A DNA stretch of 64,000 nt from Nitrospirota bacterium (GTDB taxonomy: Bacteria; Nitrospirota; Nitrospiria; SBBL01; JAADHI01). The DNA lies in assembly GCA_029261155.1 (NCBI GenBank), contig JAJDBW010000040.1, positions 1 through 64,000 on the forward strand. Reading direction: 5' to 3'. Below the pieces are notes generated by a model, which was not told where the DNA came from, did not search any database, and worked only from the letters and a program-made list of their open reading frames with translations. Positions 1 to 64,000 of this stretch are shown piece by piece. The stretch's first letter is position 1. Every line of letters begins with the position of its first letter. The position numbers were made by a program, and so were the translations under genes.

Positions 1-386
1 GTGATCTATTTTTCGATACATGGACTCTCCTGGTGCACGCTTTTGGAGGGGGAACGGGTTATTTCTTTGCACTTCAGACATTATACTGAAACTAAATTAT
101 TTTTAAAATCAAAAACTTAGATGTTTTTCAGCAAGCCCTAATTAAATTCAGATTACCATAAAAAAGGAGGACCTGCTGTTAACTTGTACAGGTAGCGAAT
201 TCGAGAAGAAACCTCACGCAGATTGGAAAATATTAAAAAACACCATTACGGGAAGAAGTCCATAATGATTAATAATTTATATTTCACGTGAAAAGGAGTG
301 GCATTATCCGTGCTATTCTTTAATATGTTCTCACTTTTTACGACATTCCATTTTCAAAATTCTTTTTTCTAAATTAAAGCATTAAA
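1..386. other. Left-edge AT-rich stretch, possible gene tail
   Basis: No complete gene is visible. On the + strand one frame is open from base 1 to a TAG at 118-120 (39 codons) and another from base 3 to a TGA at 87-89, so the tail of a gene lying off the left edge is possible, but neither frame can be preferred. The rest is AT-rich. It contains a 12-bp palindrome, TTTCACGTGAAA, at 282-293. No terminator for the leftward gene ending at 387 was recognised. Confidence 0.3.
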
Positions 387-1886
387 TCAGAAACAAAACC
401 TCCCCTCCCGAATCATCCCTCCAATTGTTTCCAGTTCCTTTTTAAGAGAACGGTCCTCATCAAGCGCCGGGATTTGGGATCGCAGGATGGCCACGCCCTT
501 TGCTACGCCTCGGCCCGGTTTTAGTGGCGCGTGGAAAGCGATGCCTTCGGCGGCGGCGAAGAGTTCGACGGCGAGAATGCCTTCGACATTCCAGACGATC
601 TGCTGGAGTTTGAGGGCCGCGCCCATGGCCATGCTCACGTAATCTTCTTGATTAACAGAAGTGGGAATGGAATCGACCGAGGCGGGATTGGCCAGCACTT
701 TGCACTCGGAGGCGAGCGCTGCGGCGGCAACCTGCGGCATCATTAGGCCGGAATGCAGGCCTGGGCGTTTTGTTAAAAAGAGGGGCAGGTCGATGGCTTC
801 CGGATCGATCAATTGGGCAATGCGGCGCTCCGAAATTACCCCCAGCTGCGTGAGTGCAATGGCGAGGTAGTCAAGCGCCAAGGCGATGGGATGGCCGTGA
901 AAATTGCCGCCGGATAAAATTTCGCCAGTATCGGGAAAGACAATCGGATTGTCGGTGACGCTGTTCATCTCCGTGGTCAAGGTCCGGCAGACGCCATCCA
1001 AAGCATCGCGCACCGCGCCGTGAACCTGAGGGATGCAGCGGATGGAATAAGGATCTTGCACGCGGCTGCACTGAATGTGAGAGGCTCGGATCTCGCTTTT
1101 GGCCAAGAGCTTGCGCAGGGTTTTGGCGACTTGCATCTGTCCGGGATGCGGGCGGATTTTTTGGATCTTGAGATCGAAGGCGGTCGGCGTGCCCATGAGG
1201 GCTTCGAGCGACATCGCTCCGGCGAGATCGGCCGTATCGGCCAAACGCTCAGCAGTATGTAATGCGAGCAGGCCCAAACTCAATGAGCATTGCGTGCCAT
1301 TGACGAGGGATAAACCTTCTTTGGCTTCGAGCTTAATGGGTGCAAGGCCAGCGCGTTTTAATGCGGCTTTGCCGGACATTTTTTTACCCTTGAAGATCGC
1401 CTCGCCTTCGCCGATCAGCGGCAAGGCAAGATGAGCCAGGGGAATGAGGTCGCCACTGGCCCCGACAGAACCTCGGCTGGGAATGAGGGGATGCAATCCT
1501 TTATTGAGGAAGTCGGCGAGCCGCTCGACGATGACAGGACGCACGCCAGAATAACCCTTCGCCAAAACCAGGGCCCGTAGAAGGATCATCCCACGGGTTT
1601 CGGTTTCCGAGAGCGGGGGTCCGAAGCCGCAGGCATGGCTTCTTAGCAGGTTCACTTGAAGCGTCTTAATCTCATCGCCGCTAATCCGCTGGTCAGCCAA
1701 TTTCCCAAAACCGGTGGTCACGCCATAGACCACGTCGCCGTCCTTAAGGTGTTTTTCGACGACCTTGCGGGCGCGCTTCATTTTTTGTATCGCCTGTGGC
1801 GACACACGCACCGGGCGATGGTACAGAACAACATCGTAAAATTCGGAGCGTTTTATCTTGTTTCCCGTCAGGCTTAATGCTTTCAT
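387..1886 (-). CDS. hutH: Histidine ammonia-lyase (HAL/PAL family)
   Basis: 499 residues, the usual length for aromatic amino acid lyases, which form homotetramers in the cytoplasm and deaminate His to urocanate. The MIO prosthetic group precursor Ala-Ser-Gly is at 143-145 (GSVGASGDLIPLAH). The substrate-selectivity position reads Ser-His (RSHACGFG, His84), as in histidine lyases rather than tyrosine/phenylalanine lyases. It lies 2 nt downstream of the FAD oxidoreductase gene and is almost certainly co-transcribed with it. No hutU, hutI or hutG is adjacent, so a role outside the classical Hut pathway stays open. The family call is secure; the substrate is inferred. Confidence 0.92.
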   Translation of the reverse strand: MKALSLTGNKIKRSEFYDVVLYHRPVRVSPQAIQKMKRARKVVEKHLKDGDVVYGVTTGFGKLADQRISGDEIKTLQVNLLRSHACGFGPPLSETETRGMILLRALVLAKGYSGVRPVIVERLADFLNKGLHPLIPSRGSVGASGDLIPLAHLALPLIGEGEAIFKGKKMSGKAALKRAGLAPIKLEAKEGLSLVNGTQCSLSLGLLALHTAERLADTADLAGAMSLEALMGTPTAFDLKIQKIRPHPGQMQVAKTLRKLLAKSEIRASHIQCSRVQDPYSIRCIPQVHGAVRDALDGVCRTLTTEMNSVTDNPIVFPDTGEILSGGNFHGHPIALALDYLAIALTQLGVISERRIAQLIDPEAIDLPLFLTKRPGLHSGLMMPQVAAAALASECKVLANPASVDSIPTSVNQEDYVSMAMGAALKLQQIVWNVEGILAVELFAAAEGIAFHAPLKPGRGVAKGVAILRSQIPALDEDRSLKKELETIGGMIREGRFCF

Positions 1887-1888
1887 CG

Positions 1889-3124
1889 CTATTTTAATTC
1901 CATCGGTTTAATGCCCTTCTTTCCGGAAAACCGGAAGACGTTTTTAATGACGCGCGTCTGATAGTTTAGAACAAATCGAATTGCGGTCCCAACGCGGTAA
2001 TCAAAAACCAGGGCCTTCAATTCGGACAAGGAGAAAGTCTTCAGCGCCGAGAGCATTAAGTCCACCTTTTCATCGTCCGCTTCGCGATAGATTTTGTTCG
2101 TGAGGGCCTCGGAAATCAGCCAATGTAGGCCGCTGCTTCGGCGCATCTCGAATTGGTAGCGTCGGAAGGATCGGGTCTTTCCTTCTAAATAGGACGTAAT
2201 GTGTTTGGCCGCGACGCGCCCACAGCGAAGGGCGTGACGGATGCCCTCGAAGGTGAGGGGGTTGACGGTGGAGACAGCATCGCCAATGGCCAAGACATTA
2301 CCCTCAAAGTAGCGGTCGCGCTGATGCAGGGTGTAGGCAATGGTTTTGCCGTGCTGGTCGAGGATTTTAAAATCCGGGGTTTGAATGCAGCTTGCGATCA
2401 AGTGGTCGAGATAAAAACGAAAAGAAGCTTCATGCGGAACGACTTGCTCATGAGGAAAATTCCGGCCCACACCCACCTTGAGACGATTGGCCGCCATTGG
2501 AAAAATCCAGGCATAACCCTGCGGCATCCACTTTTGTCCGATAAAAAAAGAGAGCGCATCGGCGTGACGCTTGTACACATCGTCCGGCACCTCGATCAAA
2601 AACTCGACGCCCGTGCCGACGATGGCCGCAGCTGGACTTTTCCCCCCACCCAGCACCTTGCGTTCCGTCCCCGTGGCATCGATGAGGACCTGCGTTTCGT
2701 AGCTGAGCGTGTTCCCCGTTGCGGCCTCTTTTAATCGAACAAGGGCCTTTCCCCCCTGTTGTTCGTAAGCTTCAAAGGACCAACCCAGAAGGACCTTGCC
2801 CTTATGCCCCGAAAGATCATCGGCTAAAAAGCGGCGGAGTTTTTGGAAATCCAAAACGAGGGCGACAGGCTTGTCCGCCTGCCAGCAATGTGCATCCTGG
2901 GAGGAGGCAATTTTAATTTGATTGCAGTAGGCCCCGACGACGGAATGCGGCAAATCAAAGTCGTCCAGGACTTCGAGGGTCGAGCCGCCGCTGGAAAAAT
3001 CCTTGGCGGCAAAGTCCTTCTCTTTTTCGACAAGCAGCACGCGATAGCCCGCCTTGGCCAAGGCCCGCGCGCATTCGCCCCCCGCCGGTCCGGCCCCAAT
3101 GATGACGGCATCTACCTGCTTCAT
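1889..3124 (-). CDS. Geranylgeranyl-reductase-family FAD oxidoreductase
   Basis: 411 residues. The N-terminus is a classic FAD-binding Rossmann fold (VIIGAGPAGGECARALAKAG, residues 8-27). A second FAD motif follows around 275-300, with NVLAIGDAVSTVNPLTFEGI typical of the GGR/flavin-dependent halogenase superfamily. Members reduce isoprenoid chains or oxidise and halogenate aromatic substrates; which applies here cannot be read from sequence. The start has a good AAGGAG Shine-Dalgarno. The gene is first in a two-gene unit with hutH. Pairing of a lyase with a flavoenzyme resembles parts of aromatic pigment clusters, but no polyketide synthase genes accompany it. Confidence 0.8.
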   Translation of the reverse strand: MKQVDAVIIGAGPAGGECARALAKAGYRVLLVEKEKDFAAKDFSSGGSTLEVLDDFDLPHSVVGAYCNQIKIASSQDAHCWQADKPVALVLDFQKLRRFLADDLSGHKGKVLLGWSFEAYEQQGGKALVRLKEAATGNTLSYETQVLIDATGTERKVLGGGKSPAAAIVGTGVEFLIEVPDDVYKRHADALSFFIGQKWMPQGYAWIFPMAANRLKVGVGRNFPHEQVVPHEASFRFYLDHLIASCIQTPDFKILDQHGKTIAYTLHQRDRYFEGNVLAIGDAVSTVNPLTFEGIRHALRCGRVAAKHITSYLEGKTRSFRRYQFEMRRSSGLHWLISEALTNKIYREADDEKVDLMLSALKTFSLSELKALVFDYRVGTAIRFVLNYQTRVIKNVFRFSGKKGIKPMELK

Positions 3125-3159
3125 CGCTTCTCCTTAAAGGATGACGAGCAACCGTCGCA

Positions 3160-3188
3160 AACATAGCATTATCCGCAGAAGCTGACAA
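3160..3188 (-). promoter_or_regulatory. Sigma70-type promoter of the FAD oxidoreductase-hutH unit
   Basis: On the minus strand, TTGTCA (3188-3183) is followed by a 17-nt spacer and TATGTT (3165-3160), about 36 nt upstream of the start codon at 3124. The fit to consensus is 5/6 and 4/6. It is arranged divergently from the channel promoter. Confidence 0.5.
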
Positions 3189-3227
3189 GATTTTCCCGCT
3201 CCGCCGTCGCCGTGCATTCCCGGACAA

Positions 3228-3256
3228 TTGGCAAAGCTTACCGTTTTCGATATACA
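3228..3256 (+). promoter_or_regulatory. Sigma70-type promoter of the channel gene
   Basis: TTGGCA (3228-3233), a 17-nt spacer and TATACA (3251-3256), placed 60 nt before the ATG at 3316. Spacing is optimal and the -35 box matches 5/6. Confidence 0.5.
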
Positions 3257-3315
3257 ATATTCAGTATACTCCGGCACAGCATTCTTCAAGGCATCCATCG
3301 AACAAGGCAGGGCCC

Positions 3316-3744
3316 ATGTTACTCGCAATGGTCTATGGCACCGCGTTGGTCTTTTTGAACATCTTCGTTCATTACGAAGCCCTGCGCTTGATCGTAAAAT
3401 TGCTGCCCAAGCTAAAAATGCCGCCCCGCAACCGAATGGTGGTCGTCGTTTTTGCGACCTTCCTGGCCCATACCATTGAGGTTTGGCTTTACGCCATCGC
3501 CTATTACTTTTTGGATACCTATCACGAGATGGGTCACTTCGTCGGCGTACACAAGGCGCAATTTTTCGACTACGTCTATTTTTCCGCCGTCACCTACACC
3601 TCCCTCGGTTTTGGGGATGTGTATCCTACCGGCCCCCTCCGCCTCATCACCGGCATTGAGGCCTTAAACGGCTTGCTGCTGATTGCATGGTCCGCTTCCT
3701 TTACCTATTTGGCCATGGAAAAGTTTTGGGATCTGCATCGGTAG
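3316..3744 (+). CDS. Two-TM potassium channel family protein
   Basis: 142 residues with the minimal ion channel layout: a first hydrophobic helix (about 1-21), a second (about 40-62), a pore loop and a last helix (about 113-135). The pore contains TSLGFGD, a K+ selectivity filter of the TxGxGD type, preceded by the usual aromatic pore helix (DYVYFSAVTYTS). It probably forms a tetrameric K+ pore in the inner membrane. There is no cytoplasmic RCK/TrkA domain, so gating is unknown. A decayed duplicate of its last 40 codons lies at 4491-4611, beyond the HigBA module. Confidence 0.85.
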   Translation: MLLAMVYGTALVFLNIFVHYEALRLIVKLLPKLKMPPRNRMVVVVFATFLAHTIEVWLYAIAYYFLDTYHEMGHFVGVHKAQFFDYVYFSAVTYTSLGFGDVYPTGPLRLITGIEALNGLLLIAWSASFTYLAMEKFWDLHR

Positions 3745-3800
3745 AAAGCATTTTACAAGGTTGATTCTATGTTTACTTACTTTGCGATCTTTCTTTCAGG

Positions 3801-3829
3801 TTGACATCTGTCACGTGACAGATTACACT
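3801..3829 (+). promoter_or_regulatory. higBA promoter with palindromic operator in the spacer
   Basis: TTGACA (3801-3806, perfect -35), a 17-nt spacer and TACACT (3824-3829). A perfect 18-bp palindrome, ATCTGTCACGTGACAGAT, occupies 3806-3823, filling the whole spacer. A HigA dimer or HigBA complex bound there would block RNA polymerase. The expected transcription start, about 7 nt after the -10, coincides with the higB ATG at 3836, and no Shine-Dalgarno is present, so the toxin message may be leaderless. Confidence 0.7.
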
Positions 3830-3835
3830 ACAACA

Positions 3836-4117
3836 ATGATTAAAACCTTTGCGGATCGGCACACGCAAATCCTGTACGAAACGGGGAAGTCCAAACGGCT
3901 CCCTCCCGGAATTTGGAAAAGGGCCCTTCGGAGGCTGGAATATATCGATTTGGCCACCCGCGTGGACGATCTTAAGACGCCACCGAGCAACCGGCTTCAT
4001 AAACTGCAAAAGGACCGAATCGGCCAGCATGCCATCGCCGTGAATGACCAGTGGCGGATTTGTTTTCGGTTTTCCGGTGGCGACGCCTACGATGTCGAAT
4101 TTACCGATTATCATTAA
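3836..4117 (+). CDS. higB: HigB-type toxin (RelE/ParE superfamily)
   Basis: 93 residues from the ATG at 3836. The frame is open further upstream, but an upstream start would run through the promoter and operator. HigB toxins are ribosome-dependent mRNA endonucleases. Family features include the N-terminal IKTFADRHTQ strand, the PPSNRLHKLQKDR segment and the C-terminal strand pair QWRICFRFSGGDAYDVEFTDYH-like core, ending in Asp-Tyr-His as in many HigB proteins. It precedes the antitoxin by 13 nt, the inverted toxin-first order typical of higBA. Confidence in family is high; activity is untested. Confidence 0.9.
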   Translation: MIKTFADRHTQILYETGKSKRLPPGIWKRALRRLEYIDLATRVDDLKTPPSNRLHKLQKDRIGQHAIAVNDQWRICFRFSGGDAYDVEFTDYH

Positions 4118-4130
4118 ATCGAGGAGCATT

Positions 4131-4445
4131 ATGAGTATTCCTAACAAAAGAAAAAGAAAGATTCGTCCCACCCATCCCGGCGAAATCTTAAGGGAGGATT
4201 TCCTGCCGGATTACGGCCTCACGGTGTCGCATTTTTCCAAGGCATTGGGGGTATCACGGCAGACGGTGAATGAACTGCTCCGGGAACGGCGCGCAGTGAG
4301 TCCGGAAATGGCGCTTCGTCTTTCGTGCTTATTCGGCAACAGCCCGGAGTTTTGGTTGAACGCGCAACTTGCCGTGGATCTCTGGGATGCAGAAAAGAAA
4401 ATTAAAAAAAAGATAGACCGAATTTTACCCTTGGATGCGGCATAA
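4131..4445 (+). CDS. higA: HigA-type antitoxin (XRE helix-turn-helix)
   Basis: 104 residues, started at the ATG at 4131 behind a GAGGAG Shine-Dalgarno. The family hallmark HPGEILREDFL is at the start, followed by an HTH (LTVSHFSKALGVSRQTVNELL) and the ALRLSCLFGNSPEFWLNAQ segment common to HigA/VapI antitoxins. It neutralises HigB and should repress the promoter at 3801-3829 through the 18-bp palindrome. The C-terminus is Lys-rich (EKKIKKKIDRI). Confidence 0.92.
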   Translation: MSIPNKRKRKIRPTHPGEILREDFLPDYGLTVSHFSKALGVSRQTVNELLRERRAVSPEMALRLSCLFGNSPEFWLNAQLAVDLWDAEKKIKKKIDRILPLDAA

Positions 4446-4490
4446 CGAACGTCTGGGTTCCGGCCTTTACACCAATGACCACATAGCAGA

Positions 4491-4611
4491 TCCCACCGGC
4501 CCCCTCCGCCTCATCACCTGCAACGAAGCCCTCAACGGCTTGCTGTTCATCGCCAGGTCCACTTCTTATACTTATCTGGCGATGGAAAGGTTCTAGGATC
4601 TGCATCGGTAA
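4491..4611 (+). pseudogene. Decayed duplicate of the channel gene 3' end
   Basis: Bases 4491-4610 align without gaps to 3624-3743 of the channel gene, with 99 of 120 positions identical by direct count. The reading frame is kept (TGPLRLIT, EALNGLL, YTYLAMERF), but the Trp codon of the final FWDLHR is now TAG. The preceding selectivity-filter region is missing or scrambled. Weak similarity may extend left to about 4448. It is not expected to give a functional product. The HigBA module therefore lies between an intact channel gene and this relic. Confidence 0.85.
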
Positions 4612-4732
4612 GAAAAGTGAAGGATGTATACTCATTTAACCTATGAAATAATACTAAATATCACGTGATTCTACCTTATAGATAGATAATTACTTTCCAC
4701 AATAAATTTTCCCATATCTAGAAGCCGAGAAA

Positions 4733-5626
4733 ATGTTAATGAGATTCAAGACCGTCCTTGCAGATGTTAAATCAGACCTGATTAGAACAACCGTGGTGAC
4801 TATTATTCTCTCTGTAGTGGCATCAGCTCAGGCAATAATGAGCGAGGGAATCTACACTGAATACAAGCAACCGTTTTTTATAGTCCTGTTATTTATTCTT
4901 TTCTTTTTCGTAATGTTGTTTGTGAATCTGGTTGTCCGTAGTCACTTATTCTTAGTCAAATTAGGTTCCGTAATTATTATTGGTTTGATATTCGTTATAT
5001 CCTATTTTGCATTCTTGAATTACACTTACAAAGGATTGCAACACAATAGATCTGAGTATATATTTATAGTCTTTTACCCCGATAACGTATCCAGCCCTTC
5101 ACTAAAAAGAAGTATTGAAAATGGAATGAGAGAACTTCCGAGAAGATTAATTGGTTTAGAAAATACTTACAGGATTAAAAAGATAGCTCTTCCGGCTTCA
5201 TTTAATTTTGATCACTCATTATTAAAGGAATATGTAGATCAATCGCCCTATGTAATTAGCTATGTGCAGGTGATTCCCGATGGAAAACAGGCGTTTCTCA
5301 AACTGGGTTTTCCATCAGCAGTACCTTATTATCGTATGGGGTTTAAGATCGTTGAGAATATTTCCTATGAAGACCAGGAGTTACATGTGAAATTCCAAGG
5401 CAGAACAGATAATTATAATATCTCTCTCGAACTCCTTACAAAAATTTCACCTATTCATTATGGCATTGATGATATGGAGCTCAAGATAGGTATCAGTCAG
5501 AGTTCAATTTTATTGCGACGTTCTGAACATGTGAAAAGCTTACTCAGTCCTGCGGGAAATGGGTTAATTGTTAATCACAATAATATTTCGGGGAGTGTCT
5601 ATTTTGCACTCACATCAGGACTTTGA
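4733..5626 (+). CDS. Unknown membrane protein, AT-rich islet (N-terminal half?)
   Basis: 297 residues, not recognised. Three hydrophobic segments lie near 19-36, 48-68 and 74-95, then about 200 residues of mixed alpha/beta character with no obvious motif. Base composition is much more AT-rich than the neighbours, suggesting acquisition. The gene ends at a TGA (5624-5626). The same frame continues open for 583 codons after it, and the first 44 of those, before any plausible start codon, read like protein. It may therefore be the N-terminal part of one longer gene broken by a nonsense mutation. A second ATG at 4739 is an equally possible start. Confidence 0.6.
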   Translation: MLMRFKTVLADVKSDLIRTTVVTIILSVVASAQAIMSEGIYTEYKQPFFIVLLFILFFFVMLFVNLVVRSHLFLVKLGSVIIIGLIFVISYFAFLNYTYKGLQHNRSEYIFIVFYPDNVSSPSLKRSIENGMRELPRRLIGLENTYRIKKIALPASFNFDHSLLKEYVDQSPYVISYVQVIPDGKQAFLKLGFPSAVPYYRMGFKIVENISYEDQELHVKFQGRTDNYNISLELLTKISPIHYGIDDMELKIGISQSSILLRRSEHVKSLLSPAGNGLIVNHNNISGSVYFALTSGL

Positions 5627-5758
5627 AGCTACTACAAGCTAATTGGAAAGAACGATGCTAACTGTGAACTGCTATTAAATTATTTAGATTTCGATACCGT
5701 AGATAGTATAAAGAATAACTTCCCCTATTTCCTTTGGTCCGATCTTAAGCCTTGCATA

Positions 5759-7375
5759 TTGAATACACCACTCAAGAGCAAAATGCAGATGTTTGCCTAT
5801 ATGTCTCCCTCACAACAAGTTGAGTTGAAATCATCACTACTTCGGCTCTTGTTATATGAAAATGAGTCATTCGATTATCTATCTTTATCGGAATTTTATG
5901 ACGATAATAGGATCTTTGACATAGTAGGCAAAATCGGGAAAAGTTGTAGATTGAGTTTAGGTTCAGACCCTAGAACATCAGCGGAGTGTTTGAATAAATT
6001 ATTGTTGGATAAGCCTGATTTCTTGAAAAATTATCCCACGCTAAGGGGTATGTTATTGGATGAGATAGACCTACTGTATAACAATTGGTTATTGGTTAAC
6101 ATGACGAACATGACATCGGAACAGTTGGTAGATTTTGTGGAATTCATCCATTCCAATTATCGGTCTTTGGGTGTGCCTGAAAAGGCGTGCGGATTGAATT
6201 GGGACTTTATTTTTACGGGCTACTTGTTAAATGCGATTAAGTCGGAAAAACAAAGTATCTCTGCAAGGATAGATGAATTTTCTTCTTACATAGGAAAAAC
6301 GTATTCGGTAATAGAATGTGATAATTTAACCTTTCTAGGAACGAAGGCAAGTTTACTAACAATGGGAACAGAGGGGGGCAAGAAAATAGAGCGGCTTAGC
6401 AATACCATCTCAACTGGTATTAAAGATGATGTATTGGCATCTGAGATGGTTGCTATGGTCCTAAGGGAGTTGGAAGAAATTTTTGTTTATCTTGAGTTTA
6501 ATGATATTCCTAAATTCGTTCAAATCTTAGAAAAAAGCCTGGAAGGAGGAGGAGAAAAACTGATTGCATCATACCTAACCCAGCTTGCCAACGAGCTTAG
6601 ATTTCAAGAAGAAGACGCATATAACCTCACAAAACGATTAATTGAAAACATGCCCTACGAAATAAAAACCCTGAAACTAAATGATCCCGTTTCAAAATGG
6701 ATTGCTGCTTTTGAAGACATCGGTCAGTTGCAAGAGGCTATAGAGGGTGTAAAAATTGAGGTAATAAAGAGCATATCCTTGTTAAGCAACTATTTTCTAG
6801 ATCCATTTTCTCGTCAAATTTTTGTCCTTCTATCAGCTATTAGTGATAAGACATCAACTGAACGGATCAGTGCTCCTATTCAAAATTCGACTTTGGATAA
6901 ACTGGTTCTATATAGCAATCTTCATTTTGGTCATCCCTCACCACAGGAACGACAAACATTGTTACAGCAACTTCGAAATAAGCATGCCTCAACAGAACCA
7001 GAACTAAGACTTCAGCACTATATATTCTACGTTGATTTTCAGAATAAGAATTATGACGATAGCCTAACTTCTCTTGATAAGTTGATTTCATCGAGTGAAT
7101 CTCAACGATTAGATTTCTATAAGTTTGCCTACACAGTTATTAATTCTACGGGAACTGCTTTAAATTGCAAAGTAAACAATGATGCACCTATAATGCTCCT
7201 GAGTCATTTGTTATCTACAAAATTCCATTCGAAGTATTGGGATATTGACGATACTGTTGACACATTCGAGACAAGATTACAATTTTATATTGAACATATT
7301 CTTAAACAAGAGCGGGAGGATTTTCCTGAACTTACAGCAGCTTTAGAAATATGCGTAAAAGGTAAGGCGGCCTAA
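5759..7375 (+). CDS. Unknown helical protein, AT-rich islet (C-terminal half?)
   Basis: 538 residues from a TTG at 5759, but the frame is open back to 5627, directly after the TGA that ends the preceding gene in the same frame. No ATG or convincing ribosome-binding site exists in 5627-5780, so the start is doubtful. The product is Leu-, Asp- and Glu-rich and looks largely alpha-helical (LRLLLYENESFDYLSLSEF; LVMVLRELEEI-like stretches), resembling a helical-repeat protein. No known domain was recognised and there are no transmembrane segments. AT-rich codon use matches the upstream gene and not xth downstream. Either a separate gene or the remainder of a broken 880-codon gene. Confidence 0.5.
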   Translation: MNTPLKSKMQMFAYMSPSQQVELKSSLLRLLLYENESFDYLSLSEFYDDNRIFDIVGKIGKSCRLSLGSDPRTSAECLNKLLLDKPDFLKNYPTLRGMLLDEIDLLYNNWLLVNMTNMTSEQLVDFVEFIHSNYRSLGVPEKACGLNWDFIFTGYLLNAIKSEKQSISARIDEFSSYIGKTYSVIECDNLTFLGTKASLLTMGTEGGKKIERLSNTISTGIKDDVLASEMVAMVLRELEEIFVYLEFNDIPKFVQILEKSLEGGGEKLIASYLTQLANELRFQEEDAYNLTKRLIENMPYEIKTLKLNDPVSKWIAAFEDIGQLQEAIEGVKIEVIKSISLLSNYFLDPFSRQIFVLLSAISDKTSTERISAPIQNSTLDKLVLYSNLHFGHPSPQERQTLLQQLRNKHASTEPELRLQHYIFYVDFQNKNYDDSLTSLDKLISSSESQRLDFYKFAYTVINSTGTALNCKVNNDAPIMLLSHLLSTKFHSKYWDIDDTVDTFETRLQFYIEHILKQEREDFPELTAALEICVKGKAA

Positions 7376-7420
7376 CCTTGACTGAACTTAAATAAACGAT
7401 GAATACATAGGAGTTAATTC

Positions 7421-8185
7421 ATGCGTCTGGTCTCATGGAATGTAAACGGTATTCGTGCCGTGATGAAAAAGGATTTTTTGGCGACACTGGATTCGATGCA
7501 AGCGGATGTCCTTTGCCTACAGGAAACGAAGGCGCAGGACGATCAAGTCCGCGAGGCCTTAGCGGAAATGGAGGGTTATCACCTCTATTCCAACTCGGCG
7601 GTGAAAAAAGGTTATTCGGGGACGGCCATCCTCACGAAGGTGGAACCCGTTGCAGTGCGCTACGATATTGGCATAAAAGAACACGATCAGGAAGGACGTG
7701 TGATTGCGGCGGAATTCGAGCACTACTTTTTGGTGAATGTCTACACGCCCAATTCGGGCGCGGAGTTGAAGCGTCTGGGCTATCGGCAAAAGTGGGATGC
7801 CGATTTTCTGGCCTATCTCCTCGCGCTGCAAAAACAAAAGCCACTCATCCTCTGCGGCGACCTCAATGTGGCGCACCAGCCCATCGACTTGGCGCGGCCC
7901 AAGGCCAACTACAATAAAAGCGCGGGTTACATGCAAGAGGAGATCGACGGCATGCACAATATTGTGGCCTCCGATTTTATCGACACATTTCGATATGAGA
8001 ATCCAGAAAAGGTGAAATACAGCTGGTGGAGTTTCCGCGCGGCGGCGAGAAAGCGAAACGTGGGCTGGAGGATCGATTATTTTTTGACCTCACCGGACCT
8101 GAAAGAAAATATTAAAAATACCGACATCCTCAACGAGGTGATGGGTTCTGACCATTGCCCCGTGGTGCTCGATTTAAAGTTGTGA
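7421..8185 (+). CDS. xth: Exodeoxyribonuclease III (AP endonuclease)
   Basis: 254 residues. It cleaves 5' of abasic sites and degrades 3' ends in base excision repair. ExoIII/EEP-family landmarks are all present in order: SWNVNGIRA near residue 5, LQETKAQ with the metal-binding Glu, the Tyr-containing YSGTAI loop, VYTPN, CGDLNVAH with the catalytic Asp and Asn, WSFRAAARKRNVGWRIDY, and SDHCPV with the catalytic His near the end. An AGGAG Shine-Dalgarno precedes the ATG. It marks the return to normal base composition after the AT-rich islet. Confidence 0.96.
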   Translation: MRLVSWNVNGIRAVMKKDFLATLDSMQADVLCLQETKAQDDQVREALAEMEGYHLYSNSAVKKGYSGTAILTKVEPVAVRYDIGIKEHDQEGRVIAAEFEHYFLVNVYTPNSGAELKRLGYRQKWDADFLAYLLALQKQKPLILCGDLNVAHQPIDLARPKANYNKSAGYMQEEIDGMHNIVASDFIDTFRYENPEKVKYSWWSFRAAARKRNVGWRIDYFLTSPDLKENIKNTDILNEVMGSDHCPVVLDLKL

Positions 8186-8233
8186 TTTCGAACCCTGACT
8201 GATCTATCCGATCTTACAAACAAGGACCGTCTA

Positions 8234-8482
8234 TTGGTAAAACCGCAAATTCAATACCCTTGTCTTTGGTCTTACAAAGTCATCGGGGCAGACCCAGACT
8301 TGGTAAAGGAAAACATCGAGATCGTGCTTAAACACTACGAAGTGGCCTATCACGAAGCCAAGCAAAGCCGCACGGGAAAATACACCTCCTTTCATCTTTC
8401 GGTGCAGGTCCAAGACGAAGCGGAACGGAATACGATCTTCGATAAACTGAAAAATATTCCGACCGTGAAGGTGGTGCTATGA
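8234..8482 (+). CDS. DUF493 (YbeD-like) small protein
   Basis: 82 residues. It matches the YbeD/DUF493 pattern: an N-terminal PCLWSYKVIG strand, a central helix, and a GKYTSFHLSVQV strand followed by a helix and KVVL at the C-terminus. The family adopts an ACT-like ferredoxin fold of unknown or regulatory function. The start is a TTG at 8234, because no ATG is available in frame and AAGGA sits 7 nt upstream. It lies 48 nt after xth and 24 nt before the dehydrogenase gene, consistent with one transcript. Confidence 0.8.
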   Translation: MVKPQIQYPCLWSYKVIGADPDLVKENIEIVLKHYEVAYHEAKQSRTGKYTSFHLSVQVQDEAERNTIFDKLKNIPTVKVVL

Positions 8483-8506
8483 GTTTTCAAATAAGAAAGA
8501 CATACC

Positions 8507-9292
8507 ATGCCTAAAGTCGTTCTGATCACGGGTGCATCCTCCGGCTTCGGCGCGGCCTGCGCTCGAAAATTTGCTCAATCGGATTACGCACTTATTTTGG
8601 CGGCGCGCCGACGCGACAAATTGAAGGCCTTGGCTGCGGAACTTGGAGCGGCCTCGCCCTGCCACGTCGGCCACTTGGATGTGACCCAGCCCGATTCTAT
8701 TGCGGATTTTTTTGAATCGCTCCCGCAGGATTTTCGCGACATTGACATCCTCATCAACAACGCCGGACTGGCCTTGGGCCTGGAAGCGGCCAACGAATGC
8801 GACATGAATGACTGGGACACGATGGTGGATACGAATATCAAGGGGCTGATTCATCTGACGCGCCAGGTTTTACCCGGCATGGTCGCGCGCAACAGCGGGC
8901 ACATTGTGAACATTGGCTCGGTCGCAGGAACTTGGCCTTATCCGGGTGGCAATGTCTACGGTGCAACCAAGGCCTTCGTGCAACAGTTTTCCCGAGGACT
9001 TCGCGCGGATCTTCTGGGCAAATCTATCCGTGTGAGCCACATTGACCCTGGCGCGGCGGAAACCGAATTTTCGATCGTTCGGATGAAGGGCGATAAGGTA
9101 AAAGCCAAGAAGGTTTACGAAGGGACACAAGCCTTGACGGCAAACGATATCGCCGACATTGTTTACTGGGCCACATCCCTGCCCTCGCATGTTAACATTA
9201 ACGCCGTGGAAGTGATGCCGACTTGCCAGGCCTGGGGGCCCTTGGCCCTAGACCGAACGATGCCTTTTTCACCCAAAGTGAGGGAGCAATGA
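8507..9292 (+). CDS. Short-chain dehydrogenase/reductase (YdfG-like)
   Basis: 261 residues. The classical SDR signature is complete: the cofactor glycine motif TGASSGFGAAC near residue 9, NNAG near 83, the catalytic Ser in IVNIGSVAG, and YGATK with catalytic Tyr and Lys near 150. Arg residues after the first strand (AARRRDK) favour NADP(H). The overall pattern, including HIDPGAAETEFS and the C-terminal LPSHVNINAVEVMPT, is close to E. coli YdfG, an NADP-dependent 3-hydroxy acid dehydrogenase. The actual substrate is not known. Confidence 0.88.
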   Translation: MPKVVLITGASSGFGAACARKFAQSDYALILAARRRDKLKALAAELGAASPCHVGHLDVTQPDSIADFFESLPQDFRDIDILINNAGLALGLEAANECDMNDWDTMVDTNIKGLIHLTRQVLPGMVARNSGHIVNIGSVAGTWPYPGGNVYGATKAFVQQFSRGLRADLLGKSIRVSHIDPGAAETEFSIVRMKGDKVKAKKVYEGTQALTANDIADIVYWATSLPSHVNINAVEVMPTCQAWGPLALDRTMPFSPKVREQ

Positions 9293-9402
9293 CGCGCCTA
9301 TTTGTCGCCGCGACTAGGTTTTAGTATGATCTCGCCTCATCTGTGCCCAATTTGACCATGCGATCGATCCTGGTAGACTTCTCTAAACAAATGGAGGATG
9401 TG

Positions 9403-10296
9403 TTGAGAACATTTTTTTTACATGCTGTATGCACCGTTTTGTTGATGGCCCTGCCCATAGCGCTGGAAACGGTCAATGCGCAAGGCCACTATCTTACGGA
9501 GGTATCCACAGAGCTCTTTCTTTCGGACGATGCGGATAATAATGAAACAGAAATCTATGCCTTTAGGGGGCGGCAACATTTTTCTCCTGTTGACGCCTCT
9601 GGACATCCGCTTAAAGAGGCGGCGTTTTTAGAGCGCATCGGCGATATTGAACTGACCTTCGCCATGACCGATTTGCGTTTCGGTTCAGGCCTCGCGGCGG
9701 ATGGCCCCTTCTACGGCGGATCGGTGCACTACATGCAACCCGGTCTTCCTTTTTTGCTGATCACCGGTTTCCAAAGATCGCGCGTGGCATTTGACTCGCC
9801 GATCAGCGCCAATATCACGACGAATCTCTACGATTTGGCTTTTGGGATTTTTTTAAAAGACGGTTTGCTTATCCAATTTGGATACACCCATTCAAAAACA
9901 GTACTGTCGCAAACCAGCTTTCCGAGTGTCGAATTCGAGGGCGATAACTACGACTTCATAACAAAATGGGTGTATGAAATTGATAACAAGACGGCCTTTA
10001 ATATAGAGGGAACAATTGGCGCGCATCAGTTTAAAGATAGTACCAGCAAGGGATCGAATACCGTGTTTGCGATTTTAGGAGAATACTATTTTAATCCACG
10101 CATGAGCCTTGGCAGCGGATACGCCTTCAACACGGGCGACGATAAAGACGACGAAGGATCGACCGCCACCCTGATCGCAACCGTCTTTATAAACCCTTCC
10201 TTTTCCGCTCAACTCGAATTCGAGACCTTTTTTGCAGATAACATAGAAGGTGAGGATGAAGATCATTTCGATCTACTGCTTTCAGTCCGTTTCTAA
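9403..10296 (+). CDS. Outer-membrane beta-barrel protein, unknown cargo
   Basis: 297 residues from a TTG at 9403, chosen because a GGAGG Shine-Dalgarno (9393-9397) lies 5 nt upstream and translation then begins with a clean signal peptide (MRTFFLHAVCTVLLMALPIA...VNAQG). Upstream in-frame GTG/ATG codons add a non-signal-like extension. The mature part alternates short amphipathic strands with acidic turns (SDDADNNETE; NTGDDKDDEG) and ends LLLSVRF; a terminal Phe is the outer-membrane assembly signal. It resembles putative porins or DUF-type barrels. No specific family was recognised. Confidence 0.7.
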   Translation: MRTFFLHAVCTVLLMALPIALETVNAQGHYLTEVSTELFLSDDADNNETEIYAFRGRQHFSPVDASGHPLKEAAFLERIGDIELTFAMTDLRFGSGLAADGPFYGGSVHYMQPGLPFLLITGFQRSRVAFDSPISANITTNLYDLAFGIFLKDGLLIQFGYTHSKTVLSQTSFPSVEFEGDNYDFITKWVYEIDNKTAFNIEGTIGAHQFKDSTSKGSNTVFAILGEYYFNPRMSLGSGYAFNTGDDKDDEGSTATLIATVFINPSFSAQLEFETFFADNIEGEDEDHFDLLLSVRF

Positions 10297-10807
10297 GTTT
10301 AATGCACTTAAGCCTCTAATCCATAAACTCCTTTTATATTAATAGCTTAGCTAAAAAAAGCACCCAAAGGTCACGCAATCCCTGGGACACATCCGGCCTC
10401 TTAAATGATCGGATGTCTTTTAAAGTAGACAGGCCGTATCCTGGGTTTTTAATCCCCCCCGAGGAGAAAACCCGAAACCATCTTCCCTTCACACTAATTT
10501 TCTTAAAATCGATCTAAACCCTCTCCGGCGATGAGGTCCAAAATTTTAAGCCAAGGTCGGGATGACGCCATTTGACGACAGCGCCCGGTGTGCCGCTGTC
10601 CGTTTTATCAGAAGGAAAGCTTGTTTTCCTTCATAAAATAGACGGGCTTACTTTTGTAGATCCTGGCTTTAAAATTGCAATCTAAGAGGACTGTACAAGG
10701 TATCTCTGAAAAACCAAAGAGGTTCTCGCGGGCTGATGGGCTGCGACAAGGACCTCGCCCGATCTCGACATCAGATCGTGATTTCAATTAAAACAAGGAG
10801 GTTTTGA
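10297..10807. other. 511-bp intergenic region with several hairpins
   Basis: No coding frame is convincing. Visible inverted repeats are GACACATCCG...CGGATGTC followed by TTTT (about 10385-10420), GACAGCG/CGCTGTC (10577-10583 with 10594-10600) and a perfect GAAGGAAA/TTTCCTTC stem with a 6-nt loop (10611-10632). The first may be a terminator for the barrel gene. The cluster of folds could also be a small RNA or the leader of the gene at 10808, whose AAGGAGG Shine-Dalgarno ends the region. Confidence 0.4.
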
Positions 10808-11104
10808 ATGAAGATCAGAACAAAAATCGGTGTGGCTGCGGTGGCACTCTTACTCTGGACAGGCTTGGCCATGGCCGATGTTCCGGGAAGCATCAGAGGT
10901 GAAGTCACCAAAATAAGCGGTGACATGGTCACCATCAAAACGACCGAAGGAAAAATGCAGTCTTTCCATGTCGACCCCAAAACAACCAAGAAGGAAGGTC
11001 AAGTCAATGTTGGGGCCATGGTGTCTGCAGATGTGAATAACAGCGGACATGCCACCTCGGTAAAAGTCATCCAAGGCAAAGGAATGGAAAAACACAAAGG
11101 ATAG
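10808..11104 (+). CDS. Small periplasmic protein, unknown
   Basis: 98 residues with a typical signal peptide (MKIRTKIGVAAVALLLWTGLAMA|DV). The mature part is a small beta-rich domain: GSIRGEVTKISGDMVTIKT, EGKMQSFHVDP, VGAMVSADVNNSGHATSVKV. This is the OB-like pattern seen in DUF5666-type proteins. It shares the 'xGxVxKxxGxMxxIxT' opening with the larger protein at 50239-50748, which has two such units. A strong AAGGAGG precedes the ATG. Function unknown. Confidence 0.75.
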   Translation: MKIRTKIGVAAVALLLWTGLAMADVPGSIRGEVTKISGDMVTIKTTEGKMQSFHVDPKTTKKEGQVNVGAMVSADVNNSGHATSVKVIQGKGMEKHKG

Positions 11105-11126
11105 CGGCAGGATCTGATTATTCATC

Positions 11127-11168
11127 GGCGGCACAGGGCAGCGGAGGAGATTGATGCCCTGTGCCGCC
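11127..11168 (+). repeat. Perfect 14-bp inverted repeat with SD-like loop
   Basis: GGCGGCACAGGGCA (11127-11140) pairs perfectly with TGCCCTGTGCCGCC (11155-11168). The 14-nt loop contains GGAGGAG, and an ATG starts at 11154 on the edge of the 3' arm. There is no T-run, so this is not a plain terminator. It may protect the upstream message or control translation of the small gene that follows. Confidence 0.6.
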
Positions 11169-11189
11169 CTATCAGAAAGGAGCCCCATC

Positions 11190-11393
11190 ATGATCTTAAA
11201 AGGCTTTTTTAAATTGGCAAGCGATTTTTGGAACGGGACACTAGAAAAGGGGAAAGGCAAGCCGGCGACGCTCGCATTACAGCGTGCAATTGAAGCCGAA
11301 CTCCAGCGCCTCAGATACGAAGATGAGCCCTTGTGCAATAAGATCGCCTATCAAAAATCCTCAAACCACCGCCTATTAAATCGATCAGCTTAG
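11190..11393 (+). CDS. Small hypothetical protein
   Basis: 67 residues from the ATG at 11190, which has an AAAGGAG Shine-Dalgarno 7 nt upstream. An alternative in-frame ATG at 11154 (79 residues) has GGAGG in a hairpin loop. The sequence is basic and helical (ILKGFFKLASDFWNGTLEKGKG, LQRAIEAELQRLRYEDEP), with no signal peptide and no recognised domain. It sits between the small periplasmic protein and the OmpA-like lipoprotein. It could be real, judging by the ribosome-binding site. Confidence 0.5.
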   Translation: MILKGFFKLASDFWNGTLEKGKGKPATLALQRAIEAELQRLRYEDEPLCNKIAYQKSSNHRLLNRSA

Positions 11394-11450
11394 AAAGCTA
11401 ACCGGACCGTGCATCAAACAAGAGGTCAGGGGGAACGCTAAAGGACAACA

Positions 11451-12344
11451 ATGAGGAGCATGACTTTGAAAATGAAAAAAGTAGGAAACGGCGCGTCCGT
11501 ATTAATCATGGTATTTATTTTGATGACGGTTCAAGGCTGCGTGAGCAAAAAGCGCTTTCTTTCGACGCAAAACGAGAAAGAAACCTTATCCGATCAATTA
11601 AAAAGCGAGGGCGAAATAAATGCCCGCTTGCTAAAAGAAAAACGTGAAACCGAGCAGCGCTTGGCGATGGAACAGGAGAAGCGCGTGCAACTGCAACAAG
11701 AAAAGGAGCTCGATAACCAAGCCCTTCAAGCTCAGATGCAGCATTTGGAAAAATCCCTCTCCGAAAAAAATAACAAGCTGTCGGAGTTGGAAACGCGTCT
11801 CGGTAAAACAGCCAACAAGTCCGCACAATTAGAAAATCAACTGGCCCATTCCCAAAAAACCGCCGCGGAGAAAATTCAAGATGCGGAAGAAATGCTTCGG
11901 ACCCAGGAAGAATTGATTGGTAGTCTGAAACAGGAAATAGACGATGGGAACATTAAGATCTCCAAGATGAACGACCGGCTATCCGTCCAGATTGTATCCA
12001 AAATTCTGTTTCCCTCCGGAAGCGACCGCGTCACAGGAGAAGGCGAGGCCGTCTTGAAAAAAGTCAGCAACTCTTTAAAATCGATCAAGCAAAATAAAAT
12101 TCAAATCGAAGGGCACACAGACAACATCCCCATTGGCCCTGTGCTTGCCCAAAAGTTCCCTTCAAACTGGGAGTTATCCACCGCGCGGGCGACGCAGGTG
12201 GTGCGCTTGCTGGCCCGGGAGGAAGTCGATCCCACAAACATGCTCGCAGCAGGGATGGCGGAATTTGCGCCCGTGGCCTCGAACGACACCCCGGAAGGCC
12301 GTCAACAAAACCGCCGGATCGAGATTGTCCTCATTCCGAAATAG
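11451..12344 (+). CDS. OmpA/MotB-domain lipoprotein with coiled coil
   Basis: 297 residues. A signal peptide ends in a lipobox (TVQGC, Cys near residue 30), so the protein is lipid-anchored. Residues 40-180 are a long Glu/Lys/Gln-rich coiled coil. The C-terminal third is an OmpA-like peptidoglycan-binding domain: LFPSGSDRVTGEGEAVLKKV, IEGHTDNIPI, WELSTARATQVVRLL and the final EGRQQNRRIEIVL with the diaminopimelate-binding Asp/Arg pattern. It probably tethers a membrane to the cell wall. Three in-frame ATGs (11451, 11463, 11472) are possible starts; the later two give a more usual signal peptide. Confidence 0.85.
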   Translation: MRSMTLKMKKVGNGASVLIMVFILMTVQGCVSKKRFLSTQNEKETLSDQLKSEGEINARLLKEKRETEQRLAMEQEKRVQLQQEKELDNQALQAQMQHLEKSLSEKNNKLSELETRLGKTANKSAQLENQLAHSQKTAAEKIQDAEEMLRTQEELIGSLKQEIDDGNIKISKMNDRLSVQIVSKILFPSGSDRVTGEGEAVLKKVSNSLKSIKQNKIQIEGHTDNIPIGPVLAQKFPSNWELSTARATQVVRLLAREEVDPTNMLAAGMAEFAPVASNDTPEGRQQNRRIEIVLIPK

Positions 12345-12390
12345 CCAGTAAAGTAGGTGAATTCAGCCTATGAGGGTATGTCCGAAGATA

Positions 12391-12433
12391 AAAAAACAAG
12401 ACGAAAGGGTGACGAATACAGTCACCCTTTCGT
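12391..12433 (-). terminator. Hairpin with T-run on the minus strand
   Basis: A perfect 13-bp stem (12401-12413 with 12421-12433) and 7-nt loop. Only the minus strand has a following T-run (complement of AAAAAA at 12391-12396 after CTTG), so it looks built for leftward transcripts. It may also stabilise or end the lipoprotein message from the left. Confidence 0.6.
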
Positions 12434-12576
12434 TCATACCAAACATCGGAAAGCCGCCCCAGCCACGTTCGTGCTCAAGCCGACCTTAGCGAATTGGAAA
12501 TTGCCTGTGCTGTACCTCAAGGGCCTTGGGCAAAACCAACAAAGACGCTAGCGAATTTGTAAACGATCCCAACAGT

Positions 12577-12762
12577 TTAACCTCCTTCTTCCTTGTATTG
12601 ATTCGCCAATAGGGAATACCCTAAATCCAAGGCCCTCTTCCTCAAAATGCTGAGCCCATTCTCGTAATACGATAAATAATCTCGGGTTATCGAGCGTTCA
12701 AGCCCCCGATAGAAAACCGGATCGAAAAAGGAAAGGGCTCGTCGAACAAAGTCTCCCCCCAT
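12577..12762 (-). CDS. Possible small protein, unknown
   Basis: 61 residues, rich in aromatic and charged residues (RRALSFFDPVFYRGLER, DYLSYYENGLSILRKR). No Shine-Dalgarno was seen and no family recognised. It is listed because the minus-strand terminator at 12433-12391 lies downstream of it and no other minus-strand gene would use that terminator. It may be a fragment of a former larger gene. Confidence 0.3.
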   Translation of the reverse strand: MGGDFVRRALSFFDPVFYRGLERSITRDYLSYYENGLSILRKRALDLGYSLLANQYKEEGG

Positions 12763-12852
12763 GCTATATTTTCGACCACCACGTAACCCGGTTTCTATTG
12801 AACAACGGCGCCGCGTCTATCCTAGGGATGCGACGCCAATTTTCTATTCTTC

Positions 12853-12861
12853 TGGTATAAT
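12853..12861 (+). promoter_or_regulatory. Extended -10 promoter before the SMC-like gene
   Basis: TGGTATAAT at 12853-12861 is a perfect extended -10 (TGn plus TATAAT). The -35 position (about 12833-12838) is poor, as expected for extended -10 promoters. The predicted leader is about 40 nt, to the ATG at 12909. Confidence 0.55.
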
Positions 12862-12908
12862 TTTTCCTAAGTATGCCTTAAATCACCTTATGCCATCTAT
12901 AGGTTCCT

Positions 12909-14810
12909 ATGCTCATTCTTGCCATTGACCTTTATGGGATTCATCCTTTTACACAAGCAAAACGCATTGTATTAAAACCAGGGATGAATACCCTCTTGGG
13001 GCCGAACGGATCAGGAAAAACCATGGTCTACCAAGCCCTCGCTGCAGTGCTGATGAATAGTTCACCGAAAGGGATGGCCTTAATTGACAATAAGGCGGCC
13101 CAAGCGGCAATTACGCTTCAAGACAAAGACGGCGGTGTCCACAGGATTGCGCGGGATTTTAGAAAAGGGGAATGGCTGCTTTCGAAAATGAATCCGGAGA
13201 CCCAAAAGTTTGACAGCCCCCAAAACGACCCGGAAAAAATATCGGCCTGGCTTCAAACCATGGCCGGTGGGCTCGACGCACAAGCGCGGAGCCTCCTCTT
13301 TTTAATCGACCGTTTTCGTCTGCCTTCGTACGGTGCAATGCCTGAGACCGGCACTCTGCCGCTTCCAGAAAATATTGCCTCAACAAACGGGTGGAAGCCT
13401 CTCAGTGAAACGGACGCCCTCCTTCCCAACCTCCAGCCCCCGGAACCCCAAAAAGAACAACCCACAAGTGGTTCCGATAAAACACAAGCCCTGAACGATT
13501 TGGAAAAACAACTCGAAGCGATGGAGGAAGAACACGACACCCTGCTTCAAAAACAAGATCAAGCAAAATCGATTCGAAATCGCATCGAGCAATGGCAAGA
13601 ACGAGAACACGGGCGTAAGCAGATGGCGGAAGCGGAGGCCAAAAAATATAAATACTTCCTTACCGAAGGGCCACTGGCTTCGAGTCATCTCCGTGATTTT
13701 GAAGAAGGTGAAAAAGAAAGAAACCATCTTTTGAGCGACATCGAAGAAGAAACCGACCTGGTCAAAGGCGATCTCGATTTGTATCAAACGACACAAGGGC
13801 CAATATGGAAAGATCCGCTTATGCTCAGTGGCATTGGACTTATAGTTCTCTCTTTTCTCCTCCCATTTATCGTCACGCTTTCCGGTCTCTACCGTTATCT
13901 TTTTTTGTTAGGAGTCCTAGGGGGCGGAAGTTTGTCCGCCTTTGCCTATTATAAAATCATTCGCCGAATGGCCATCACACGATCCTTAAAAAATACCCTC
14001 CAGGCTTTGGATGAAAAGAGACAAGTAATCACAGAGGAATTTAATAAAAAGAACCAAATCGTATTTACCTATCTCGAAAAAACCGGCGCGAAAGATCTGG
14101 TGGAACTGAGAAGCCTCCAAACGGCCTTTGCCAATCTCACCCATAAAAAAGAAGCCAACGAAAAAGAAATAACGCGTATCCTCGACGGCCAAACCCTCGA
14201 AACACTAGACAAGCAGGTGGAAGAACTGGAAAAGGACGCGGCGGCGCTTTCGGAAAAACTGAAAGGCCTTGAAGAAGTTTCGCGCGAAGTCTACCGATTG
14301 CAGGAAAATTTAAGAAAAGCGGATACGGATTACGGATCTCTGGAAGATACCTTTTTCCCGGATGCAGGTCTTGAGCTGACGTCAGCTCAAGAAGAAGCTT
14401 CTTTCTATTCGGCTATTTTTTCGATAAAAAAAGACGGGTCGCAAGCCGTACAGCGCGAGCAATTGAATCAAAATGCCGGACAGGTTTATCGATTTTTTCA
14501 AACGGCGAATCAGAAACCGCTACAGGTCAAAAACGACGGCACGATTTATCTCGGCGAACGCAGCTTATACCAACTCAGTACGGGAATGGCCGATCAGGTT
14601 TTTCTCTCTCTGGCGCTTTCCACCTTGGTTCAGTTTTCAGGCCTTCCCTTCCCCATGCTCTTGGACGACCCCTTAGCGCACTTAGACCGCCGATCAAAAG
14701 CAGTGGTCGCAAAAGTTCTTCAGCAAGTTTCGAAACAACGTCAAATTATCCTCTTTTCCACCGATGCGACTCCCCCTCCGGAGTCTGGACACACCCTCAA
14801 TCTGGTCTAA
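12909..14810 (+). CDS. YhaN-like SMC/AAA ATPase with membrane hairpin
   Basis: 633 residues. The N-terminus is an SMC/RecN-type ATPase half with Walker A GPNGSGKT (31-38). The C-terminus has the signature YQLSTGMADQVFLSLAL (about 553-569) and Walker B FPMLLDDPLAHLD (about 580-592). The two halves are joined by coiled coils (about 190-300 and 350-490). Between the coils, where SMC proteins have a hinge, are two strongly hydrophobic helices (about 303-322 and 329-348). This matches the YhaN group, related to SbcC/Rad50. No SbcD/YhaO-type nuclease gene is adjacent. Probably a membrane-attached, DNA-linked ATPase; the partner is unknown. Confidence 0.8.
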   Translation: MLILAIDLYGIHPFTQAKRIVLKPGMNTLLGPNGSGKTMVYQALAAVLMNSSPKGMALIDNKAAQAAITLQDKDGGVHRIARDFRKGEWLLSKMNPETQKFDSPQNDPEKISAWLQTMAGGLDAQARSLLFLIDRFRLPSYGAMPETGTLPLPENIASTNGWKPLSETDALLPNLQPPEPQKEQPTSGSDKTQALNDLEKQLEAMEEEHDTLLQKQDQAKSIRNRIEQWQEREHGRKQMAEAEAKKYKYFLTEGPLASSHLRDFEEGEKERNHLLSDIEEETDLVKGDLDLYQTTQGPIWKDPLMLSGIGLIVLSFLLPFIVTLSGLYRYLFLLGVLGGGSLSAFAYYKIIRRMAITRSLKNTLQALDEKRQVITEEFNKKNQIVFTYLEKTGAKDLVELRSLQTAFANLTHKKEANEKEITRILDGQTLETLDKQVEELEKDAAALSEKLKGLEEVSREVYRLQENLRKADTDYGSLEDTFFPDAGLELTSAQEEASFYSAIFSIKKDGSQAVQREQLNQNAGQVYRFFQTANQKPLQVKNDGTIYLGERSLYQLSTGMADQVFLSLALSTLVQFSGLPFPMLLDDPLAHLDRRSKAVVAKVLQQVSKQRQIILFSTDATPPPESGHTLNLV

Positions 14811-14822
14811 ACACCCTCGCAA

Positions 14823-16802
14823 TCAGAGCATTAAACGCAAGCCCAGCCGTCCACGGATGCCCAAGGCCGAAAAACCGACGGCCTCCTCATAAACCGTGTC
14901 GAACACATTGTCGAGGGCAAACCTAAATTCCCAGTACGGCCGGAATTGCCAAGCGGCTGAAAGATCGACGCGAACATAGTCACCTAAAGTCCGGTTCCCC
15001 GTCGGAATGGATGAATCCAAGGATTTTCCCACATATAAGATATTTACATTGCCCTGAACTTGCGTGCAGGCCCTCCATCGGGCATTGATCCCGCCGCGCC
15101 ACTCGGGGCGATTCCGAAGTACTTCCGCCGTTCCTACGATTTCAGTTTCTGTATACGTAAGATGATTGTTAATCCAGAGTGTTCTGTTCACTTGAAGATC
15201 AAGTGTGAGTTCGCCCCCTTCTGCATGAACTTCCGAGCGATTGACCAAGACCGGCGGCGGGCCTTCATCCAAATCGATCAAGTTGAAAAAACGATTGTTG
15301 AAATAGGAGGCGCTGATGATAATTCGCTCCGACATATGCGTTTGGACAAGACTGAGTTCATAACTGCGACTCGTTTCGGCTTGAAGCGCGGGATTGCCGA
15401 CCAAGGCATGGCCCAAGGCGAAAAAACTCGGCACCTTGAAGCCCTCGCCCCAATTGGCCTTCAGTGTCGTCCGGGTAGATGGCATCCGATAGATCAGCCC
15501 GGCACGCGGACTGACTTCGCTGTCGAAATCTTCGGGATCGTCGAACCGTGCGCCCCCTTCCAGCACGAGGCCGAGCGGCCCTACCCAGTTGACCTCCAAA
15601 AAGGCGCTGTAAATGTCACGCGACAAATCGAAGGACGTGGACACGGGCGCACCGCCAAAAGAAAGGCGGCCCTCGCTCTTGCCGTTTTCGAATTGACCTT
15701 CCACACCAAGGCTCAAACGTGTGGAAGACACAGGCCTCATGATCGTATTGATCACAACATTCGTGCGATCCAAATGATTGTCGCTGCGATTGGGTGGTAT
15801 TCCGAAAGGATCGCGGATGCCGGGTGCCACCCCCGGTGACATAAATTCTTCCCGCCGAAGAAAGTATGCGGCATTGAATTGGTATTCGAAGCGCTCGGAG
15901 ATATCATGACCGTAAGCTAGGCCCACCGACCATTCCGCCACCTCGCGTTGATCGATATCGCGCGTTACGGAAAATGCCGGACCGCCGCTGTCGTCCGGAA
16001 AGCTTGTGCTTTCGCTATTGCCGTAACGCGAAGACAGTTCCAGCCGTTGTTTGTTGGAGGGCGTGATGTTGAGCTTGCCGCCGATGTTCGTGCCGGTGAA
16101 ACCGCTCCCTTCAACAGGGGATCCGTCATCGACATGAGAAAGACTGAAGGCGTAAACACTCGCGCCCAAAGGCCCGCGTGTTTGGAAGCCCGCACGTGTG
16201 TCTTCTTCTGTGCCGCCGCCGACATCCACGATTGTCTCAGGATTGTCCGCGCCGGAGCGCGTGATAATATGGATGACGCCCCCCATCGCATCTGAGCCGT
16301 GTACCGATGAAAGTGGCCCGCGCACAATTTCAATCCGCTCGATGTTTGCCGAGTCCAAGGTTGATAAATCAAAGGACCCGCCCCGGCTGTTCGTGGGGTC
16401 GTTGAGCTTTACCTCATCGATCATCACGACCGTGAAATTTGGGTCGCTCCCCCGCATATAAACCGAACTCACCCCGCCGCGCCCGCCCGCTTGATCGATG
16501 TGCAAGCCGGGCACTTGGCGCAACAAGTCCACCACACTGATCGCTTGCCGCGCTTCAATTTCTTCGCGGGTGATGATGGTGGTGCTGGCGGATGTCGCGT
16601 TCAAAGTCGAGGGGAGGTGCGAGGCGGAGACAATGACTGGGTCCAGTACCTTCGGACGGGGTTCTTTCGCCTTTGCGATCGTGCAAAGATTTGTTATTAA
16701 TGTAAAAAAAGGAATGAATGCAATAAGCAATTGAAAAGGATTTGGGAGACGTCGATATTTTGAATGAAAATCGAAATGAGAAGAACTGTTGTAATCGTTC
16801 AA
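14823..16802 (-). CDS. TonB-dependent outer-membrane receptor (BtuB-like)
   Basis: 659 residues. A signal peptide (LLIAFIPFFTLITNLCTIAKAK) is followed by a TonB-box-like LDPVIVSA, a plug domain (IITREEIEARQAISVVDLLRQVPGL; SVYMRGSDPNFTVVMIDEV; IERIEIVRGPLSSVHGSDAMGGVIHI) and a barrel of about 450 residues. The overall pattern is closest to vitamin B12/siderophore receptors. The last residues are RLGLRLML, lacking the usual aromatic C-terminus. No cobalamin riboswitch was recognised upstream, so the substrate is undecided. It converges on the SMC-like gene with 12 nt between stops. Confidence 0.88.
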   Translation of the reverse strand: MNDYNSSSHFDFHSKYRRLPNPFQLLIAFIPFFTLITNLCTIAKAKEPRPKVLDPVIVSASHLPSTLNATSASTTIITREEIEARQAISVVDLLRQVPGLHIDQAGGRGGVSSVYMRGSDPNFTVVMIDEVKLNDPTNSRGGSFDLSTLDSANIERIEIVRGPLSSVHGSDAMGGVIHIITRSGADNPETIVDVGGGTEEDTRAGFQTRGPLGASVYAFSLSHVDDGSPVEGSGFTGTNIGGKLNITPSNKQRLELSSRYGNSESTSFPDDSGGPAFSVTRDIDQREVAEWSVGLAYGHDISERFEYQFNAAYFLRREEFMSPGVAPGIRDPFGIPPNRSDNHLDRTNVVINTIMRPVSSTRLSLGVEGQFENGKSEGRLSFGGAPVSTSFDLSRDIYSAFLEVNWVGPLGLVLEGGARFDDPEDFDSEVSPRAGLIYRMPSTRTTLKANWGEGFKVPSFFALGHALVGNPALQAETSRSYELSLVQTHMSERIIISASYFNNRFFNLIDLDEGPPPVLVNRSEVHAEGGELTLDLQVNRTLWINNHLTYTETEIVGTAEVLRNRPEWRGGINARWRACTQVQGNVNILYVGKSLDSSIPTGNRTLGDYVRVDLSAAWQFRPYWEFRFALDNVFDTVYEEAVGFSALGIRGRLGLRLML

Positions 16803-17509
16803 AATATTTTATGGTCCTTAAAGAATGATCTCTGAATTGATACCGACATTTTTACTCACAGATAATATGCATGATATAAACTAAAAAACGACAAGGGCAC
16901 AAGCATAAGGATAAAAAAGTTCATCCAATTAAAAAATATACGAAGCTAAGAACCGGTAGGAATTAAGTGAATGTATACTTTCCTGGTGGGAAATTATATG
17001 TGATTCGCCAGATGAGGATGAAATGGTGAACTCTGATAAATCCTTCCCGTAATTGTGATTTTTGATATCCGTTCAATCGCTCAGCCTTCCATCCGGAATT
17101 CCTCATATTTTAACTGTACCCGATAAATTAAGGGCCCGTTTAAAAAAATCGGATTCACACTAAAACAGCCGGTAAAACCATGAGTTGTTAAATTCTAGAA
17201 AGATGCCCAATCAGTGGCAGTGCATTGCTGACAAAGTACTCTCCAGAAAGAAGTCCGGTTGCGGACAAAACGCGGGCTCATCATGTCAGTGAAGTGAGAA
17301 TCTCATGAATTGTGGAACACTATTCCCACGCCTTTGCTTGAATTGTAACAAAAAAATTACTTAAGACAAAAAGTTGTGATTTGGTGAATTTGAAGTATCT
17401 GACTCGTTACGCTATCTTGGAAAGCGATTAGAAAGCCTTTGAATATCCTTTTATGCGTGACCCATACTGTTGAGATCAAACAAATTTGAGTAAATGAGGT
17501 TCTCGCCAA
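16803..17509. other. 707-bp divergent intergenic region
   Basis: AT-rich spacer between the receptor (leftward) and the hybrid kinase (rightward). No convincing ORF, tRNA or known riboswitch was seen on either strand. Small inverted repeats exist (GTCCG/CGGAC at about 17253-17266; TGAGAATCTCA at about 17295-17305), but none is strong. Confidence 0.5.
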
Positions 17510-20257
17510 ATGCATATTGCCAAGCAGAAAGAAGCATTTAATTTTCTCTGGTGGTATTCGATTATCAGTTTCTTCTGCATTGTCATTATTTCTGTCGTTA
17601 CAGGTTTTACGCTTTCCAGATTTCTGACTCAGAACACCCTTCAACTCGATGCAGTTGGAACGGAATATTTCATCCAATACCTTGTTGAATCTGAAAATGC
17701 GAGCCTCTATTTCTCAATTGAAGACAAGGAGCGGCGAGAGAGAAATTTTTCCGATCTTTTTAAACACGTTAATAAAAATCCGGAGGTGATCTGGGTAAAA
17801 GCCTATGACCTGGAAGGGACAGTGCTTTGGGCGGATGATGAGCGGTTTATCGGGCATCGATTTATGCCGAACCCTGAACTGATTCGTGCCCTCTCAGGTA
17901 AAATGACGGTTGCAAGCGGTACGTCCGGCAGGCCGGTGAAAGCAGAACATGTCTTTGACGAAGAGGTCCCTTATTTTTCCGAAATCTATCTTCCGGTATG
18001 GAGCATCGATCGAGACAAGGTTGTAGGTGTCATTGAAGTTTACAAAATACCGCATGCACTTTTCAGTGTGATTCATAGAGGGACTCGCCTGGTCTGGATC
18101 ACCGCCAGCCTCGGTGGACTTTTTCTCTACGTCTCTCTCTTTTGGATCGTAAAAAGAGCCACCATTGTCATCCGCCGTCAACAGCAGGCCTTAGGAGATG
18201 CCAACGTGGTCTTAGAGGGAAAAATAAAGGACAGTAGGCACACCGCAGAAGCACTCGGATCCTTACTGATAACGACAGGAGTCGCCAGCAATAAAAACTT
18301 CTTCCGTGACTGCGTCCATGACCTTGCCAAGATCTACGATGTCCGTTACGCCTTTGTGGGTGTCTTTTCCAATGACTCACAGACCTCCATTAGAACGCTC
18401 GCCTATTTGGATGGAGACAACCTCATGGAGAACGTCGAATACAAAGTGTCAGGGTCACCCAGCGAGGATGTCCTGAATTCGGGGGTGCAGTTCGTACCCA
18501 TGAATGTTCTTGAAAAATACCCGAAAGATAGTTTCCTCCGTGAAATGAACATGGAGAGCTATTTCGGCGCACCTTTGATCTCACCCTTAAAAACAGTGTC
18601 GGGGCTGGTGGCTGTTATGGACAGCAAACCCATGTCGCTTCAGGATTGGGCGAAACCGCTATTGGGTATTATGGCCAACCGGTTAGCGCTAGAACTTGAA
18701 CGCCAGTCCTCGGAAAATGCCTTGAAACTTGCCGTTACCGTTTTTCAGAATGCCACCGAGGCGATTATGATTACCGATGCAGAAGAAAAAATCATCTCTG
18801 TCAATCCTGCATTCATAGAGATCACCGGTTTTCCAGAAGAGGAGGTGATTGGACAGACCCCTCGGATGTTTAAATCCGGTAGGCATGACAGGGCATTTTA
18901 TGAGGAGATGTGGAACGTTCTCTCCGTCACAGGTCAGTGGCAAGGAGAAATCTGGGACAAAAAAAAGGATGGCACGGTCTACCCGAAATGGCTCTCGATC
19001 ATTGCAGTCAAGAATAAAACAGGAAAAACCGTTCAGTATATTGCGCTCTTCAATGACACCTCCGAGCGTATGGAAATGGAGATCCAACTCCGCCAAAGGC
19101 AGAAACTTGAGACCATCGGTCAACTCGCGGGGGGCGTCGCCCACGAATTCAATAATCTTCTAACCCCGATCATCGGACATGTCGAAATCCTCTTAGAGCA
19201 GGCCTCAAAACAACCAGAGATGCGAGACGCCCTCTTCATGGTTCAAAAAGCCGCTCTGCGTGCAGCCGGGATGACCAAAGCCCTCCTTTCCTTTAGTCGT
19301 AAGGTTCCCATGACCTTCAAGCCCCAATCGCTATTAGACCTTTGTTTAGAGGTTGAACATCTGCTCCGTCACACCATCGACCGGCAAATCGAGATTGCCG
19401 TTGAATCGTCCGATGATCTCTGGCCCGTGCTCATGGATTCAGATCAGATCCATCAGGTCATCGTCAACCTCTGCCTGAACGCACGGGATGCCTTGAGGGA
19501 CCGTCTGCTCGAGAATGAAGATTTTCAGCCTTCGATACAAATCAAGCTGAAAAACGTTCATATTGATAAAATGTTTTGCAAATCTCACCATGAAGCAAAA
19601 GTCGGAGATTTTGTATGCCTCTCTGTCGCCGATAATGGTGAGGGGATTGATGAAGCCTCCCTCTCCCACCTTTTCGAACCTTTTTTTACGACCAAGGAGG
19701 TCGGCATGGGAACCGGTCTCGGTTTAGCGTCCAGCCACGCGATCGTTAAAAGACACAAAGGATGGATCAGCCTGAAAACAGCCAAGGGCGAAGGGACGAC
19801 CTTTGAGGTCTACCTGCCTCGGACCGAAGATCTTGTTGTCGAGGCGCTTCAAGAAGTGAGCGGACGACCTGAAATGCAGGGTGCCGTGACGGTCATGATT
19901 GTCGATGACGATGAACTGGTGCGCGGTCTGGGCAGAACCATCCTGGAGAGGCGTGGCTACACGGTCTTGTTAGCCGAAGGGGGGCATCAGGCCCTGGAAA
20001 TCTTCAAACGGGAACCTAGTATCGAAATTGTCATCCTTGACCTAAGCATGCCCCGCCAGTCGGGCTGGGAGGTGCTCCGGAATCTTCGTGCGCTCGATCC
20101 TGATTTGAAGGTCATCATCTCTTCCGGTCACGACATTTTCCATCAAACCGAAGTAAAGGACGATCTCGAACCCTATACGATTCTCTCAAAACCTTTTAGT
20201 CCCTCTGGAATGGAGCGTGCGATTCGGAAAGTGATAAATCCAAGCAAACCTCTTTAG
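17510..20257 (+). CDS. Hybrid sensor histidine kinase (GAF-PAS-HK-REC)
   Basis: 915 residues. Order: TM1 (about 15-40), an extracytoplasmic sensor segment of about 155 residues, TM2 (about 198-220), a short coiled coil, a GAF-like domain (about 245-395), a PAS domain (about 405-520; ATEAIMITDAEEKIISVNPAF), HisKA with phospho-accepting His545 (VAHEFNNLLTPI), HATPase_c (N box VNLCLNARDAL, G1 DNGEGI, G2 GTGLGLASSHAIV) and a C-terminal receiver with phospho-acceptor Asp844 (VILDLSMP) and KPFSPSGM. The NtrB-like H box plus fused receiver imply a phosphorelay. No output regulator gene is adjacent, so the downstream partner is unknown. Confidence 0.93.
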   Translation: MHIAKQKEAFNFLWWYSIISFFCIVIISVVTGFTLSRFLTQNTLQLDAVGTEYFIQYLVESENASLYFSIEDKERRERNFSDLFKHVNKNPEVIWVKAYDLEGTVLWADDERFIGHRFMPNPELIRALSGKMTVASGTSGRPVKAEHVFDEEVPYFSEIYLPVWSIDRDKVVGVIEVYKIPHALFSVIHRGTRLVWITASLGGLFLYVSLFWIVKRATIVIRRQQQALGDANVVLEGKIKDSRHTAEALGSLLITTGVASNKNFFRDCVHDLAKIYDVRYAFVGVFSNDSQTSIRTLAYLDGDNLMENVEYKVSGSPSEDVLNSGVQFVPMNVLEKYPKDSFLREMNMESYFGAPLISPLKTVSGLVAVMDSKPMSLQDWAKPLLGIMANRLALELERQSSENALKLAVTVFQNATEAIMITDAEEKIISVNPAFIEITGFPEEEVIGQTPRMFKSGRHDRAFYEEMWNVLSVTGQWQGEIWDKKKDGTVYPKWLSIIAVKNKTGKTVQYIALFNDTSERMEMEIQLRQRQKLETIGQLAGGVAHEFNNLLTPIIGHVEILLEQASKQPEMRDALFMVQKAALRAAGMTKALLSFSRKVPMTFKPQSLLDLCLEVEHLLRHTIDRQIEIAVESSDDLWPVLMDSDQIHQVIVNLCLNARDALRDRLLENEDFQPSIQIKLKNVHIDKMFCKSHHEAKVGDFVCLSVADNGEGIDEASLSHLFEPFFTTKEVGMGTGLGLASSHAIVKRHKGWISLKTAKGEGTTFEVYLPRTEDLVVEALQEVSGRPEMQGAVTVMIVDDDELVRGLGRTILERRGYTVLLAEGGHQALEIFKREPSIEIVILDLSMPRQSGWEVLRNLRALDPDLKVIISSGHDIFHQTEVKDDLEPYTILSKPFSPSGMERAIRKVINPSKPL

Positions 20258-20421
20258 GCCCTGACGATTCATTCAGGCTATAAAATAGTAAAACCAGAGA
20301 CGGACATTATTTCCCTAGTTCTCTATTTCTCCTGGCATTCGATAGATATTAAACTCACTCAAAAGTGAAGACTTTAAGATGGCGTTTTCATTTTTCAGGG
20401 CTGCAGATTGAAGATCCCGGC

Positions 20422-23400
20422 CTAAACCCGCCTTAAACCCCAAGAAACTTTCTCTGCCATTTCATCACCCAGTACCGGACCAACCCACACTTCCTTCCCC
20501 TGCCGATGGCCCACGACTTTCCCGCCGAGATAAGCAACGGCGTTCGAGGCCGAGGCGGTGACCTTCGCCCCCGGCGTGACAATGCCGGCAAGGCTCATCG
20601 GGTCCGAGGCAGAGAGGATGCACAATTCCTCTTTTGATTTTTCCTGTGCGCATTGCCTTAACAGCGGGACGACTTCGGGGAGGGCGAATTGTTCTCCAGC
20701 GACGCCGGTAATGAAGCGGCCGCCGCGAATTTCGCCTTTCGCTTCCATTCGGCGATAGACGGGAAGTAATTTCCGCCAGGGCGGCGCACCCGATTCCCGC
20801 GTCAGAAGATCGCGGAAAAAGACGCCGTAGCGTTCTAAGAGTTGGCCCGCCCAGAGACGGAGCCCTTCTTCCTTATCCCTATCTTCACCCACCGGCGCCT
20901 CCATCAGCCACCAGCGGCCCTTGCCTTGGGGTCTTGTCGCCGGCGGGGTCCCGCCCCAAAAACGTCTTCCACGTTGACGGAGGGCTTTGCGCTCCTTTCG
21001 TTTCGGCGCAATGAGGGATCGCACTGCACCGAAACCGTCGCCACTGACGCGTCCTGCCGCTGCCAGTTCCCACAAAGCCCCTTCCAATTGCGTTTTGAGG
21101 AGATTGTTTTTCATCAGGAGTTCATTGAAAAAAAGTGCGCCGCCACGCTCCAAGCATTCAAAAACGGATTGCGCTTCGGCACTTAGTCGACGATCCGCAC
21201 TTTCTGTTTGAGGCATGCCGTTCGTGCGAAGCCAATGTAAATCTTCTCGGAGCATCAGCGAAATCGGGAGCACGCGCGTCGCCCCGCGTACCGCGCCGGT
21301 TTTTAATCTTCCCCAAACCATTTCTCCGGAAAGGGACAACTCATCAAGCCATTGGGTTTTATAATCCGCGATGCGCGAGGGTAGAATCTGCCGTTCCCAG
21401 GCAATGGCCGGAATCTCAAAACCTTGTAACTGTGCGATCACAGCCATCACGCCCTCGCGGCCTTGAAGTTGTTTACCTTTTTTGAGATGACTCCAGTCTA
21501 GGAAAAAAGACATAAGGGCTTCCGGCGAAATCGGGGCCATCTGTTTGCGAAGATGATTGAGCGTTAAACGATGGATGCGGGCCAAGAGATGGCGGGCGCA
21601 CCATTCTTTCTCGTCGGAGTGATGAGCCTCCGTGGTAAAGCGCCCGCGCAGGACCTCGCCCTCGGCTTCCAAGGCTTCGAGCGTGGATTCAACGAGATGG
21701 ATTGGAAAACCGAGCGAAGACGAAAGTGCCACCGTTGTCGTTGGTCCGGCGAGGGCCATGCGTCCCCGCAGCAGCTCCAGCCGGGCCTCGAGAATTTCCC
21801 ATTCGGTGCGGACACCCTCCGGCACCCTAATCATCGGATCGATCACAAGCTCCGGCCGGGCCGCGCGCACCATCGGCCAACGCTCCGTGGCGACCCAAAA
21901 ATGATTGCCGTCGGCATCGATCCCCCGTGTCGCGCGGCCCGTTTCGATTAAGTCCTCGAACCATGGCATCCACGCATTGCTTATCTGTTCTTCCGTTTTT
22001 TCTATGAAGGGTGATGTACTTTGCCCCTCCGCTTCGGGCAGCAGGCCGACGCTCAGTAAAGTATCGTGCAACTCATCTGCATCACGCACCAGGGGCCAGG
22101 CCTCCCGCCGCACTTGGGCGATGGCCTCGGGATCGAGATTGCCCAAGTCGCGGAGCGATTCCACCGAAAGCGTTCGGCGTGTCGCCACCGCACGGGCGCG
22201 TCGCTCCTCCAAAGGCGCATCGTCCAAAAAGGCGTAGGGTTGTGCGTTTAAGAGTTGATAAGAAAAGGGCGAAGGCTCCCGCGTGTCGATACATGTGACG
22301 GCAATCTCTTTTTCCGTGATCGATTTTAAAAGATCGACCCATCCCTCCACATCCATCGCTTCGTGCAGGGTGTCGTCAACGGTTTGTCGGATCATGGGAT
22401 GATCAGGAATGGAAACGTTTCCGACGAAGTTGCCGTTTTCGGCGCAGGCGGTGATGGCGGGGAAGAGTTGCGTGAGCAGGTCGTCGGCGCGGAAGCGCTG
22501 AAGCGGCGGGGGCACGCGCTTGCCGCCGCGTTGGCGAAGCACGACCAAGGCGCGCCTAAGGTTCCAGCGCCAACGATTCGTAAAAAAGGGTGAGGCCAGC
22601 AGCGCCTGTTCTAAGAGCGCCTTCGCGGCCTCGGGCCGGATCATGCGCGTGACTTCCTCTAAGGGAAAGCCCTGTTGCGGACCGAGGGAGAGGACGAGGC
22701 CGTTGTCATCGGCGCTGGCCTGCAATTCGAAATCGAATCTCCGGCAGAAGCGTTTTCTTAAGGCCAGGCCATAGGCGCGATTCACGCGGCCGCCGAAGGG
22801 CGCATGAATAACCAGTTGCATCCCGCCCGATTCATCGAAGAAACGTTCGAATAAAATGTGATGCTGCGTCGGGATCATGCCGACGGCACTTTTTTGCGCC
22901 AATAAATAATCCACGGTCCCTTGTGCCTTCTCTTCCGGGAGACGCGCTTCGCCCATCAACCAATTCGAAGCGGCTTTGAGATCGTCCAAGCGCCCGTCGA
23001 TTTCTTCGCGGAGACGCGACACTTCTTGCGAGAGTTCAAAGGTCCGAGAAGGCGCTTCGCCGCGCCAAAAGGGGATGGTCGGCGGCGCGCCCTGGGCATC
23101 GGTGACGACGACCTCGCCCGAGCGAACCTGTTGAATGCGCCAAGAGGTGTTGCCCAAGAGAAAGATATCGCCCGCCATGCTTTCGATCGCAAAATCTTCA
23201 TCGACCGATCCGACGCGGATGCCTTCGGGTTCGGCCACGACCTTGTAGTCGGCCAGCTCCGGGATGGCCCCACCGGAGGTGAGTGCGGTAAGCCGCGCAC
23301 CGCGTCGCGCCTTCAAGCGGCCTTGTACCCGGTCGCGATGGAGGTAGGCCCCGGCCTTGCCGTTTCGGGTGGAGAGACCTTCACTCAACATTTCGATCAG

Positions 23401-24756
23401 GGCCTCGAAGTCGTCCCACTTCAGATCCTTAAAAGGCATGGCCTTTCGGAGCAGGTCGAACAGACCTCGCTCGTCCCATTCCTCACAGGCCGTTGCCGCA
23501 ACGATCTGCTGGGCAAGGACGTCTAAAGGCGCTTGTGGGATTAAAATTTTATCGAGCCGCCCGGCACGAATGGCGCGGATGAGGGCAACAGCTTCTAGAA
23601 GTTCATCGCGCGTTAATGCGAACAAGCGGCCCTTTGGGATCTGACCGAGGGCGTGGCCGGATCGTCCGATGCGTTGGAGGAAGACGGCGATGGATCGGGG
23701 ACTGCCGATTTGAATCACCAAGTCGATAAAACCGATGTCGATGCCCAACTCTAAAGAGGCGGTAGCGACCACGGCCTTGAGTTCGCCCGCTTTCAAGCGG
23801 CGCTCCGCCGAGAGTCGGATTTTTCTCGAGAGGCTGCCGTGATGCGAGGTAACGTGTTCCGCGCCTAAGAGCTCCGACAATTGATGAGTGATGCGCTCGG
23901 CCATGCGGCGGGTGTTTACGAAGATCAGGGTCGAACGGTGCGACGCGATCATTTCCCCGATTTGTTTGTAGACTTCCTCCCACTGTTCGTTGGAGCACAC
24001 GGCGGAGAGCGGCGTTTTCGGTGTTTCAATCGCCAAATCGAGTTCGCGCAGATGGCCGACATCGACGATGTTGCATGTTGGGTTGCCCTTGTCCGAGGAT
24101 TGATTTCCGACGAGAAAGTGCGCCATCGCTTCCATTGGGCGCTGCGTGGCGGAAAGGCCGATGCGAACCGGCCGTTTCAAACAGAGATGTTCGAGCCGTT
24201 CCAAAGAAAGCGACAGATGCGAGCCGCGTTTGTCGCGGGCGACGGCATGGATTTCATCGACGATGACGGTCTCCACGGTCATCAGCATCTGCCGGCTAGA
24301 CTCCGCGGTGAGCAAGAGATAGAACGACTCCGGTGTGGTGACGATAATGTGCGGGGGTTTGCGAAGCATGGCCCGCCGCTCCGATTGCGGTGTATCGCCC
24401 GTCCGAACCATCGCCCGAATTTCAGGGAGCACCATACCTTCCGCTTCGGCCAGGGCGCGGATCTCGGCGAGGGGCGTTTCCAGGTTGCGTTGGATATCGT
24501 TGCTGAGGGCCTTTAGGGGAGAAACGTAGAGCACGCGGCATTGGTCCGATAGATGCCCTTCAATGCCCTCGCGAATCAGGCCATCAATCGAGGCGAGGAA
24601 GGCGGCGAGGGTTTTGCCCGAGCCGGTTGGCGCCGCGATGAGGGTGTCTTGGCCTTGGAGAATGGCCGGCCAGCCCTGGGCCTGGGCCTGCGTGGGCGGG
24701 CCGAAGCGCTCCGCGAACCACCTTGCAATCAGGGGATGAAAGGATGAAAGCGGCAT
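20422..24756 (-). CDS. lhr: Large Lhr-family DEAD/DEAH helicase
   Basis: 1444 residues, close to the size of long Lhr proteins. The helicase core occupies the first 450 residues: PTQAQAQGWPAILQGQ (Q motif), APTGSGKT (I), VDEIHAV (II, DEIH), GLSATQRP (III), VNTRRMAERI (IV) and QRIGRSGH (VI). It continues into the Lhr-core and the long C-terminal region (DUF4921/winged-helix and AlkZ-like folds in E. coli Lhr). Lhr is an ATP-driven 3'-5' DNA translocase tied to repair. It is transcribed alone; the lipoprotein upstream at 24823 is leftward as well, about 67 nt away. Confidence 0.93.
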   Translation of the reverse strand: MPLSSFHPLIARWFAERFGPPTQAQAQGWPAILQGQDTLIAAPTGSGKTLAAFLASIDGLIREGIEGHLSDQCRVLYVSPLKALSNDIQRNLETPLAEIRALAEAEGMVLPEIRAMVRTGDTPQSERRAMLRKPPHIIVTTPESFYLLLTAESSRQMLMTVETVIVDEIHAVARDKRGSHLSLSLERLEHLCLKRPVRIGLSATQRPMEAMAHFLVGNQSSDKGNPTCNIVDVGHLRELDLAIETPKTPLSAVCSNEQWEEVYKQIGEMIASHRSTLIFVNTRRMAERITHQLSELLGAEHVTSHHGSLSRKIRLSAERRLKAGELKAVVATASLELGIDIGFIDLVIQIGSPRSIAVFLQRIGRSGHALGQIPKGRLFALTRDELLEAVALIRAIRAGRLDKILIPQAPLDVLAQQIVAATACEEWDERGLFDLLRKAMPFKDLKWDDFEALIEMLSEGLSTRNGKAGAYLHRDRVQGRLKARRGARLTALTSGGAIPELADYKVVAEPEGIRVGSVDEDFAIESMAGDIFLLGNTSWRIQQVRSGEVVVTDAQGAPPTIPFWRGEAPSRTFELSQEVSRLREEIDGRLDDLKAASNWLMGEARLPEEKAQGTVDYLLAQKSAVGMIPTQHHILFERFFDESGGMQLVIHAPFGGRVNRAYGLALRKRFCRRFDFELQASADDNGLVLSLGPQQGFPLEEVTRMIRPEAAKALLEQALLASPFFTNRWRWNLRRALVVLRQRGGKRVPPPLQRFRADDLLTQLFPAITACAENGNFVGNVSIPDHPMIRQTVDDTLHEAMDVEGWVDLLKSITEKEIAVTCIDTREPSPFSYQLLNAQPYAFLDDAPLEERRARAVATRRTLSVESLRDLGNLDPEAIAQVRREAWPLVRDADELHDTLLSVGLLPEAEGQSTSPFIEKTEEQISNAWMPWFEDLIETGRATRGIDADGNHFWVATERWPMVRAARPELVIDPMIRVPEGVRTEWEILEARLELLRGRMALAGPTTTVALSSSLGFPIHLVESTLEALEAEGEVLRGRFTTEAHHSDEKEWCARHLLARIHRLTLNHLRKQMAPISPEALMSFFLDWSHLKKGKQLQGREGVMAVIAQLQGFEIPAIAWERQILPSRIADYKTQWLDELSLSGEMVWGRLKTGAVRGATRVLPISLMLREDLHWLRTNGMPQTESADRRLSAEAQSVFECLERGGALFFNELLMKNNLLKTQLEGALWELAAAGRVSGDGFGAVRSLIAPKRKERKALRQRGRRFWGGTPPATRPQGKGRWWLMEAPVGEDRDKEEGLRLWAGQLLERYGVFFRDLLTRESGAPPWRKLLPVYRRMEAKGEIRGGRFITGVAGEQFALPEVVPLLRQCAQEKSKEELCILSASDPMSLAGIVTPGAKVTASASNAVAYLGGKVVGHRQGKEVWVGPVLGDEMAEKVSWGLRRV

Positions 24757-24822
24757 GGGGAGATTATAAAGGAAATGGAGGAAAGGAGAAAGGGAGCCGT
24801 GGAAACAATTAAAATTTGATCC

Positions 24823-25212
24823 CTATTTCGGAATCATCTCAATGCTGCTTGTGGTGGGCTGGCTGTTCGCATCGACGGTCACAAGAATCAGAACATCCTT
24901 GTAATCGGGATGCGTCACCTCCAGATTGTAGCTGCCGGCATGGATGTGATCGATACGAAACTCGCCGTCGCCATCGCTTGTCACCGTGCCGAGGCCCGCA
25001 CCCATAAGCAGAACCGCCGCGCCCTTGATGGCCTTTCCTGTTTCTTTGTCTTTCACTGTTCCCACAATACGATATGGGCCCTTGGTTTTTTTTGTAAGAG
25101 TGGAACAGCTCGAAAAAATAACACCTGCAAGCACAATGACGATGGAGGCGGTTGCGAACTTTAGGAAAGCGCCTTGCGCCCCCTCAGGTCTCCGATTCTC
25201 TTTTTTCATCAT
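24823..25212 (-). CDS. Lipoprotein with carboxypeptidase-regulatory-like fold
   Basis: 129 residues. The N-terminal signal ends in a lipobox (IFSSC, Cys at about 36). The mature part is one carboxypeptidase-regulatory-like (CarboxypepD_reg) beta-sandwich: GTVKDKETGKAIKGAAVLL, TVTSDGDGEFRIDHIHAGSYNLEVTHPDYKD, and a final strand. Such domains are common as stabilising or ligand-binding modules of surface proteins. No specific function can be given. Confidence 0.78.
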   Translation of the reverse strand: MMKKENRRPEGAQGAFLKFATASIVIVLAGVIFSSCSTLTKKTKGPYRIVGTVKDKETGKAIKGAAVLLMGAGLGTVTSDGDGEFRIDHIHAGSYNLEVTHPDYKDVLILVTVDANSQPTTSSIEMIPK

Positions 25213-25420
25213 TCTAATTTTCCCCGATATGTATAATGGCCTTCGCTTCGGATCGTCTTATAAATCGACCTGATTCGTCAAGCCGGGCGCTAAAAAGAGT
25301 CTTTTCCGTAATCTCGATAGCGTAAATACAATGGCGATAGATGGCGGAGACGGTGGCACAGGGTTTCTGCCTTGAGAAACCTCGCTTCGCCTTCGAACCT
25401 TTCAGGCCTCTGTTGTTGCT

Positions 25421-25449
25421 TTGACAGATAGACGGGCCTTCGGTATATT
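25421..25449 (+). promoter_or_regulatory. Strong sigma70 promoter of the pil locus
   Basis: TTGACA (25421-25426), exactly 17 nt, then TATATT (25444-25449): 6/6 and 5/6 matches. The expected transcript start, near 25456, falls after the in-frame ATG at 25454 and so supports the ATG at 25475 as the pilB start. Confidence 0.7.
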
Positions 25450-25474
25450 TTTAATGCACCCATCAGGAAGACCC

Positions 25475-27181
25475 ATGCCCCAACCCCAACAAAAAAAGAA
25501 GCGTTTAGGCCAGATGCTCCTCGCGGAAGGCCTCGTGACCGAATTACAACTCGAACGCGCCCTGCGTGAACAAAAGGGTTCCGGAAACCGTTTGGGCAAA
25601 GTGCTCCGCGACTTGGGCTACGTTAACGAAGAAGGTATCATCAAAGTGCTGGGGAAACAAATGAATATTCCCCACATTGCCTTGAATAACATCGTCGTCG
25701 ATCCCGCGGTGGTACACCTCATTCCGGAAATGGTCGCCCGCCGCCATCAAGTGATTCCCCTCTATAAAAAAGGATCGAACCTCACTTTGGCCATGGTCGA
25801 TCCTTTGAACGTATTCGCCATTGACGACATTCAACAAATTACCGGCCTTCAAATCAGCCCGGCGGTGGGGACAGAACGGGAAATCCTCAAGGCCATCGAG
25901 CGCTTCTACAGCGGCACGGGTAATATGGAACAGGCCATACGAGACGCCGATCTGAAGTCGATGGTCGAGGGCGAAGCCTTATCTCCGAAAGAGGCCGAGC
26001 AGGCCGAAGAATCGCCGGTCATCAATTTTGTAAATTCCCTGATTGGGCAGGCCGTAAAAGAAGGCGCCAGTGATGTGCACTTTGAGCCCGACCGCGAAGG
26101 CATTCAGATCCGCTACCGCGTTGACGGCCTGCTCCATGACGTGATGATCGCCCCAAAATCCCTGCAAGCCGGTGTGATTTCCCGCATCAAAATTTTATCG
26201 CAATTGGATATCTCCGAGAAACGCGTGCCCCAAGATGGGCGCTTTGAGATTAAAGTCGGGGAGAAGGACATCGATATCCGTATCTCCACATTGCCAACCG
26301 CTTTTGGCGAAAAAATCGTGATGCGGCTCTTGGATAAAGGCAGTGTCCTCATCGGCCTGGAGGGGCTTGGCTTTAATAGCGAAACGCTTAAAGAATTCGA
26401 TCGCTACTTTCGGAGGCCCTTCGGCCTTATCCTGGTGACAGGAGCCACCGGAAGCGGAAAGACGACCACGCTCTACTCCGTGCTTCAAATGATTAATACG
26501 CCCGAAAAAAATATCGTCACCATTGAAGACCCGGTCGAATACCAACTCAAGCGGATTACCCAAGTTCAGGTGAACGAAAAGGTGGGTGTCAGTTTCGCCA
26601 CGGGACTGCGATCCATTTTGCGCCAAGATCCGGATGTGGTTATGGTTGGAGAAATTCGGGACGGGGAGACCGCAAACCTCGCTATTCAAGCGGCCCTGAC
26701 CGGCCATTTGGTCTTAAGCACCCTCCACACCAACGATGCCCCCGGGGCGGTCGCCCGACTCATCGACATGGGCGCAGAACCCTTTCTTATCGCTTCTTCC
26801 TTAACCGCCGTGGTCTCTCAAAAATTGGTCCGAAAGATCTGTAAGGCCTGCGCCGCACCCGACAACCCACCCCAAGATTTGATCGAACGCCTTGAACTCG
26901 CGCCCCTCTTGGCCAAGAAAAAAGGGACGCTTATGAAAGGCACGGGCTGCGCAGAGTGTCGCGGAAACGGGTATGCCGGACGTATTGGACTCTACGAATT
27001 CTTACCGGTAAACGATGCGATTCGCGCGCTGGTCGTTAGCCGCGCCTCTTCCAGCGAAATCCAAAAAGCCGCACTCAAATCCAGCTATCGGCCCCTTCGG
27101 ACCCAAGGCATCTTCAAAGCCCTTGAAGGCCACACCAGCCTCGAAGAAGTCCTTCGCGTCACCCAAGACATCGAACTCTAA
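25475..27181 (+). CDS. pilB: Type IV pilus assembly ATPase PilB
   Basis: 568 residues from the ATG at 25475 (AGGAAG upstream; see promoter). The hexameric cytoplasmic motor that drives pilus extension. It has an N-terminal MshEN/T2SSE-N domain (RLGQMLLAEGLVTELQLERAL), then the GspE core: Walker A GATGSGKTTT, Asp box IEDPVEYQ, Walker B DVVMVGEIRD and His box LSTLHTNDAPGA. The zinc-binding tetracysteine (CKAC...CAEC) separates PilB/GspE from the retraction ATPase PilT. It is followed by pilC after 212 nt. No pilT is in the window. Confidence 0.95.
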   Translation: MPQPQQKKKRLGQMLLAEGLVTELQLERALREQKGSGNRLGKVLRDLGYVNEEGIIKVLGKQMNIPHIALNNIVVDPAVVHLIPEMVARRHQVIPLYKKGSNLTLAMVDPLNVFAIDDIQQITGLQISPAVGTEREILKAIERFYSGTGNMEQAIRDADLKSMVEGEALSPKEAEQAEESPVINFVNSLIGQAVKEGASDVHFEPDREGIQIRYRVDGLLHDVMIAPKSLQAGVISRIKILSQLDISEKRVPQDGRFEIKVGEKDIDIRISTLPTAFGEKIVMRLLDKGSVLIGLEGLGFNSETLKEFDRYFRRPFGLILVTGATGSGKTTTLYSVLQMINTPEKNIVTIEDPVEYQLKRITQVQVNEKVGVSFATGLRSILRQDPDVVMVGEIRDGETANLAIQAALTGHLVLSTLHTNDAPGAVARLIDMGAEPFLIASSLTAVVSQKLVRKICKACAAPDNPPQDLIERLELAPLLAKKKGTLMKGTGCAECRGNGYAGRIGLYEFLPVNDAIRALVVSRASSSEIQKAALKSSYRPLRTQGIFKALEGHTSLEEVLRVTQDIEL

Positions 27182-27246
27182 AAAAGCCTCAAACAAAGCC
27201 ATCTACCTAAAGTAACAATAATTGGCAGCTCCCTCCAATTATCGTC

Positions 27247-27291
27247 AGAAGTTTAAACTTCTACACAACGAAATTCTAAAGGACCTTTAGA
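27247..27291. promoter_or_regulatory. Two palindromes between pilB and pilC
   Basis: A perfect 16-bp palindrome, AGAAGTTTAAACTTCT (27247-27262), and a 17-bp one with a central A, TCTAAAGGACCTTTAGA (27275-27291), lie about 12 nt apart in the 212-nt gap. They are either operator sites or parts of an RNA processing structure; neither has a T-run. Confidence 0.5.
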
Positions 27292-27393
27292 TTTCCTAAA
27301 CTTAGACCCTTTTTCCGACCCAAACATCTTCATTTTCTCTTGGCATCTATATTGCTCATATCTGTAGAGCGAACTTTTGTAACTGGAACTATC

Positions 27394-28623
27394 ATGCCAA
27401 ATTTCCAATATCGCGCACGAGATAAATCCGGAACCCTTTTCTCAGGCAGCCTCGAAACCCACGGGCGCGACGCCGTCGCATCCTACTTGGACGGCCTGGG
27501 TTATTATCCGGTTTCCATCAAGCAAGAGGGCACCGGATTCAATATCGACTTCGGAAAAAAGTTCAATCAGATTCAACCGATTCAGGCGAAAGACCTTATT
27601 GTGTTCTCCCGACAAATGGCAACATTGGTCGGCGCAGGCGTTCCCATCCTCTCCAGCTTCGATTCGCTAATGGAACAAACAACAAATTACCGACTAAAAC
27701 AGGTTATTCAACGTGTCCGACGAGACATCGAAACCGGAAGTTCTTTTTCTGGAGCCATAGAAAAACATCCTGAAGCCTTTTCCAATCTGTATGTCAGCAT
27801 GGTGCGTGCCGGTGAAACCGGGGGTGTGCTCGACGAAATTCTTTATCGTCTTGCAGCCGTTGCGGAACAAGAAGAAGAAACAAGAAGCCGCATTAAATCG
27901 GCAACCATGCATCCGATGATCATCGTAGGGACACTGATTCTTGCTGCTATCGTTATTCTCACTTGGGTCATCCCCAAGTTTGAGGCCATCTATGCAAAGT
28001 CAACGATAAAACTACCGCTGCCCACGCGTATCTTGATCGGCATTAACACAATTTTCCATAGCTATTGGCCGGTCATGCTACTCCTCGTTGCAGGAAGCAT
28101 TTGGGGCTTGAGACACTATGTCGGAACAAAGGCGGGAAGGCAGGTTTGGGATCGGTTGAAATTGAAAATACCCATATTCGGGCCAATCTTTTTAAAGGTC
28201 GCACTTTCTCGGTTTTCCCGGACTTTCGGAACCCTAATCCGGAGTGGCCTGCCCATGCTCGAAACGCTGGACGTGGTCTCGGGAACCGTGGGCAATGTCG
28301 TGATTTCCGATGTCGTTCTTAGAATTCGCGAAGCAGCTCGGGAGGGTCGCGGTGTGGTTCAACCCATGAAAGAAAGTCTGTTTTTTCCATCTTCCATTAC
28401 GCAAATGGTGGCCATCGGAGAAGAAACAGGTCAAATGGACGAGATGATGACTAAAGTTTCCGAATATTACGACCGAGAAGTCGATCATGCCATTCGGAAC
28501 CTAACCAGCGCCCTAGAACCCGTCTTATTGATCACCATCGGCACCGTGGTGCTCTTTTTTGCGCTGGCCATTTTTATGCCCTGGTGGAACATGATGGAAG
28601 TCTTTAAAGCCGGAGGACCTTAA
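27394..28623 (+). CDS. pilC: Type IV pilus inner-membrane platform protein PilC
   Basis: 409 residues from the ATG at 27394 (MPNFQYRARDKSG, the canonical PilC/GspF beginning). It has two T2SSF domains (about 70-195 and 275-395), each ending in hydrophobic helices (IIVGTLILAAIVILTWVIP; LLITIGTVVLFFALAIFMPW), with the family motif FSRQMATLVGAGVPI and the GLPMLETLDVV repeat. It couples PilB to pilin assembly. It precedes the prepilin genes. Confidence 0.94.
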   Translation: MPNFQYRARDKSGTLFSGSLETHGRDAVASYLDGLGYYPVSIKQEGTGFNIDFGKKFNQIQPIQAKDLIVFSRQMATLVGAGVPILSSFDSLMEQTTNYRLKQVIQRVRRDIETGSSFSGAIEKHPEAFSNLYVSMVRAGETGGVLDEILYRLAAVAEQEEETRSRIKSATMHPMIIVGTLILAAIVILTWVIPKFEAIYAKSTIKLPLPTRILIGINTIFHSYWPVMLLLVAGSIWGLRHYVGTKAGRQVWDRLKLKIPIFGPIFLKVALSRFSRTFGTLIRSGLPMLETLDVVSGTVGNVVISDVVLRIREAAREGRGVVQPMKESLFFPSSITQMVAIGEETGQMDEMMTKVSEYYDREVDHAIRNLTSALEPVLLITIGTVVLFFALAIFMPWWNMMEVFKAGGP

Positions 28624-28684
28624 TGTTTCGATTTCAAGTGGCTCGACCGAAGACAAAACACACAAGGATGTGGAGGATAGAGCA

Positions 28685-29212
28685 ATGCGAATGAATTCAA
28701 AAGGCTATACCTTAATTGAGTTGATTACCGTCATGGTCATCATGGGCGTTTTGACCGGCCTTGCGGTCAACCGCTACCACGACCTAACTCAAGACGCGAA
28801 TATCTCCGCCACCAAAGGCAACTTGGGCACGATGCGGGCAGGAATCACCTTGATTCATGCAAAGGCCCTGATTACGGGCATCAGCGCCTCCAATCCGGAA
28901 TGGCCAAGCGTATCGGAGCTGAACAACAATAGCCTTGATGCCTCGCGGCCCGCAGCATTGGCAAACCTTAAATTAATAGAAGGGCCCTCTGGCGGCGTTT
29001 GCGCTTCCGCCTGCATGCCCGAAAGTATGGTTTCAAATCTAGCCAGTCTAGCAGCACGTAAGACCATCGTCGCGGCCACCACGGCCCAAGCCGACGCCCG
29101 TATTCCTCCGGGAGGACCGGGCGCATGGGCCTACGACCCTGCAACCGGTCAACTCTATCCAAATCAAGCAACACCCAACGATAGTCGAGGCATCCCTGCC
29201 AATCAATGGTAG
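28685..29212 (+). CDS. Type IV prepilin-like protein
   Basis: 175 residues from the ATG at 28685 (GGAGG 8 nt upstream). The leader cleavage site is SKG|YTLIEL, with Tyr instead of Phe at +1 and Glu at +5, followed by the hydrophobic N-terminal helix (ITVMVIMGVLTGLAV). The globular part has a Cys pair (CASAC) and a Pro/Gly-rich end. It is one of two major-pilin-like genes; which forms the fibre is unknown. Confidence 0.85.
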   Translation: MRMNSKGYTLIELITVMVIMGVLTGLAVNRYHDLTQDANISATKGNLGTMRAGITLIHAKALITGISASNPEWPSVSELNNNSLDASRPAALANLKLIEGPSGGVCASACMPESMVSNLASLAARKTIVAATTAQADARIPPGGPGAWAYDPATGQLYPNQATPNDSRGIPANQW

Positions 29213-29254
29213 TGGGTATTAACCATCATCATAAACATAAAAAGGAGAAACGGA

Positions 29255-29731
29255 ATGAAAGCATTTCACAAGGCACTTCGAAACCAGAAAGGCTTTACCT
29301 TAATCGAGTTGGTCATCATGATTGTCATCGTTGGCCTCCTCTCGGTCGTGGCCATCCCCACATTCGTGGATATGCAAACAGATGCACAAGCCGGGGCGAA
29401 TGTGGCCTGGGTCGGCGGACTGAGAAGCTGTTTGGCGATCAATTTTGCCGGTGAACGTCTTGGAAAAAGCCCGACACCTAGCGCAACGACGATCGCTGGA
29501 CCAGCGCTCCCAGCCAATGGAGATACGGTAACGGAGATCAATGGCTGCATCTCGGGCTCATCGATGCCCGCTTCCTTGACCGCCCCCGGTGCTGGCGTCA
29601 CCTGGACTGGCGTCGCACCTTTGATTGCCGGCGGAACACCGACAAGTGTCACCTGGACCTTGGCTGCAGGAACGACAGTAGGTGACCCAAGTAACATCTC
29701 TTGCAGCACCCCGGCGACCCACAACTGCTAG
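29255..29731 (+). CDS. Type IV major pilin candidate (PilA/GspG-like)
   Basis: 158 residues. It has a short basic leader, cleavage at QKG|FTLIELV with Glu+5, and a long hydrophobic helix (IMIVIVGLLSVVAIPTFVDM). The small, Gly/Thr/Ala-rich head has four Cys (RSCLA, NGCISG, NISC, HNC), giving two possible disulphides including a C-terminal loop. A strong AAAAGGAG precedes the ATG. Size, leader and position directly before the minor pilins make it the better major-pilin candidate. Confidence 0.85.
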   Translation: MKAFHKALRNQKGFTLIELVIMIVIVGLLSVVAIPTFVDMQTDAQAGANVAWVGGLRSCLAINFAGERLGKSPTPSATTIAGPALPANGDTVTEINGCISGSSMPASLTAPGAGVTWTGVAPLIAGGTPTSVTWTLAAGTTVGDPSNISCSTPATHNC

Positions 29732-29734
29732 CCG

Positions 29735-30244
29735 ATGAGGCCGGAATGCCGGCGTGGCTTTACGCTGATCGAGGTTGTGATTACGCTGATTGTCACGGCC
29801 GTATTGACGATATCGGCTTTTTCCATGATCGACCTCAGTGGCTCGCGGGCCAGCGCAGCCGCCCATAAATTGGCGGCGGACCTGCGCTATGCACAGCGTT
29901 TAGCCAATACCAGTCGGGTTCGCCACGGGGTTGAGGTGACGAATGCCACCAGCTACCGCGTTTTTCGGGATGATGGAGGCGGCGGAACCACGGTCTCAAA
30001 CCCGATGACCGGTTCCCCCTTCGTTGTCGTCATGGGTGCCGATTTTATCGGAGTGTCGCTGACAACGACCCTAGGCGGTGCGCCGCCGAAGGCCCAGTTT
30101 GATTCCATCGGGCGCCCCTTCGAAGGCAGCGTAGCACCAGTGCCCATTGTTTCAGGTGCAAATGTAATCAACCTGCTGGCTTCGGGCACGCCAGCGGAGA
30201 TCGTCACGGTCGAACCCAACACGGGTCTCATAAGGATCAATTAA
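29735..30244 (+). CDS. Minor prepilin, FimT/GspH type
   Basis: 169 residues. Leader RRG|FTLIEVV with Glu+5; the helix is followed by a GspH-like head (LAADLRYAQRLANTSRVRHGVEVTNATSYRVF). It is the first of four prepilin genes in H-I-J-K order, the standard order of minor pilins that prime assembly and sit at the pilus tip. It starts 3 nt after the preceding stop. Confidence 0.85.
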   Translation: MRPECRRGFTLIEVVITLIVTAVLTISAFSMIDLSGSRASAAAHKLAADLRYAQRLANTSRVRHGVEVTNATSYRVFRDDGGGGTTVSNPMTGSPFVVVMGADFIGVSLTTTLGGAPPKAQFDSIGRPFEGSVAPVPIVSGANVINLLASGTPAEIVTVEPNTGLIRIN

Positions 30245-30805
30245 GTGAATAAGACGAAAGGAAGTATGTCGCATCCGCGCAATTTCAAATTGCAAGGCGG
30301 TTTTACCTTGATCGAGGTCATTCTGGTCATCGTGGTCCTTTCCATTGGGCTCACCGGCCTCCTCGTTTATGTCAGCCAAGCCGCGCAAGATAGCGCTTAT
30401 GCCCACAATATCTCCACGGCCACGACCTTGGCCCAAGACCTGATGGAGGAAATCCGTTCGAAGTGTTGGGACGAAACCGCCACAGCAACGGCGGTTTGTT
30501 CAGGTGCAGTCACTGCCTCCGCGATCGGCGCGGACGGCGGCGAGGGCCGCGCGGCCTACGACGACGTGGACGACTTCAACAGTCTGCCCGTTGCTGGAAA
30601 CACGCCGCCTCAGGATTCACAAGGCCTCGCAATGGCGGCTTTTCCCTACTTCACCCAAAGCGCCTCAGTGTGTTACGTGGCTTCTACGGCTCTGGACACC
30701 TGCATCGCAGGTCCGACGGACTATAAGCGGGCATCGGTAACGATTTCTTGGTCCGCCGCCGATCAAGTCAATGTCGTCAATGTGTTTTCTAATCATGAGA
30801 TGTAA
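30245..30805 (+). CDS. Minor prepilin, PilV/GspI type
   Basis: 186 residues from a GTG that directly follows the previous stop (AAGGA 6-8 nt upstream). An ATG at 30266 is less well spaced from its SD. The leader ends QGG|FTLIEV, Glu+5, with IVVLSIGLTGLLVYVSQAAQ as the helix; the 'LAQDLMEEIRSKCWDE' segment is typical of PilV/GspI. It carries several Cys and an acidic head. Confidence 0.85.
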   Translation: MNKTKGSMSHPRNFKLQGGFTLIEVILVIVVLSIGLTGLLVYVSQAAQDSAYAHNISTATTLAQDLMEEIRSKCWDETATATAVCSGAVTASAIGADGGEGRAAYDDVDDFNSLPVAGNTPPQDSQGLAMAAFPYFTQSASVCYVASTALDTCIAGPTDYKRASVTISWSAADQVNVVNVFSNHEM

Positions 30806-30808
30806 GCG

Positions 30809-31348
30809 ATGAAGGTCATAAAGAACGAAGCAGGATATTCTCTCATCGAAGCGATCATCGTTATCGTCATCTTAGGCGTTCTCGGTGTGATCGTGGCCAC
30901 GCCCTTGATCGAAACCGGCATCGGCTGGCAGCAAGTCAGCAGCCGAAAAAATGTGATGCAGCTGGCCCGCCTGGGGATGGACAAGATGGTCAGGGAACTT
31001 CGGAACATGCAAAAGGTGGCCGGAAACAGTCCGAACCTCTCCATTAATTCGACGGCGAATTGCATCAGTTTTACGACGGTGGAAAACCAGAACCTCACTT
31101 TCAATTTAAATGGAACGGTTCTGGAAGAATGCAGTGCTTGCGACTGCGGTGCGATTGTGGCCCCCGACAACTTAGCGGTGAATGTCTCGAACTTTACCGT
31201 GAGCTGTTACGACGCGGCCAATACCGCCGTCGCCTGCAACACCGTGACAACGGTACGAAGAGTATTACTGCAACTTTCAGTGAGCGAGAACGGTGAATCG
31301 GCAAACCTCGATTCGGAAGTCAGCCTTAGAAACTTGCTGGGCGTCTAA
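30809..31348 (+). CDS. Minor prepilin, PilW/GspJ type
   Basis: 179 residues. Leader EAG|YSLIEAI with Glu+5 and Tyr+1; the helix IVIVILGVLGVIVATPLI and the following GMDKMVRELRNMQ fit PilW/GspJ. Its TGA/TAA region overlaps the next gene (TAATG), indicating translational coupling to the propeller-bearing pilin, with which it should form a tip complex. Confidence 0.83.
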   Translation: MKVIKNEAGYSLIEAIIVIVILGVLGVIVATPLIETGIGWQQVSSRKNVMQLARLGMDKMVRELRNMQKVAGNSPNLSINSTANCISFTTVENQNLTFNLNGTVLEECSACDCGAIVAPDNLAVNVSNFTVSCYDAANTAVACNTVTTVRRVLLQLSVSENGESANLDSEVSLRNLLGV

Positions 31349-33105
31349 TGTCGGTTCTATCCGATGAGCGAGGGGTCTCGATTGTTGCGGTGATTCTCAT
31401 GATGCTCCTCATTTCGGTGATGGGGCAGGTTTTGGTATCGATGGTGATTACAGAAAATAGGAGTGCGCCAAAACAAATGCAAGTAACACAAGCGCAATTT
31501 ATCGCGGAAACGGGGATTGATCGGGCCCTACGTTACCTTCTGAAGCGGGAGGACGGAACCTGCACAATCTGTACCTGTGCGTCCATCAACGGCCATGCGG
31601 CGATGACGAACATTCCATCGGGTGCAGGCACTTTTACGGTGACCACAGCATTGGACGCGCCCGCGATCCCGACCACAATTACGGGCGGCTTAAACAATAC
31701 CGACATCACCTCGAACATTCCCGTGCTTGCCTTGGGGGGCTATGGTCCCTATGGGCGCATTATGATCGATCGCGAAATGATCGATTGCCAAAACCTGAGC
31801 GTCAACCCCTTTTCAAACTGCCGCCGTGGAATCGATCTCACGCAGACCTCAACCCACGCTGGACCCGCCGTAGCCACGCGTGTCGCCCAAAATCAATGCC
31901 GGATCACCTCCGCGGGCACGGTCCCTTCCGAGACCCTGCCCGCGGAAAGGGTGATTACGGCAGCCGTCTCCCTGCAAGCGGGTTGGGCGGTGGGTGACGA
32001 CGGCGGGGGCGCGGGCCCCTGCCCAAACAATAATGGCCGGATCGTGCATTGGAACGGCAGCAATTGGACCTGTCAAAACTCCCCGGCCAACCAGAACCTG
32101 AGGGGCGTCTCGATGCTCTCCTATGCGGACGGCTTTGCCGTGGGGGAAGATGGCGGCGGAGGACCGGGTGCTTGCCCAAGCCCAAATAATGCGCGAATAG
32201 CCCGCTGGGACGGGGTCGCTTGGAATCTGCAATGCTCCCCCTCCAATCAAATTCTAAATTCGGTGTCCATGATTTCCTCTCAAGACGGCTTTGCAGTTGG
32301 CGATGAGGGCAACGGCGGCGGCGGAGCCTGCACCAATAACCGAGCACGTATCGTCCAATGGAACGGCGCGACCTGGAATTGCCTCGCCTCCCCTGCCAAC
32401 CAAAACCTCAATGGGGTTTCGATGCTGGATACCGACAATGACGGCATTGCGGAAGACGGCTTTGCCGTGGGAGATAATGGCGGTGGCGGCGGAAATCCTT
32501 GCCCAAATAACAACGGCCGAATTATCCGATGGAACGTCCCCGTGCCGGGGGCATGGACCTGCCTGCTTTCTCCATCCAACCAAGACCTCAACGGTGTAGA
32601 CATGGTCTCGATCAACGACGGCTTTGCCGTGGGAGATCGTGGCGGTGGCGGTGGCGGCGCCTGTACAAATGGTCGGGCGCGTCTGCTCCGGTGGAATGGC
32701 GCGGCCTGGAATTGCGTGGCTTCCCCCGCGACATTTTTTTTCACCCGGAATTTAAATGCGGTTTCGATGCTCGATACGGATGGGGATGGTTTTGCAGAGG
32801 ATGGATGGGCCATCGGCGACCGCTTATTTAACGCCACTTTCGGTTGGTACTTCGTCCGTTGGGATGGAGCCGCCTGGAATTGGATTTTCACCAATACGCC
32901 CGGAATAAACGCAGATAATCTTAGAGGCATTCACATGCTCTCCCCCACCGACGGCTGGGCCGTCGGCGACAACGGCGTTATTCTCCATTGGGACGGCCTC
33001 AACTGGAACGTCGATCCGCAATCCCAAAACGTCAACGAAAATTTAAGAAGCGTCTATGTGGTTTCGCCCAATAAGCCGGTTACCGACTGGCGGGAGAATT
33101 TTTAG
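31348..33105 (+). CDS. PilX/GspK-type minor pilin fused to a beta-propeller
   Basis: 585 residues. The N-terminus is a PilX/GspK prepilin: DERG|VSIVAVILMMLLISVMGQVL. It lacks Glu+5, a feature of the K-type subunit that caps pseudopili. Residues 40-210 are a Cys-containing linker domain. Residues 212-575 consist of seven repeats with the core DGFAVGDxGGGG...C..N.GRIxxWNG..W.C, each about 40-60 residues, as expected for a seven-bladed propeller. Repeats 3 and 5 end in DTDNDG and DTDGDG loops (from 361 and 476) resembling EF-hand calcium sites. Inferred role: pilus-tip adhesin in place of PilY1. Confidence 0.82.
   Translation: MSVLSDERGVSIVAVILMMLLISVMGQVLVSMVITENRSAPKQMQVTQAQFIAETGIDRALRYLLKREDGTCTICTCASINGHAAMTNIPSGAGTFTVTTALDAPAIPTTITGGLNNTDITSNIPVLALGGYGPYGRIMIDREMIDCQNLSVNPFSNCRRGIDLTQTSTHAGPAVATRVAQNQCRITSAGTVPSETLPAERVITAAVSLQAGWAVGDDGGGAGPCPNNNGRIVHWNGSNWTCQNSPANQNLRGVSMLSYADGFAVGEDGGGGPGACPSPNNARIARWDGVAWNLQCSPSNQILNSVSMISSQDGFAVGDEGNGGGGACTNNRARIVQWNGATWNCLASPANQNLNGVSMLDTDNDGIAEDGFAVGDNGGGGGNPCPNNNGRIIRWNVPVPGAWTCLLSPSNQDLNGVDMVSINDGFAVGDRGGGGGGACTNGRARLLRWNGAAWNCVASPATFFFTRNLNAVSMLDTDGDGFAEDGWAIGDRLFNATFGWYFVRWDGAAWNWIFTNTPGINADNLRGIHMLSPTDGWAVGDNGVILHWDGLNWNVDPQSQNVNENLRSVYVVSPNKPVTDWRENF
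31981..33087 (+). repeat. Seven in-frame propeller-blade repeats
   Basis: Blade starts, by the (D)G-F/W-A-V/I-G-D/E motif, are at 31981, 32128, 32284, 32455, 32617, 32800 and 32950. Repeats 1-5 keep a Gly-rich loop and a Cys pair flanking RIxxWNG. Repeats 6 and 7 lose the Gly loop and the cysteines. DNA identity between copies is visible but patchy, so these are old protein repeats rather than recent tandem duplications. Confidence 0.8.
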
Positions 33106-33174
33106 CGGGGGCAACCCTAGAAAGATAGATTTGGATTTAAGCATTCACTCGAAGCCTAGATTTAGAAAGGAAGC

Positions 33175-33417
33175 ATGACGACATCGGACATCATCGACAA
33201 AGTCAAAATCCCGAGGCACAAACTCTACTATTTAGAACAAAAGGGCTATATCACGCCGAAAAGAATCCCAATGGGCGACTTGGAAGTACGAGAATTTGAC
33301 GATCAAGACCTGCTGAAAGTCGGCCTCATCTGGAAGTATCTTCAAAAAGGCTTTAAACACAAGGTGGCCTACGAAAAGGCCTTAAAAGAACTCCAACAAA
33401 ACGGCCATGGAGGCTAA
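33175..33417 (+). CDS. MerR-like HTH protein in the pil locus
   Basis: 80 residues with AAAGGAAG upstream of the ATG. The sequence reads as a lone MerR-type winged helix: IPRHKLYYLEQKGYITPKR, then a VREFDDQDLLKVGLIWKYLQKGF helix pair and a short tail. It has no effector domain. It lies 2 nt before pilM, and its last codons contain the pilM Shine-Dalgarno (GGAGG, 33409-33413), so the two are translationally coupled. A DNA-binding regulator of the pil genes is the simplest inference. Confidence 0.7.
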   Translation: MTTSDIIDKVKIPRHKLYYLEQKGYITPKRIPMGDLEVREFDDQDLLKVGLIWKYLQKGFKHKVAYEKALKELQQNGHGG

Positions 33418-33419
33418 GC

Positions 33420-34433
33420 GTGTTTTTCGGAAATAGAAAACCGTTTTGGGGTATTGATATTGGCTCAGGCTCTTTAAAAGGCGTTCGCCTGCACCGGAAG
33501 GGGAAGGGCTTTGAGCTCGTCGATGCGGCGATTTTTGAGTTCAACGACGAAAATATGCCCTTGAACGAATGCATCTCGGCCTTGCTCGGAAAAAATCTAC
33601 ACAAAGTGAGGGCCGCCATCCATTTTTCTGGGAGAGTGTCACCGGAAGTACAGACCTTGACGCTACCGGTCATGCCGAAAAAAGAATTAATCGAAGCCGT
33701 CCACTGGGAAGCCAGAAAATGGAGCACCTTGCCTCCGGAAGAAATGGTGGTCGATTTTACAATTATGGCCGAGCAAGAGGAAGAGGGCGTGAAGCAGTAC
33801 GAAATTGTGGTTGTGGTCGTGGAGCGGGCAGCCCTGGAAGAACAACTTCAGGCCATCAGCGCCTCGGGACTCAACATTACCGCCGTCGATCTCGCGCCCA
33901 TGGCATTACTCAATACGGCGCGACTTTATTATGAAGATGCGCTCCCCGAAAGTCTGCTCTATGTCGACATGGGGGCCCAAAAAATGGAGATCAACATCGT
34001 GAAGAACGGGGTCATCCGTTTCACGCGCCAAGTGGCCTTAGGCGGCGATGTCATTACCCATGCGATATCGCGAAGCTCTACTTTATCTTTGCCCGAGGCA
34101 GAGGGAAGAAAACGGAAAGAGGGCATCCCTCTAGATGGCCTCTCCCGCAGCGCCATGCTGGAACAAGTGGACCGCTTTATTGTCGAGATTCAACGCTCCG
34201 TCGATTACTACCGGGCCCAATCCCGAGAGAGCGGCATCGATAAAATACTGCTCATGGGCGGCACACCCATGCTCGGGGGATTCTTAGAATATTTCAAAGG
34301 ATTTTTCGATGCAACGGTTGAACTCGACGACTCCTTTTCGAAAACGCCCTGCGACGATCCGGGAATCTCAATGCTTTTGGAGATGTCGCCGCGCTTCTCC
34401 ATGGCCGTCGGCTTGGCCTTAAGGAAGGGTTAA
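33420..34433 (+). CDS. pilM: Type IV pilus alignment protein PilM
   Basis: 337 residues from a GTG. An actin/FtsA-like cytoplasmic ATPase: WGIDIGSGSLKGVRL (phosphate 1), VDMGAQKMEINIV (phosphate 2) and ILLMGGTPMLGGFLEYF (adenosine motif). It binds the PilN N-terminus and links the motor to the periplasmic alignment complex. TAATG overlap with pilN. Confidence 0.92.
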   Translation: MFFGNRKPFWGIDIGSGSLKGVRLHRKGKGFELVDAAIFEFNDENMPLNECISALLGKNLHKVRAAIHFSGRVSPEVQTLTLPVMPKKELIEAVHWEARKWSTLPPEEMVVDFTIMAEQEEEGVKQYEIVVVVVERAALEEQLQAISASGLNITAVDLAPMALLNTARLYYEDALPESLLYVDMGAQKMEINIVKNGVIRFTRQVALGGDVITHAISRSSTLSLPEAEGRKRKEGIPLDGLSRSAMLEQVDRFIVEIQRSVDYYRAQSRESGIDKILLMGGTPMLGGFLEYFKGFFDATVELDDSFSKTPCDDPGISMLLEMSPRFSMAVGLALRKG

Positions 34434-35020
34434 TGCATTTTCAACAAATCAATTTACTGGAGGCGATGACCCTTGGGGACAAGGACCACTTTGCCCTTCA
34501 AACCCACTGGATCGCTTGGGCGCTTGCCGGTTTAATTTTATTGACTGGTCTCGGCGTCTACAAGAAAGGAAGTGAGATCACCGTCCTCCACAACGATATC
34601 GCCGGTCTCCAAAGGAAAAAAGTTTTTTTAACGGAAGAGATGGGCGCAGCCGAAGCCGCCATGAAAGATGTTGTTCAAATCCTGGCCCTCACCTTGTCGA
34701 AGCGCATTCATTGGTCAAATTTAATGCGCGAAGTCAGCTTGCTTATTCCAGAAGGCGTCTGGATTACACGTTGGGAATCGTTCTTGCCGCAATTGGAAAA
34801 AGGCAAGCCCGCGCCGCAAGGCAAACCAAAACTTCAAGAAGGCCAACCTCAGGTTAAGTTCGCTGGCGAGGCCCTTTCCCAAGAACGCTTAACCCGATTT
34901 TTATCGGGGCTTGAGAACTCTCCCTTAATTTTAAACACGCGGCTCGTCCACGCGCGGCAAATTAAAGACGAGGTCCATTTCGAAATGGTGGTGACTCTAA
35001 AGACGGAGCAAGCATCGTGA
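34433..35020 (+). CDS. pilN: Type IV pilus alignment protein PilN
   Basis: 195 residues. A short cytoplasmic N-terminus with the PilM-binding INLLEA motif is followed by one TM helix (WIAWALAGLILLTGLGVY), a coiled coil and a ferredoxin-like periplasmic domain (LMREVSLLIPEGVWITRWE). Overlaps pilO by 4 nt. Confidence 0.88.
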   Translation: MHFQQINLLEAMTLGDKDHFALQTHWIAWALAGLILLTGLGVYKKGSEITVLHNDIAGLQRKKVFLTEEMGAAEAAMKDVVQILALTLSKRIHWSNLMREVSLLIPEGVWITRWESFLPQLEKGKPAPQGKPKLQEGQPQVKFAGEALSQERLTRFLSGLENSPLILNTRLVHARQIKDEVHFEMVVTLKTEQAS

Positions 35021-35511
35021 GGACGCTCATCGCCCGCCATAAAATCGTCCTCGTCTTATTCGCGCTGTGGCTCTTTGTCGCTTATGTTTTTTTCCTTCGC
35101 CTTGAAGAAAAGCAAGGCCTGGTTGGGCAAGTGACTTTACTCCAGCAGGAAATCGCCGTCTTGCCGCAGCCTGCCGCTGATCGCAGAATGAAGGACATGG
35201 GAGAGACCTTTTCTTGGATCGATTCCATGCCCGACTTTTTAATGGACCTGACGAAATGGGCAAAAAAACGTTCGATTGTTATCGTGACGATCGAACCGGA
35301 AAAAACGGACTATAAGGAAGGCTATATCGAACAGCCGGTAAAACTCGAACTGCAAGGGCGCTTCCGGACCATTGGGGAGTATCTGACTTTTCTCGAGGAT
35401 CTGCCGAGACCGGTACAGGTGACGGGTCTACAGATCACAAGCCCCGAAACCGTGGCGCCGGATATTCTGGCACGCCTAAATCTTGTGGTCTACATTAGGG
35501 ATGCGACATGA
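35017..35511 (+). CDS. pilO: Type IV pilus alignment protein PilO
   Basis: 164 residues from a GTG. One N-terminal TM (KIVLVLFALWLFVAYVFFL), a coiled coil and a ferredoxin-like fold with the family pattern FLMDLTKWAKKRSIVIVTIEP and GRFRTIGEYLTFLEDLPRPVQV. It pairs with PilN. Overlaps pilP by 4 nt (ATGA). Confidence 0.88.
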   Translation: MRTLIARHKIVLVLFALWLFVAYVFFLRLEEKQGLVGQVTLLQQEIAVLPQPAADRRMKDMGETFSWIDSMPDFLMDLTKWAKKRSIVIVTIEPEKTDYKEGYIEQPVKLELQGRFRTIGEYLTFLEDLPRPVQVTGLQITSPETVAPDILARLNLVVYIRDAT

Positions 35512-35921
35512 GCCTCATACGGCACAGGGGCCTGGTCGTCGCTCTCGTTTTCGCGGGCCTACTCTGCCTAAGACCTCCGGCACGTTCAAATCCTTTACAA
35601 GTTTCGGGTTTAAACACTCCCGCAACAGTGGAAGAGACAAAGGGCTGGGGGCGCGATCCGTTTTATAGAAAGCGGGTAAAGAAATCGCTAGAAACGGTCG
35701 CCCCCTTCGTCGAAAAAAGACAAGAAGATTTTGATCTATTTCTCTCCGCCATCATTTTTCGAGAGGGAATCGGCGTGGCCATTATTGACGGAAAGATTGT
35801 CCGTCTGGGCGATTCCGTCGGCAAGGGCTATGTTGTGAGCCATATTTTGAACGACAAAGTACTTCTCCTAAAAGGGGATCGAGTGAAGATGCTTCAGGTT
35901 CAACCTTTTAGAGGCAAGTAA
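35508..35921 (+). CDS. pilP: Pilus assembly protein PilP
   Basis: 137 residues. Signal sequence, then a GWGRDPFYRKR segment and an HR-like beta domain (LSAIIFREGIGVAIIDGKIVRLGDSVGKGYVVSHI...VLLLKGDRVKMLQ), matching PilP. It links PilNO to the secretin. The only Cys in the signal (LLCLRPPARS) is in a poor lipobox context, so lipidation is uncertain. Confidence 0.82.
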   Translation: MSLIRHRGLVVALVFAGLLCLRPPARSNPLQVSGLNTPATVEETKGWGRDPFYRKRVKKSLETVAPFVEKRQEDFDLFLSAIIFREGIGVAIIDGKIVRLGDSVGKGYVVSHILNDKVLLLKGDRVKMLQVQPFRGK

Positions 35922-35931
35922 GGAGGGCTGC

Positions 35932-37479
35932 ATGAAAAACATTTGGGGAATCATCTTCCTCTTCCTTTTAACGGCAAGCTATTCCCTGGTTGATCCAGTG
36001 AGAGGTAATTCCGAATCGCCTCTAGACGACTTGCTGCCCGATGTGATTTTGTCGGATCCTGAAGCCCTGAGCGTTGAACGCTTGAGGGATGCCCAGTTAC
36101 CGCTCTCCACTTTGGACATGCCTGAAACGGATACGAAACCCGCCAAAGAAAACGGCGGATTCATTTCTTTAAGAAAACAAGACGAGCTGTTTTACTTGGA
36201 ACTTCGCGATGCGGAGATCAAAGACGTCTTACGCGCCTTGTCTCAGGAAAACCTCATGAACATTATCATTGGGGAAGGGGTGGAAGGCGAGATCACTTTA
36301 AGCTTTAAAGCGGTACCTTTCGACGAGGCCTTCAATGCCATCCTACAAATGAACAACCTCACCTCTTATCGTGATGGGGGAATCATTCGGGTCATGAAAT
36401 CGCCTTTTTCCCCCGAAGAGGCCGGCTTGGAAACGCAAATGATTGAAATCAATTTTGCGCTCGCCGAAGAGATTCAAAAAACCGTGAAGCCGCTCTTAAG
36501 CACAAACGGTTCGGTGATGGCGGATGTCCGCACCAACACCCTTGTGGTTCGGGATTTTCCATCGAACTTAGTAAAGCTCGTCAAGGTCGTCAAACGGCTC
36601 GACAGTAAAACCCCTCAGGTCATGATCGAAGCCCGGATCGTCGAGGTGAATACCAACTTTTCGAAAGAGCTTGGCGTCCAATGGGGTGGACAACTCGCTT
36701 CTCGCTCCGGCAACACCACCTCAACCATCCACGGCGGTGGATTCAAAAACCTGTCGTCGGATCCTTTTGCCAATTCGCTCACAGGGGGCATTGGCGTTTC
36801 CGGCGGACCCTTTGCCGTCAATCTTCCTGCCGATGTCGGACCCGGTTCGGGTGGGGCCTTCGGCTTTTCGATCGGAAATGTCGCCAATACCCGGCTGCTC
36901 GACGTACAGCTTTCGGCTTTACAGGATTCCGGGAAAGGCAAGATTCTTTCCAATCCGGTCATCATGACCCTCAACAACAAAGAAGCACATATTTCCAGCG
37001 GCACGGAAATCCTCATTCCGACCACCTCGATTCTCACCACCTCCGTCTCCCCGAGCTCCGGCGCTTCCGGAGGAACGGCAAGCACCGGAGTCACGACGAT
37101 CAACGCCAAATTGGAACTAACGGTCACGCCCCACGTCACCCCCGACGGTCAGATCCTTATGCATGTCCATGTCGATAAAAAAGACCCCGACTTCAGCCGC
37201 CAGGTACAAAATATTCCGCCGTTAACGACCCGAACAGCGGAGACCGATCTCTTGGTCAGAGACCGAGAGACCGTCGTCATCGGCGGAATCTACACACACA
37301 ACGAATCAGCAGGTGAGGCCGGCGTACCTTGGCTTTCAAAAATTCCACTCATCGGCTGGCTCTTTAAAAAAGAAACCAAGCTCGACACCCAAAACGAATT
37401 GATGATCTTTATCACTCCAACTATTCGAGGTGAGAACGAATCGCTAAACGAAGATCTGTTCAAAAAAAACCGGAAATAA
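35932..37479 (+). CDS. pilQ: Type IV pilus secretin PilQ
   Basis: 515 residues, short for PilQ because AMIN domains are missing. Signal peptide, then an STN/N0-like domain (FYLELRDAEIKDVLRALSQ, about 85-155), one secretin_N domain (about 165-230) and the secretin core ending GVPWLSKIPLIGWLFKKETK, the diagnostic C-terminal motif. It has Gly/Ser-rich gate segments. AAGGAGG precedes the start. It forms the outer-membrane gated pore for the pilus and is the last gene of the locus. Confidence 0.93.
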   Translation: MKNIWGIIFLFLLTASYSLVDPVRGNSESPLDDLLPDVILSDPEALSVERLRDAQLPLSTLDMPETDTKPAKENGGFISLRKQDELFYLELRDAEIKDVLRALSQENLMNIIIGEGVEGEITLSFKAVPFDEAFNAILQMNNLTSYRDGGIIRVMKSPFSPEEAGLETQMIEINFALAEEIQKTVKPLLSTNGSVMADVRTNTLVVRDFPSNLVKLVKVVKRLDSKTPQVMIEARIVEVNTNFSKELGVQWGGQLASRSGNTTSTIHGGGFKNLSSDPFANSLTGGIGVSGGPFAVNLPADVGPGSGGAFGFSIGNVANTRLLDVQLSALQDSGKGKILSNPVIMTLNNKEAHISSGTEILIPTTSILTTSVSPSSGASGGTASTGVTTINAKLELTVTPHVTPDGQILMHVHVDKKDPDFSRQVQNIPPLTTRTAETDLLVRDRETVVIGGIYTHNESAGEAGVPWLSKIPLIGWLFKKETKLDTQNELMIFITPTIRGENESLNEDLFKKNRK

Positions 37480-37620
37480 GTCCTTCGGCCGAACCACAAA
37501 CTAAAGGCCACTTGAGCGAAAACCCAAGAACCTCGAAGGGCTTTCTTGGCTTGACCGCAACACAAACCGCCTGCCCGTAAAAAAGCCGATCAGACAGACG
37601 ATACGTATCGCTCTTAAAAT

Positions 37621-38001
37621 TTAGTCCCTGCTCTCCTGCACACGAAATAGGCGATAGAAAAAAAAGCCGTAGATCGACATGTTGAGGACCACAACGAAAA
37701 TGCCAATGGTGAATCGAATACTCGCGGTCAGACCTTCTGGATAAATCAGCGGCGTCAGATAATGTTCGATGAACCCGCCGCGATAGCCCTCATCTCCGGC
37801 GGCCTGGCGAAGCATTTGTTCCATCGGCGTTAAGGGGCACATCCAATCATTAAATTCAATCAACGCGGCCCAGACAACAGCAGGAAAGTGTAAGAACAGC
37901 ACCCACCACCAGCGGAAGGCCAAGACACCCCCCAGGACGACAAAAAAAATAAATAAAGCGTGGACGAACACAAGCAAATCGGCGGCAATGCGATAGGGCA
38001 T
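37621..38001 (-). CDS. DUF2784 membrane protein
   Basis: 126 residues with three to four hydrophobic helices (LLVFVHALFIFFVVLGG; WVLFLHFPAVVWAALIE; FTIGIFVVVLNMSIYGFFFY). The FNDWMCPLTPMEQMLRQAAGDEGYRGGFIEHYLTPLIYPEG-type stretch is characteristic of DUF2784. Function unknown. It converges with pilQ. Confidence 0.85.
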   Translation of the reverse strand: MPYRIAADLLVFVHALFIFFVVLGGVLAFRWWWVLFLHFPAVVWAALIEFNDWMCPLTPMEQMLRQAAGDEGYRGGFIEHYLTPLIYPEGLTASIRFTIGIFVVVLNMSIYGFFFYRLFRVQESRD

Positions 38002-38216
38002 GATCTATCATTTCCTCTTGTTATAGAATACGCCTCCGAGACGACCCCAATACAGTTCAAATGCGCTTAGAAAGTTTGTGTGCCGATCTCTGCGCTCAGG
38101 GATCACGAATCTTTACTCAAACTTTCTTTATGAGAAGAGATCACCCTTATTAAAAAATGTGCTTTATGTCCAATCGGTTTTTTGACATTGGCTTCTGGAT
38201 ATCGATAGTATGAACC

Positions 38217-38729
38217 ATGGATCTTAGATTTAAAGCACCTAGCGGCCGACCCGGAAAACAAAGCGGCTTGCCGCTGCACCATCCCGCGTGCAGCCGAAAC
38301 AAGGTCTCCTTTATTGTTCTTGCCTTTATCGGCGCGCTTTTCTTTTCCTGCACCCCAAAAGTGGCGGAAACGATTCGCAAACACACCTATCCGCCGGAAT
38401 TCAATTTCATTACCAGCGAACAGCTTAAATCGACAATGTGGCAATTTGCCGAACAGGTGTCCAAGTTGGAAACCGTCATGGCCGATCAAAACATACCAAG
38501 CGAGTCGAGAAGGCAAGAGGTGGTTCTGGTTCTGCGGAAAATGGAGAAGATCAGTCTCGCCCTCGGTGGAGCCGATTGGCCCTCGAACCACCCGAAGGTG
38601 AGCCGGAATATCGCGCGCTTTCGGGAAGACCTCGCCGCTGCGCGAAGCGCGGTGGAACGGGAACCCCCAATCTACTACTTGGTCGGCTCCATCTCCGGGG
38701 CCTGCGCGCATTGCCATCAAGCCAAATAG
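38217..38729 (+). CDS. Lipid-anchored monohaem cytochrome c (c'/c556-like)
   Basis: 170 residues. A hydrophobic signal ends LFFSC, a likely lipobox (Cys near 45), so the protein should be membrane-anchored. The mature part is helical, and a single haem site CAHCH lies six residues from the C-terminus, the arrangement of cytochrome c'/c556 four-helix bundles. The long N-terminal extension before the signal suggests a later start, but no better ATG is present. Stand-alone gene; redox partner unknown. Confidence 0.75.
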   Translation: MDLRFKAPSGRPGKQSGLPLHHPACSRNKVSFIVLAFIGALFFSCTPKVAETIRKHTYPPEFNFITSEQLKSTMWQFAEQVSKLETVMADQNIPSESRRQEVVLVLRKMEKISLALGGADWPSNHPKVSRNIARFREDLAAARSAVEREPPIYYLVGSISGACAHCHQAK

Positions 38730-38867
38730 CCACATCGCCTTCCCTTCATATGACTCTAATCTGTTTCGTAAAGAAAAGTAATATCGAAGTGGAAACGATT
38801 TTGACGATGCGTCTCTGTGCACGAGCGGATAGCGATGCCGGATGGCGATCTGAACCCAGAAAAGCCG

Positions 38868-40811
38868 CTACTGCTGCGAGGTCATCTCGGAAAAAGGGGC
38901 CGCGGTTGGTTCGAGTTCGGGCGGAGGGGGCGCCAAGTCGGCAGGCCCTTGAGATTCGATTTTAACCGAGACCTCGGTACTAAAATCCCCCGCGGCTTCG
39001 TCGGAAAACGATCCGTTCGTGGGGGCGATGTCTTGGTCGTCCCGGCCAATGGCGACGCACACATAGCGTTCGTCGCAGCGGCATTGATGCGAGGGATCGT
39101 AGGCGACCCAGGTCATGGCGTCCTCCGGGCCCACGGGCAGCAAGACTTCCACCCAGGCATGCATGCGCGGCGCATCCGGGAGATAGCCCGAAACGTAGCG
39201 CGCCGGCAATCCGAGTTGGCGGCAAAGCGAAAGCATGATGTGGCTGAAATCCCGGCCCGATCCGCTTTCCAGCGCCAAGGCCTGCGAGGCCGTGGTCTCC
39301 GCCGGGTTGCCTTTCGGGTCGTAACGCATGTGGGTTGCGACTTGCTCCAAGATGGTGTTTGCCAATTCGTCCCCATAGATGCGGCGCGCGCGAAGCGTTT
39401 CGATCCACTGCGCCATGGCTGGTGAATCGTCCACCAAAGCGGTCAGACGTGTAAATTCGACGGCCTCGACCCGGCAATCCGATTCCTGTTCCAGCACCCC
39501 TTGCAACAAAAGTTCGGCCTTGGCGTTGTAAAGCGCACGGTTTTCGATCCGCATGTCCAGCACGCCACGCATCGCTTCAATTTTATCGTGATTGAATTGC
39601 CAAACCCAATTGCCGAAGGCGTCGGTGAAATGCCGGACATCCGCCGGGGGGTCCAGTTGCCAGCGGACATCAAGGGTGTGTTGCCGCCCATAATGTTGAG
39701 GCGGCGCCAAACGCATGAGGGTGTGAACGGTTTCTTCCTGCGCGGCGTAGCGGAAATCAAAACGGTGCCGCACCGAAAGCACGGCGCGATTCGTTCGGAC
39801 CTCGGCCCCTTCGGTTTCGAAGTAGGCGCGCCGCCGATGGACGATGGGCTTGGCTTGCTCGGCCATCTCCTGCGTGCGGAAAAAGACTTGGCCGATCCCG
39901 TCGCTAATGCGTTCGAGGGTGGTCATCACATCCGTCACGAAGGTGGACAAACCCAGCTGATAAACCTCTTCGAAGCTAATGTATTCCAAATCGGCGACCA
40001 ACTGTCCTGTCAGTCGTTCCGTCGCGCGGCGTTTGGCGTTGTCGGCCGGACCGGAAAGCTGCGAGAGCAGGTCGCGGGCCAGGGAGACGCAAAAACGCAC
40101 CGAACGGGGAAAGCGGTTATGGAATAACAGAAACTGCATAATCTTTTTAGGCACGAGCATCCCGCCGTAAACGCGCCGGTAACTTTGATAGGCACTGGCC
40201 GATTTGAGAATGGCGATGCACTGCTGAAATTCGTAGAGCGCGCGTGGATTGGGTGCGGCGCTGTGAAAAACGGGATGCATCAACAGGTGCACCGTGTGGC
40301 CCGGCCGTTCGATGTATTTGCCGAGACGGAAAAACATCCAGCCCTCGTCGCGCAGCATGGTACTGCGAAAGACGCCGGCCAGGGTATAGCATTCGGTTTT
40401 AATGTGATTGAGCAAGGTGTGCGGATGAGCAAAGAGCTCGGCCTCGGTCCGGTTTTTCATCCCGAGATAAAAGCCGTTTAAATGATGCCAGGCCTCGCTG
40501 GTGAGCTGGTCTTGAACCGAGCGTCCGTTCTCCCGCGCGATGCGGATTAAATTGACCAGGGAATTCGGATTGTCCTCGTGGAGCACCATGAAGCCCAAGA
40601 CATCCCGGGTGCGTGTCTCGGGAAACAAGGCCCGGTATTGATCCAGCTCATCCCGGCTTTCCAGATAATGTTCCCAATCGACGGCGGGCACGTCGCGGTC
40701 GGCCGATTCGAGATGGATGTCGTAATGCACGTCGATCATGCGCGCCGTGTACTCGACGCGTTCGATATAACGCCCAATCCAATAAAACATTTCAGCGGTG
40801 CGGCTTAACAT
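38868..40811 (-). CDS. Alpha-E / transglutaminase-like fusion, Cys lost
   Basis: 647 residues. Residues 1-310 are an alpha-E domain (DUF403; MLSRTAEMFYWIGRYIERVEYTARM). Residues about 340-430 are the bacterial transglutaminase N-terminal domain, and 470-600 the papain-like core. His551 (MHAWVEV) and Asp572 (VAYDPSH) are in place, but the nucleophile position of the usual GxCxDF motif reads Gly-Ser-Gly519-Arg-Asp-Phe, so hydrolase activity is not expected. It follows the ATP-grasp gene (28 nt). ATP-grasp, alpha-E and transglutaminase form a known predicted peptide-ligation/modification operon; here two parts are fused. Confidence 0.85.
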   Translation of the reverse strand: MLSRTAEMFYWIGRYIERVEYTARMIDVHYDIHLESADRDVPAVDWEHYLESRDELDQYRALFPETRTRDVLGFMVLHEDNPNSLVNLIRIARENGRSVQDQLTSEAWHHLNGFYLGMKNRTEAELFAHPHTLLNHIKTECYTLAGVFRSTMLRDEGWMFFRLGKYIERPGHTVHLLMHPVFHSAAPNPRALYEFQQCIAILKSASAYQSYRRVYGGMLVPKKIMQFLLFHNRFPRSVRFCVSLARDLLSQLSGPADNAKRRATERLTGQLVADLEYISFEEVYQLGLSTFVTDVMTTLERISDGIGQVFFRTQEMAEQAKPIVHRRRAYFETEGAEVRTNRAVLSVRHRFDFRYAAQEETVHTLMRLAPPQHYGRQHTLDVRWQLDPPADVRHFTDAFGNWVWQFNHDKIEAMRGVLDMRIENRALYNAKAELLLQGVLEQESDCRVEAVEFTRLTALVDDSPAMAQWIETLRARRIYGDELANTILEQVATHMRYDPKGNPAETTASQALALESGSGRDFSHIMLSLCRQLGLPARYVSGYLPDAPRMHAWVEVLLPVGPEDAMTWVAYDPSHQCRCDERYVCVAIGRDDQDIAPTNGSFSDEAAGDFSTEVSVKIESQGPADLAPPPPELEPTAAPFSEMTSQQ

Positions 40812-40839
40812 GGCAGTGTCTTCCTTTTACTGATGGCGC

Positions 40840-42300
40840 TTACTCTTCGCCGTAGAGCACCCAGGTGTCCTTGCTCCCGCCGCCCTGCGAGGAGTTGACC
40901 ACCAGCGATCCCTTGGTCAGGGCCACGCGTGTAAGTCCCCCCAGAGAGACGGTGATGTCTTTTCCATATAAAATATACGGCCTTAAATCGATATGGCGCC
41001 CCTCCAAAAGCAGCTGGCACTCGTCTCCGCGCACGATGGTGGGATGACGCGACAAAGCCATCACCGGTTGGGCGATGTAGTTGCGCGGCTTGGCGCGTAT
41101 CTTATCGCGAAAGGCCGCAAGGTCGGCCTTTGTCGCGGCCGGGCCGATGAGCATGCCGTAGCCGCCCGATTCGTTGACGGCCTTCACCACCAAGTCGGGC
41201 AGGTGTTCCAAGACATAGGCGCAATCCTTTTCCTGGTCGCAAAGATAGGTTGGCACGTTGGGCAGGATCGCCTCTTCGTTCAAATAATAGCGGATCATGT
41301 CCGGCACGTAGGCGTAGACCGCCTTGTCGTCGGCGATGCCGTTTCCGATGGCGTTGCACAGCGAGACATTCCCCGCGCGGTAGGCGCGGACGAGACCGGG
41401 CACGCCCAGGACGGAATCCTTGCGAAAGATCTCCGGGTCCAAAAAGGCGTCGTCGACACGGCGATAGATCACATCCACGACTTGCAATCCCTCCGTGGTT
41501 TTCATGTAGACCCGATCGTCCTCGACCACCAGGTCTTGGCCTTCGACCAGCTCAATGCCCATCTGCAAGGCCAGAAAAGAATGTTCGAAATAGGCGGAGT
41601 TGTAGACCCCCGGCGTCAGCAAAACCACACGCGGATCTTCACGCCCTTGGGGCGCAAGGTAACGTAGGTTTTCTAATAGCTGGGTGGGATACTGATCGAC
41701 CGGGCGCACGCGCATTTTTGAAAAAAGATTGGGAAAAACCTGCTTCATCACGATCCGGTTTTCGAGCACGTAGGACACGCCGGAGGGGGTTCGAAGGTTG
41801 TCCTCCAGTACCCGGTAGACACCCTCGCCGTCACGGATGAGATCGATGCCGGAAATATGGGTAAAGATGCCGCGAGGTGGTCGGAAGCCCACCATGTCGG
41901 CCTGAAACAGGTCCGAGCTTTCGATCAAGTGACGCGGAATGATCTTGTCGGCAAAAATCTGTTGCTTGCCGTAGAGATCGCCCAGGAAAAGATTCAGGGC
42001 CTGAACCCGCTGCCGCAGGCCTTTTTCCACCTGTTGCCACTCGCTGTTGGGGATAATTCGCGGTATTAAATCGAAGGGAAAAATCCGTTCGGTCTGTTCG
42101 GAATCGCCGTAAACGGTAAAGGTGATGCCCTGATTCAAGAACACCTGATCGGCCTGACGCCGCCGTTCCTCGAAGGTGTCCATCTTTAATCGCGCAAGCC
42201 GCGCACACAATTGGCGGTAATGCGCACGGGGGTTTTTATCCGCATCAAAGGCTTCGTCGAAAAAGTCACCTGGTTCGTAGGATTTTAAGAGATTCTTCAT
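40840..42300 (-). CDS. Circularly permuted ATP-grasp protein (DUF404/DUF407)
   Basis: 486 residues with the usual family features: [21 protein letters not shown] at the N-terminus, the long central segment [37 protein letters not shown]-type with acidic metal-binding residues, [17 protein letters not shown], and the C-terminal [27 protein letters not shown] ending [13 protein letters not shown]. These enzymes are predicted to ligate amino acids or peptides using ATP. First gene of the two-gene unit with the alpha-E/transglutaminase fusion. Confidence 0.92.
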
Positions 42301-42421
42301 AACACCGTTATTGGGTTTCGAGCATCAAAGTGACGGACCGGATAGACACAAAGACTTCCCGGCGTTTCGAGGCGATTCAAAACATGCGGATGCGGCATGC
42401 GCCAAGGGTTTCCTTCGATTC

Positions 42422-42451
42422 AAGATATCCTAAGCGTGATTTTCATGTCAA
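42422..42451 (-). promoter_or_regulatory. Sigma70-type promoter of the ATP-grasp operon
   Basis: Minus strand TTGACA (42451-42446), an 18-nt spacer and TATCTT (42427-42422): a perfect -35 and a 4/6 -10. The leader to the start at 42300 would be about 115 nt. Confidence 0.5.
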
Positions 42452-42516
42452 ATCGGGGGGCACGCCGGAATACAGAATAAACAAACGAGCGGGCATGAAT
42501 GCCTAGGTAAAGGGGT

Positions 42517-43701
42517 TCAAACTGCTTTAAGGGGGAGGGTGCTGGTGTCGGCTTTCGCCTGTTTTGGCGGCAGGGTCGGGGTCAAACGGCGAATGACTTC
42601 TTTCGCCGTGCTGCGGTAGGTGGTTAATTTCCCGCCGTAGATGCTGAGCAAGCGCGGGTGCCTTGGATCGTCCACCACCAGCAAGGTTTCGCGGGAACGG
42701 GCATTCAGTTTCCCGCCGCCCGAAGGCAAGACCCGAAGGCCGGCGAAAGCCGACCGGATCTGCGCGCGGGCTTGCGAACGATAGGCCGGAAAATAGGCTT
42801 GCAAGACCTCCAATAGGTAGCGCTTTTCTTCCGCAAGCGGAAGCACCTCGGCGGGATCGCCCTTGAACTCCGTCTCCGTCGTACCCACCAGGGTTTGATC
42901 CTTCCAGGGCATCACGAACACGGGCCGCCCGTCACGGGGTGCTTCCAAATAATAGACGCCTCCGTCGATCCGGCCCGCCAGCAGGATGTGCGTACCTTGG
43001 ACCAAGTCCGTATGGACTTGAGGCATCGCCGGTTCGACACACGCCAAGACTTGATCAACCCAGGGTCCCGCCGCATTCACCACGGTCGAAGCGAAACAAC
43101 CTTGGGCGCGGCCTTCGAAATGGTAGGTGAGGCGATAGCCCTCCGCCTCTCGTAACGCAGTTTCCAAACGCGCGGGCAGATGCAAGGTTGCGCCCAATTC
43201 TAGGGCGGAATGCATTACGGCCTGTGTCAATTGTTGATCGTCGGTCTGTGCATCCCAGTATTGAAAGACGGCTTTCAAATTTTCCGTTTTAATCCCATCT
43301 AATCTCGCCCAATCCGCAGGGGGAACGCGCCGGAAACGGAGCGGCGCCTTCAAACCGCCCAAGAGCGCGTACAAAGACAAACCCAGGGCGATAGTCCAGG
43401 GGCCGCGCTTCGAATCGCGATAAACCGGAATATAAAAGGGAACGCGCTTTACCAAGGCGGGTGCGTTTTTGAGTAGCAGTTCCCGCTCGCGAAGCGACTC
43501 GCGCACCAGGCCCAACTGCCCGCTCTCGAGATACCGCAGGCCCCCATGAATCAACTTGCTGGAGCGGCTCGAGGTGCCGCCGCCGACCTGGTTTTGTTCA
43601 AGAACGAGGACGGCATAGCCCGCCGCCGCAGCGGCCTGTGCGACGCCCGCCCCGTGAATCCCCGCACCGATCACCACAAGATCAAAATCAGGACTGGCCA
43701 T
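42517..43701 (-). CDS. glpD: Glycerol-3-phosphate dehydrogenase, short form
   Basis: 394 residues. FAD-dependent oxidation of glycerol 3-phosphate to dihydroxyacetone phosphate at the membrane. FAD motif VVIGAGIHGAGVAQAAAAAG, then GTSSRSSKLIHGGLRYLE, the GlpD hallmark, NAAGPWVDQV and LLSIYGGKLTTYRSTAKEV. It is about 100 residues shorter than E. coli GlpD: the C-terminal DAO_C domain is absent. Its start overlaps the end of the phosphodiesterase gene by 14 nt, so the two are coupled. Confidence 0.9.
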   Translation of the reverse strand: MASPDFDLVVIGAGIHGAGVAQAAAAAGYAVLVLEQNQVGGGTSSRSSKLIHGGLRYLESGQLGLVRESLRERELLLKNAPALVKRVPFYIPVYRDSKRGPWTIALGLSLYALLGGLKAPLRFRRVPPADWARLDGIKTENLKAVFQYWDAQTDDQQLTQAVMHSALELGATLHLPARLETALREAEGYRLTYHFEGRAQGCFASTVVNAAGPWVDQVLACVEPAMPQVHTDLVQGTHILLAGRIDGGVYYLEAPRDGRPVFVMPWKDQTLVGTTETEFKGDPAEVLPLAEEKRYLLEVLQAYFPAYRSQARAQIRSAFAGLRVLPSGGGKLNARSRETLLVVDDPRHPRLLSIYGGKLTTYRSTAKEVIRRLTPTLPPKQAKADTSTLPLKAV

Positions 43702-44464
43702 GCGATTCTTCCTTTCGTAGCCGCGGGTCCTTTAGCATCCCTTCAACATCCATGGTTTCGATCAAGGCTGCGCCGCGCGCGCAAAGCGCCAAGGCCAGGT
43801 TCGGATCCACGACTTCGTACAAGCACCAGCGCCAGGGACCGGACCAAAGCGCCACCGTCTCCGGGATTTTTTTATAATTGCAGATGAGAACATCGGGCGC
43901 CAAGGCCGCCGCCTCGCGGCGCGCGGCTTCGGACCATTGTGTGAGCACCCAGCCGATGGCCCCCGCGCCGAAGGTTCGCGCAGATGCGAGGGCTGCGGCA
44001 TCGTAGGAAATGATTATGCATTGTTTCGAAACCTCATCGATCGTTTTTAAAACCCGATGGACAACGACATCCCGCCCAAAACGATCCAGGCTTTCCGTTT
44101 TGATCTCGACCATGACCCCTGCCTTCGGCCAGCCTTTGATGAGTTCGACCGCTTGGGCCAAGGTCGGAATGCGGATGTCGTCCTCGGCAAAACGCGCACC
44201 AAAACGCGCGTGTTCCCTGGCCTGAATTTTTTCGATGGCCGCGTAAGGCACATCAAACAAGTTGAGCTTTTCGCCCGTCGTCCGTTCCAGCCTTGCATCG
44301 TGGCAGAGCACGGGCGTCTCATCCGCGCAAAGCTGGACATCGAACTCGATAAAAGGCGCGCCGCAACGTAGGGCCGCCTCCAAGGCGATGAGGGTGTTCT
44401 CCGGGTAGCATGCAGCAAGGCCCCGATGGGCGACGAGTTGCGGGACCTTTATTGATTGGGACAT
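43688..44464 (-). CDS. ugpQ: Glycerophosphodiester phosphodiesterase
   Basis: 258 residues from the second Met (44464), which has GGGAGAAAAAGAG upstream; the first Met (44479) sits inside that ribosome-binding site. GDPD motifs: VAHRGLAACYPENTL with the catalytic His, FIEFDVQLCADETPVLCHD with the metal Glu/Asp and second His, and VMVEIKTE. No signal peptide, so it is the cytoplasmic UgpQ type. It releases glycerol 3-phosphate for GlpD, whose gene overlaps it. Confidence 0.9.
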   Translation of the reverse strand: MSQSIKVPQLVAHRGLAACYPENTLIALEAALRCGAPFIEFDVQLCADETPVLCHDARLERTTGEKLNLFDVPYAAIEKIQAREHARFGARFAEDDIRIPTLAQAVELIKGWPKAGVMVEIKTESLDRFGRDVVVHRVLKTIDEVSKQCIIISYDAAALASARTFGAGAIGWVLTQWSEAARREAAALAPDVLICNYKKIPETVALWSGPWRWCLYEVVDPNLALALCARGAALIETMDVEGMLKDPRLRKEESHGQS

Positions 44465-44501
44465 CTCTTTTTCTCCCAAAAAAATATCTCCACTTTTCTT
44501 G

Positions 44502-44590
44502 CCCCTTTATCAAAGGGGGACCGAGGGGGATTTAAAAAGTGCGGCCCTGTGAAATCCCCCCTTACCCCCCTTTGCAAAGGGGGGTAAAAA
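44502..44590. repeat. Palindromic MITE-like intergenic element
   Basis: Nested inverted repeats made of CCCCTTT/AAAGGGG blocks: CCCCTTTATCAAAGGGGG at the left, GAGGGGGATTT, then AAATCCCCCC and CCCCCCTTTGCAAAGGGGGG at the right. The two arms are roughly inverted copies around about 44545. No ORF. Elements of this look are dispersed in many environmental bacteria. It can fold strongly in the glpK-ugpQ transcript. Confidence 0.65.
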
Positions 44591-44673
44591 CGCTCCTTGG
44601 GATAAAACGTTATTCTTTGCTCTTCTCCAATTCTACATCAGGAAGGCCTCAGGCGTACTGTCTCTCGGATAAA

Positions 44674-46110
44674 TCAGAGTGCGCGAATCGCCATTTTCAT
44701 CTCTTGGAGCCAGTGTTCATATCGCCGAGCCAGCCCTGTATCTCCGACGGGCAAAAAGCTTTGTCCCGCCTCTCCCGATACAGAGGCCCCCAACAAAAAA
44801 GCCAGGCCCCGGGCGGTGGCTTCCGATTCCGGGGAACGGACAACGGTCAGATTCGTTAAATCCGCCAGTCGTTGACAGAGCGCGTCCAGGGTCGAGAGCC
44901 CCCCGCTCACGATTAATTTTTTGGGTGCATCGATGACCTGATTCATCTCATCCAGATTGGCACGGATGAGAAAAAGAATACTTTCGATAACGGCGACATA
45001 GCGGGCGGGCAATCCGCCGTTTCCGACAAAACGCGATTCCATCTTCGGGACCCAGAAAGGCGAGCCGAGTCCGCCGACGCCATTGATGAAAAGGGGCGGA
45101 TTTTTTTCCGCTTCGATCCACTGTCCCGCTGCCTTTGGCCAGGCCTCCGTCTCCTCGATCTCGGCGAACCAGGCCAGGGCCGCGCCCGCGCCGTTGACTG
45201 TGCCTTCGAGGGCGTAAACGGTCTTGTCGGCTTGGCTCAATACAACACTCGACAACAAGCGCCCCGTGTTTAAATGTGATTTCGGCATCACCCGCTGCAG
45301 AAAGGCCCCGGTACCCAGGTTGATGTAGACTCCATCGGCCTGCGGCATTCCATTATGAAAAAGGGCAGCGGCTTGATCACCCGTGACAATCTTCAAAGGA
45401 ATTTTTTGTCCCGCAAAAGAAATATGGCCGAAGGCATTCCGTGTGGGCACACACTGAGGCAAGGCTATTGGAATTTGAAAAGATTCGAGCAAGTGCGGAT
45501 CCCAATCCTGCAAAGCGATATTCCACAGGAGAGTCCGGCCCGCATTCGAGGGATCGGCGAAGACCTGGCCTTCTTCGGTCATACGCGCGCTTAAAAAACT
45601 GGCCAAGGGACCAAAACAGAGTTCGCCCTTTTTCATCGCCGCTTTGACATCGGGAAGGTGGTCGAGGCACCAGCGGAGTTTGCTTGCGCCGTAGTGGGGC
45701 GAAGGATAAAGGCCTGTTTTGTGATGGATGGATTCGGCCTGCGCTTCGAAGGCCTTCATCGCATCGGCGCCGCGGACATCCCGCCAACTGATGACTTTAG
45801 ATAAAGCCCGTCGCGTGTTTCGATCCCAGCAGACAATGCTCGAACGCTGCGTCGCCAAGCCCGCCGCGACGAGATCTTTTTTTTGGGAACCTAAGGTTGC
45901 CACGGCACCTTCCATGGCCATTTGGACAGAGGCGACAAGCGCCTCGGCATCGTGCTCGACCCAGCCGGGTTGTGGGGTCTCGGTGGCGATGTCGCAAAAA
46001 TGCTTGGAGAGCACTTTTCCCTGCGCGTCGAAAATCAATGCGCGGCTGGCGTGTCCGCCTTGGTCTATCGCAAGAAACAAGGCCGTGTTTTTTCCCGTCT
46101 CGGACTTCAT
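44674..46110 (-). CDS. glpK: Glycerol kinase-like FGGY kinase
   Basis: 478 residues from the Met at 46110 (AGGACA upstream). A longer start at 46173 would overlap the kinase gene before it. FGGY fold: phosphate-1 motif AIDQGGHASRALIFD, PGWVEHDAEAL, ATQRSSIVCWDR, GDQAAALFHNG, INLGTGAFL and KKLIVSGGLST. It phosphorylates glycerol to glycerol 3-phosphate in the cytoplasm. The first motif is DQGGHAS instead of DQGTTS, so a related substrate is possible. Context with ugpQ and glpD supports glycerol. No glpF neighbour. Confidence 0.85.
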   Translation of the reverse strand: MKSETGKNTALFLAIDQGGHASRALIFDAQGKVLSKHFCDIATETPQPGWVEHDAEALVASVQMAMEGAVATLGSQKKDLVAAGLATQRSSIVCWDRNTRRALSKVISWRDVRGADAMKAFEAQAESIHHKTGLYPSPHYGASKLRWCLDHLPDVKAAMKKGELCFGPLASFLSARMTEEGQVFADPSNAGRTLLWNIALQDWDPHLLESFQIPIALPQCVPTRNAFGHISFAGQKIPLKIVTGDQAAALFHNGMPQADGVYINLGTGAFLQRVMPKSHLNTGRLLSSVVLSQADKTVYALEGTVNGAGAALAWFAEIEETEAWPKAAGQWIEAEKNPPLFINGVGGLGSPFWVPKMESRFVGNGGLPARYVAVIESILFLIRANLDEMNQVIDAPKKLIVSGGLSTLDALCQRLADLTNLTVVRSPESEATARGLAFLLGASVSGEAGQSFLPVGDTGLARRYEHWLQEMKMAIRAL

Positions 46111-46151
46111 CAATTGAATTGTCCTGGGTTCCAATAAATCCGTGAAGACAT

Positions 46152-47492
46152 TTAGGCAGAGGCTTCCCCACAAGGGAAAGAGACCGAGACCTGAAAGCCC
46201 CCCAAGCGCTCGGACGCGCCGAAGTGAATCTCACCTGAATATTGGGCGACAATTTCCTTGGCGATGGCAAGGCCGAGTCCAAAGCCCTCGATCGATTCAT
46301 CCAAACGCAAACCGCGATCGCTCAGCTGTGTCAAGGCTTCCGGTGTGACGCCGGGGCCGTCGTCTTCGATGATCAACAATAGCGAGGTCTCGCGCGCGAC
46401 ACGCAGGACCACGCGGCCTTTCGCCCATTTACAGGCATTGTCGAGAAGATTTCCCAAGAGCTCTAACAAATCTTCCCGGTCGAAGGCGATGCGTAAACCG
46501 GGAGGGATGTGAGAGACAATCTCCAGCTCCTTATCCCGATGGATCTTTTTTAAGGCATCAAAGAGTACGGCGGTTTCCGCTTCGATCTCAAAGCGCTGGG
46601 CGGGCCCGCCCGAACCCGCAAGACGCGCCCGTTTCAACTCCCGGTCAAGCAGGCGGCCCAGGAAACCCGTTTGTGCGATGAGTTGCTGGTGGATCTCTGG
46701 ATGGTTTTTTATTTCGGGGCGTTCCGCCGTTTGCGTCAAGAGGGTGAGGGGACCTTTTAAGGCGTGGGCGAGGTTGCCCATGGCCTTGCGGGAGCGCGTT
46801 AAGCGGAGGCTCATCCCTTCGATGAGGCGATTGATTTCTTTAACAAAGGGTTTCACTTCATCCGGAACCGCTTCGCTCAATTGCGCAATTTCTCCACGCT
46901 CCAACAATGCCATGTCGCGGCGCCCTCGTTCCAAAGGGGCCAAGCCACTATGAACAATCTTTCTTTGAACGAAGACGAGGATCGTGAGAATCGCAAGAGA
47001 AAGCGCGGCATAACGCAACTGAAAACGTCGTATCTCGGCTTCCATCGCCGATAAATCCTCGGCGATGGCAATGGTAATGGTTTCGTTTTGCTTCCGGTAG
47101 GTGCTCACGAGCAATAGGAGCCCTTGTCCTTGCGGTCCGGAAACATGACGCTCCATCGACTGACCCACACCAAGTGGAGAAAAGGAAAGCGCCTGATCCC
47201 AGAGAGATCGAGAGCGGAGCACGTCGTTTCCGGATAGGATTTGAAAATATCGGCCAGAAAAAGGGCGTTTATAAATCGGATCGACACGCTCCGGGTTTAG
47301 GATGGGCTTGGTCCCTAGGGCACCTATTTGAAGGGCGGCCAGCAAGCCTTCTCCGTCCTGCTTTAAACGGGAAGTGACATGTCCTTCCGTCAGCTGTCGA
47401 TTGAATCGGCTGACGGCTATCCACTGAAGAAGAAAAATAACGACAAGGCTGAGGATAAGACCGACATCGAGCCGCCGTTGAAGAGAACCCAT
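46152..47492 (-). CDS. Sensor histidine kinase (PhoQ/QseC type)
   Basis: 446 residues. TM1 (about 11-28), a periplasmic sensor of about 130 residues, TM2 (about 160-177), HAMP linker, HisKA with His243 (NLAHALKGPLTLL, the PhoQ-like H box), N box DNACKWAKG, G1 DDGPGV and G2 GFGLGLAIAKEIV. It overlaps the response regulator by one base and is the last gene of the cytochrome operon. The signal is unknown; context suggests a redox, oxygen/NO or metal cue. Confidence 0.92.
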   Translation of the reverse strand: MGSLQRRLDVGLILSLVVIFLLQWIAVSRFNRQLTEGHVTSRLKQDGEGLLAALQIGALGTKPILNPERVDPIYKRPFSGRYFQILSGNDVLRSRSLWDQALSFSPLGVGQSMERHVSGPQGQGLLLLVSTYRKQNETITIAIAEDLSAMEAEIRRFQLRYAALSLAILTILVFVQRKIVHSGLAPLERGRRDMALLERGEIAQLSEAVPDEVKPFVKEINRLIEGMSLRLTRSRKAMGNLAHALKGPLTLLTQTAERPEIKNHPEIHQQLIAQTGFLGRLLDRELKRARLAGSGGPAQRFEIEAETAVLFDALKKIHRDKELEIVSHIPPGLRIAFDREDLLELLGNLLDNACKWAKGRVVLRVARETSLLLIIEDDGPGVTPEALTQLSDRGLRLDESIEGFGLGLAIAKEIVAQYSGEIHFGASERLGGFQVSVSFPCGEASA

Positions 47493-48157
47493 TAGGGATT
47501 GACCTTAAAAATATACCCTTGGCCGCGGCGTGTTTCTATTAAGTCTTTTCCGATCTTTTGACGCAGACGATTGACATAGACTTCGATGAGATTGCTGTCC
47601 TTATCCGAATCAAAATCGTAAATATGTTCGGTCAATCGGGTCTTGGATAGGATGACATCGGGGTGCATCATAAAGTAGCGGAGCAGGCGGAATTCGGTGC
47701 CGCTTAGGGAAAGGGCCTTTCCCTCCGGGGTCGCAACGCTTTGTCGCTCTTCGTCAAGCAGTAGATTGGCTACACTCAGCGCGCCGGCAGCCTGTCCCTT
47801 GCTTCGGTGCAGCAGGGCCTTGATCCGGGCAATCAATTCTTCGACGTGAAAAGGCTTGGCAAGATAATCGTCTGCCCCGGCCTGGAAGCCTTCCACTTTT
47901 TCCTGCCAGGCATCCCGGGCGGTCAGAATAAGCACGGGAACGGCATTCTTCTTTTTCCGCCAATCGCGAAGAATCTCCAAGCCGGAACGCTGGGGGAGAC
48001 CCAGATCGAGAATCACCACGTCGTAGGGTTCTTCGCTTCCCATGAAGGCCGCATCGATCCCGTCATACGATTGATCAACTGCAAAACCGGCCGCTACGAG
48101 ATCGCTTTTTAAGCCGCGACTTAAGGCTTTATCGTCTTCGACCAGCAGAAGTCTCAA
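47492..48157 (-). CDS. OmpR-family response regulator
   Basis: 221 residues. Receiver with acidic pocket VEDDK, phospho-acceptor Asp51 (VILDLGLP), Thr (LILTARD) and Lys (LAKPF), followed by an OmpR/PhoB winged helix (LSGTEFRLLRYFMMHPDVILSKTRLTEHIY; LIEVYVNRLRQKIG). Such regulators bind tandem half-sites one helical turn apart, matching the 19-bp repeats found at 50140-50158 and 50874-50892. It overlaps the PepSY gene by 4 nt. Confidence 0.93.
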   Translation of the reverse strand: MRLLLVEDDKALSRGLKSDLVAAGFAVDQSYDGIDAAFMGSEEPYDVVILDLGLPQRSGLEILRDWRKKKNAVPVLILTARDAWQEKVEGFQAGADDYLAKPFHVEELIARIKALLHRSKGQAAGALSVANLLLDEERQSVATPEGKALSLSGTEFRLLRYFMMHPDVILSKTRLTEHIYDFDSDKDSNLIEVYVNRLRQKIGKDLIETRRGQGYIFKVNP

Positions 48158-48498
48158 TCCTCATCCTCCACTTCCGTCGTGAGCAACACCCCGGTCTTGG
48201 CGTCATATTTCAATTCAGTAACGACCCCATCTTCGTCGAGAAGTTCCAGCTCATAAATAATCTTCCCCTCTTCTTCCTCCAGCTCGACCTCAATGATCTC
48301 TCCGGAATGCTTCGTTCGGACCTTGTCGATGATCTCGGTCAGCGGACGGATCTGGCCTCTTTCCTTAAGTATTTTCGCCCGATCATGGTCTTCCTCGGAA
48401 AAAACAAGCCCACTAGTTGCGAGGCCTAACAAGGCGATGAGAACAAACGGTAGCGCCTTCAGTCTTCTCTTTTGGAAAATGAGATTTAATCGTCCCAT
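48154..48498 (-). CDS. PepSY-domain periplasmic protein
   Basis: 114 residues. N-terminal signal or anchor helix (ALPFVLIALLGLATSGLVFS), then one PepSY unit: ILKERGQIRPLTEIIDKVRTKHSGEIIEVELEEEEGKIIYELELLDEDG and YDAKTGVLL. Very acidic C-terminus (TTEVEDED). Single-PepSY proteins often sit beside two-component systems and may tune the sensor. It overlaps the DHC gene by 13 nt. Confidence 0.88.
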   Translation of the reverse strand: MGRLNLIFQKRRLKALPFVLIALLGLATSGLVFSEEDHDRAKILKERGQIRPLTEIIDKVRTKHSGEIIEVELEEEEGKIIYELELLDEDGVVTELKYDAKTGVLLTTEVEDED

Positions 48499-49043
48499 TG
48501 GCCACCTCCCGGAATTTTTACCGTCTCCTCGTCATAGATTCCTTTTTCCGCAAGGGTATGGCAGGCCGCACAGTTGCTCAAGCTTCGCACATCCTTATTT
48601 TCTTGAAGTAGACGTTTGGGAATTTCGTCGTGCTGCCGCACAATGTAAGGCAGTTCCGTAATGCGAATCGGGACCTGCTTTCCTTTTAAGGAACGGACAA
48701 TGCGCTCCGAGCGCTTGTCCGAGACACGGTCTGCCGCATTGCTGACCAGGTAGGCGCGTAAGGCGGCTTGGTCTTCCGGCGCGAGCGCGGCATTATCGCC
48801 AAAATGATCGGAAAGGTTTCCCATGATCTTCTCCCACGATGCTGCAGGAAGTAAACCCGGTTGATAGGCAAAGTGACACGCGCCGCACTCTTGCGCGTAC
48901 TGTTCGTTTCGAACCGGCGCGACATCCGGACGGGATGCCCTTCCTTTGGATTCGAAGATTTCCGTTTCGCCGTTCGCCGCCCATTGTCCCAGGGCAACAA
49001 AAAGGACCAACAACACTAAACCTATCCCGTTTCTTGTTTTCAT
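48486..49043 (-). CDS. Diheme cytochrome c (DHC family)
   Basis: 185 residues from the Met at 49043, which has GGGAGG upstream; the frame extends further but without a signal. Signal peptide (GIGLVLLVLFVALGQWA). Two haem c sites: CGACH near 57 and CAACH near 160. The segment FAYQPGLLPAASWEKIMGNLSDHFG is diagnostic of the DHC family. In Rhodobacter and Shewanella DHC passes electrons to SHP, whose gene is immediately upstream here. Confidence 0.88.
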   Translation of the reverse strand: MKTRNGIGLVLLVLFVALGQWAANGETEIFESKGRASRPDVAPVRNEQYAQECGACHFAYQPGLLPAASWEKIMGNLSDHFGDNAALAPEDQAALRAYLVSNAADRVSDKRSERIVRSLKGKQVPIRITELPYIVRQHDEIPKRLLQENKDVRSLSNCAACHTLAEKGIYDEETVKIPGGGQWDD

Positions 49044-49078
49044 TATAGCCTCCCATGTCATGATGCGTAAACTGCTCT

Positions 49079-49486
49079 TTATTGCGCCTTGAGGTACATC
49101 AAGAGATGTCCCTTTTCCCCGGCCGTGCATTCGCGCCCCCAGGCCCACTTGCAATTTCGCAGGAACCATTTTTCGATGAATTTGATGTCGGTCAATCGTT
49201 TGGCATTCGCCGAGGGCGCCATTGCCTCGATGATCTTTCCTGTCTTAACATGTTTCCCGGTTTGGCGAAGGTCGGCCCCATGACAGCTGCTGCAACCCCG
49301 ATCTTGGCCGCCCGAAGGATCTGGAAACTTTTTCTTCCACATCATCGCCCCTGTATCGGCGCTGAACAATCCGCCGCTTTTTGCTTGATATCCAGACAAA
49401 AGCTCGTCCACGACAGCAGCCTTTGCCGGAGGGGCGAGGAGAAAAATGAGCGCTCCCGCAATCCCAAAGATAATAATCCGTTTCAT
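49079..49486 (-). CDS. SHP-like oxygen-binding cytochrome c (DUF1924)
   Basis: 135 residues. Signal peptide (IIIFGIAGALIFLLAPPAKA), one haem site CSSCH near residue 66, and the family's C-terminal stretch FIEKWFLRNCKWAWGRECTAGEKG. In Rhodobacter sphaeroides haem protein (SHP), an Asn in this stretch is the weak axial ligand and the conserved Cys pair forms a disulphide; the matching Asn and two Cys are present. It binds O2 or NO in known members. It overlaps cytochrome b561 by 4 nt. Confidence 0.87.
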   Translation of the reverse strand: MKRIIIFGIAGALIFLLAPPAKAAVVDELLSGYQAKSGGLFSADTGAMMWKKKFPDPSGGQDRGCSSCHGADLRQTGKHVKTGKIIEAMAPSANAKRLTDIKFIEKWFLRNCKWAWGRECTAGEKGHLLMYLKAQ

Positions 49487-50094
49487 CGCAGTCCCTCCTC
49501 TAAGGCTGGCGCGTCGGCAGTCGCCTTCGGTTTGTATCCGGTGATCATCGCCTTAATCAGGTTTTCCCGGTGCGCAAAGCTGGAGAACAAGACACCGGCA
49601 ACGTGAAGTCCGATGAGAAGCGCCGTTCCGCCAGCCAGCACCTCATGAACCTCTTCAAGCGCCTTGATCCAAAAAGGATCGACACCCACCATCATCCCTG
49701 CAAAGGGTCCGGCCATTTTTTTTCCGCCATAAAAGGCCAGGCCCGATACCGAGGTCAGCAGCAGTCCGAGCAGAAGCGCAATCACCATGCTGCCCCCCGC
49801 AGGCCCATGCCCCAGGTAGCGCTTAGCCCTGAAGGTGACCAGATCTTTTAGGTAGTTCAGGACGACCCGTGGGCGATACATAAACTCCGAAAACCGGGCA
49901 TGACGCGTTCCGACCAGGCCCCACAGAAGGCGAAACAACACCAGCGCAATCACGCCATAGCCCGCCTGGACATGGAGTTTGAGATAATCCTCCCCCGCAA
50001 GAAAAGCGATCCCAACAAACAACACCAAACTCCAGTGGAACACCCGCACCACTGGATCCCAGACTTTAATCTCCCCTTCATGTCGATCCATCAC
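49483..50094 (-). CDS. Cytochrome b561-type membrane electron donor
   Basis: 203 residues with four hydrophobic helices and His residues in the right places (VVRVFHWSLVLFVGIAFL; LKLHVQAGYGVIALVLFRLLWG; VHEVLAGGTALLIGLHVAGVLF), the Ni/Fe-hydrogenase b-type/b561 pattern that binds two b haems. It should take electrons from the quinone pool and pass them to DHC and SHP. First gene of the operon, with a GGAGG Shine-Dalgarno. Confidence 0.9.
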   Translation of the reverse strand: MMDRHEGEIKVWDPVVRVFHWSLVLFVGIAFLAGEDYLKLHVQAGYGVIALVLFRLLWGLVGTRHARFSEFMYRPRVVLNYLKDLVTFRAKRYLGHGPAGGSMVIALLLGLLLTSVSGLAFYGGKKMAGPFAGMMVGVDPFWIKALEEVHEVLAGGTALLIGLHVAGVLFSSFAHRENLIKAMITGYKPKATADAPALEEGLR

Positions 50095-50139
50095 CCACCT
50101 CCTTATCGGTCCTGTCTATACGCACAGCCTATCAAGCCA

Positions 50140-50158
50140 AGCTGAATTGAAGCTGAAC
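50140..50158 (-). promoter_or_regulatory. Direct-repeat regulator site 1 (cytochrome operon)
   Basis: AGCTGAATTGAAGCTGAAC on the + strand: two GCTGAA half-sites 11 nt apart, the spacing used by OmpR-family dimers. A TATAGA -10 box lies 20 nt further towards the gene (minus strand 50120-50115), and the -35 position overlaps the site, an activator-type layout. It lies 46 nt before the b561 start. Confidence 0.7.
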
Positions 50159-50197
50159 TTAAAATAATATAAAGAATCAATTCGTCCTTAAAAGCAC

Positions 50198-50230
50198 CAC
50201 CGGAGGCAAAACTGTATTTTGCCTCCGGTG
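50198..50230 (-). terminator. Rho-independent terminator of the gene at 50239
   Basis: A perfect 14-bp stem (50198-50211 with 50217-50230) and 5-nt loop, starting 9 nt after the stop codon. On the minus strand it is followed by GCTTTT. Confidence 0.75.
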
Positions 50231-50238
50231 CCTTCCTG

Positions 50239-50748
50239 TTATTTGCGAATCAAAAAATCATTCACAAGTCCGTTCTCTCCCTCGACCCGGAGTAACACCA
50301 TCGTCCCGCTTTTCACATTTTTCATCTTTGTCGAAGCGGCATCTTTTAATCGATAGTTTTTTGATTTTCCGTCCGGCGTTTCGAGGGCAAGATCTCTTAT
50401 CGCGCGGTCATAGGAGAGAACTTTTCCAAATACCGAGATATCTTGTTCGGCGTGTTCAGGTTTACCCTCTTGGGTCAGCCGATCGATATCGATGATTTGG
50501 TTTCCTTCATCGAACTCCATAAGAAGATGGTCTCCCACTTTTAGATCCATCACTCCATCCCGCTCCGCATCTTTCATGCTGATGAAGCGATCCGTTTTTT
50601 CGTTCGTTTCCACTTTGGCAATCTTCCCCATCATTTTCGATACCTTCCCGGTTAAAAACCGGTGATCGTGTTTTGTCGTCGCGGCAAAAGCCAGAGACGA
50701 GGCAAAAAACACAGCCAAAACGGGGAGCGCGATTTTTTTGATATTCAT
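50239..50748 (-). CDS. Periplasmic two-unit beta protein, unknown
   Basis: 169 residues with a clear signal peptide (MNIKKIALPVLAVFFASSLAFA|AT). It holds two similar beta units: FLTGKVSKMMGKIAKVET...DLKVGDHLLMEF and VFGKVLSYDRAIRDLALETPDGKSKNYRL...MVLLRVEG. The first resembles the protein at 10808-11104. No Cys and no cofactor motif. AAGGAGG precedes the ATG. The same 19-bp regulator site as for the cytochrome operon lies 126 nt upstream, so it probably belongs to that regulon; it might serve in stress or metal sensing, but this is a guess. Confidence 0.75.
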   Translation of the reverse strand: MNIKKIALPVLAVFFASSLAFAATTKHDHRFLTGKVSKMMGKIAKVETNEKTDRFISMKDAERDGVMDLKVGDHLLMEFDEGNQIIDIDRLTQEGKPEHAEQDISVFGKVLSYDRAIRDLALETPDGKSKNYRLKDAASTKMKNVKSGTMVLLRVEGENGLVNDFLIRK

Positions 50749-50873
50749 GATGATGATCCTCCTTTTTTATTGGATTGATTGTGGCTACTTTTTTATGTTG
50801 AGAAACCTTCCCTCGATAAAACAGAGGTGAATTTCCATCTGTATTTTTAGAACGAGACCATCCTATCGTAGCC

Positions 50874-50892
50874 AGCTGAATTGAAGCTGAAC
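50874..50892 (-). promoter_or_regulatory. Direct-repeat regulator site 2
   Basis: Exact copy (19 of 19 bases) of the site at 50140-50158, in the same orientation, in the 319-bp region upstream of the periplasmic protein gene. Half-sites at 50875-50880 and 50886-50891. Confidence 0.7.
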
Positions 50893-51034
50893 GTGAATTG
50901 TTATTTAAAAAACCGGATTAATAAGGGAGTCGGCTGAGGGGTTTTTCCAATGAAGAGGGAGAGAGAAAAAGAGTAAGCGAAGGCCCGCCAAGCCGATTGA
51001 GCAAGGTGGGCTTCTGAAGCATGAAAATCACCAG

Positions 51035-51056
51035 AGGTGTTGCGACACACCTTTTT
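51035..51056 (+). terminator. Small hairpin with T-run, rightward
   Basis: AGGTGT (51035-51040), a 6-nt loop, ACACCT (51047-51052), then a run of six T ending at 51056. It is oriented to stop + strand transcripts, although both flanking genes run leftward. It could end a short + strand RNA from the 50.75-51.05 kb gap. Confidence 0.45.
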
Positions 51057-51067
51057 TCCGCCGGAGT

Positions 51068-51922
51068 CTAGTTGCTTTTTGAGGGAAGCGGAAACAGGGG
51101 ATGCCCCTTATCCAGATAAGACAGGGGCGAGGGATAAAGGAAGCGATAATCCAAGACCGCCTTCAGTTTTTGGTTTGAGATGCGGCGTTCGGGGGAAGCG
51201 GGCGGCAGGCCGTCTTCCACAATGGGAAGCCGCCAGCGATGGGCAATCCATTCCGCCAGCTCCGATCTTCGCAGTTGTGAATCGTCGACGGCATTGAAGG
51301 TTTCGCCTGTGACTTTTTTTTGAATCACGCGGTCGATCAGGCCGCAGAGGTCGTCGAAGTGGAGCAACAAGAGCCATTGATTCGACATCTCCGAGCGAAG
51401 CACCTGGCCCTCGCGGATGTAGCGGTAAAAATGTCCCCGTTCTTCTCCATACAAGCCGCCGCAGCGCAGGATGGCATAGGGCAGACCGCTTGAAACCAGC
51501 GCCCCTTCGGTTTGGAGCAGAATCTTTTGGCGCTCGCTTTCCTCCGGAATGGCATCGTCTTCTTGCCAACATTTTTCCAGCGCTCGCGGATAAACCCCCG
51601 TCGAGCCGATGAGGATAATAGATGAAAGGGAGAGATTGTGGGTCCGAACCGTCTCGATCAAAAAATGCATGTTGTCGAGATAGGTCTCGCGATATAAATC
51701 AAGATTGCCGCGTCCGGAGGAAGGACAGAAAAGCACGACATCGGCCCATTCTAATTGCGCGCGGAGGGCCTCGCTTTGAATCGGCGTGATGACAAGAGGG
51801 CAGGGCTGGTCGGGAAGCGGACTGCGCCTGAGCCCTCGGATGTCGTAACGCTGATGATAAAGACCTGCGAAGGAGGCACCCAAAGTGCCGTAGCCAAGTA
51901 TGAGAATTTTTTGAGGCTTCAT
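51068..51922 (-). CDS. NAD-dependent epimerase/dehydratase-like protein (YeeZ-like)
   Basis: 284 residues, an extended SDR. The cofactor motif is ILILGYGTLGASFAGL (GxGxxG), with IILIGSTGVYP in the active-site strand and Tyr in YPRALEKCWQ. No YxxxK is evident, as in the atypical YeeZ group. Residues YAILRCGGLYGEERG and TFNAVDDSQLRRSELAEWIA fit the substrate side of NAD-dependent epimerases. Probably a sugar-nucleotide-like or unknown substrate. Transcribed alone. Confidence 0.78.
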   Translation of the reverse strand: MKPQKILILGYGTLGASFAGLYHQRYDIRGLRRSPLPDQPCPLVITPIQSEALRAQLEWADVVLFCPSSGRGNLDLYRETYLDNMHFLIETVRTHNLSLSSIILIGSTGVYPRALEKCWQEDDAIPEESERQKILLQTEGALVSSGLPYAILRCGGLYGEERGHFYRYIREGQVLRSEMSNQWLLLLHFDDLCGLIDRVIQKKVTGETFNAVDDSQLRRSELAEWIAHRWRLPIVEDGLPPASPERRISNQKLKAVLDYRFLYPSPLSYLDKGHPLFPLPSKSN

Positions 51923-52168
51923 GGAAAATCACTATACGCGATCTAAGTCGTTTTCTGAATAGAGAATTTAAAACCGATGGCCTTCCACTATTAGCTGACA
52001 CCTCTCCTTGATTTTTGATCTCTTGTATGGCATAAATTTTTCCTCCCAACACTGAGAAACTCCATGGCCCCAGACAACGTTGACTAAAATTCCGTATAAG
52101 GTTGTGATTAATACAAAATATCTTCTGTAAAAGAGCGAGTTGGGCCTGAGCGTAAATCATAGATATAC

Positions 52169-52822
52169 ATGATGAATTATCTCATTATCATTTTAATATT
52201 TCTCTTAGCGATAACAGGTCTTCTGAAAGAGCACATCCTTCCAGATTACAAGGCTATAATGGCAGCCACAATTATAGTTTTTCTTGTGATCTTAACTGGC
52301 TTTCAACTATTTCAGGAATATAGAAAGTCACAAAAAGAATGGCAAGAAAAGTGGAGCGGCAGATTACGGAGTCCTGTGAAAAGTGAAAAAGACAAGCCGG
52401 TTTTAAAACTTGGCGGAAGTGGACTTATATGGAATGGTGAACCAAATAAGCCGATAATGAACCTCGCCGGTGAACCTTTAACTATCGGAATAGTTGAAGG
52501 TAGGGCTGATTTGTCGATCGTAATACGTGATCCAAACGGGATAGTCTTAGCGGCTATCCGAAATAACGAATGGTTTGTAGCTCCGCCGCCAGTTACACTT
52601 GATCGTAATTTTAATGAGAACTCACTAGAGGTACTCAATCCTAAAGGAGAAGTTATATTGCAGGTGCAGGTGTATGGAGAAGAGGTTCGAATTGCCGGGC
52701 ACTTTTATAATATAAACGGCAATGGCCCCGTTTCATTTGGGCCGTTGATATCTGAAACCACAGCTGGAAGACTTTTCAAATATCCAAGCGCAGAACACCA
52801 TGGTGTTCTTGAGATTCGATAG
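52169..52822 (+). CDS. Unknown two-TM protein, AT-rich orphan
   Basis: 217 residues, not recognised. Two hydrophobic helices at about 3-20 and 30-50, then a soluble beta-rich domain (LKLGGSGLIWNGEPNKPIMNL; LSIVIRDPNGIVLAAIRNNEWFV; LEVLNPKGEVILQVQVYGEEVRIAG). The composition is clearly more AT-rich than the surroundings, like the islet at 4.7-7.4 kb, suggesting recent acquisition. The 'domain with aligned N-x-E-W...LEV...LQV' pattern recurs in uncharacterised membrane proteins, but no function is known. Confidence 0.65.
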   Translation: MMNYLIIILIFLLAITGLLKEHILPDYKAIMAATIIVFLVILTGFQLFQEYRKSQKEWQEKWSGRLRSPVKSEKDKPVLKLGGSGLIWNGEPNKPIMNLAGEPLTIGIVEGRADLSIVIRDPNGIVLAAIRNNEWFVAPPPVTLDRNFNENSLEVLNPKGEVILQVQVYGEEVRIAGHFYNINGNGPVSFGPLISETTAGRLFKYPSAEHHGVLEIR

Positions 52823-52844
52823 CATGCAATCTAAGAAAACACAC

Positions 52845-53067
52845 ACAAATATAGGGTCAGGTCTTGAAATAACACATTCGTCCATCCGGTGAGGATGGTC
52901 ACATCTGCTCTAGCCCACACTATCATTCACAGTGGAAGCCGTCTTTAACCTGAGAGCTAGAAACCTAGTCTGAATATATGGGCCGATTCTTTCATCATCC
53001 AAAACAGGAACTAAACGAACCCATTCGAAAGAGGCCGGGCGTCCCCGGAATTGACGGCTTGTTTAAA
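52845..53067. mobile_element. Possible remnant of a mobile element
   Basis: GGGTCAGGTCTTGAAATA near 52855 is a phrase I know from the ends of REP/transposase-linked repeats in many environmental genomes. It is followed by a short open frame from the ATG at 52978 to the TAG before 53090 (36 codons; KRPGVPGIDGLF). No transposase is present. The AT-rich orphan gene directly precedes it. Assignment from memory only. Confidence 0.35.
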
Positions 53068-53949
53068 CTACCACAATTCCAAGCCTAGCCCCCAGTACTC
53101 TCCCTTTTCATGATAGAAGGCGATCTCTTTTCCGTAGCCCTTAAAATAAAACACCGTTAAGGGGATGTCGAAATAGCTTCCAAGCGTTGCGCCGACCTTG
53201 TAAGAGATATTCTCCAAGGCTTCGAGGCGGGCCGTTCCGAAGCGAAAGATGGAAAACACCCGGATATAATCGGCGTAGGCATAGTTGAATATTGTGCTCA
53301 ATCCGTTAAAATCGCGGACATCGGGCTGCTCAGTGACGGTCTTCCAAAAAATTTGATCTTCCTTTCCCTCGATAAGACCGAATCCCTGGCAATCGCAAAA
53401 CACCCTTCCTCTCAAATAAAGATCAAAGGCGTTTTCTCGGTTGTTCGAGAATTTAAAATCGAGGCCCAGGTAGTCCCAGCCTCGGCTCACAAAATCCTCG
53501 GCGTTTTCGGTTATTAGAAAGGTTTCTTGCGTTTCGATATGTTGCCCATTCGATTCGTGGTACCAGCCGAGCCTTAAACTCTTGATTGAAAAACCATCGC
53601 GGCCCTCGTATTCATTCTCGAAGAACAGACCTGGATTTTGTCCCCTGGAGATAACGGGGGCGGAAAAACGTGAATTTAAAAAGAAGTCGAACTTGCCATT
53701 GTAGGCAAAATAGATTATTTTTTTCCCGCTGAAGTATCGATCCATCCACGCTAAGGATCTACTAAACAATGGATTTTTGATCGAGATGTAAAATTCCTCA
53801 TGCGACTCGTCGTCGAAGGCATGGACAAAGTAGGAAGGCGCGTTTCCGGTTAAATGTCTTCCATTTCCATTCTTTTCTTCTTTAGCATAAACCTCGGAGA
53901 AGGCCAGCAGGCTCAGCAGAAGAACCGCGATCACTGTTTTGTTCATCAT
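53068..53949 (-). CDS. pldA: Outer-membrane phospholipase A (OMPLA)
   Basis: 293 residues with a signal peptide (VIAVLLLSLLAFSEVYA). A 12-strand barrel enzyme that hydrolyses misplaced outer-leaflet phospholipids. The catalytic His and Ser are in LGWYHESNGQ (E. coli YEHQSNGR). The third triad member, Asn in E. coli SRSWN, aligns to SRGWD, so Asp replaces Asn. The C-terminus ends in Trp (LGLELW), a valid barrel signal. Transcribed leftward after the peroxiredoxin terminator. Confidence 0.85.
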   Translation of the reverse strand: MMNKTVIAVLLLSLLAFSEVYAKEEKNGNGRHLTGNAPSYFVHAFDDESHEEFYISIKNPLFSRSLAWMDRYFSGKKIIYFAYNGKFDFFLNSRFSAPVISRGQNPGLFFENEYEGRDGFSIKSLRLGWYHESNGQHIETQETFLITENAEDFVSRGWDYLGLDFKFSNNRENAFDLYLRGRVFCDCQGFGLIEGKEDQIFWKTVTEQPDVRDFNGLSTIFNYAYADYIRVFSIFRFGTARLEALENISYKVGATLGSYFDIPLTVFYFKGYGKEIAFYHEKGEYWGLGLELW

Positions 53950-54027
53950 GATCTCCCCAGCTTTATTATTGTGTTGAGCCCGAGCGCTAGATCAGGAAAA
54001 GTGGGACATGGAAAAAATGGTTTGATC

Positions 54028-54067
54028 CTACAATTGGGAGCCGCACAGCGGCGGCTCCCAATTGTAG
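54028..54067 (-). terminator. Terminator hairpin after the peroxiredoxin gene
   Basis: A perfect 17-bp stem (54028-54044 with 54051-54067) and 6-nt loop, 16 nt past the stop codon at 54084. A run of six T follows a few bases later on the minus strand, so the U-tract is displaced; intrinsic termination is likely but not textbook. Confidence 0.6.
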
Positions 54068-54083
54068 AGCGTACGAAGGGTTC

Positions 54084-54719
54084 TTACTTATTTGGTTGGG
54101 GCGTGTAGCGCAGGTAAGGTTTGACCATCTTGTGCCCTTTGGGGAACTTCGAGGGAATCTGGTCATCGGTGACGGCGGGGGCGATGATGACGTCGTCGCC
54201 GTCCTTCCAGTTCGCCGGGGTCGCGACCGAATAGTTGGCCGTTAACTGTAAGGAATCGATCACCCGTAAAATCTCGTCGAAGTTCCGCCCTGCTGAGGCC
54301 GGATAAGTGAGCGTGAGTTTGATTTTTTTATCCGGACCAATGATAAAGACCGAACGCACCGTCATGTTGTCCAGGGCATTGGGATGAATCATGTCGTATA
54401 AATTGGCGACCTTCTTTTCCGGGTCGGCAATAATCGGATAAGTCACCGTTGTGTTTTGGGTTTCGTTGATATCCTTGACCCAGCCGATGTGCGAATCCAA
54501 GGGATCGACGCTAACGGCCAAGACCTTCACATTGCGTTTTTTAAGATCGGGCATAATCTTGGCGACCGTGCCCAGCTCCGTGGTACAGACGGGGGTGAAA
54601 TCTTTGGGATGCGAAAAAAGAATCCCCCAGCCGTCGCCGAGGTATTCGTGCAAATTAATTTTGCCTTCCGTGGTTTCCGCCGAAAAATTCGGCGCTTCAT
54701 CTCCTAATCGTAGTGACAT
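54084..54719 (-). CDS. 1-Cys peroxiredoxin (Prx6 type)
   Basis: 211 residues from the Met at 54719, preceded by AAAGGAGAG. Peroxidatic Cys45 lies in DFTPVCTTE and is the only Cys in the protein, so a 1-Cys mechanism needs an external reductant. RSVFIIGPDKKIKLTLTYPASAGRNFDEILR and the long C-terminal arm (TPANWKDGDDVIIAPAV) mark the Prx6 group. It reduces H2O2 and alkyl peroxides. The message has a long structured leader (see 54720-54900). Confidence 0.93.
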   Translation of the reverse strand: MSLRLGDEAPNFSAETTEGKINLHEYLGDGWGILFSHPKDFTPVCTTELGTVAKIMPDLKKRNVKVLAVSVDPLDSHIGWVKDINETQNTTVTYPIIADPEKKVANLYDMIHPNALDNMTVRSVFIIGPDKKIKLTLTYPASAGRNFDEILRVIDSLQLTANYSVATPANWKDGDDVIIAPAVTDDQIPSKFPKGHKMVKPYLRYTPQPNK

Positions 54720-54900
54720 GGGTCTCTCCTTTTTTACAGAGAGCAGGATCTTCAATGAAGCTCCTGCTCGGGTTCACTCCAAGGATTCAGCAGGGATTCG
54801 ATGGCTCCGCCATCGCGCTCCCTCAACAGATCGGGGGTCGAATCCTTGTTCTTCCTGCAAGCCTGTCCTAAACGATCAGCATATTCAGCCTGGGCCAAGG
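54720..54900 (-). promoter_or_regulatory. Structured 5' leader of the peroxiredoxin gene
   Basis: Within about 175 nt before the start, three perfect pairings are visible: CAAGGATTC (54780-54788) with GAATCCTTG (54840-54848), enclosing CGATGGC/GCCATCG (54799-54815), and GAGCAGGA/TCCTGCTC (54741-54769) just upstream of the Shine-Dalgarno. No T-run follows, so control of translation or stability is more likely than attenuation. No known riboswitch class was recognised. Confidence 0.5.
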
Positions 54901-54930
54901 AGTATAACGCGATCGTTTCCCAGGACTCAA
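54901..54930 (-). promoter_or_regulatory. Sigma70-type promoter of the peroxiredoxin gene
   Basis: Minus strand TTGAGT (54930-54925), an 18-nt spacer, TATACT (54906-54901). Fits of 4/6 and 5/6. It lies between the divergent prx and hemH genes and implies a leader of about 175 nt. Confidence 0.45.
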
Positions 54931-55019
54931 GGGCTTTTAAGAATTAAGTTTTCTTGATTCATTTCCGCATTCAAGCTATACTGCTTATTCTTTTTAAATC
55001 TCAAGGCTTTGTACACACG

Positions 55020-55955
55020 ATGGATAAAAAAATCGCGGTCCTGCTCATGGCCCACGGGGCACCCGAATCGCTCGACGACATCGGCGCCTACCTCAAACAT
55101 ATTATGAAGGGCCGACCGCCTTCGCAAGAAATTATCGACCAGGTGAAGGAGCGCTATGGCTTGGTGGGCGGAAAATCGCCATTGCTTGCGATTACGCGCC
55201 AACAGGCCGCCGCCTTAGAAGAGCAACTGAATGAAGCGGCTTCGGGACCTCAGTACCAGGTGTATATCGGCATGCGCCACTGGCATCCCTTTATCGCCGA
55301 GACGGTCAAAAAAATCCTCGCCGACCCCCCCGAGCAACTGATTGCCCTGAGTCTTGCGCCGCAATATTCAAAGCTGAGCGTGGGGGCCTACAACGAAACC
55401 TTGAAGAAGGCCTTGGCGGAGGCGGACAGCACGCTGCCGGTGCGCTGGGTGAAAAGCTGGCACAATCAGCCCGATTTAATCAATGCCTTTGCCGATCGCT
55501 TAAGGACGGGATTGGCCGACTACCCGGAGGACGAGCGCTCGCATGTTCAGATTGTTTTTACGGCGCATTCACTCCCCGCCGAAGTGCTCGCCGACAAAGA
55601 CCCCTATCCCAACGAGGTGGCGGGCACGATTACCGCCATCGTTAAAAAATGCGATCTTGGACCGCAAGGCACGCGCTGGCAATTCGGCTATCAAAGCCGG
55701 GGCTTCCGGCCGGGCGAATGGTTGGGGCCGGAGGTGGACGAGGTGATCGAAGACCTTGGCAACCAAGGTGAAACGAACTTACTGGTTATTCCCATCGGCT
55801 TCGTCTCCGACCACGTCGAAATTCTCTACGACATCGACATCCTCTACAATGACATGGCCGCCGCCAAAGGGATCACACTTCGCCGAACCGAATCCCTCAA
55901 CACCCACCCTGCCTTCATCAAGGCCTTGGCCGAAGTCGTCCGAACAAACAGCTGA
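55020..55955 (+). CDS. hemH: Ferrochelatase
   Basis: 311 residues from the ATG at 55020 (DKKIAVLLMAHGAPESLDDI), chosen because it matches the family N-terminus; the Shine-Dalgarno is weak. It inserts Fe2+ into (copro)protoporphyrin. The catalytic His is in VFTAHSLP, and the acidic metal-path segment is IGFVSDHVEILYDIDI. PQYSKLSVGAYNETL and WQFGYQSRGFRPGEWLGPE fit the family. Haem supply suits a genome section rich in cytochromes, although no other hem gene is adjacent. Confidence 0.94.
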   Translation: MDKKIAVLLMAHGAPESLDDIGAYLKHIMKGRPPSQEIIDQVKERYGLVGGKSPLLAITRQQAAALEEQLNEAASGPQYQVYIGMRHWHPFIAETVKKILADPPEQLIALSLAPQYSKLSVGAYNETLKKALAEADSTLPVRWVKSWHNQPDLINAFADRLRTGLADYPEDERSHVQIVFTAHSLPAEVLADKDPYPNEVAGTITAIVKKCDLGPQGTRWQFGYQSRGFRPGEWLGPEVDEVIEDLGNQGETNLLVIPIGFVSDHVEILYDIDILYNDMAAAKGITLRRTESLNTHPAFIKALAEVVRTNS

Positions 55956-55980
55956 GCTTTCGGACGAAGGTCATCTTGCC

Positions 55981-57558
55981 TTAATCTTCGGCCCGTTTTT
56001 TCCCTCGCCCAGCCATCAGCAAAAGAAACACGACCATCATGCCATAACCGGCGGCGAGTAAAAACGGCAGGGTCGATTCGATCTGCCAAGGCCAAAAAAG
56101 CCGCCCGTCCGGAAAGGGGGAGTGGATGATGCCGAAGAGGCTCAAGCCCGCCGCCACGCCGAGGAAGGCTGCGGCGCGGCGCAGCCTTTGGTCGATAATC
56201 ATCACCAAGGCCGCGCCCCAAAGGAGGGAGGAAATGATGAAGCCGTTGGCGATGAGGACAATCATCTCGAAACTCACGGCCATCTCGCCACTCAAGTCTG
56301 AGGGGTGCTTCCCCAGATTGGCCAGAAGACTGTTCAGCTGGATCAAGACTAAAGTGGCGATGGCCGGAATGAAGGAAAAGGCCACGGCCTTGTAATGCCG
56401 TTCGGGCGTGGCCCTGAAGGTTTGCGCCGTAATCTCTAAGCCGACAAAAATTAAAATCGGCGCAAGGGCGGCCTCGGGCAGCAGGTCCGCCATCAAACCC
56501 AAATACCCGAAAATGCCACCAAGGCCAATAAACAAGGCCGTGCCCAAGGTATAACCGGCGCGCCCGCCCATGTCTTTGTAAGCCGGGTGGCCGATGTAGG
56601 GCGTGGTCTGCACGACGCCGCCGCAAAGCCCCACCAATATGGTCGAAAGCCCACTCGTCAGTAAAATCGGCAAGGTCTCGTAAGCGTCGCCCGCAGCCTT
56701 TGCGCTCTCGCTCACGTCGATGCCGCCGATGATCACCACAATCGCAAAGGGAAGGGCTAAGGGTAAATAGGCTACTGTATAGGGAAGACCTTCTAAAAAA
56801 GCCAAGCTCGGCATAGGTAGAACGAAGGTCATTTTTTGCAGGCCTTCTGAAAGATTCGGCAAGGCCGTCCCGATGCCGAAGAGGCGCGTGATATAGGAAA
56901 CCGCCACGCCCAGGGCCACAGCCCCAAAAGCGGCGGGGATGCGAAAGGGAAAGGGGACTTTGCCCACGATACAACAGAGGATGACAATCAAGGAAAGAAA
57001 ACCGGCCAGGGGCGCGTGAAAGATTTTAATCATCGGCAAAAAGGCGATGAGCATGAGGGCGACGCCCGCGATGGGACCGAGCAGGGCCGCGCGAGGAACA
57101 AGACGCTGAATCAGGGGGCCGAGAAAAGCACCGAAAGTCTTCGTGATGCCAACAATAACAACGACGGCCATGGAGATTTTCCAGGCCAAGACCGGATCAC
57201 CCGTGGCCACATAGGCCGGGCCGATAACACCGAAGAGAAAAGCGAAGAGCGAAGGCGTATCGATCCCCAAGGGCATGGCCGTCACATCTGTTCGACCGGT
57301 CCGACGCGCCAGGCGAATCGCCATGATCGAGTAGGCGAGATCGCCCGCAAAAACACCGATGGCCGAGCCGGGAATCATTTTATAGTAAACGAGTTCTTTC
57401 GGAAACTGAAAGACATTCACGAGGATGGCCGCCATGACGACCAATTGGGTCATGTTGTCGACGACGAGGCCGAAAAAGGCGTTGAGGTCGCCGGGACCGA
57501 TAAGCAGGGATTTTTTGAAACCGGAAAGCGGGGCGGGCTGGTCGGATCGTGCGTTCAC
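55981..57558 (-). CDS. NCS2/SulP-like permease
   Basis: 525 residues, about 12-14 hydrophobic helices. The sequence has the NCS2 nucleobase/xanthine permease pattern (FFGLVVDNMTQLVVMAAILV; DVTAMPLGIDTPSLFAFLFGVIGP; GLCGGVVQTTPYIGHPAYKDMGGRAGYTLGTALFIG), with acidic residues in the re-entrant regions. It probably imports a purine, pyrimidine or related anion. Convergent with hemH. Substrate not determinable. Confidence 0.78.
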   Translation of the reverse strand: MNARSDQPAPLSGFKKSLLIGPGDLNAFFGLVVDNMTQLVVMAAILVNVFQFPKELVYYKMIPGSAIGVFAGDLAYSIMAIRLARRTGRTDVTAMPLGIDTPSLFAFLFGVIGPAYVATGDPVLAWKISMAVVVIVGITKTFGAFLGPLIQRLVPRAALLGPIAGVALMLIAFLPMIKIFHAPLAGFLSLIVILCCIVGKVPFPFRIPAAFGAVALGVAVSYITRLFGIGTALPNLSEGLQKMTFVLPMPSLAFLEGLPYTVAYLPLALPFAIVVIIGGIDVSESAKAAGDAYETLPILLTSGLSTILVGLCGGVVQTTPYIGHPAYKDMGGRAGYTLGTALFIGLGGIFGYLGLMADLLPEAALAPILIFVGLEITAQTFRATPERHYKAVAFSFIPAIATLVLIQLNSLLANLGKHPSDLSGEMAVSFEMIVLIANGFIISSLLWGAALVMIIDQRLRRAAAFLGVAAGLSLFGIIHSPFPDGRLFWPWQIESTLPFLLAAGYGMMVVFLLLMAGRGKKRAED

Positions 57559-57624
57559 GGAATGCGATTCAGGAAGATTAGAATGCGTGCGACGAGCAGG
57601 CCGCGACAGGGAAGATGAGGCCGA

Positions 57625-59322
57625 TCAAGATTCCGCCACCACGTTTAAGTTCTCGTCTAAAGCTTCGTCGCGTACCGATGCGACCGGCCGATTCTTCACG
57701 CGCTTGAGGATGCGTTTAAAACGCCGCCACAAGAAAAAAAACTGCAGGACCTTGCCGAGCGTTTCCGCCGCATAGCGGGGATAAAACACGAGCGGATTTT
57801 CGAGCGCCATACCGTAGCGCCGGTCTTTCCGAGACTTAAGGCGAATGAGTCCCCCTTCGAGGGGATGCACCTTTTCTATTTTGGGGCAGGCATAAAAATG
57901 CAGGAGCTTTTGCATCATGTCATCCAAGTTGTAGCCCCAGACTTTTGCCCTTTGGATGACGGTCTCCACATGCTCCGGGGTGTAATAGGCATCCCAGGCC
58001 TGCTGGTAAATGCCCAGCCATTCGGTCTCCGACATCTTCGGATGCGCCGTGGTCACATGAACGACATCGTAGGTGTTCATGTCGGCGGCCATCTCAACGC
58101 CTTTGTTGAACAAAGTTTGATGATCTTCCGATCCGGGCAGGGGCGTCAAAATGAAAAATTCGAGCAGGTCGATAGGAATTTCGCGTTGAATCGTTTTGAT
58201 GTCTTCTAAAATGCTCTCGGGCGTGTCGGTCGGAAAACCCAAGATGTAACCCGCATAGGTCAGCGCTCCGACGCGGTGCCAGTCATCGAGCATGATCCGG
58301 TATTCGGAGATCTTGTTCTGTTTTTTCTTCGCGCCCTTAAGGGCCTCGGGGTTGATGCTCTCCAAACCGATAAAGACTCGCGACACCCCCGCTTGCCCCG
58401 CTTTTTCGATAAAGCGCGGCAGCTTGTGGCACATGGTATCGACTTGGATCACCAAGCGGACCTTGATGTCTTCCTTTTCCCGCAGTTCGATCAGCCGGTC
58501 GAAGATGGCCTCCCAACAGCGGTTGCGCGCAAAGTCGTCGTCGCTGATAAAAAAATTCGTTATCCCTTCTTCGACGCCTTTTCGGATAATGACTTCGACG
58601 TCGTCCGCACTCCGATAACGCGACTTGTGCCCCTGCACATTGATGATCGTGCAAAAGCTGCACAAAAAGGGACAACCCCGACCCGCGTCGAAGCTGGTTC
58701 GCATACCGGAGGTCCGTTTCACCATGTCGAAGGGGAGGTAGGGCACAGCCACGCCCGTCATATCCGGCAGATCGTCCATGAAATTATAGAGCGGCTTCAT
58801 CTCTTTGCCATAGGCATCCTTGAGGAGCATGTCCATCCGGCCTTCCACTTCACCCGCGAAGAGGGAAATGCCCATGTCCATCGCCGTTTTGCAATCGGCC
58901 GGGAGTTCCGGCAGCATCGCCAAGCAGCCGCTGACATGGAAGCCGCCGATGCAAACTTGAATACCCTGGGAACGAAATTGGCGGGCGATATCGACCGCAC
59001 GCGGAAACTGGTTGGTCTGCACGCCGACGAGGGCGATAAGGGCGTGATTTCCTTCGGCAAGAATTTGGCGGCTCAAGCCCTCGATATCGATCCGGATATT
59101 GGTCTCGTCGAAGGTTTGTGCGTGAATGCTTACTTCGTCGCCCAAGACCTTGCGTTCGATGCAGTCCACGGCGAGGCCGTTCATCACAGCGAGGGTGTTG
59201 GAGGGGATGGAAGAGCGCAACCACTGAATCACATAGCCCTCGTCATCGTAGTGCGAAGGCTTAATCATAATAAAGTGAAAGTTTTTCAAATCGATGTCTT
59301 GCACTTGGGTACTCAAAAACAC
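57625..59322 (-). CDS. B12-binding-domain radical SAM protein
   Basis: 565 residues. The N-terminal region (about 20-190) has a cobalamin-binding Rossmann-like fold (ALIALVGVQTNQFPRAVDIARQFRSQGIQVCIGGFHVSG). The radical SAM core has the [4Fe-4S] motif GCPFLCSFC near 225, then ITNFFISDDDFARNR and VRLVIQVDT. It resembles the large class of uncharacterised B12/radical SAM enzymes such as P-methylases and BchE relatives. The annotated GTG has no spaced SD; a TTG two codons later (59316) has GGGGGT upstream and may be the true start. Confidence 0.85.
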   Translation of the reverse strand: MFLSTQVQDIDLKNFHFIMIKPSHYDDEGYVIQWLRSSIPSNTLAVMNGLAVDCIERKVLGDEVSIHAQTFDETNIRIDIEGLSRQILAEGNHALIALVGVQTNQFPRAVDIARQFRSQGIQVCIGGFHVSGCLAMLPELPADCKTAMDMGISLFAGEVEGRMDMLLKDAYGKEMKPLYNFMDDLPDMTGVAVPYLPFDMVKRTSGMRTSFDAGRGCPFLCSFCTIINVQGHKSRYRSADDVEVIIRKGVEEGITNFFISDDDFARNRCWEAIFDRLIELREKEDIKVRLVIQVDTMCHKLPRFIEKAGQAGVSRVFIGLESINPEALKGAKKKQNKISEYRIMLDDWHRVGALTYAGYILGFPTDTPESILEDIKTIQREIPIDLLEFFILTPLPGSEDHQTLFNKGVEMAADMNTYDVVHVTTAHPKMSETEWLGIYQQAWDAYYTPEHVETVIQRAKVWGYNLDDMMQKLLHFYACPKIEKVHPLEGGLIRLKSRKDRRYGMALENPLVFYPRYAAETLGKVLQFFFLWRRFKRILKRVKNRPVASVRDEALDENLNVVAES

Positions 59323-59696
59323 CCCCTTTTAATTTTTTAGATTCGATGAAAAATGGGCCGCGATGCACACCGCAGGACAGGTTTAAAAGCATCGCCGATT
59401 TCTTGGCGCTTGTTTGCGCTCTCCATCTCTATTTCTAAAATCAACAATTAAACGTTAAGGATATGGTTCTTTTCACCTGGAGGGACACTCGAAGGGAGCA
59501 ACCCAATACACTTTGGGCCGGTAAAGCCGAGGGAGACGAAGGACCAAAAAAAGGCGGCTGAGTGAAATGGAAGGATGCTCGGCTTTTTCAAATAGAGGTG
59601 TCTTTCACTGGATGCCGCATTATTCTACTCCGACTCTTGCATGAATGTAAAGGCAGCCCTTTGCCCCAAACGCCGGGGCATGCCTTTCATAAAACA
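59323..59696. other. 374-bp intergenic region
   Basis: Between the radical SAM gene and the mtaB operon, both leftward. No ORF, tRNA, terminator or known riboswitch was recognised; the DNA is of average composition. Confidence 0.5.
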
Positions 59697-60308
59697 TTAC
59701 TTCTCTTTGTGCGGCGCGGGCATGGGGGCCAGCATCTCCACATCGGGCAAGCGCGGTTCGATGCCCTCGGCCTCGATCTTTTCCATGAGGGGAATCGACC
59801 AGAGTACAATCGCCAGATGATCCGAGGGCGTGGGATGCCGAGGCGAGACGGTGTGGTAGGTCAGCTCGACGTGGCTTGCGGCATCCTCCCAAATAATCTT
59901 GGGGCCGGGCTTACGTTCGTTTGGCGGGCCGAAACGGGCCTCCCACTTTGGCAGCTGTTTTTCCACGTAGCCCGGATCGTTGGTGTCGTTAAAGCGGACA
60001 TGAATAATGGCCAGGCCCCACTTGGGGTGAATGCCGAAACTCACGGAACGCACCTCCGGCTCACCAAGAGCCTCACCCGAAACCGTCAGCTCTCCTTCCG
60101 CGGGGCCCGATACCGCCCACACCCCGCTTGGGTCCGCGCGCTTCGGCTGTGCGAGTACCACGCCGTAGACGGACAACACCTCTTCTTCCGACATGCCCCA
60201 ACGGGCCTTGCCGAAACCCTCCGCAAGCGAGGCCGCCTCTGCGGCCCCGGCCTGAAGCCCCAAAATATAAAGGGCGATCATCAAGCAATGCTTCACAATC
60301 CTTTTCAT
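59697..60308 (-). CDS. Secreted protein, unknown
   Basis: 203 residues. Signal peptide (VKHCLMIALYILGLQAGAAEA), then FGKARWGMSEEEVLSVYG, an opening seen in many periplasmic proteins of unknown function that start 'xxxWGMSxxEV'. The remainder alternates strands and turns (VRSVSFGIHPKWGLAIIHVRFNDTND; WEARFGPPNERKPG), ending in a Pro-rich tail. It starts 7 nt after the hydrolase stop, so it is the last gene of the mtaB-miaB operon. Confidence 0.75.
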   Translation of the reverse strand: MKRIVKHCLMIALYILGLQAGAAEAASLAEGFGKARWGMSEEEVLSVYGVVLAQPKRADPSGVWAVSGPAEGELTVSGEALGEPEVRSVSFGIHPKWGLAIIHVRFNDTNDPGYVEKQLPKWEARFGPPNERKPGPKIIWEDAASHVELTYHTVSPRHPTPSDHLAIVLWSIPLMEKIEAEGIEPRLPDVEMLAPMPAPHKEK

Positions 60309-60315
60309 ACGCGCT

Positions 60316-61161
60316 TTACTCCTCGGACATCACGGCAGCCAGCCAGGCAATCATCTCGGAAAGCACCCGCTCGCGGCCGATGTCGTGAAACACCTCGTGA
60401 TAATAGCCGTCATACCAAATCAGTTTGTTTTTAGGATGCTTCATTTGCCGGTACAGATCTTTCGCGCCTTCGGCCTGAACGATTTTATCCGCCCCCGCTT
60501 GCAAAATGAGCGTCGGTATCCGAATATCGCCGGCTCGCAGGTGCAGCAAGCGATTCATCTCCCGGAATTCACGATAAAAACGCGGGGTGCCCACCCTAAA
60601 AATCAAGGGGTCCTTCGCCACGGCGACATCGACTGCGGGATCGCGGCTCCGCTGCCCCCCCACGCTGGGATAACGAATCGAAAGCCGGGGCGCGATGCGG
60701 CTCAAGAGGCGCGTGAGCGCTTCCAGCCGCAAGGGAAGACCGGGAAAGGCATAGGCCGGCGACGAAAGCACCAGGGCATCGGCTGCCTCCGGATAGACGA
60801 TACAGAAAGCCGCCGCCACCGCGCCACCCAGGCTGTGCCCGATGATCCCGACTTTTTTCGCGGGACTCTCCGCCCGGGCCTGATCGACCATCGTTTTCAG
60901 GTCGCGCAGCAAATCGTGATAATCCGCGAGGTCAGTCCGCTTTCCCTCCGAAAGGCCGAAACCCCGCTGATCGTAGGCGATGCTGGCGAAGCCCGCAGCG
61001 GCCAGGGCCTCCTGCACCTGCCGGTAGCGCCCCTTGTGGTCGTTCAGACCGTGCAGGATAACCAGCGTGGCCTTCGCGGTCTTGGGCCGCAGATGCGTAT
61101 ACGAAAGCTGCACCCCGCCGCTTCGAACTGTCCCGTCCTCGGCGAGCGACCCGGCTTCCAT
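60316..61161 (-). CDS. Alpha/beta hydrolase, monoacylglycerol-lipase-like
   Basis: 281 residues. The Hydrolase_4 pattern: ATLVILHGLNDHKGRY (oxyanion strand), IAYDQRGFGLSEG, nucleophile elbow GHSLGGAVAAAF (Ser), acid in LILQAGADKIVQ (Asp) and His in YDGYYHEVFHD. This is close to bacterial monoglyceride lipases and lysophospholipases. It acts in the cytoplasm or on membrane lipids. 4 nt after miaB. Confidence 0.88.
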   Translation of the reverse strand: MEAGSLAEDGTVRSGGVQLSYTHLRPKTAKATLVILHGLNDHKGRYRQVQEALAAAGFASIAYDQRGFGLSEGKRTDLADYHDLLRDLKTMVDQARAESPAKKVGIIGHSLGGAVAAAFCIVYPEAADALVLSSPAYAFPGLPLRLEALTRLLSRIAPRLSIRYPSVGGQRSRDPAVDVAVAKDPLIFRVGTPRFYREFREMNRLLHLRAGDIRIPTLILQAGADKIVQAEGAKDLYRQMKHPKNKLIWYDGYYHEVFHDIGRERVLSEMIAWLAAVMSEE

Positions 61162-61165
61162 GCGC

Positions 61166-62533
61166 TTAAGCGTTCAGCACGGACAGGCGCAGGGCCTCGC
61201 CGAACAAGGCGGCCGGACTCGCCTCTTTGATCTCGACCGGCACCAAGGCCCCCGGCGGCAGACCTGTGGACGGAAAAACCACCATCATGTGCCCCTCGGT
61301 TTTACCGATTTGATGGCCCACCCGTTTCTCGGCCTCGCCCTCGATCAAAACCTCGAAGGTCTTGCCGATCTTGTCCCGATTTTTTTCGAGGGCGATCCTG
61401 TGTTGCAGATCGAAGAGGCGGACGATGCGATCGGTCTTCACCTTCGGCGACACCTCGTCGGGAAAGTCACGGGCCGCAATCGTCCCGATGCGCTCGGAGT
61501 ATTTAAAGATGTAGGCGCTGTCGAAACCGACGCGTTCGACCATGTCGAAGGTGTCTTGAAAATCGGCCTCGGTCTCCGTTGGAAAACCGACGATCAAGTC
61601 GGTGGTCAGGGCCACGTTTGGAATCGTTGCCCGGATTTGATCGACCAGGGATAAAAATTCAGTGCGCGTATAGGTCCGCTTCATTAAATCGAGGATGCGG
61701 TCGCTGCCTGCCTGCAAGGGCAAGTGGATGTGGCTGCAGATCTTCGGGTGAGCGGCAATCGCCTCCAATAAAGGTTCCGGAAAATCCTTCGGATGCGGCG
61801 AGGTAAAGCGGACGCGTTCGATGCCGGGCACTTCCGCCGCGCCCAAGAGCAGGTCCGCGAATGACGCGCCTTCGGTGCGATAGGAATTGACGTTTTGTCC
61901 TAAAAAAGTCACCTGCTTGAAACCCTCTTCGGCGAGGCCTTGAACCTCTTCCAGAACTTCGTCCTTCGGGCGGCTTCGCTCGCGCCCGCGCGTATAGGGC
62001 ACAACGCAGAAGGTGCAGAAGTTATCGCAGCCGCGCATCACTACCACCCAGGCGTTCACGCCATCAAAGCGCAGGGGTTCGACGCCGCTGTAGGTTTCGA
62101 CGATGGACAGGTCGGCATCAATCTCTTTTTTAATCTTCGGCCTTCGGCCAGAGCGATGACCACCTTCTTTCGGCCTGCCCGCCTTCGCGATCAAATCGGG
62201 TAAGGCGCGATAGCTGTCGGGACCGGCGACCAAGTTAACGACGGGGTGGCGGAAAAGGGCCTCCTTCATATTTTGCGCCATGCAACCCAGGACGCCAACC
62301 ACAAAGGGCCGACTCTCTCGCTGGCGTTCCAAGCGGAGGGGGCGCAGCAAGTCGAGGCGACCGTAGGTTTTGCGGTAGGCATTCTCTCGAATGGCGCAAC
62401 CGTTGACGAGCACGACATCCGAGTCATCGACTTGCGGAGACAGTTCGTGACCCGCTTCGACAAGGATGGACCGGATCAATTCCGAGTCGGCCACGTTCAT
62501 CTGGCAGCCATAAGTTTCGAGATAGACCTTCAT
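61166..62533 (-). CDS. miaB: tRNA 2-methylthio-N6-adenosine synthase MiaB
   Basis: 455 residues. Adds methylthio to i6A37 of tRNAs. The N-terminal MTTase domain has its three Fe-S Cys (TYGCQMN, VNGCAIREN, VLGCMAQN); the radical SAM motif is GCDNFCTFCVVPYTRGRERSRP, and a C-terminal TRAM domain is present (ENRDKIGKTFEVLIEGEAEKRVGHQIG-type). Its start overlaps mtaB by 4 nt. Confidence 0.96.
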   Translation of the reverse strand: MKVYLETYGCQMNVADSELIRSILVEAGHELSPQVDDSDVVLVNGCAIRENAYRKTYGRLDLLRPLRLERQRESRPFVVGVLGCMAQNMKEALFRHPVVNLVAGPDSYRALPDLIAKAGRPKEGGHRSGRRPKIKKEIDADLSIVETYSGVEPLRFDGVNAWVVVMRGCDNFCTFCVVPYTRGRERSRPKDEVLEEVQGLAEEGFKQVTFLGQNVNSYRTEGASFADLLLGAAEVPGIERVRFTSPHPKDFPEPLLEAIAAHPKICSHIHLPLQAGSDRILDLMKRTYTRTEFLSLVDQIRATIPNVALTTDLIVGFPTETEADFQDTFDMVERVGFDSAYIFKYSERIGTIAARDFPDEVSPKVKTDRIVRLFDLQHRIALEKNRDKIGKTFEVLIEGEAEKRVGHQIGKTEGHMMVVFPSTGLPPGALVPVEIKEASPAALFGEALRLSVLNA

Positions 62534-63972
62534 GCGATTAACACACCCTCCGCGCGCTTCCCCGAAACCGCCTCGATATGGATTTTTTCGATGCGTCCCG
62601 AAAGCGCAATATCGGACCGCGTCGCCACGCGGATAAAATTCGGCGTTAAACCGGAAAAACGACCGTCCGCCATAAGCGTTTCGAACAACACCGGGACGGT
62701 CTCTCCAATCGCCTCACGGTAAAAGGCGCTTCGCTTCCGATCCGACAATGCGCAAAGCCGCGCCGCGCGGGCCTTGATTACGCTCGGATGCACGGGCCGC
62801 AGTTCGCTGCGCGTCACCCGCGTGCCTTCGCGTCGTGAATAAGGAAAGACATGAAGATAGGAAAAAGGCAGTTCTTCGATCAAGGACACCGTCTCTTCAA
62901 AGTCTGCCTCGTCTTCGCCGGGGAAGCCGACCATCACATCCGTGCCGAGTCCCAAGTGGGGAATCTTTTCCAAGACCTCCAATACAAAAGTCCGGTAATC
63001 CGCTCGCGTATAAAATCGTCCCATGCCGTTTAGGACGCGGTCGCTGCCGCTTTGCAGGGGGAGGTGGAGATAGGGGCAGAGCTTGTTCGAAGCGGCCATG
63101 AGATCGACCAGCCGATCCGAAACCGTCGTGGGCTCGATGGAGGAAATCCGAATACGGGCCAGCCCATCGACGCGCTCCAAGGCCTCGATCAAGTCGGCGA
63201 GATCACGGCCCTCGCTTTGGTATTCGCCCAAGTTGACGCCGGTGAGGACGATTTCGAGATGGCCCCGCGCCGCCCAGTCGCGGGCCTCGCGGAGCACGTC
63301 ATCAAAGTGCCGGCTGCGCGAGCGGCCCCGCGTGGTGGGGATGATGCAGAAGCTGCAAAAAAAATCGCAGCCGTCTTGAATCTTCACATTGGGCCGGGTC
63401 GCTTCCGCCAAAACCGAGAGGCTGGAAATCGTAAAATCTGCGCGGGCGATACGGGGCGAATGGTAGACAATGGGCCTTTCTGATTTTTGAATAACACCGT
63501 CTTCGAAGGCGCCCTTGTCTTCGAGCACCTTTCGAACCAATGCGGGCAGGGCCATCTTGTGATCCGTCCCGGCAATCAAGTCGACGCCTGCAATTCGGCT
63601 TAGGGCCGCCATCCCCGCCTGGGCATAGCAGCCGGTCACGGCGACAAAGGTCTGTGGGTTTCGTTTCAAGAGACGCCGGATGAGATTGCGGCATTTGGCT
63701 TCGGCCTGACTGGTAACAAAACAGGTGTTGATGATGCAAAGATCCGAGGGTGCAGCTTCCGCGACCACCCCAAACCCTTCGGCGGCGAAGCCGCCTTCCA
63801 GGGCCGCGCTTTCGCTTTGATTCAAACGGCAACCGAGGGTGTGAAAAGACACGCGAAAGACCGGCAAATCCCTCTTTAAAAATTCGCTCTCAATAAAATC
63901 TAGAGATCCTGGAGCGGCTTCGATTCCAATCAGCCCGCTTGCACCGCTTTGCCCTGTCATCCCTTTGCCCAT
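62530..63972 (-). CDS. mtaB: tRNA t6A37 methylthiotransferase MtaB
   Basis: 480 residues. Catalyses 2-methylthiolation of t6A37. Three N-terminal Cys: FHTLGCRLNQSES, IINTCFVTSQA and VTGCYAQAG; the 'GCRLNQ' and 'NTCFVT' forms separate MtaB from MiaB. Radical SAM motif GCDFFCSFCIIPTTRGRSRSR, then a TRAM domain near the C-terminus. The first 37 residues are not conserved in the family, so translation may begin at a TTG (LPVFRVSFHTLG) further in. First gene of the operon seen here; upstream DNA is off the window. Confidence 0.94.
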   Translation of the reverse strand: MGKGMTGQSGASGLIGIEAAPGSLDFIESEFLKRDLPVFRVSFHTLGCRLNQSESAALEGGFAAEGFGVVAEAAPSDLCIINTCFVTSQAEAKCRNLIRRLLKRNPQTFVAVTGCYAQAGMAALSRIAGVDLIAGTDHKMALPALVRKVLEDKGAFEDGVIQKSERPIVYHSPRIARADFTISSLSVLAEATRPNVKIQDGCDFFCSFCIIPTTRGRSRSRHFDDVLREARDWAARGHLEIVLTGVNLGEYQSEGRDLADLIEALERVDGLARIRISSIEPTTVSDRLVDLMAASNKLCPYLHLPLQSGSDRVLNGMGRFYTRADYRTFVLEVLEKIPHLGLGTDVMVGFPGEDEADFEETVSLIEELPFSYLHVFPYSRREGTRVTRSELRPVHPSVIKARAARLCALSDRKRSAFYREAIGETVPVLFETLMADGRFSGLTPNFIRVATRSDIALSGRIEKIHIEAVSGKRAEGVLIA

Positions 63973-64000
63973 GTCCTTGGGATGAGCAAGCGCTCGACAA

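Follow-up and report, generated by a model that had tools for sequence, protein, structure and literature searches.

PilY1 is generally regarded as the adhesin at the tip of type IV pili in diderm bacteria. In the PilX and PilY1/PilC pair of type IVa pili, a minor pilin that lacks Glu5 is on top, a propeller-bearing effector is present above it, and the C-terminal tail of the effector has been proposed to dock on the pilin (PMC7541494, PMC11046646). Multimer models place PilX directly beneath PilY1, with eight C-terminal residues of PilY1 paired with the PilX sheet (PMC11046646), and this strand-pairing model has been extended to Neisseria (PMC13190605). In S. sanguinis, a neighbour was modelled as stabilising a pilin sheet through strand complementation (PMC9934059). 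The K subunit, which is without Glu5, caps the complex (PMC10191384, PMC9934059).

Pilins that carry additional domains are also known. As many as 264 architectures of modular type IV pilins were found by use of the IPR012902 signature (PMC8179133), and PilB and PilC of S. sanguinis each combine a pilin module for polymerisation with a grafted domain that is not pilus-specific, are predicted to be located at the tip, and belong to a group with a large variety of grafted domains (PMC8179133, PMC9934059). GspK of type II secretion systems takes the K position, lacks Glu5, and has an extra domain in the pilin, which is alpha-helical and lies inside the sheet (PMC8179133).

The protein described here is a K/PilX-type minor pilin fused to a propeller, and it resembles each of these systems in the respects given above. 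Unlike the PilX and PilY1/PilC pair, it is one protein, without a PF05567 match, and it has neither a type I signal peptide nor an adhesive domain at the N-terminus. Compared with S. sanguinis PilB and PilC, which carry Glu5 and the usual pilin signature, it is a probable cap without Glu5 and differs further in having a YCF48-like propeller, in occupying a slot common to other cargos, and in ending in a tail that is also found on separate secreted cargos. Its extra domain is also unlike that of GspK.

A propeller-bearing pilin in the K slot of a pilus operon

The window, which is the whole stretch of 64,000 nucleotides analysed, contains a pilus operon with the order pilB, pilC, five pilin genes, the fusion gene, a MerR-like gene, and pilM to pilQ (Table 1), and the same order is kept across the class. 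The fusion gene stands directly after the H-, I-, and J-type pilin genes, that is, in the K slot, and its ATG overlaps the TAA of the upstream pilin gene (TAATG), so that it is likely to be translationally coupled with that gene. The MshE-type c-di-GMP domain of the pilB product scored over its cut-off and, together with the operon content, is presumably similar to that of the MSHA pilus. The MerR-like protein was found to be 62–78% identical among operon copies, above most of the surrounding pilus proteins. In the congener G001 (99% complete), the fusion was not found and the secretins were only more distant ones, the best having 42% identity (1024-aa frame); hence, the operon looks accessory within the genus. 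From the pattern of kinship, the organism probably belongs to the class Nitrospiria of the Nitrospirota.

Table 1. Coordinates of the pilus operon and of the parts of the fusion protein in the window.
Feature	Positions	Strand	Basis
PilB/MshE-type extension ATPase, c-di-GMP-binding N-domain	25421..27181	+	profile scan
PilC-type platform protein	27340..28623	+	profile scan
Type IV pilin	28670..29212	+	profile scans
Type IV pilin, possibly the major one	29255..29731	+	profile scans
H-type minor pilin	29735..30244	+	profile scans
I/PilV-type minor pilin	30245..30805	+	profile scan
J/PilW-position minor pilin	30809..31348	+	profile scans; operon position
K/PilX-type minor pilin fused to seven-bladed propeller, 585 aa	31348..33105	+	ORF, homology, Pfam, AlphaFold2, repeat cores
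Class III signal peptide MSVLSDERG, predicted to be cut off after Gly9; Ala at mature position 5	31348..31374	+	sequence
Pilin module: alpha-1 helix (8–69), sheet strands 94–102, 183–192, 199–208	31375..31971	+	AlphaFold2; conserved in relatives (alignment)
Small beta-rich domain inserted in pilin module, residues 109–180	31672..31887	+	AlphaFold2, alignment
Seven-bladed YCF48-like propeller; 7 x 4 strands (211–555), closing strand 565–572	31978..33063	+	AlphaFold2, Foldseek, repeats
DTDNDGIAE, calcium-loop-like motif, blade 4; putative metal binding	32428..32454	+	sequence
DTDGDGFAE, calcium-loop-like motif, blade 6; putative metal binding	32773..32799	+	sequence
C-terminal tail VTDWRENF (W581-R-E), proposed donor strand	33079..33102	+	common to fused and split relatives
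Small MerR-like DNA-binding protein	33175..33417	+	kept in most operon copies
pilM, pilN, pilO, pilP, pilQ	33420..37479	+	PilM, PilQ over cut-offs; other three by order and size

The N-terminus of the fusion was read from the sequence as MSVLSDERG followed by VSIVAVILMM, which agrees with the original prediction of a K/PilX-type prepilin start without Glu5. Pfam PilX_N matched it at 21 bits in one scan and at 25.8 bits in the genome scan (cut-off 25.5), and Glu5 was also absent from every homologous prepilin site that could be read. The N_methyl signature (IPR012902), which is the search handle of the published modular-pilin survey and not a structural requirement, did not match the fusion at E up to 1. 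It is very unlikely that the operon builds a short secretion-like pseudopilus with the fusion as a GspK-like cap presenting substrates. The N-terminus did give a weak match to GspK, whose pilin fold likewise contains an extra domain (PMC8179133), but the GspK model (NCBIfam equivalog) reached only 13.4 bits against a cut-off of 130, PilM was over its cut-off, the window secretin matched PilQ at 347 bits (over the cut-off) with GspD under its own, and a type II secretion-like set is present on another contig, C3, separately from the window operon.

The core [FW]A[VI]G[DE] was recovered seven times, at residues 213, 263, 315, 372, 426, 487, and 537, with a spacing of 50–61 residues, so that the seven repeat starts predicted at 31981, 32128, 32284, 32455, 32617, 32800, and 32950 proved exact. 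A chance origin of the repeats was ruled out by shuffling the sequence 20,000 times, which never reached seven cores and gave a maximum of two. A homologue in G021 was aligned with 38% identity across residues 6–583 of the fusion (E 1e-54), indicating that the ORF is a real gene. The pilin and the propeller are thus a single covalent protein, as had been proposed, being encoded by one ORF, which holds the K position in a complete pilus operon.

In the AlphaFold2 model of the fusion (14-row alignment; pLDDT 78, pTM 0.80), the pilin module is followed by seven blades, with four strands in each, and then by a closing strand. The borders of the pilin module, the insert, and the blades were placed by means of the repeats and the list of predicted strands. 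The propeller is therefore predicted to be closed, in line with the earlier expectation. The closest solved structures to the predicted model in a Foldseek search were those of YCF48 (E 1.4e-10, TM 0.65 on target), which has the same seven-bladed fold. Free YCF48-like proteins encoded in the same genome were similar to the fusion propeller (E 4e-7), but without the pilin module and the tail. The role of YCF48 in photosystem II assembly is irrelevant to the fusion and, to our knowledge, YCF48-like propellers are not generally adhesins.

Each of blades 1 to 5 has a pair of Cys residues (225/242, 276/296, 328/345, 385/405, and 439/456), which may form disulfides, and both calcium-loop-like motifs may bind metal, as judged from their sequences. 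The two loops read DxDxDGxxE, with E at the ninth position; they resemble the calcium loop of PilY1, for which the motif is Dx(D/N)xDGxxD (PMC13190605), and this motif is matched exactly in the relative L046. The insert domain of the pilin module is missing from the fusion of G026, and the equivalent part of the relative L056 (about residues 103–171) gave a match to wedge families of the phage baseplate (phrog_2885, E 3e-9). This small domain was found too in large unrelated proteins of the phylum.

PilY1 and the other filament sets of the genome

The original prediction regarded the propeller as that of a possible PilY1 substitute and noted the absence of pilY1. PilY1-type identity of the propeller was rejected because PF05567 did not match the fusion at E up to 1, BLAST found no similarity between the fusion propeller and the PilY1 of the genome, and the best fold was YCF48, with PilY1 not being among the listed fold matches. 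The fusion is also without a type I signal peptide and has the prepilin N-terminus instead. As for the absence of pilY1, it holds for the window and not for the genome, where PF05567 found one gene, of 1344 aa, on contig C58. This gene stands after GspH-, PilV-, PilW-, and PilX-like genes, indicating that a full minor-pilin/PilY1 set exists in the genome; the expectation that no second complete pilX-pilY1 set would be present has thus failed, the set on C58 being a different gene set. The fusion is best read as a modular pilin that caps the tip, and the notion of a PilY1 substitute stands only to that extent, since the genome has its own PilY1 set and the propeller is not PilY1-type. The fusion works like PilX-PilY1, yet it is not PilY1 by the defining domain. 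The organism does have PilY1, which leaves room for the window machine using the fusion instead, and the PilY1 of C58 could in principle serve the window pilus too.

It is normal for a genome to have several tip sets, and M. xanthus has three (PMC7541494). In the present genome, C52 holds pilM to pilQ, and there are two further pilus sets in which the K-position protein or its partner also ends in WRE, that is, C43 (L062), which has a PilX of 415 aa ending in SLSWREGFKPH together with pilB, pilT, and pilC, and C89 (L061), which has a 133-aa pilin and a 281-aa secreted partner ending in QQKWREVD.

Of the remaining genomes that carry the propeller fusion, G021, G026, G030, and G024 (by estimate 96, 95, 82, and 85% complete, respectively) gave no PF05567 match, and G019 and G032 carry both the propeller fusion and PilY1. 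Such absences are provisional, because many of the genomes look like metagenome assemblies. In G019, a PilY1 ending in IFWKETP (L043, 2–2746) is located directly upstream of the operon with a double-propeller fusion, both tip solutions being present at one locus.

Exchange of cargo and its separation from the pilin

The propeller fusion recurs in these six other genomes, and the six propeller rows formed one clade in the tree (support 95/93). The fusion of G019 (829 aa) has about 14 repeats by eye (2 x 7), those of G021 and G026 have 7 each, that of G030 has 4, of which two are nearly identical, so that assembly collapse is possible, and that of G024 has about 7, between which large domains are inserted and the reading frame changes; an automatic count, which used a looser pattern, was one or two off these numbers. 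The fusion of G032 has an assembly gap. The intact copies have repeats in multiples of seven (7 or 14), which argues for closed propellers. The insertions between blades in G024 (L048, 7664–12284) appeared YVTN-like and concanavalin-like by eye, and the frame change may be an assembly error. A search with the fusion over all genome contigs gave one weak match, which was to a propeller-like stretch (24% identity) on a contig labelled Micrarchaeum.

In G002, G004, G006, G013, G014, and G017, the slot has the same pilin module but a different repeat protein behind it (VQTGT...RSFLIFNTRHNSNRP), and in G003 and G028 the module is followed by a third cargo type (GSFTK...ITGVGFxPKAVLF). Pfam gave no convincing match to the cargo in representatives of these exchanged types. 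A relative with the second cargo gave a poor AlphaFold model (pLDDT 56), the fold of which matched the lectin SLL-2 (E 0.08) and the C-terminal domain of PCSK9, and its likeness to lectins is weakly indicated, as a lead only. The cargo behind one pilin module is, judging from the sequences, exchangeable, which is a feature absent from the original prediction, as are the two-gene version and the common tail described below.

In distant relatives, the pilin and the cargo are encoded by two adjacent genes, the cargo being Sec-secreted, as in L107, where a 200-aa pilin is paired with a secreted protein of 646 aa. Repeats of the DUF11/CARDB type and a beta-helix are found among these cargos. G101 (L098) has both arrangements side by side, a split pair and a fused protein. 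The fused protein there (10305–12185) is a K-type pilin with a VWNGSTW-type repeat, perhaps another propeller. The fused and split states need three changes on the tree, and the joining or separation of pilin and cargo has therefore occurred more than once. We take the split pilin and secreted partner of the relatives to resemble mshP-mshQ; a search for MshQ (DUF6701) in 296 genomes of the phylum gave no match, although the control was equally silent.

The exchange of cargo bears on the possibility that the propeller is structural and not adhesive, acting as a large plug to gate the PilQ secretin or to block the retraction of the tip into the envelope while other proteins bind. We regard it as unlikely. 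It would be in keeping with PilY1 as a plug in the secretin region of some species (discussed in PMC13190605), and the calcium-loop-like motifs are reminiscent of the site in PilY1 that is associated with the control of retraction. The complete switching of the cargo type among relatives, with the pilin module being kept, is easier to reconcile with diversified binding to surfaces than with a fixed plug.

The common C-terminal tail and the proposed pilus tip

The fused proteins and the separate secreted cargos end alike in a WRE tail. To evaluate its distribution, slot proteins were picked by position and pilin homology without using the tail as a criterion, by a position rule which was imperfect in that some tip proteins were missed and frame-shifted or contig-cut ones were included. 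W-x-E was present within the last ten residues in 25 of the 35 slot proteins, compared with 7 of 504 other ORFs (Fisher p about 1e-28, inflated by related sequences), so that chance was ruled out as the source of the shared tail. Six of the seven other ORFs were PilY1 or tip-slot proteins missed by the position rule, and one was unrelated. The ten slot proteins without strict W-x-E consisted of four with variants (such as YREEF, YREDF, TREDF, or QREVY) and others that were cut or frame-shifted. Several PilY1s of relatives end in a similar tail, as in GVKGWRDF, LKSWREIFNLG, or IFWKETP, and the domains that bear the tail comprise a beta-helix, DUF11-type repeats, lectin-like repeats, propellers, and some PilY1s. 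The tail was not present in the free YCF48-like propellers of the same genome (L057 and L058), indicating that it is not part of the propeller.

Most likely, the tail is a donor strand, given in trans by the secreted cargos and in cis in the fusions. In the fusion, the closing strand leads straight into the tail near the junction of pilin and propeller, so that the tail could reach the pilin sheet; a terminal strand within it (582–584) was modelled at low confidence (about 51). It is rather doubtful that the tail, instead of docking, serves for sorting, stability, or propeller closure and is shared by common descent of the 3' ends of the genes. Its extreme C-terminal place would suit a sorting tag too, but it is nearly confined to pilus-tip proteins with unrelated cargos, is missing from the free propellers, and corresponds to just the part of PilY1 that published models seat on PilX (PMC11046646).

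Taken together, the fusion is probably a cap with a built-in effector, occupying the K/PilX position in the tip-initiation complex of an MSHA-like type IV pilus. Prepilin peptidase would cut it after Gly9, and its long N-terminal helix would pack on the H/I/J-type pilins from the genes just upstream. Without Glu5, it would have to be the topmost subunit, and the propeller would thus be displayed at the extreme tip of the pilus, where it probably acts as a ligand-binding effector, the role that PilY1 has in other pili. At the C-terminus, the strand that closes the propeller would be followed by the short WRE tail, which would join the pilin sheet as an added beta-strand, in cis in the fusion and in trans for the split genes. 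Tip location, adhesion, and strand addition are suggested for the fusion by its sequence, by structure prediction, and by analogy with the systems described above.

We also propose, more tentatively and at somewhat less than even probability, that the WRE tail is a portable address tag and that K-type pilins are sockets with an incomplete sheet, which would take the tail as a donor strand. Varied secreted domains could thereby be mounted at the tip, and repeated fusion of cargo and socket would have resulted in a self-complemented tip. If this is true, such a tip would start assembly without a partner.

Within the literature searched, outside which subscription papers and preprints lay, no report was found of a propeller-fused K-type cap, of the exchange of cargo in the slot, or of the WRE tail. 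The arrangement suggests plug-and-socket mounting of interchangeable adhesins on pilus tips. It extends modular pilins to a cap without Glu5, which tends to escape searches with the usual pilin signature. The presence of one pilin carrier with exchangeable cargos, fused or separate, and a common tail represents a natural experiment for docking by strand addition, and the common tail provides a sequence handle to find tip effectors in genomes without PilY1.

Follow-up and report, generated by a model that had tools for sequence, protein, structure and literature searches.

A direct repeat in two promoters of a Nitrospirota SHP locus as the predicted operator of the operon's own response regulator

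The window (the whole stretch of DNA analysed here, 64,000 nucleotides, positions 1 to 64,000 of contig JAJDBW010000040.1 from the Nitrospirota assembly GCA_029261155.1) carries six minus-strand genes, overlapping or nearly so, that encode a cytochrome b561-type protein, a DUF1924 protein, a diheme cytochrome c (DHC), a PepSY protein, a response regulator (RR) and a sensor histidine kinase (Table 1). We take DUF1924 to be the SHP (Sphaeroides heme protein) family. The profiles PF09086, PF09626 and PF01292 all scored above their cut-offs in adjacent genes on one strand, which is the core of the SHP operon, and the kinase exhibits both periplasmic signature motifs of the SK1 type, with the PepSY gene placed between the DHC and RR genes. 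The aspartate D51 of the RR is kept in all six aligned rows. In the SHP sequence, read by eye, the W-x3-N-C-x7-C spacing is preserved, which matches the residues numbered W84, N88, C89 and C97 in SHP (PMC2909971). These genes make up the six-gene SHP operon already described, which comprises CytB, SHP, DHC, Orf1, RR and SK1 in several proteobacteria (Meyer et al. 2010, PMC2909971) and whose SK1 kinase is defined by variants of SGVYWQ and RSRSLWD (PMC2909971). Close behind the kinase gene, on the minus strand at 42517-46173, lie genes resembling those for glycerol kinase, glycerophosphodiesterase and glycerol-3-phosphate dehydrogenase (named by eye), and read-through into them from the SHP operon is possible.

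Table 1. Features of the SHP locus and of the neighbouring transcription unit (positions in the window).
Feature	Positions	Strand	Remark
SK1-type sensor histidine kinase, BqsS/CarS-like	46152..47492	-	periplasmic motifs SGRYFQ and RSRSLWD
OmpR/PmrA-type response regulator (RR), BqsR/CarR-like	47492..48157	-	predicted binder of both sites
Small exported PepSY protein (Orf1 / DbfQ-like)	48154..48498	-	PF03413, E 2.1e-7
Diheme cytochrome c (DHC)	48486..49043	-	PF09626, E 3.8e-39
SHP (DUF1924), c-type heme protein	49079..49486	-	PF09086, E 1.3e-33
Cytochrome b561-type membrane protein (Ni_hydr_CYTB), operon gene 1	49483..50091	-	PF01292, E 1.8e-24
Predicted -10 TAGGCT, first promoter	50126..50131	-	15 nt from the start of the second TTCAG
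Site 1, GTTCAGCTTCAATTCAGCT	50140..50158	-	spans the -35 position; cytochrome b start ~50 nt downstream
Perfect 14-bp inverted repeat, terminator-like	50198..50230	.	between the 50239 gene and the cytochrome promoter
Exported protein, 169 aa with signal peptide, second predicted target	50239..50748	-	
Predicted -10 TAGGAT, second promoter	50860..50865	-	TANNNT at the offset kept across genomes
Site 2, identical 19 nt	50874..50892	-	ATG of the 50239 gene lies 126 nt downstream

The terminator-like repeat separates the operon from a second unit, the gene at 50239, so that two separate promoters are required. The long 5' leader of the 50239 gene gave no Rfam match up to E 1 in a search for conserved RNA structure, and a structured leader was dropped as a candidate (z-scores just -0.56 and -0.88). 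The single-sequence model of the encoded protein was useless for fold assignment (mean pLDDT 38).

An earlier note on this DNA had reported a 19-bp site present twice, identical and in the same orientation. Direct comparison confirmed both copies of AGCTGAATTGAAGCTGAAC in the window (100% identity). Because both downstream genes are on the minus strand, the functional reading is the minus-strand one, GTTCAGCTTCAATTCAGCT, with two TTCAG half-sites 11 nt apart. The plus strand of the window contains three separate repeated sequences of at least 19 nt, the site included, while any repeated 19-mer was found in just one of 60 windows simulated with a first-order Markov model. The other two are exact direct repeats of 24 nt (3628, 4495) and 21 nt (32455, 32617). 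The genome-wide search that the note had proposed was carried out on the host genome (3.56 Mb, 90 contigs, 95.6% complete), where GCTGAA-N5-GCTGAA has 2 matches, both in these promoters (reversed control: 1), as has the extended pattern TTCANNTTNNNTTCA-N11-TANNNT (control: 0). A wider regulon in this genome was considered and dropped, as relaxation of the pattern added one AT-rich place, equal to the control count; four places in the genome match the 16-mer with 2 mismatches. The two promoters are 76% identical over 46 nt, with differing flanks around a 19-nt core that is 100% identical.

The placement of the first copy across the -35 region, also suggested previously, agrees with the 11-nt phase and the fixed distance to the -10 element. 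The hexamer then proposed as the -10 element, TATAGA (50115-50120), is probably wrong: its distance from where the second half-site begins is 26 nt, off the conserved 15-nt offset, and it has no counterpart at the second copy. It was dropped, and the -10 element is probably TAGGCT (50126-50131). Both predicted -10 hexamers are weak, which fits an activated promoter and proves nothing.

The distribution of the site follows that of the RR. Among 58 related genomes, DUF1924 scored above the cut-off in 6, and the RR (E 1e-60 or better) was found in the same 6. The strict form of the site, TTCAG.TT...TTCA[GT], taken from the list of relaxed-pattern matches, occurs at eight places, all in the genomes G000, G002, G014, G016 and G017, i.e. 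in 5 of the 6 genomes with the RR and in none of the 52 without it (Fisher p 1.3e-6, which overstates the true strength of the association, as the genomes are akin). The identical 16-nt core, TTCAGCTTCAATTCAG, stands just upstream of the orthologous operon in G002, which belongs to the same family, and in G014 and G017, which belong to the same order, while G016 has the variant TTCAGCTTGGGTTCAG there. In the sixth genome with the RR, G015, the contig begins inside the cytochrome b gene. The earlier note had read the repeat as an OmpR-type tandem site for the operon's own RR, and the counts for the strict site support this.

A second sample was selected by the regulator protein only: the best 80 of 417 confirmed RR relatives from a single scan with the RR alignment, coming from Nitrospirota, Gammaproteobacteria, Betaproteobacteria and Magnetococcales. 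At least four of these loci (L080, L081, L082 and L084) appear, by length, to be on the same contigs as those of G002, G017, G015 and G016, genomes that had supplied RRs to the query alignment. With up to 3 mismatches allowed, the 16-mer gave 66 matches in the 80 loci, as opposed to 2 for the reversed motif. For TTCA-N7-TTCA, the operon strand has 80 matches and the opposite strand 10. In 49 cases a TANNNT lies at offset 15 from the second TTCA, with no such case on the opposite strand, and each of the other offsets from 8 to 25 has at most 2. The relaxed form (A or C at the third base, up to 3.6 kb upstream of the RR) was identified in 51 of the 80 loci; it is absent from 20 loci with enough upstream DNA, and 9 more are cut short. 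It precedes 21 of 25 operons with SHP, 17 of 29 with cytochrome b or DHC and without SHP, and 13 of 26 with none of the three. The site follows the regulator, since it precedes RR operons of all three kinds. Its presence before PepSY-RR-SK1 operons that have no SHP also favours the operon's own RR, as the note had assigned it, and the assignment is, as far as sequence comparison goes, strongly supported. Alignment of 57 distinct sites yielded TTMAGYTTSAWTTMAK, with both half-sites conserved. The search itself did not require G5 (56/57) or T8 (57/57). Covariation between the recognition helix and the half-sites showed no clear pattern, and TTCAG and TTAAG loci share similar helices. Several gammaproteobacterial loci (L099, L112, L123, L127 and others) keep the same site before cytochrome b, PepSY, RR and SK1 genes, with no SHP or DHC detected, and in L097, L108 and L113 a single cluster ahead of the RR contains two sites, one for each part of the cytochrome genes.

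Taken together, these data make it very probable that the repeat is the operator of the RR that gene 5 of the downstream operon encodes, and that the RR activates both units. A much less probable candidate is a different OmpR-family regulator, a PmrA/QseB-like paralogue encoded elsewhere, with the operon's RR merely co-regulated. OmpR-family boxes with 11-nt TT(C/A)A(G) repeats are alike, such regulators can have half-sites in common, and the host genome gave 51 RR candidates at a loose first look; against this, none of the 52 relatives without this particular RR has a strict site, though they are rich in other RR candidates, and the site also stands ahead of PepSY-RR-SK1 operons that lack cytochrome genes. 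It is more doubtful still that the second copy is a functionless relic of a promoter duplication: the resemblance of the two promoters over 46 nt would suit such an origin, but the core has stayed identical between diverged flanks, and G002 has the same core, -10 offset and leader before a gene that shares the signal peptide of the 50239 protein. The least probable explanation, a promoter element for an alternative sigma factor, would account for the strictly fixed distance to TANNNT, as in a two-part promoter, but the -10 element is of the TAnnnT type that the main sigma factor reads, and ahead of it lies a tandem repeat in 11-nt phase whose two halves are both conserved. The element also tracks an RR gene, and an operator of this architecture has been defined experimentally for BqsR (PMC4682146).

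If the repeat is indeed the operator of this RR, the SK1 kinase would read a periplasmic signal, with the small PepSY protein tuning it, and would cause phosphorylation of the RR, by family resemblance at D51. Two RR molecules, arranged head to tail, could then occupy the pair of TTCAG half-sites that spans the -35 position and bring RNA polymerase to the TANNNT element, which begins 15 nt from the second half-site. The RR would thereby activate the six-gene SHP operon, including its own gene and that of the kinase (a positive feedback), as well as the gene encoding the exported 50239 protein, which is terminated separately. Both the binding of the RR and activation rather than repression are what we infer here; tandem half-sites in 11-nt phase across the -35 position, at a fixed distance from the -10 element, are the arrangement of an activator that takes over -35 recognition.

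As for the signal, BqsS binds Fe2+ through the periplasmic Glu48 (PMC12666569), whereas the DbfRS system answers outer-membrane damage, modulated by the PepSY protein DbfQ (PMC12714742). DbfQ is reported to bind the sensor domain of the kinase, and modules of this kind are reported across phyla (PMC12714742). By analogy, the signal may be Fe2+ or outer-membrane stress. Among 79 aligned kinases, that of the window included, 68 have a residue at the position of BqsS E48 (matched by eye), and in 57 of these, the window kinase among them, it is Glu, usually in the context HDxE. Because this Glu is kept, our best guess is a divalent metal, Fe2+ first; the position of BqsS E45, also matched by eye, is Q in the window kinase, which counts against Fe2+.

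The predicted regulon, at least the cytochrome operon together with the 50239 gene, had been proposed before and is supported by the strict pattern, which finds exactly these two promoters in the genome. In G002 the exact core occurs three times, always with TANNNT at the same offset. Core 1 precedes the SHP operon. The gene behind core 2, on a separate contig, shares a conserved promoter, leader and signal peptide with the 50239 gene, and its mature protein is unlike the 50239 protein, being short, acidic and His-rich. Core 3 precedes an operon for an outer-membrane factor and a membrane-fusion protein (efflux OMF-MFP), near a contig end. In the comparison of 50560-50900 with L077 (contig C105 of G002), the promoter, leader and signal-peptide DNA is conserved between two genera and the mature proteins differ, as if the 50239-type promoter and signal peptide were a reused cassette. 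The SHP gene of G002 (L038 / L047, contig C69, about 6003-6283) is split over two reading frames; it looks frameshifted, or there is a sequencing error, and the rest of the operon and the site are present.

Five whole genomes contained 15 sites (reversed control: 0), and the first gene downstream, judged from translations by eye, encodes a cytochrome b-type protein, SHP or PepSY at 9 of them and other proteins at 6. Elsewhere the site also precedes genes for exported EF-hand proteins (Sedimenticola), for DUF2202 proteins (tubeworm symbionts) and for a c-type cytochrome. At seven loci (L096, L098, L100, L104, L110, L133 and L156) from Sedimenticola and its relatives, a second site precedes an exported protein with EF-hand-like repeats near the regulator operon; the Pfam search covered L110 of these. 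The EF-hand targets may be connected with the calcium effects reported for CarRS.

The closest full-length RR among solved chains is PmrA/BasR (PDB 8jo2, 4s04; E 5e-43). However, the window RR falls below the NCBIfam equivalog cut-offs for both PmrA (201 of 330 bits) and QseB (193 of 345 bits). Its receiver is 60% identical to CarR (PDB 8gc6; ungapped, position by position), as expected of a CarR/BqsR homologue, and its DNA-binding domain matches 9yfa (E 1.6e-28). Three relatives of the RR (from the taxonomic order of one of the loci) have receivers 88-93% identical to the CarR of the PDB and presumably come from Pseudomonas. Upstream of the RR, two of these CarR-like loci have TTCAGCTTGAATTAAG and one has TTCAGCTTCAATTAAG, in each case at the same distance from the -10 element, so mixed TTCAG/TTAAG boxes stand before CarR-like RRs. 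Of the 20 loci counted in this set of RR relatives, 12 had a box with the -10 element (10 of the 30 were left out, as the RR start was not located). Kinases beside RRs 93% identical to CarR have SGRYF and RSRSLWD and align with the window kinase, by which the latter is classed as of the BqsS/CarS type. A gene for a small exported PepSY protein upstream of the RR completes the likeness to the BqsRS/CarRS/DbfQRS modules. On sequence grounds, the window module is of this type, and the site can be regarded as a TTCAG variant of the BqsR box. Because the kinases neighbouring CarR-like RRs share the SK1 motifs and can be aligned with that of the window, the SK1/Orf1 pair known from work on SHP seems to belong to one family with BqsRS/CarRS and DbfQRS.

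The SHP operon with this regulator and the BqsR-type box as a kind are known already; the new part is the link between the two, together with the local regulon of two promoters. Neither was found in the literature searched, which was mostly non-subscription: none of the matches listed combined an SHP or diheme term with BqsR, DbfR or CarRS, and searches with the motif letters, or with DUF1924 and response regulator, returned nothing relevant. More tentatively, and with somewhat less than even confidence, we suggest that the SHP pathway (in this reading quinol, cytochrome b, diheme cytochrome c and the oxygen-binding SHP, in that order of electron flow) is an output arm of a BqsRS-type system responding to Fe2+ or envelope stress across Nitrospirota and Proteobacteria. 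If so, the TTMAG box would name the physiological signal of SHP and its partner proteins, i.e. the exported 50239 protein and the EF-hand, DUF2202 and efflux proteins. A defined box at a fixed distance from the -10 element would give, for any genome, a list of the genes switched together with SHP, and it ties SHP to a regulator family whose signals (Fe2+, membrane damage) have been reported in model bacteria. The function of SHP therefore becomes directly testable.

Among known systems, the operons of Meyer et al. (2010) share with the window the same six genes, the SK1 signature motifs and the W-x3-N-C-x7-C spacing; they are proteobacterial, whereas the present one is from Nitrospirota, and in the passages seen of that paper no operator is named and SK1 is not tied to BqsRS (PMC2909971). 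Regulators in Vibrio that go by the name CarR, and are possible orthologues, have footprint motifs that differ from the window site, GACA-N6-TACA for V. vulnificus (PMC10433830) and, for V. cholerae, an RstA-like box (PMC9178039), which is a point against the present assignment. AgrR was considered as a closer parallel and rejected, as it binds an inverted repeat (PMC7380067). DbfQRS of Vibrio cholerae likewise has a small periplasmic PepSY protein encoded just upstream of the RR and kinase genes; the word cytochrome is absent from the main text of that report, and its available passages name no DNA site (PMC12714742). There is also a close correspondence with BqsRS (CarRS) of P. aeruginosa (PMC4682146, PMC12666569), which shares with the window a PmrA-like RR, relatives of the kinase with SGRYF and RSRSLWD and a PepSY gene upstream; the window module, for its part, sits inside an SHP operon. 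The BqsR operator, TTAAG-N6-TTAAG, consists, like the window site, of two pentamers 6 bp apart, of which the downstream one overlaps the -35 element of the bqs promoter in P. aeruginosa (PMC4682146). There, 432 candidate operators with up to 2 pentamer mutations were listed (PMC4682146), in contrast to the two strict sites of the window genome, a comparison made at unequal thresholds. In phase and -35 position the window boxes coincide with the BqsR box, and both their pentamers are TTCAG, one letter off the TTAAG consensus.
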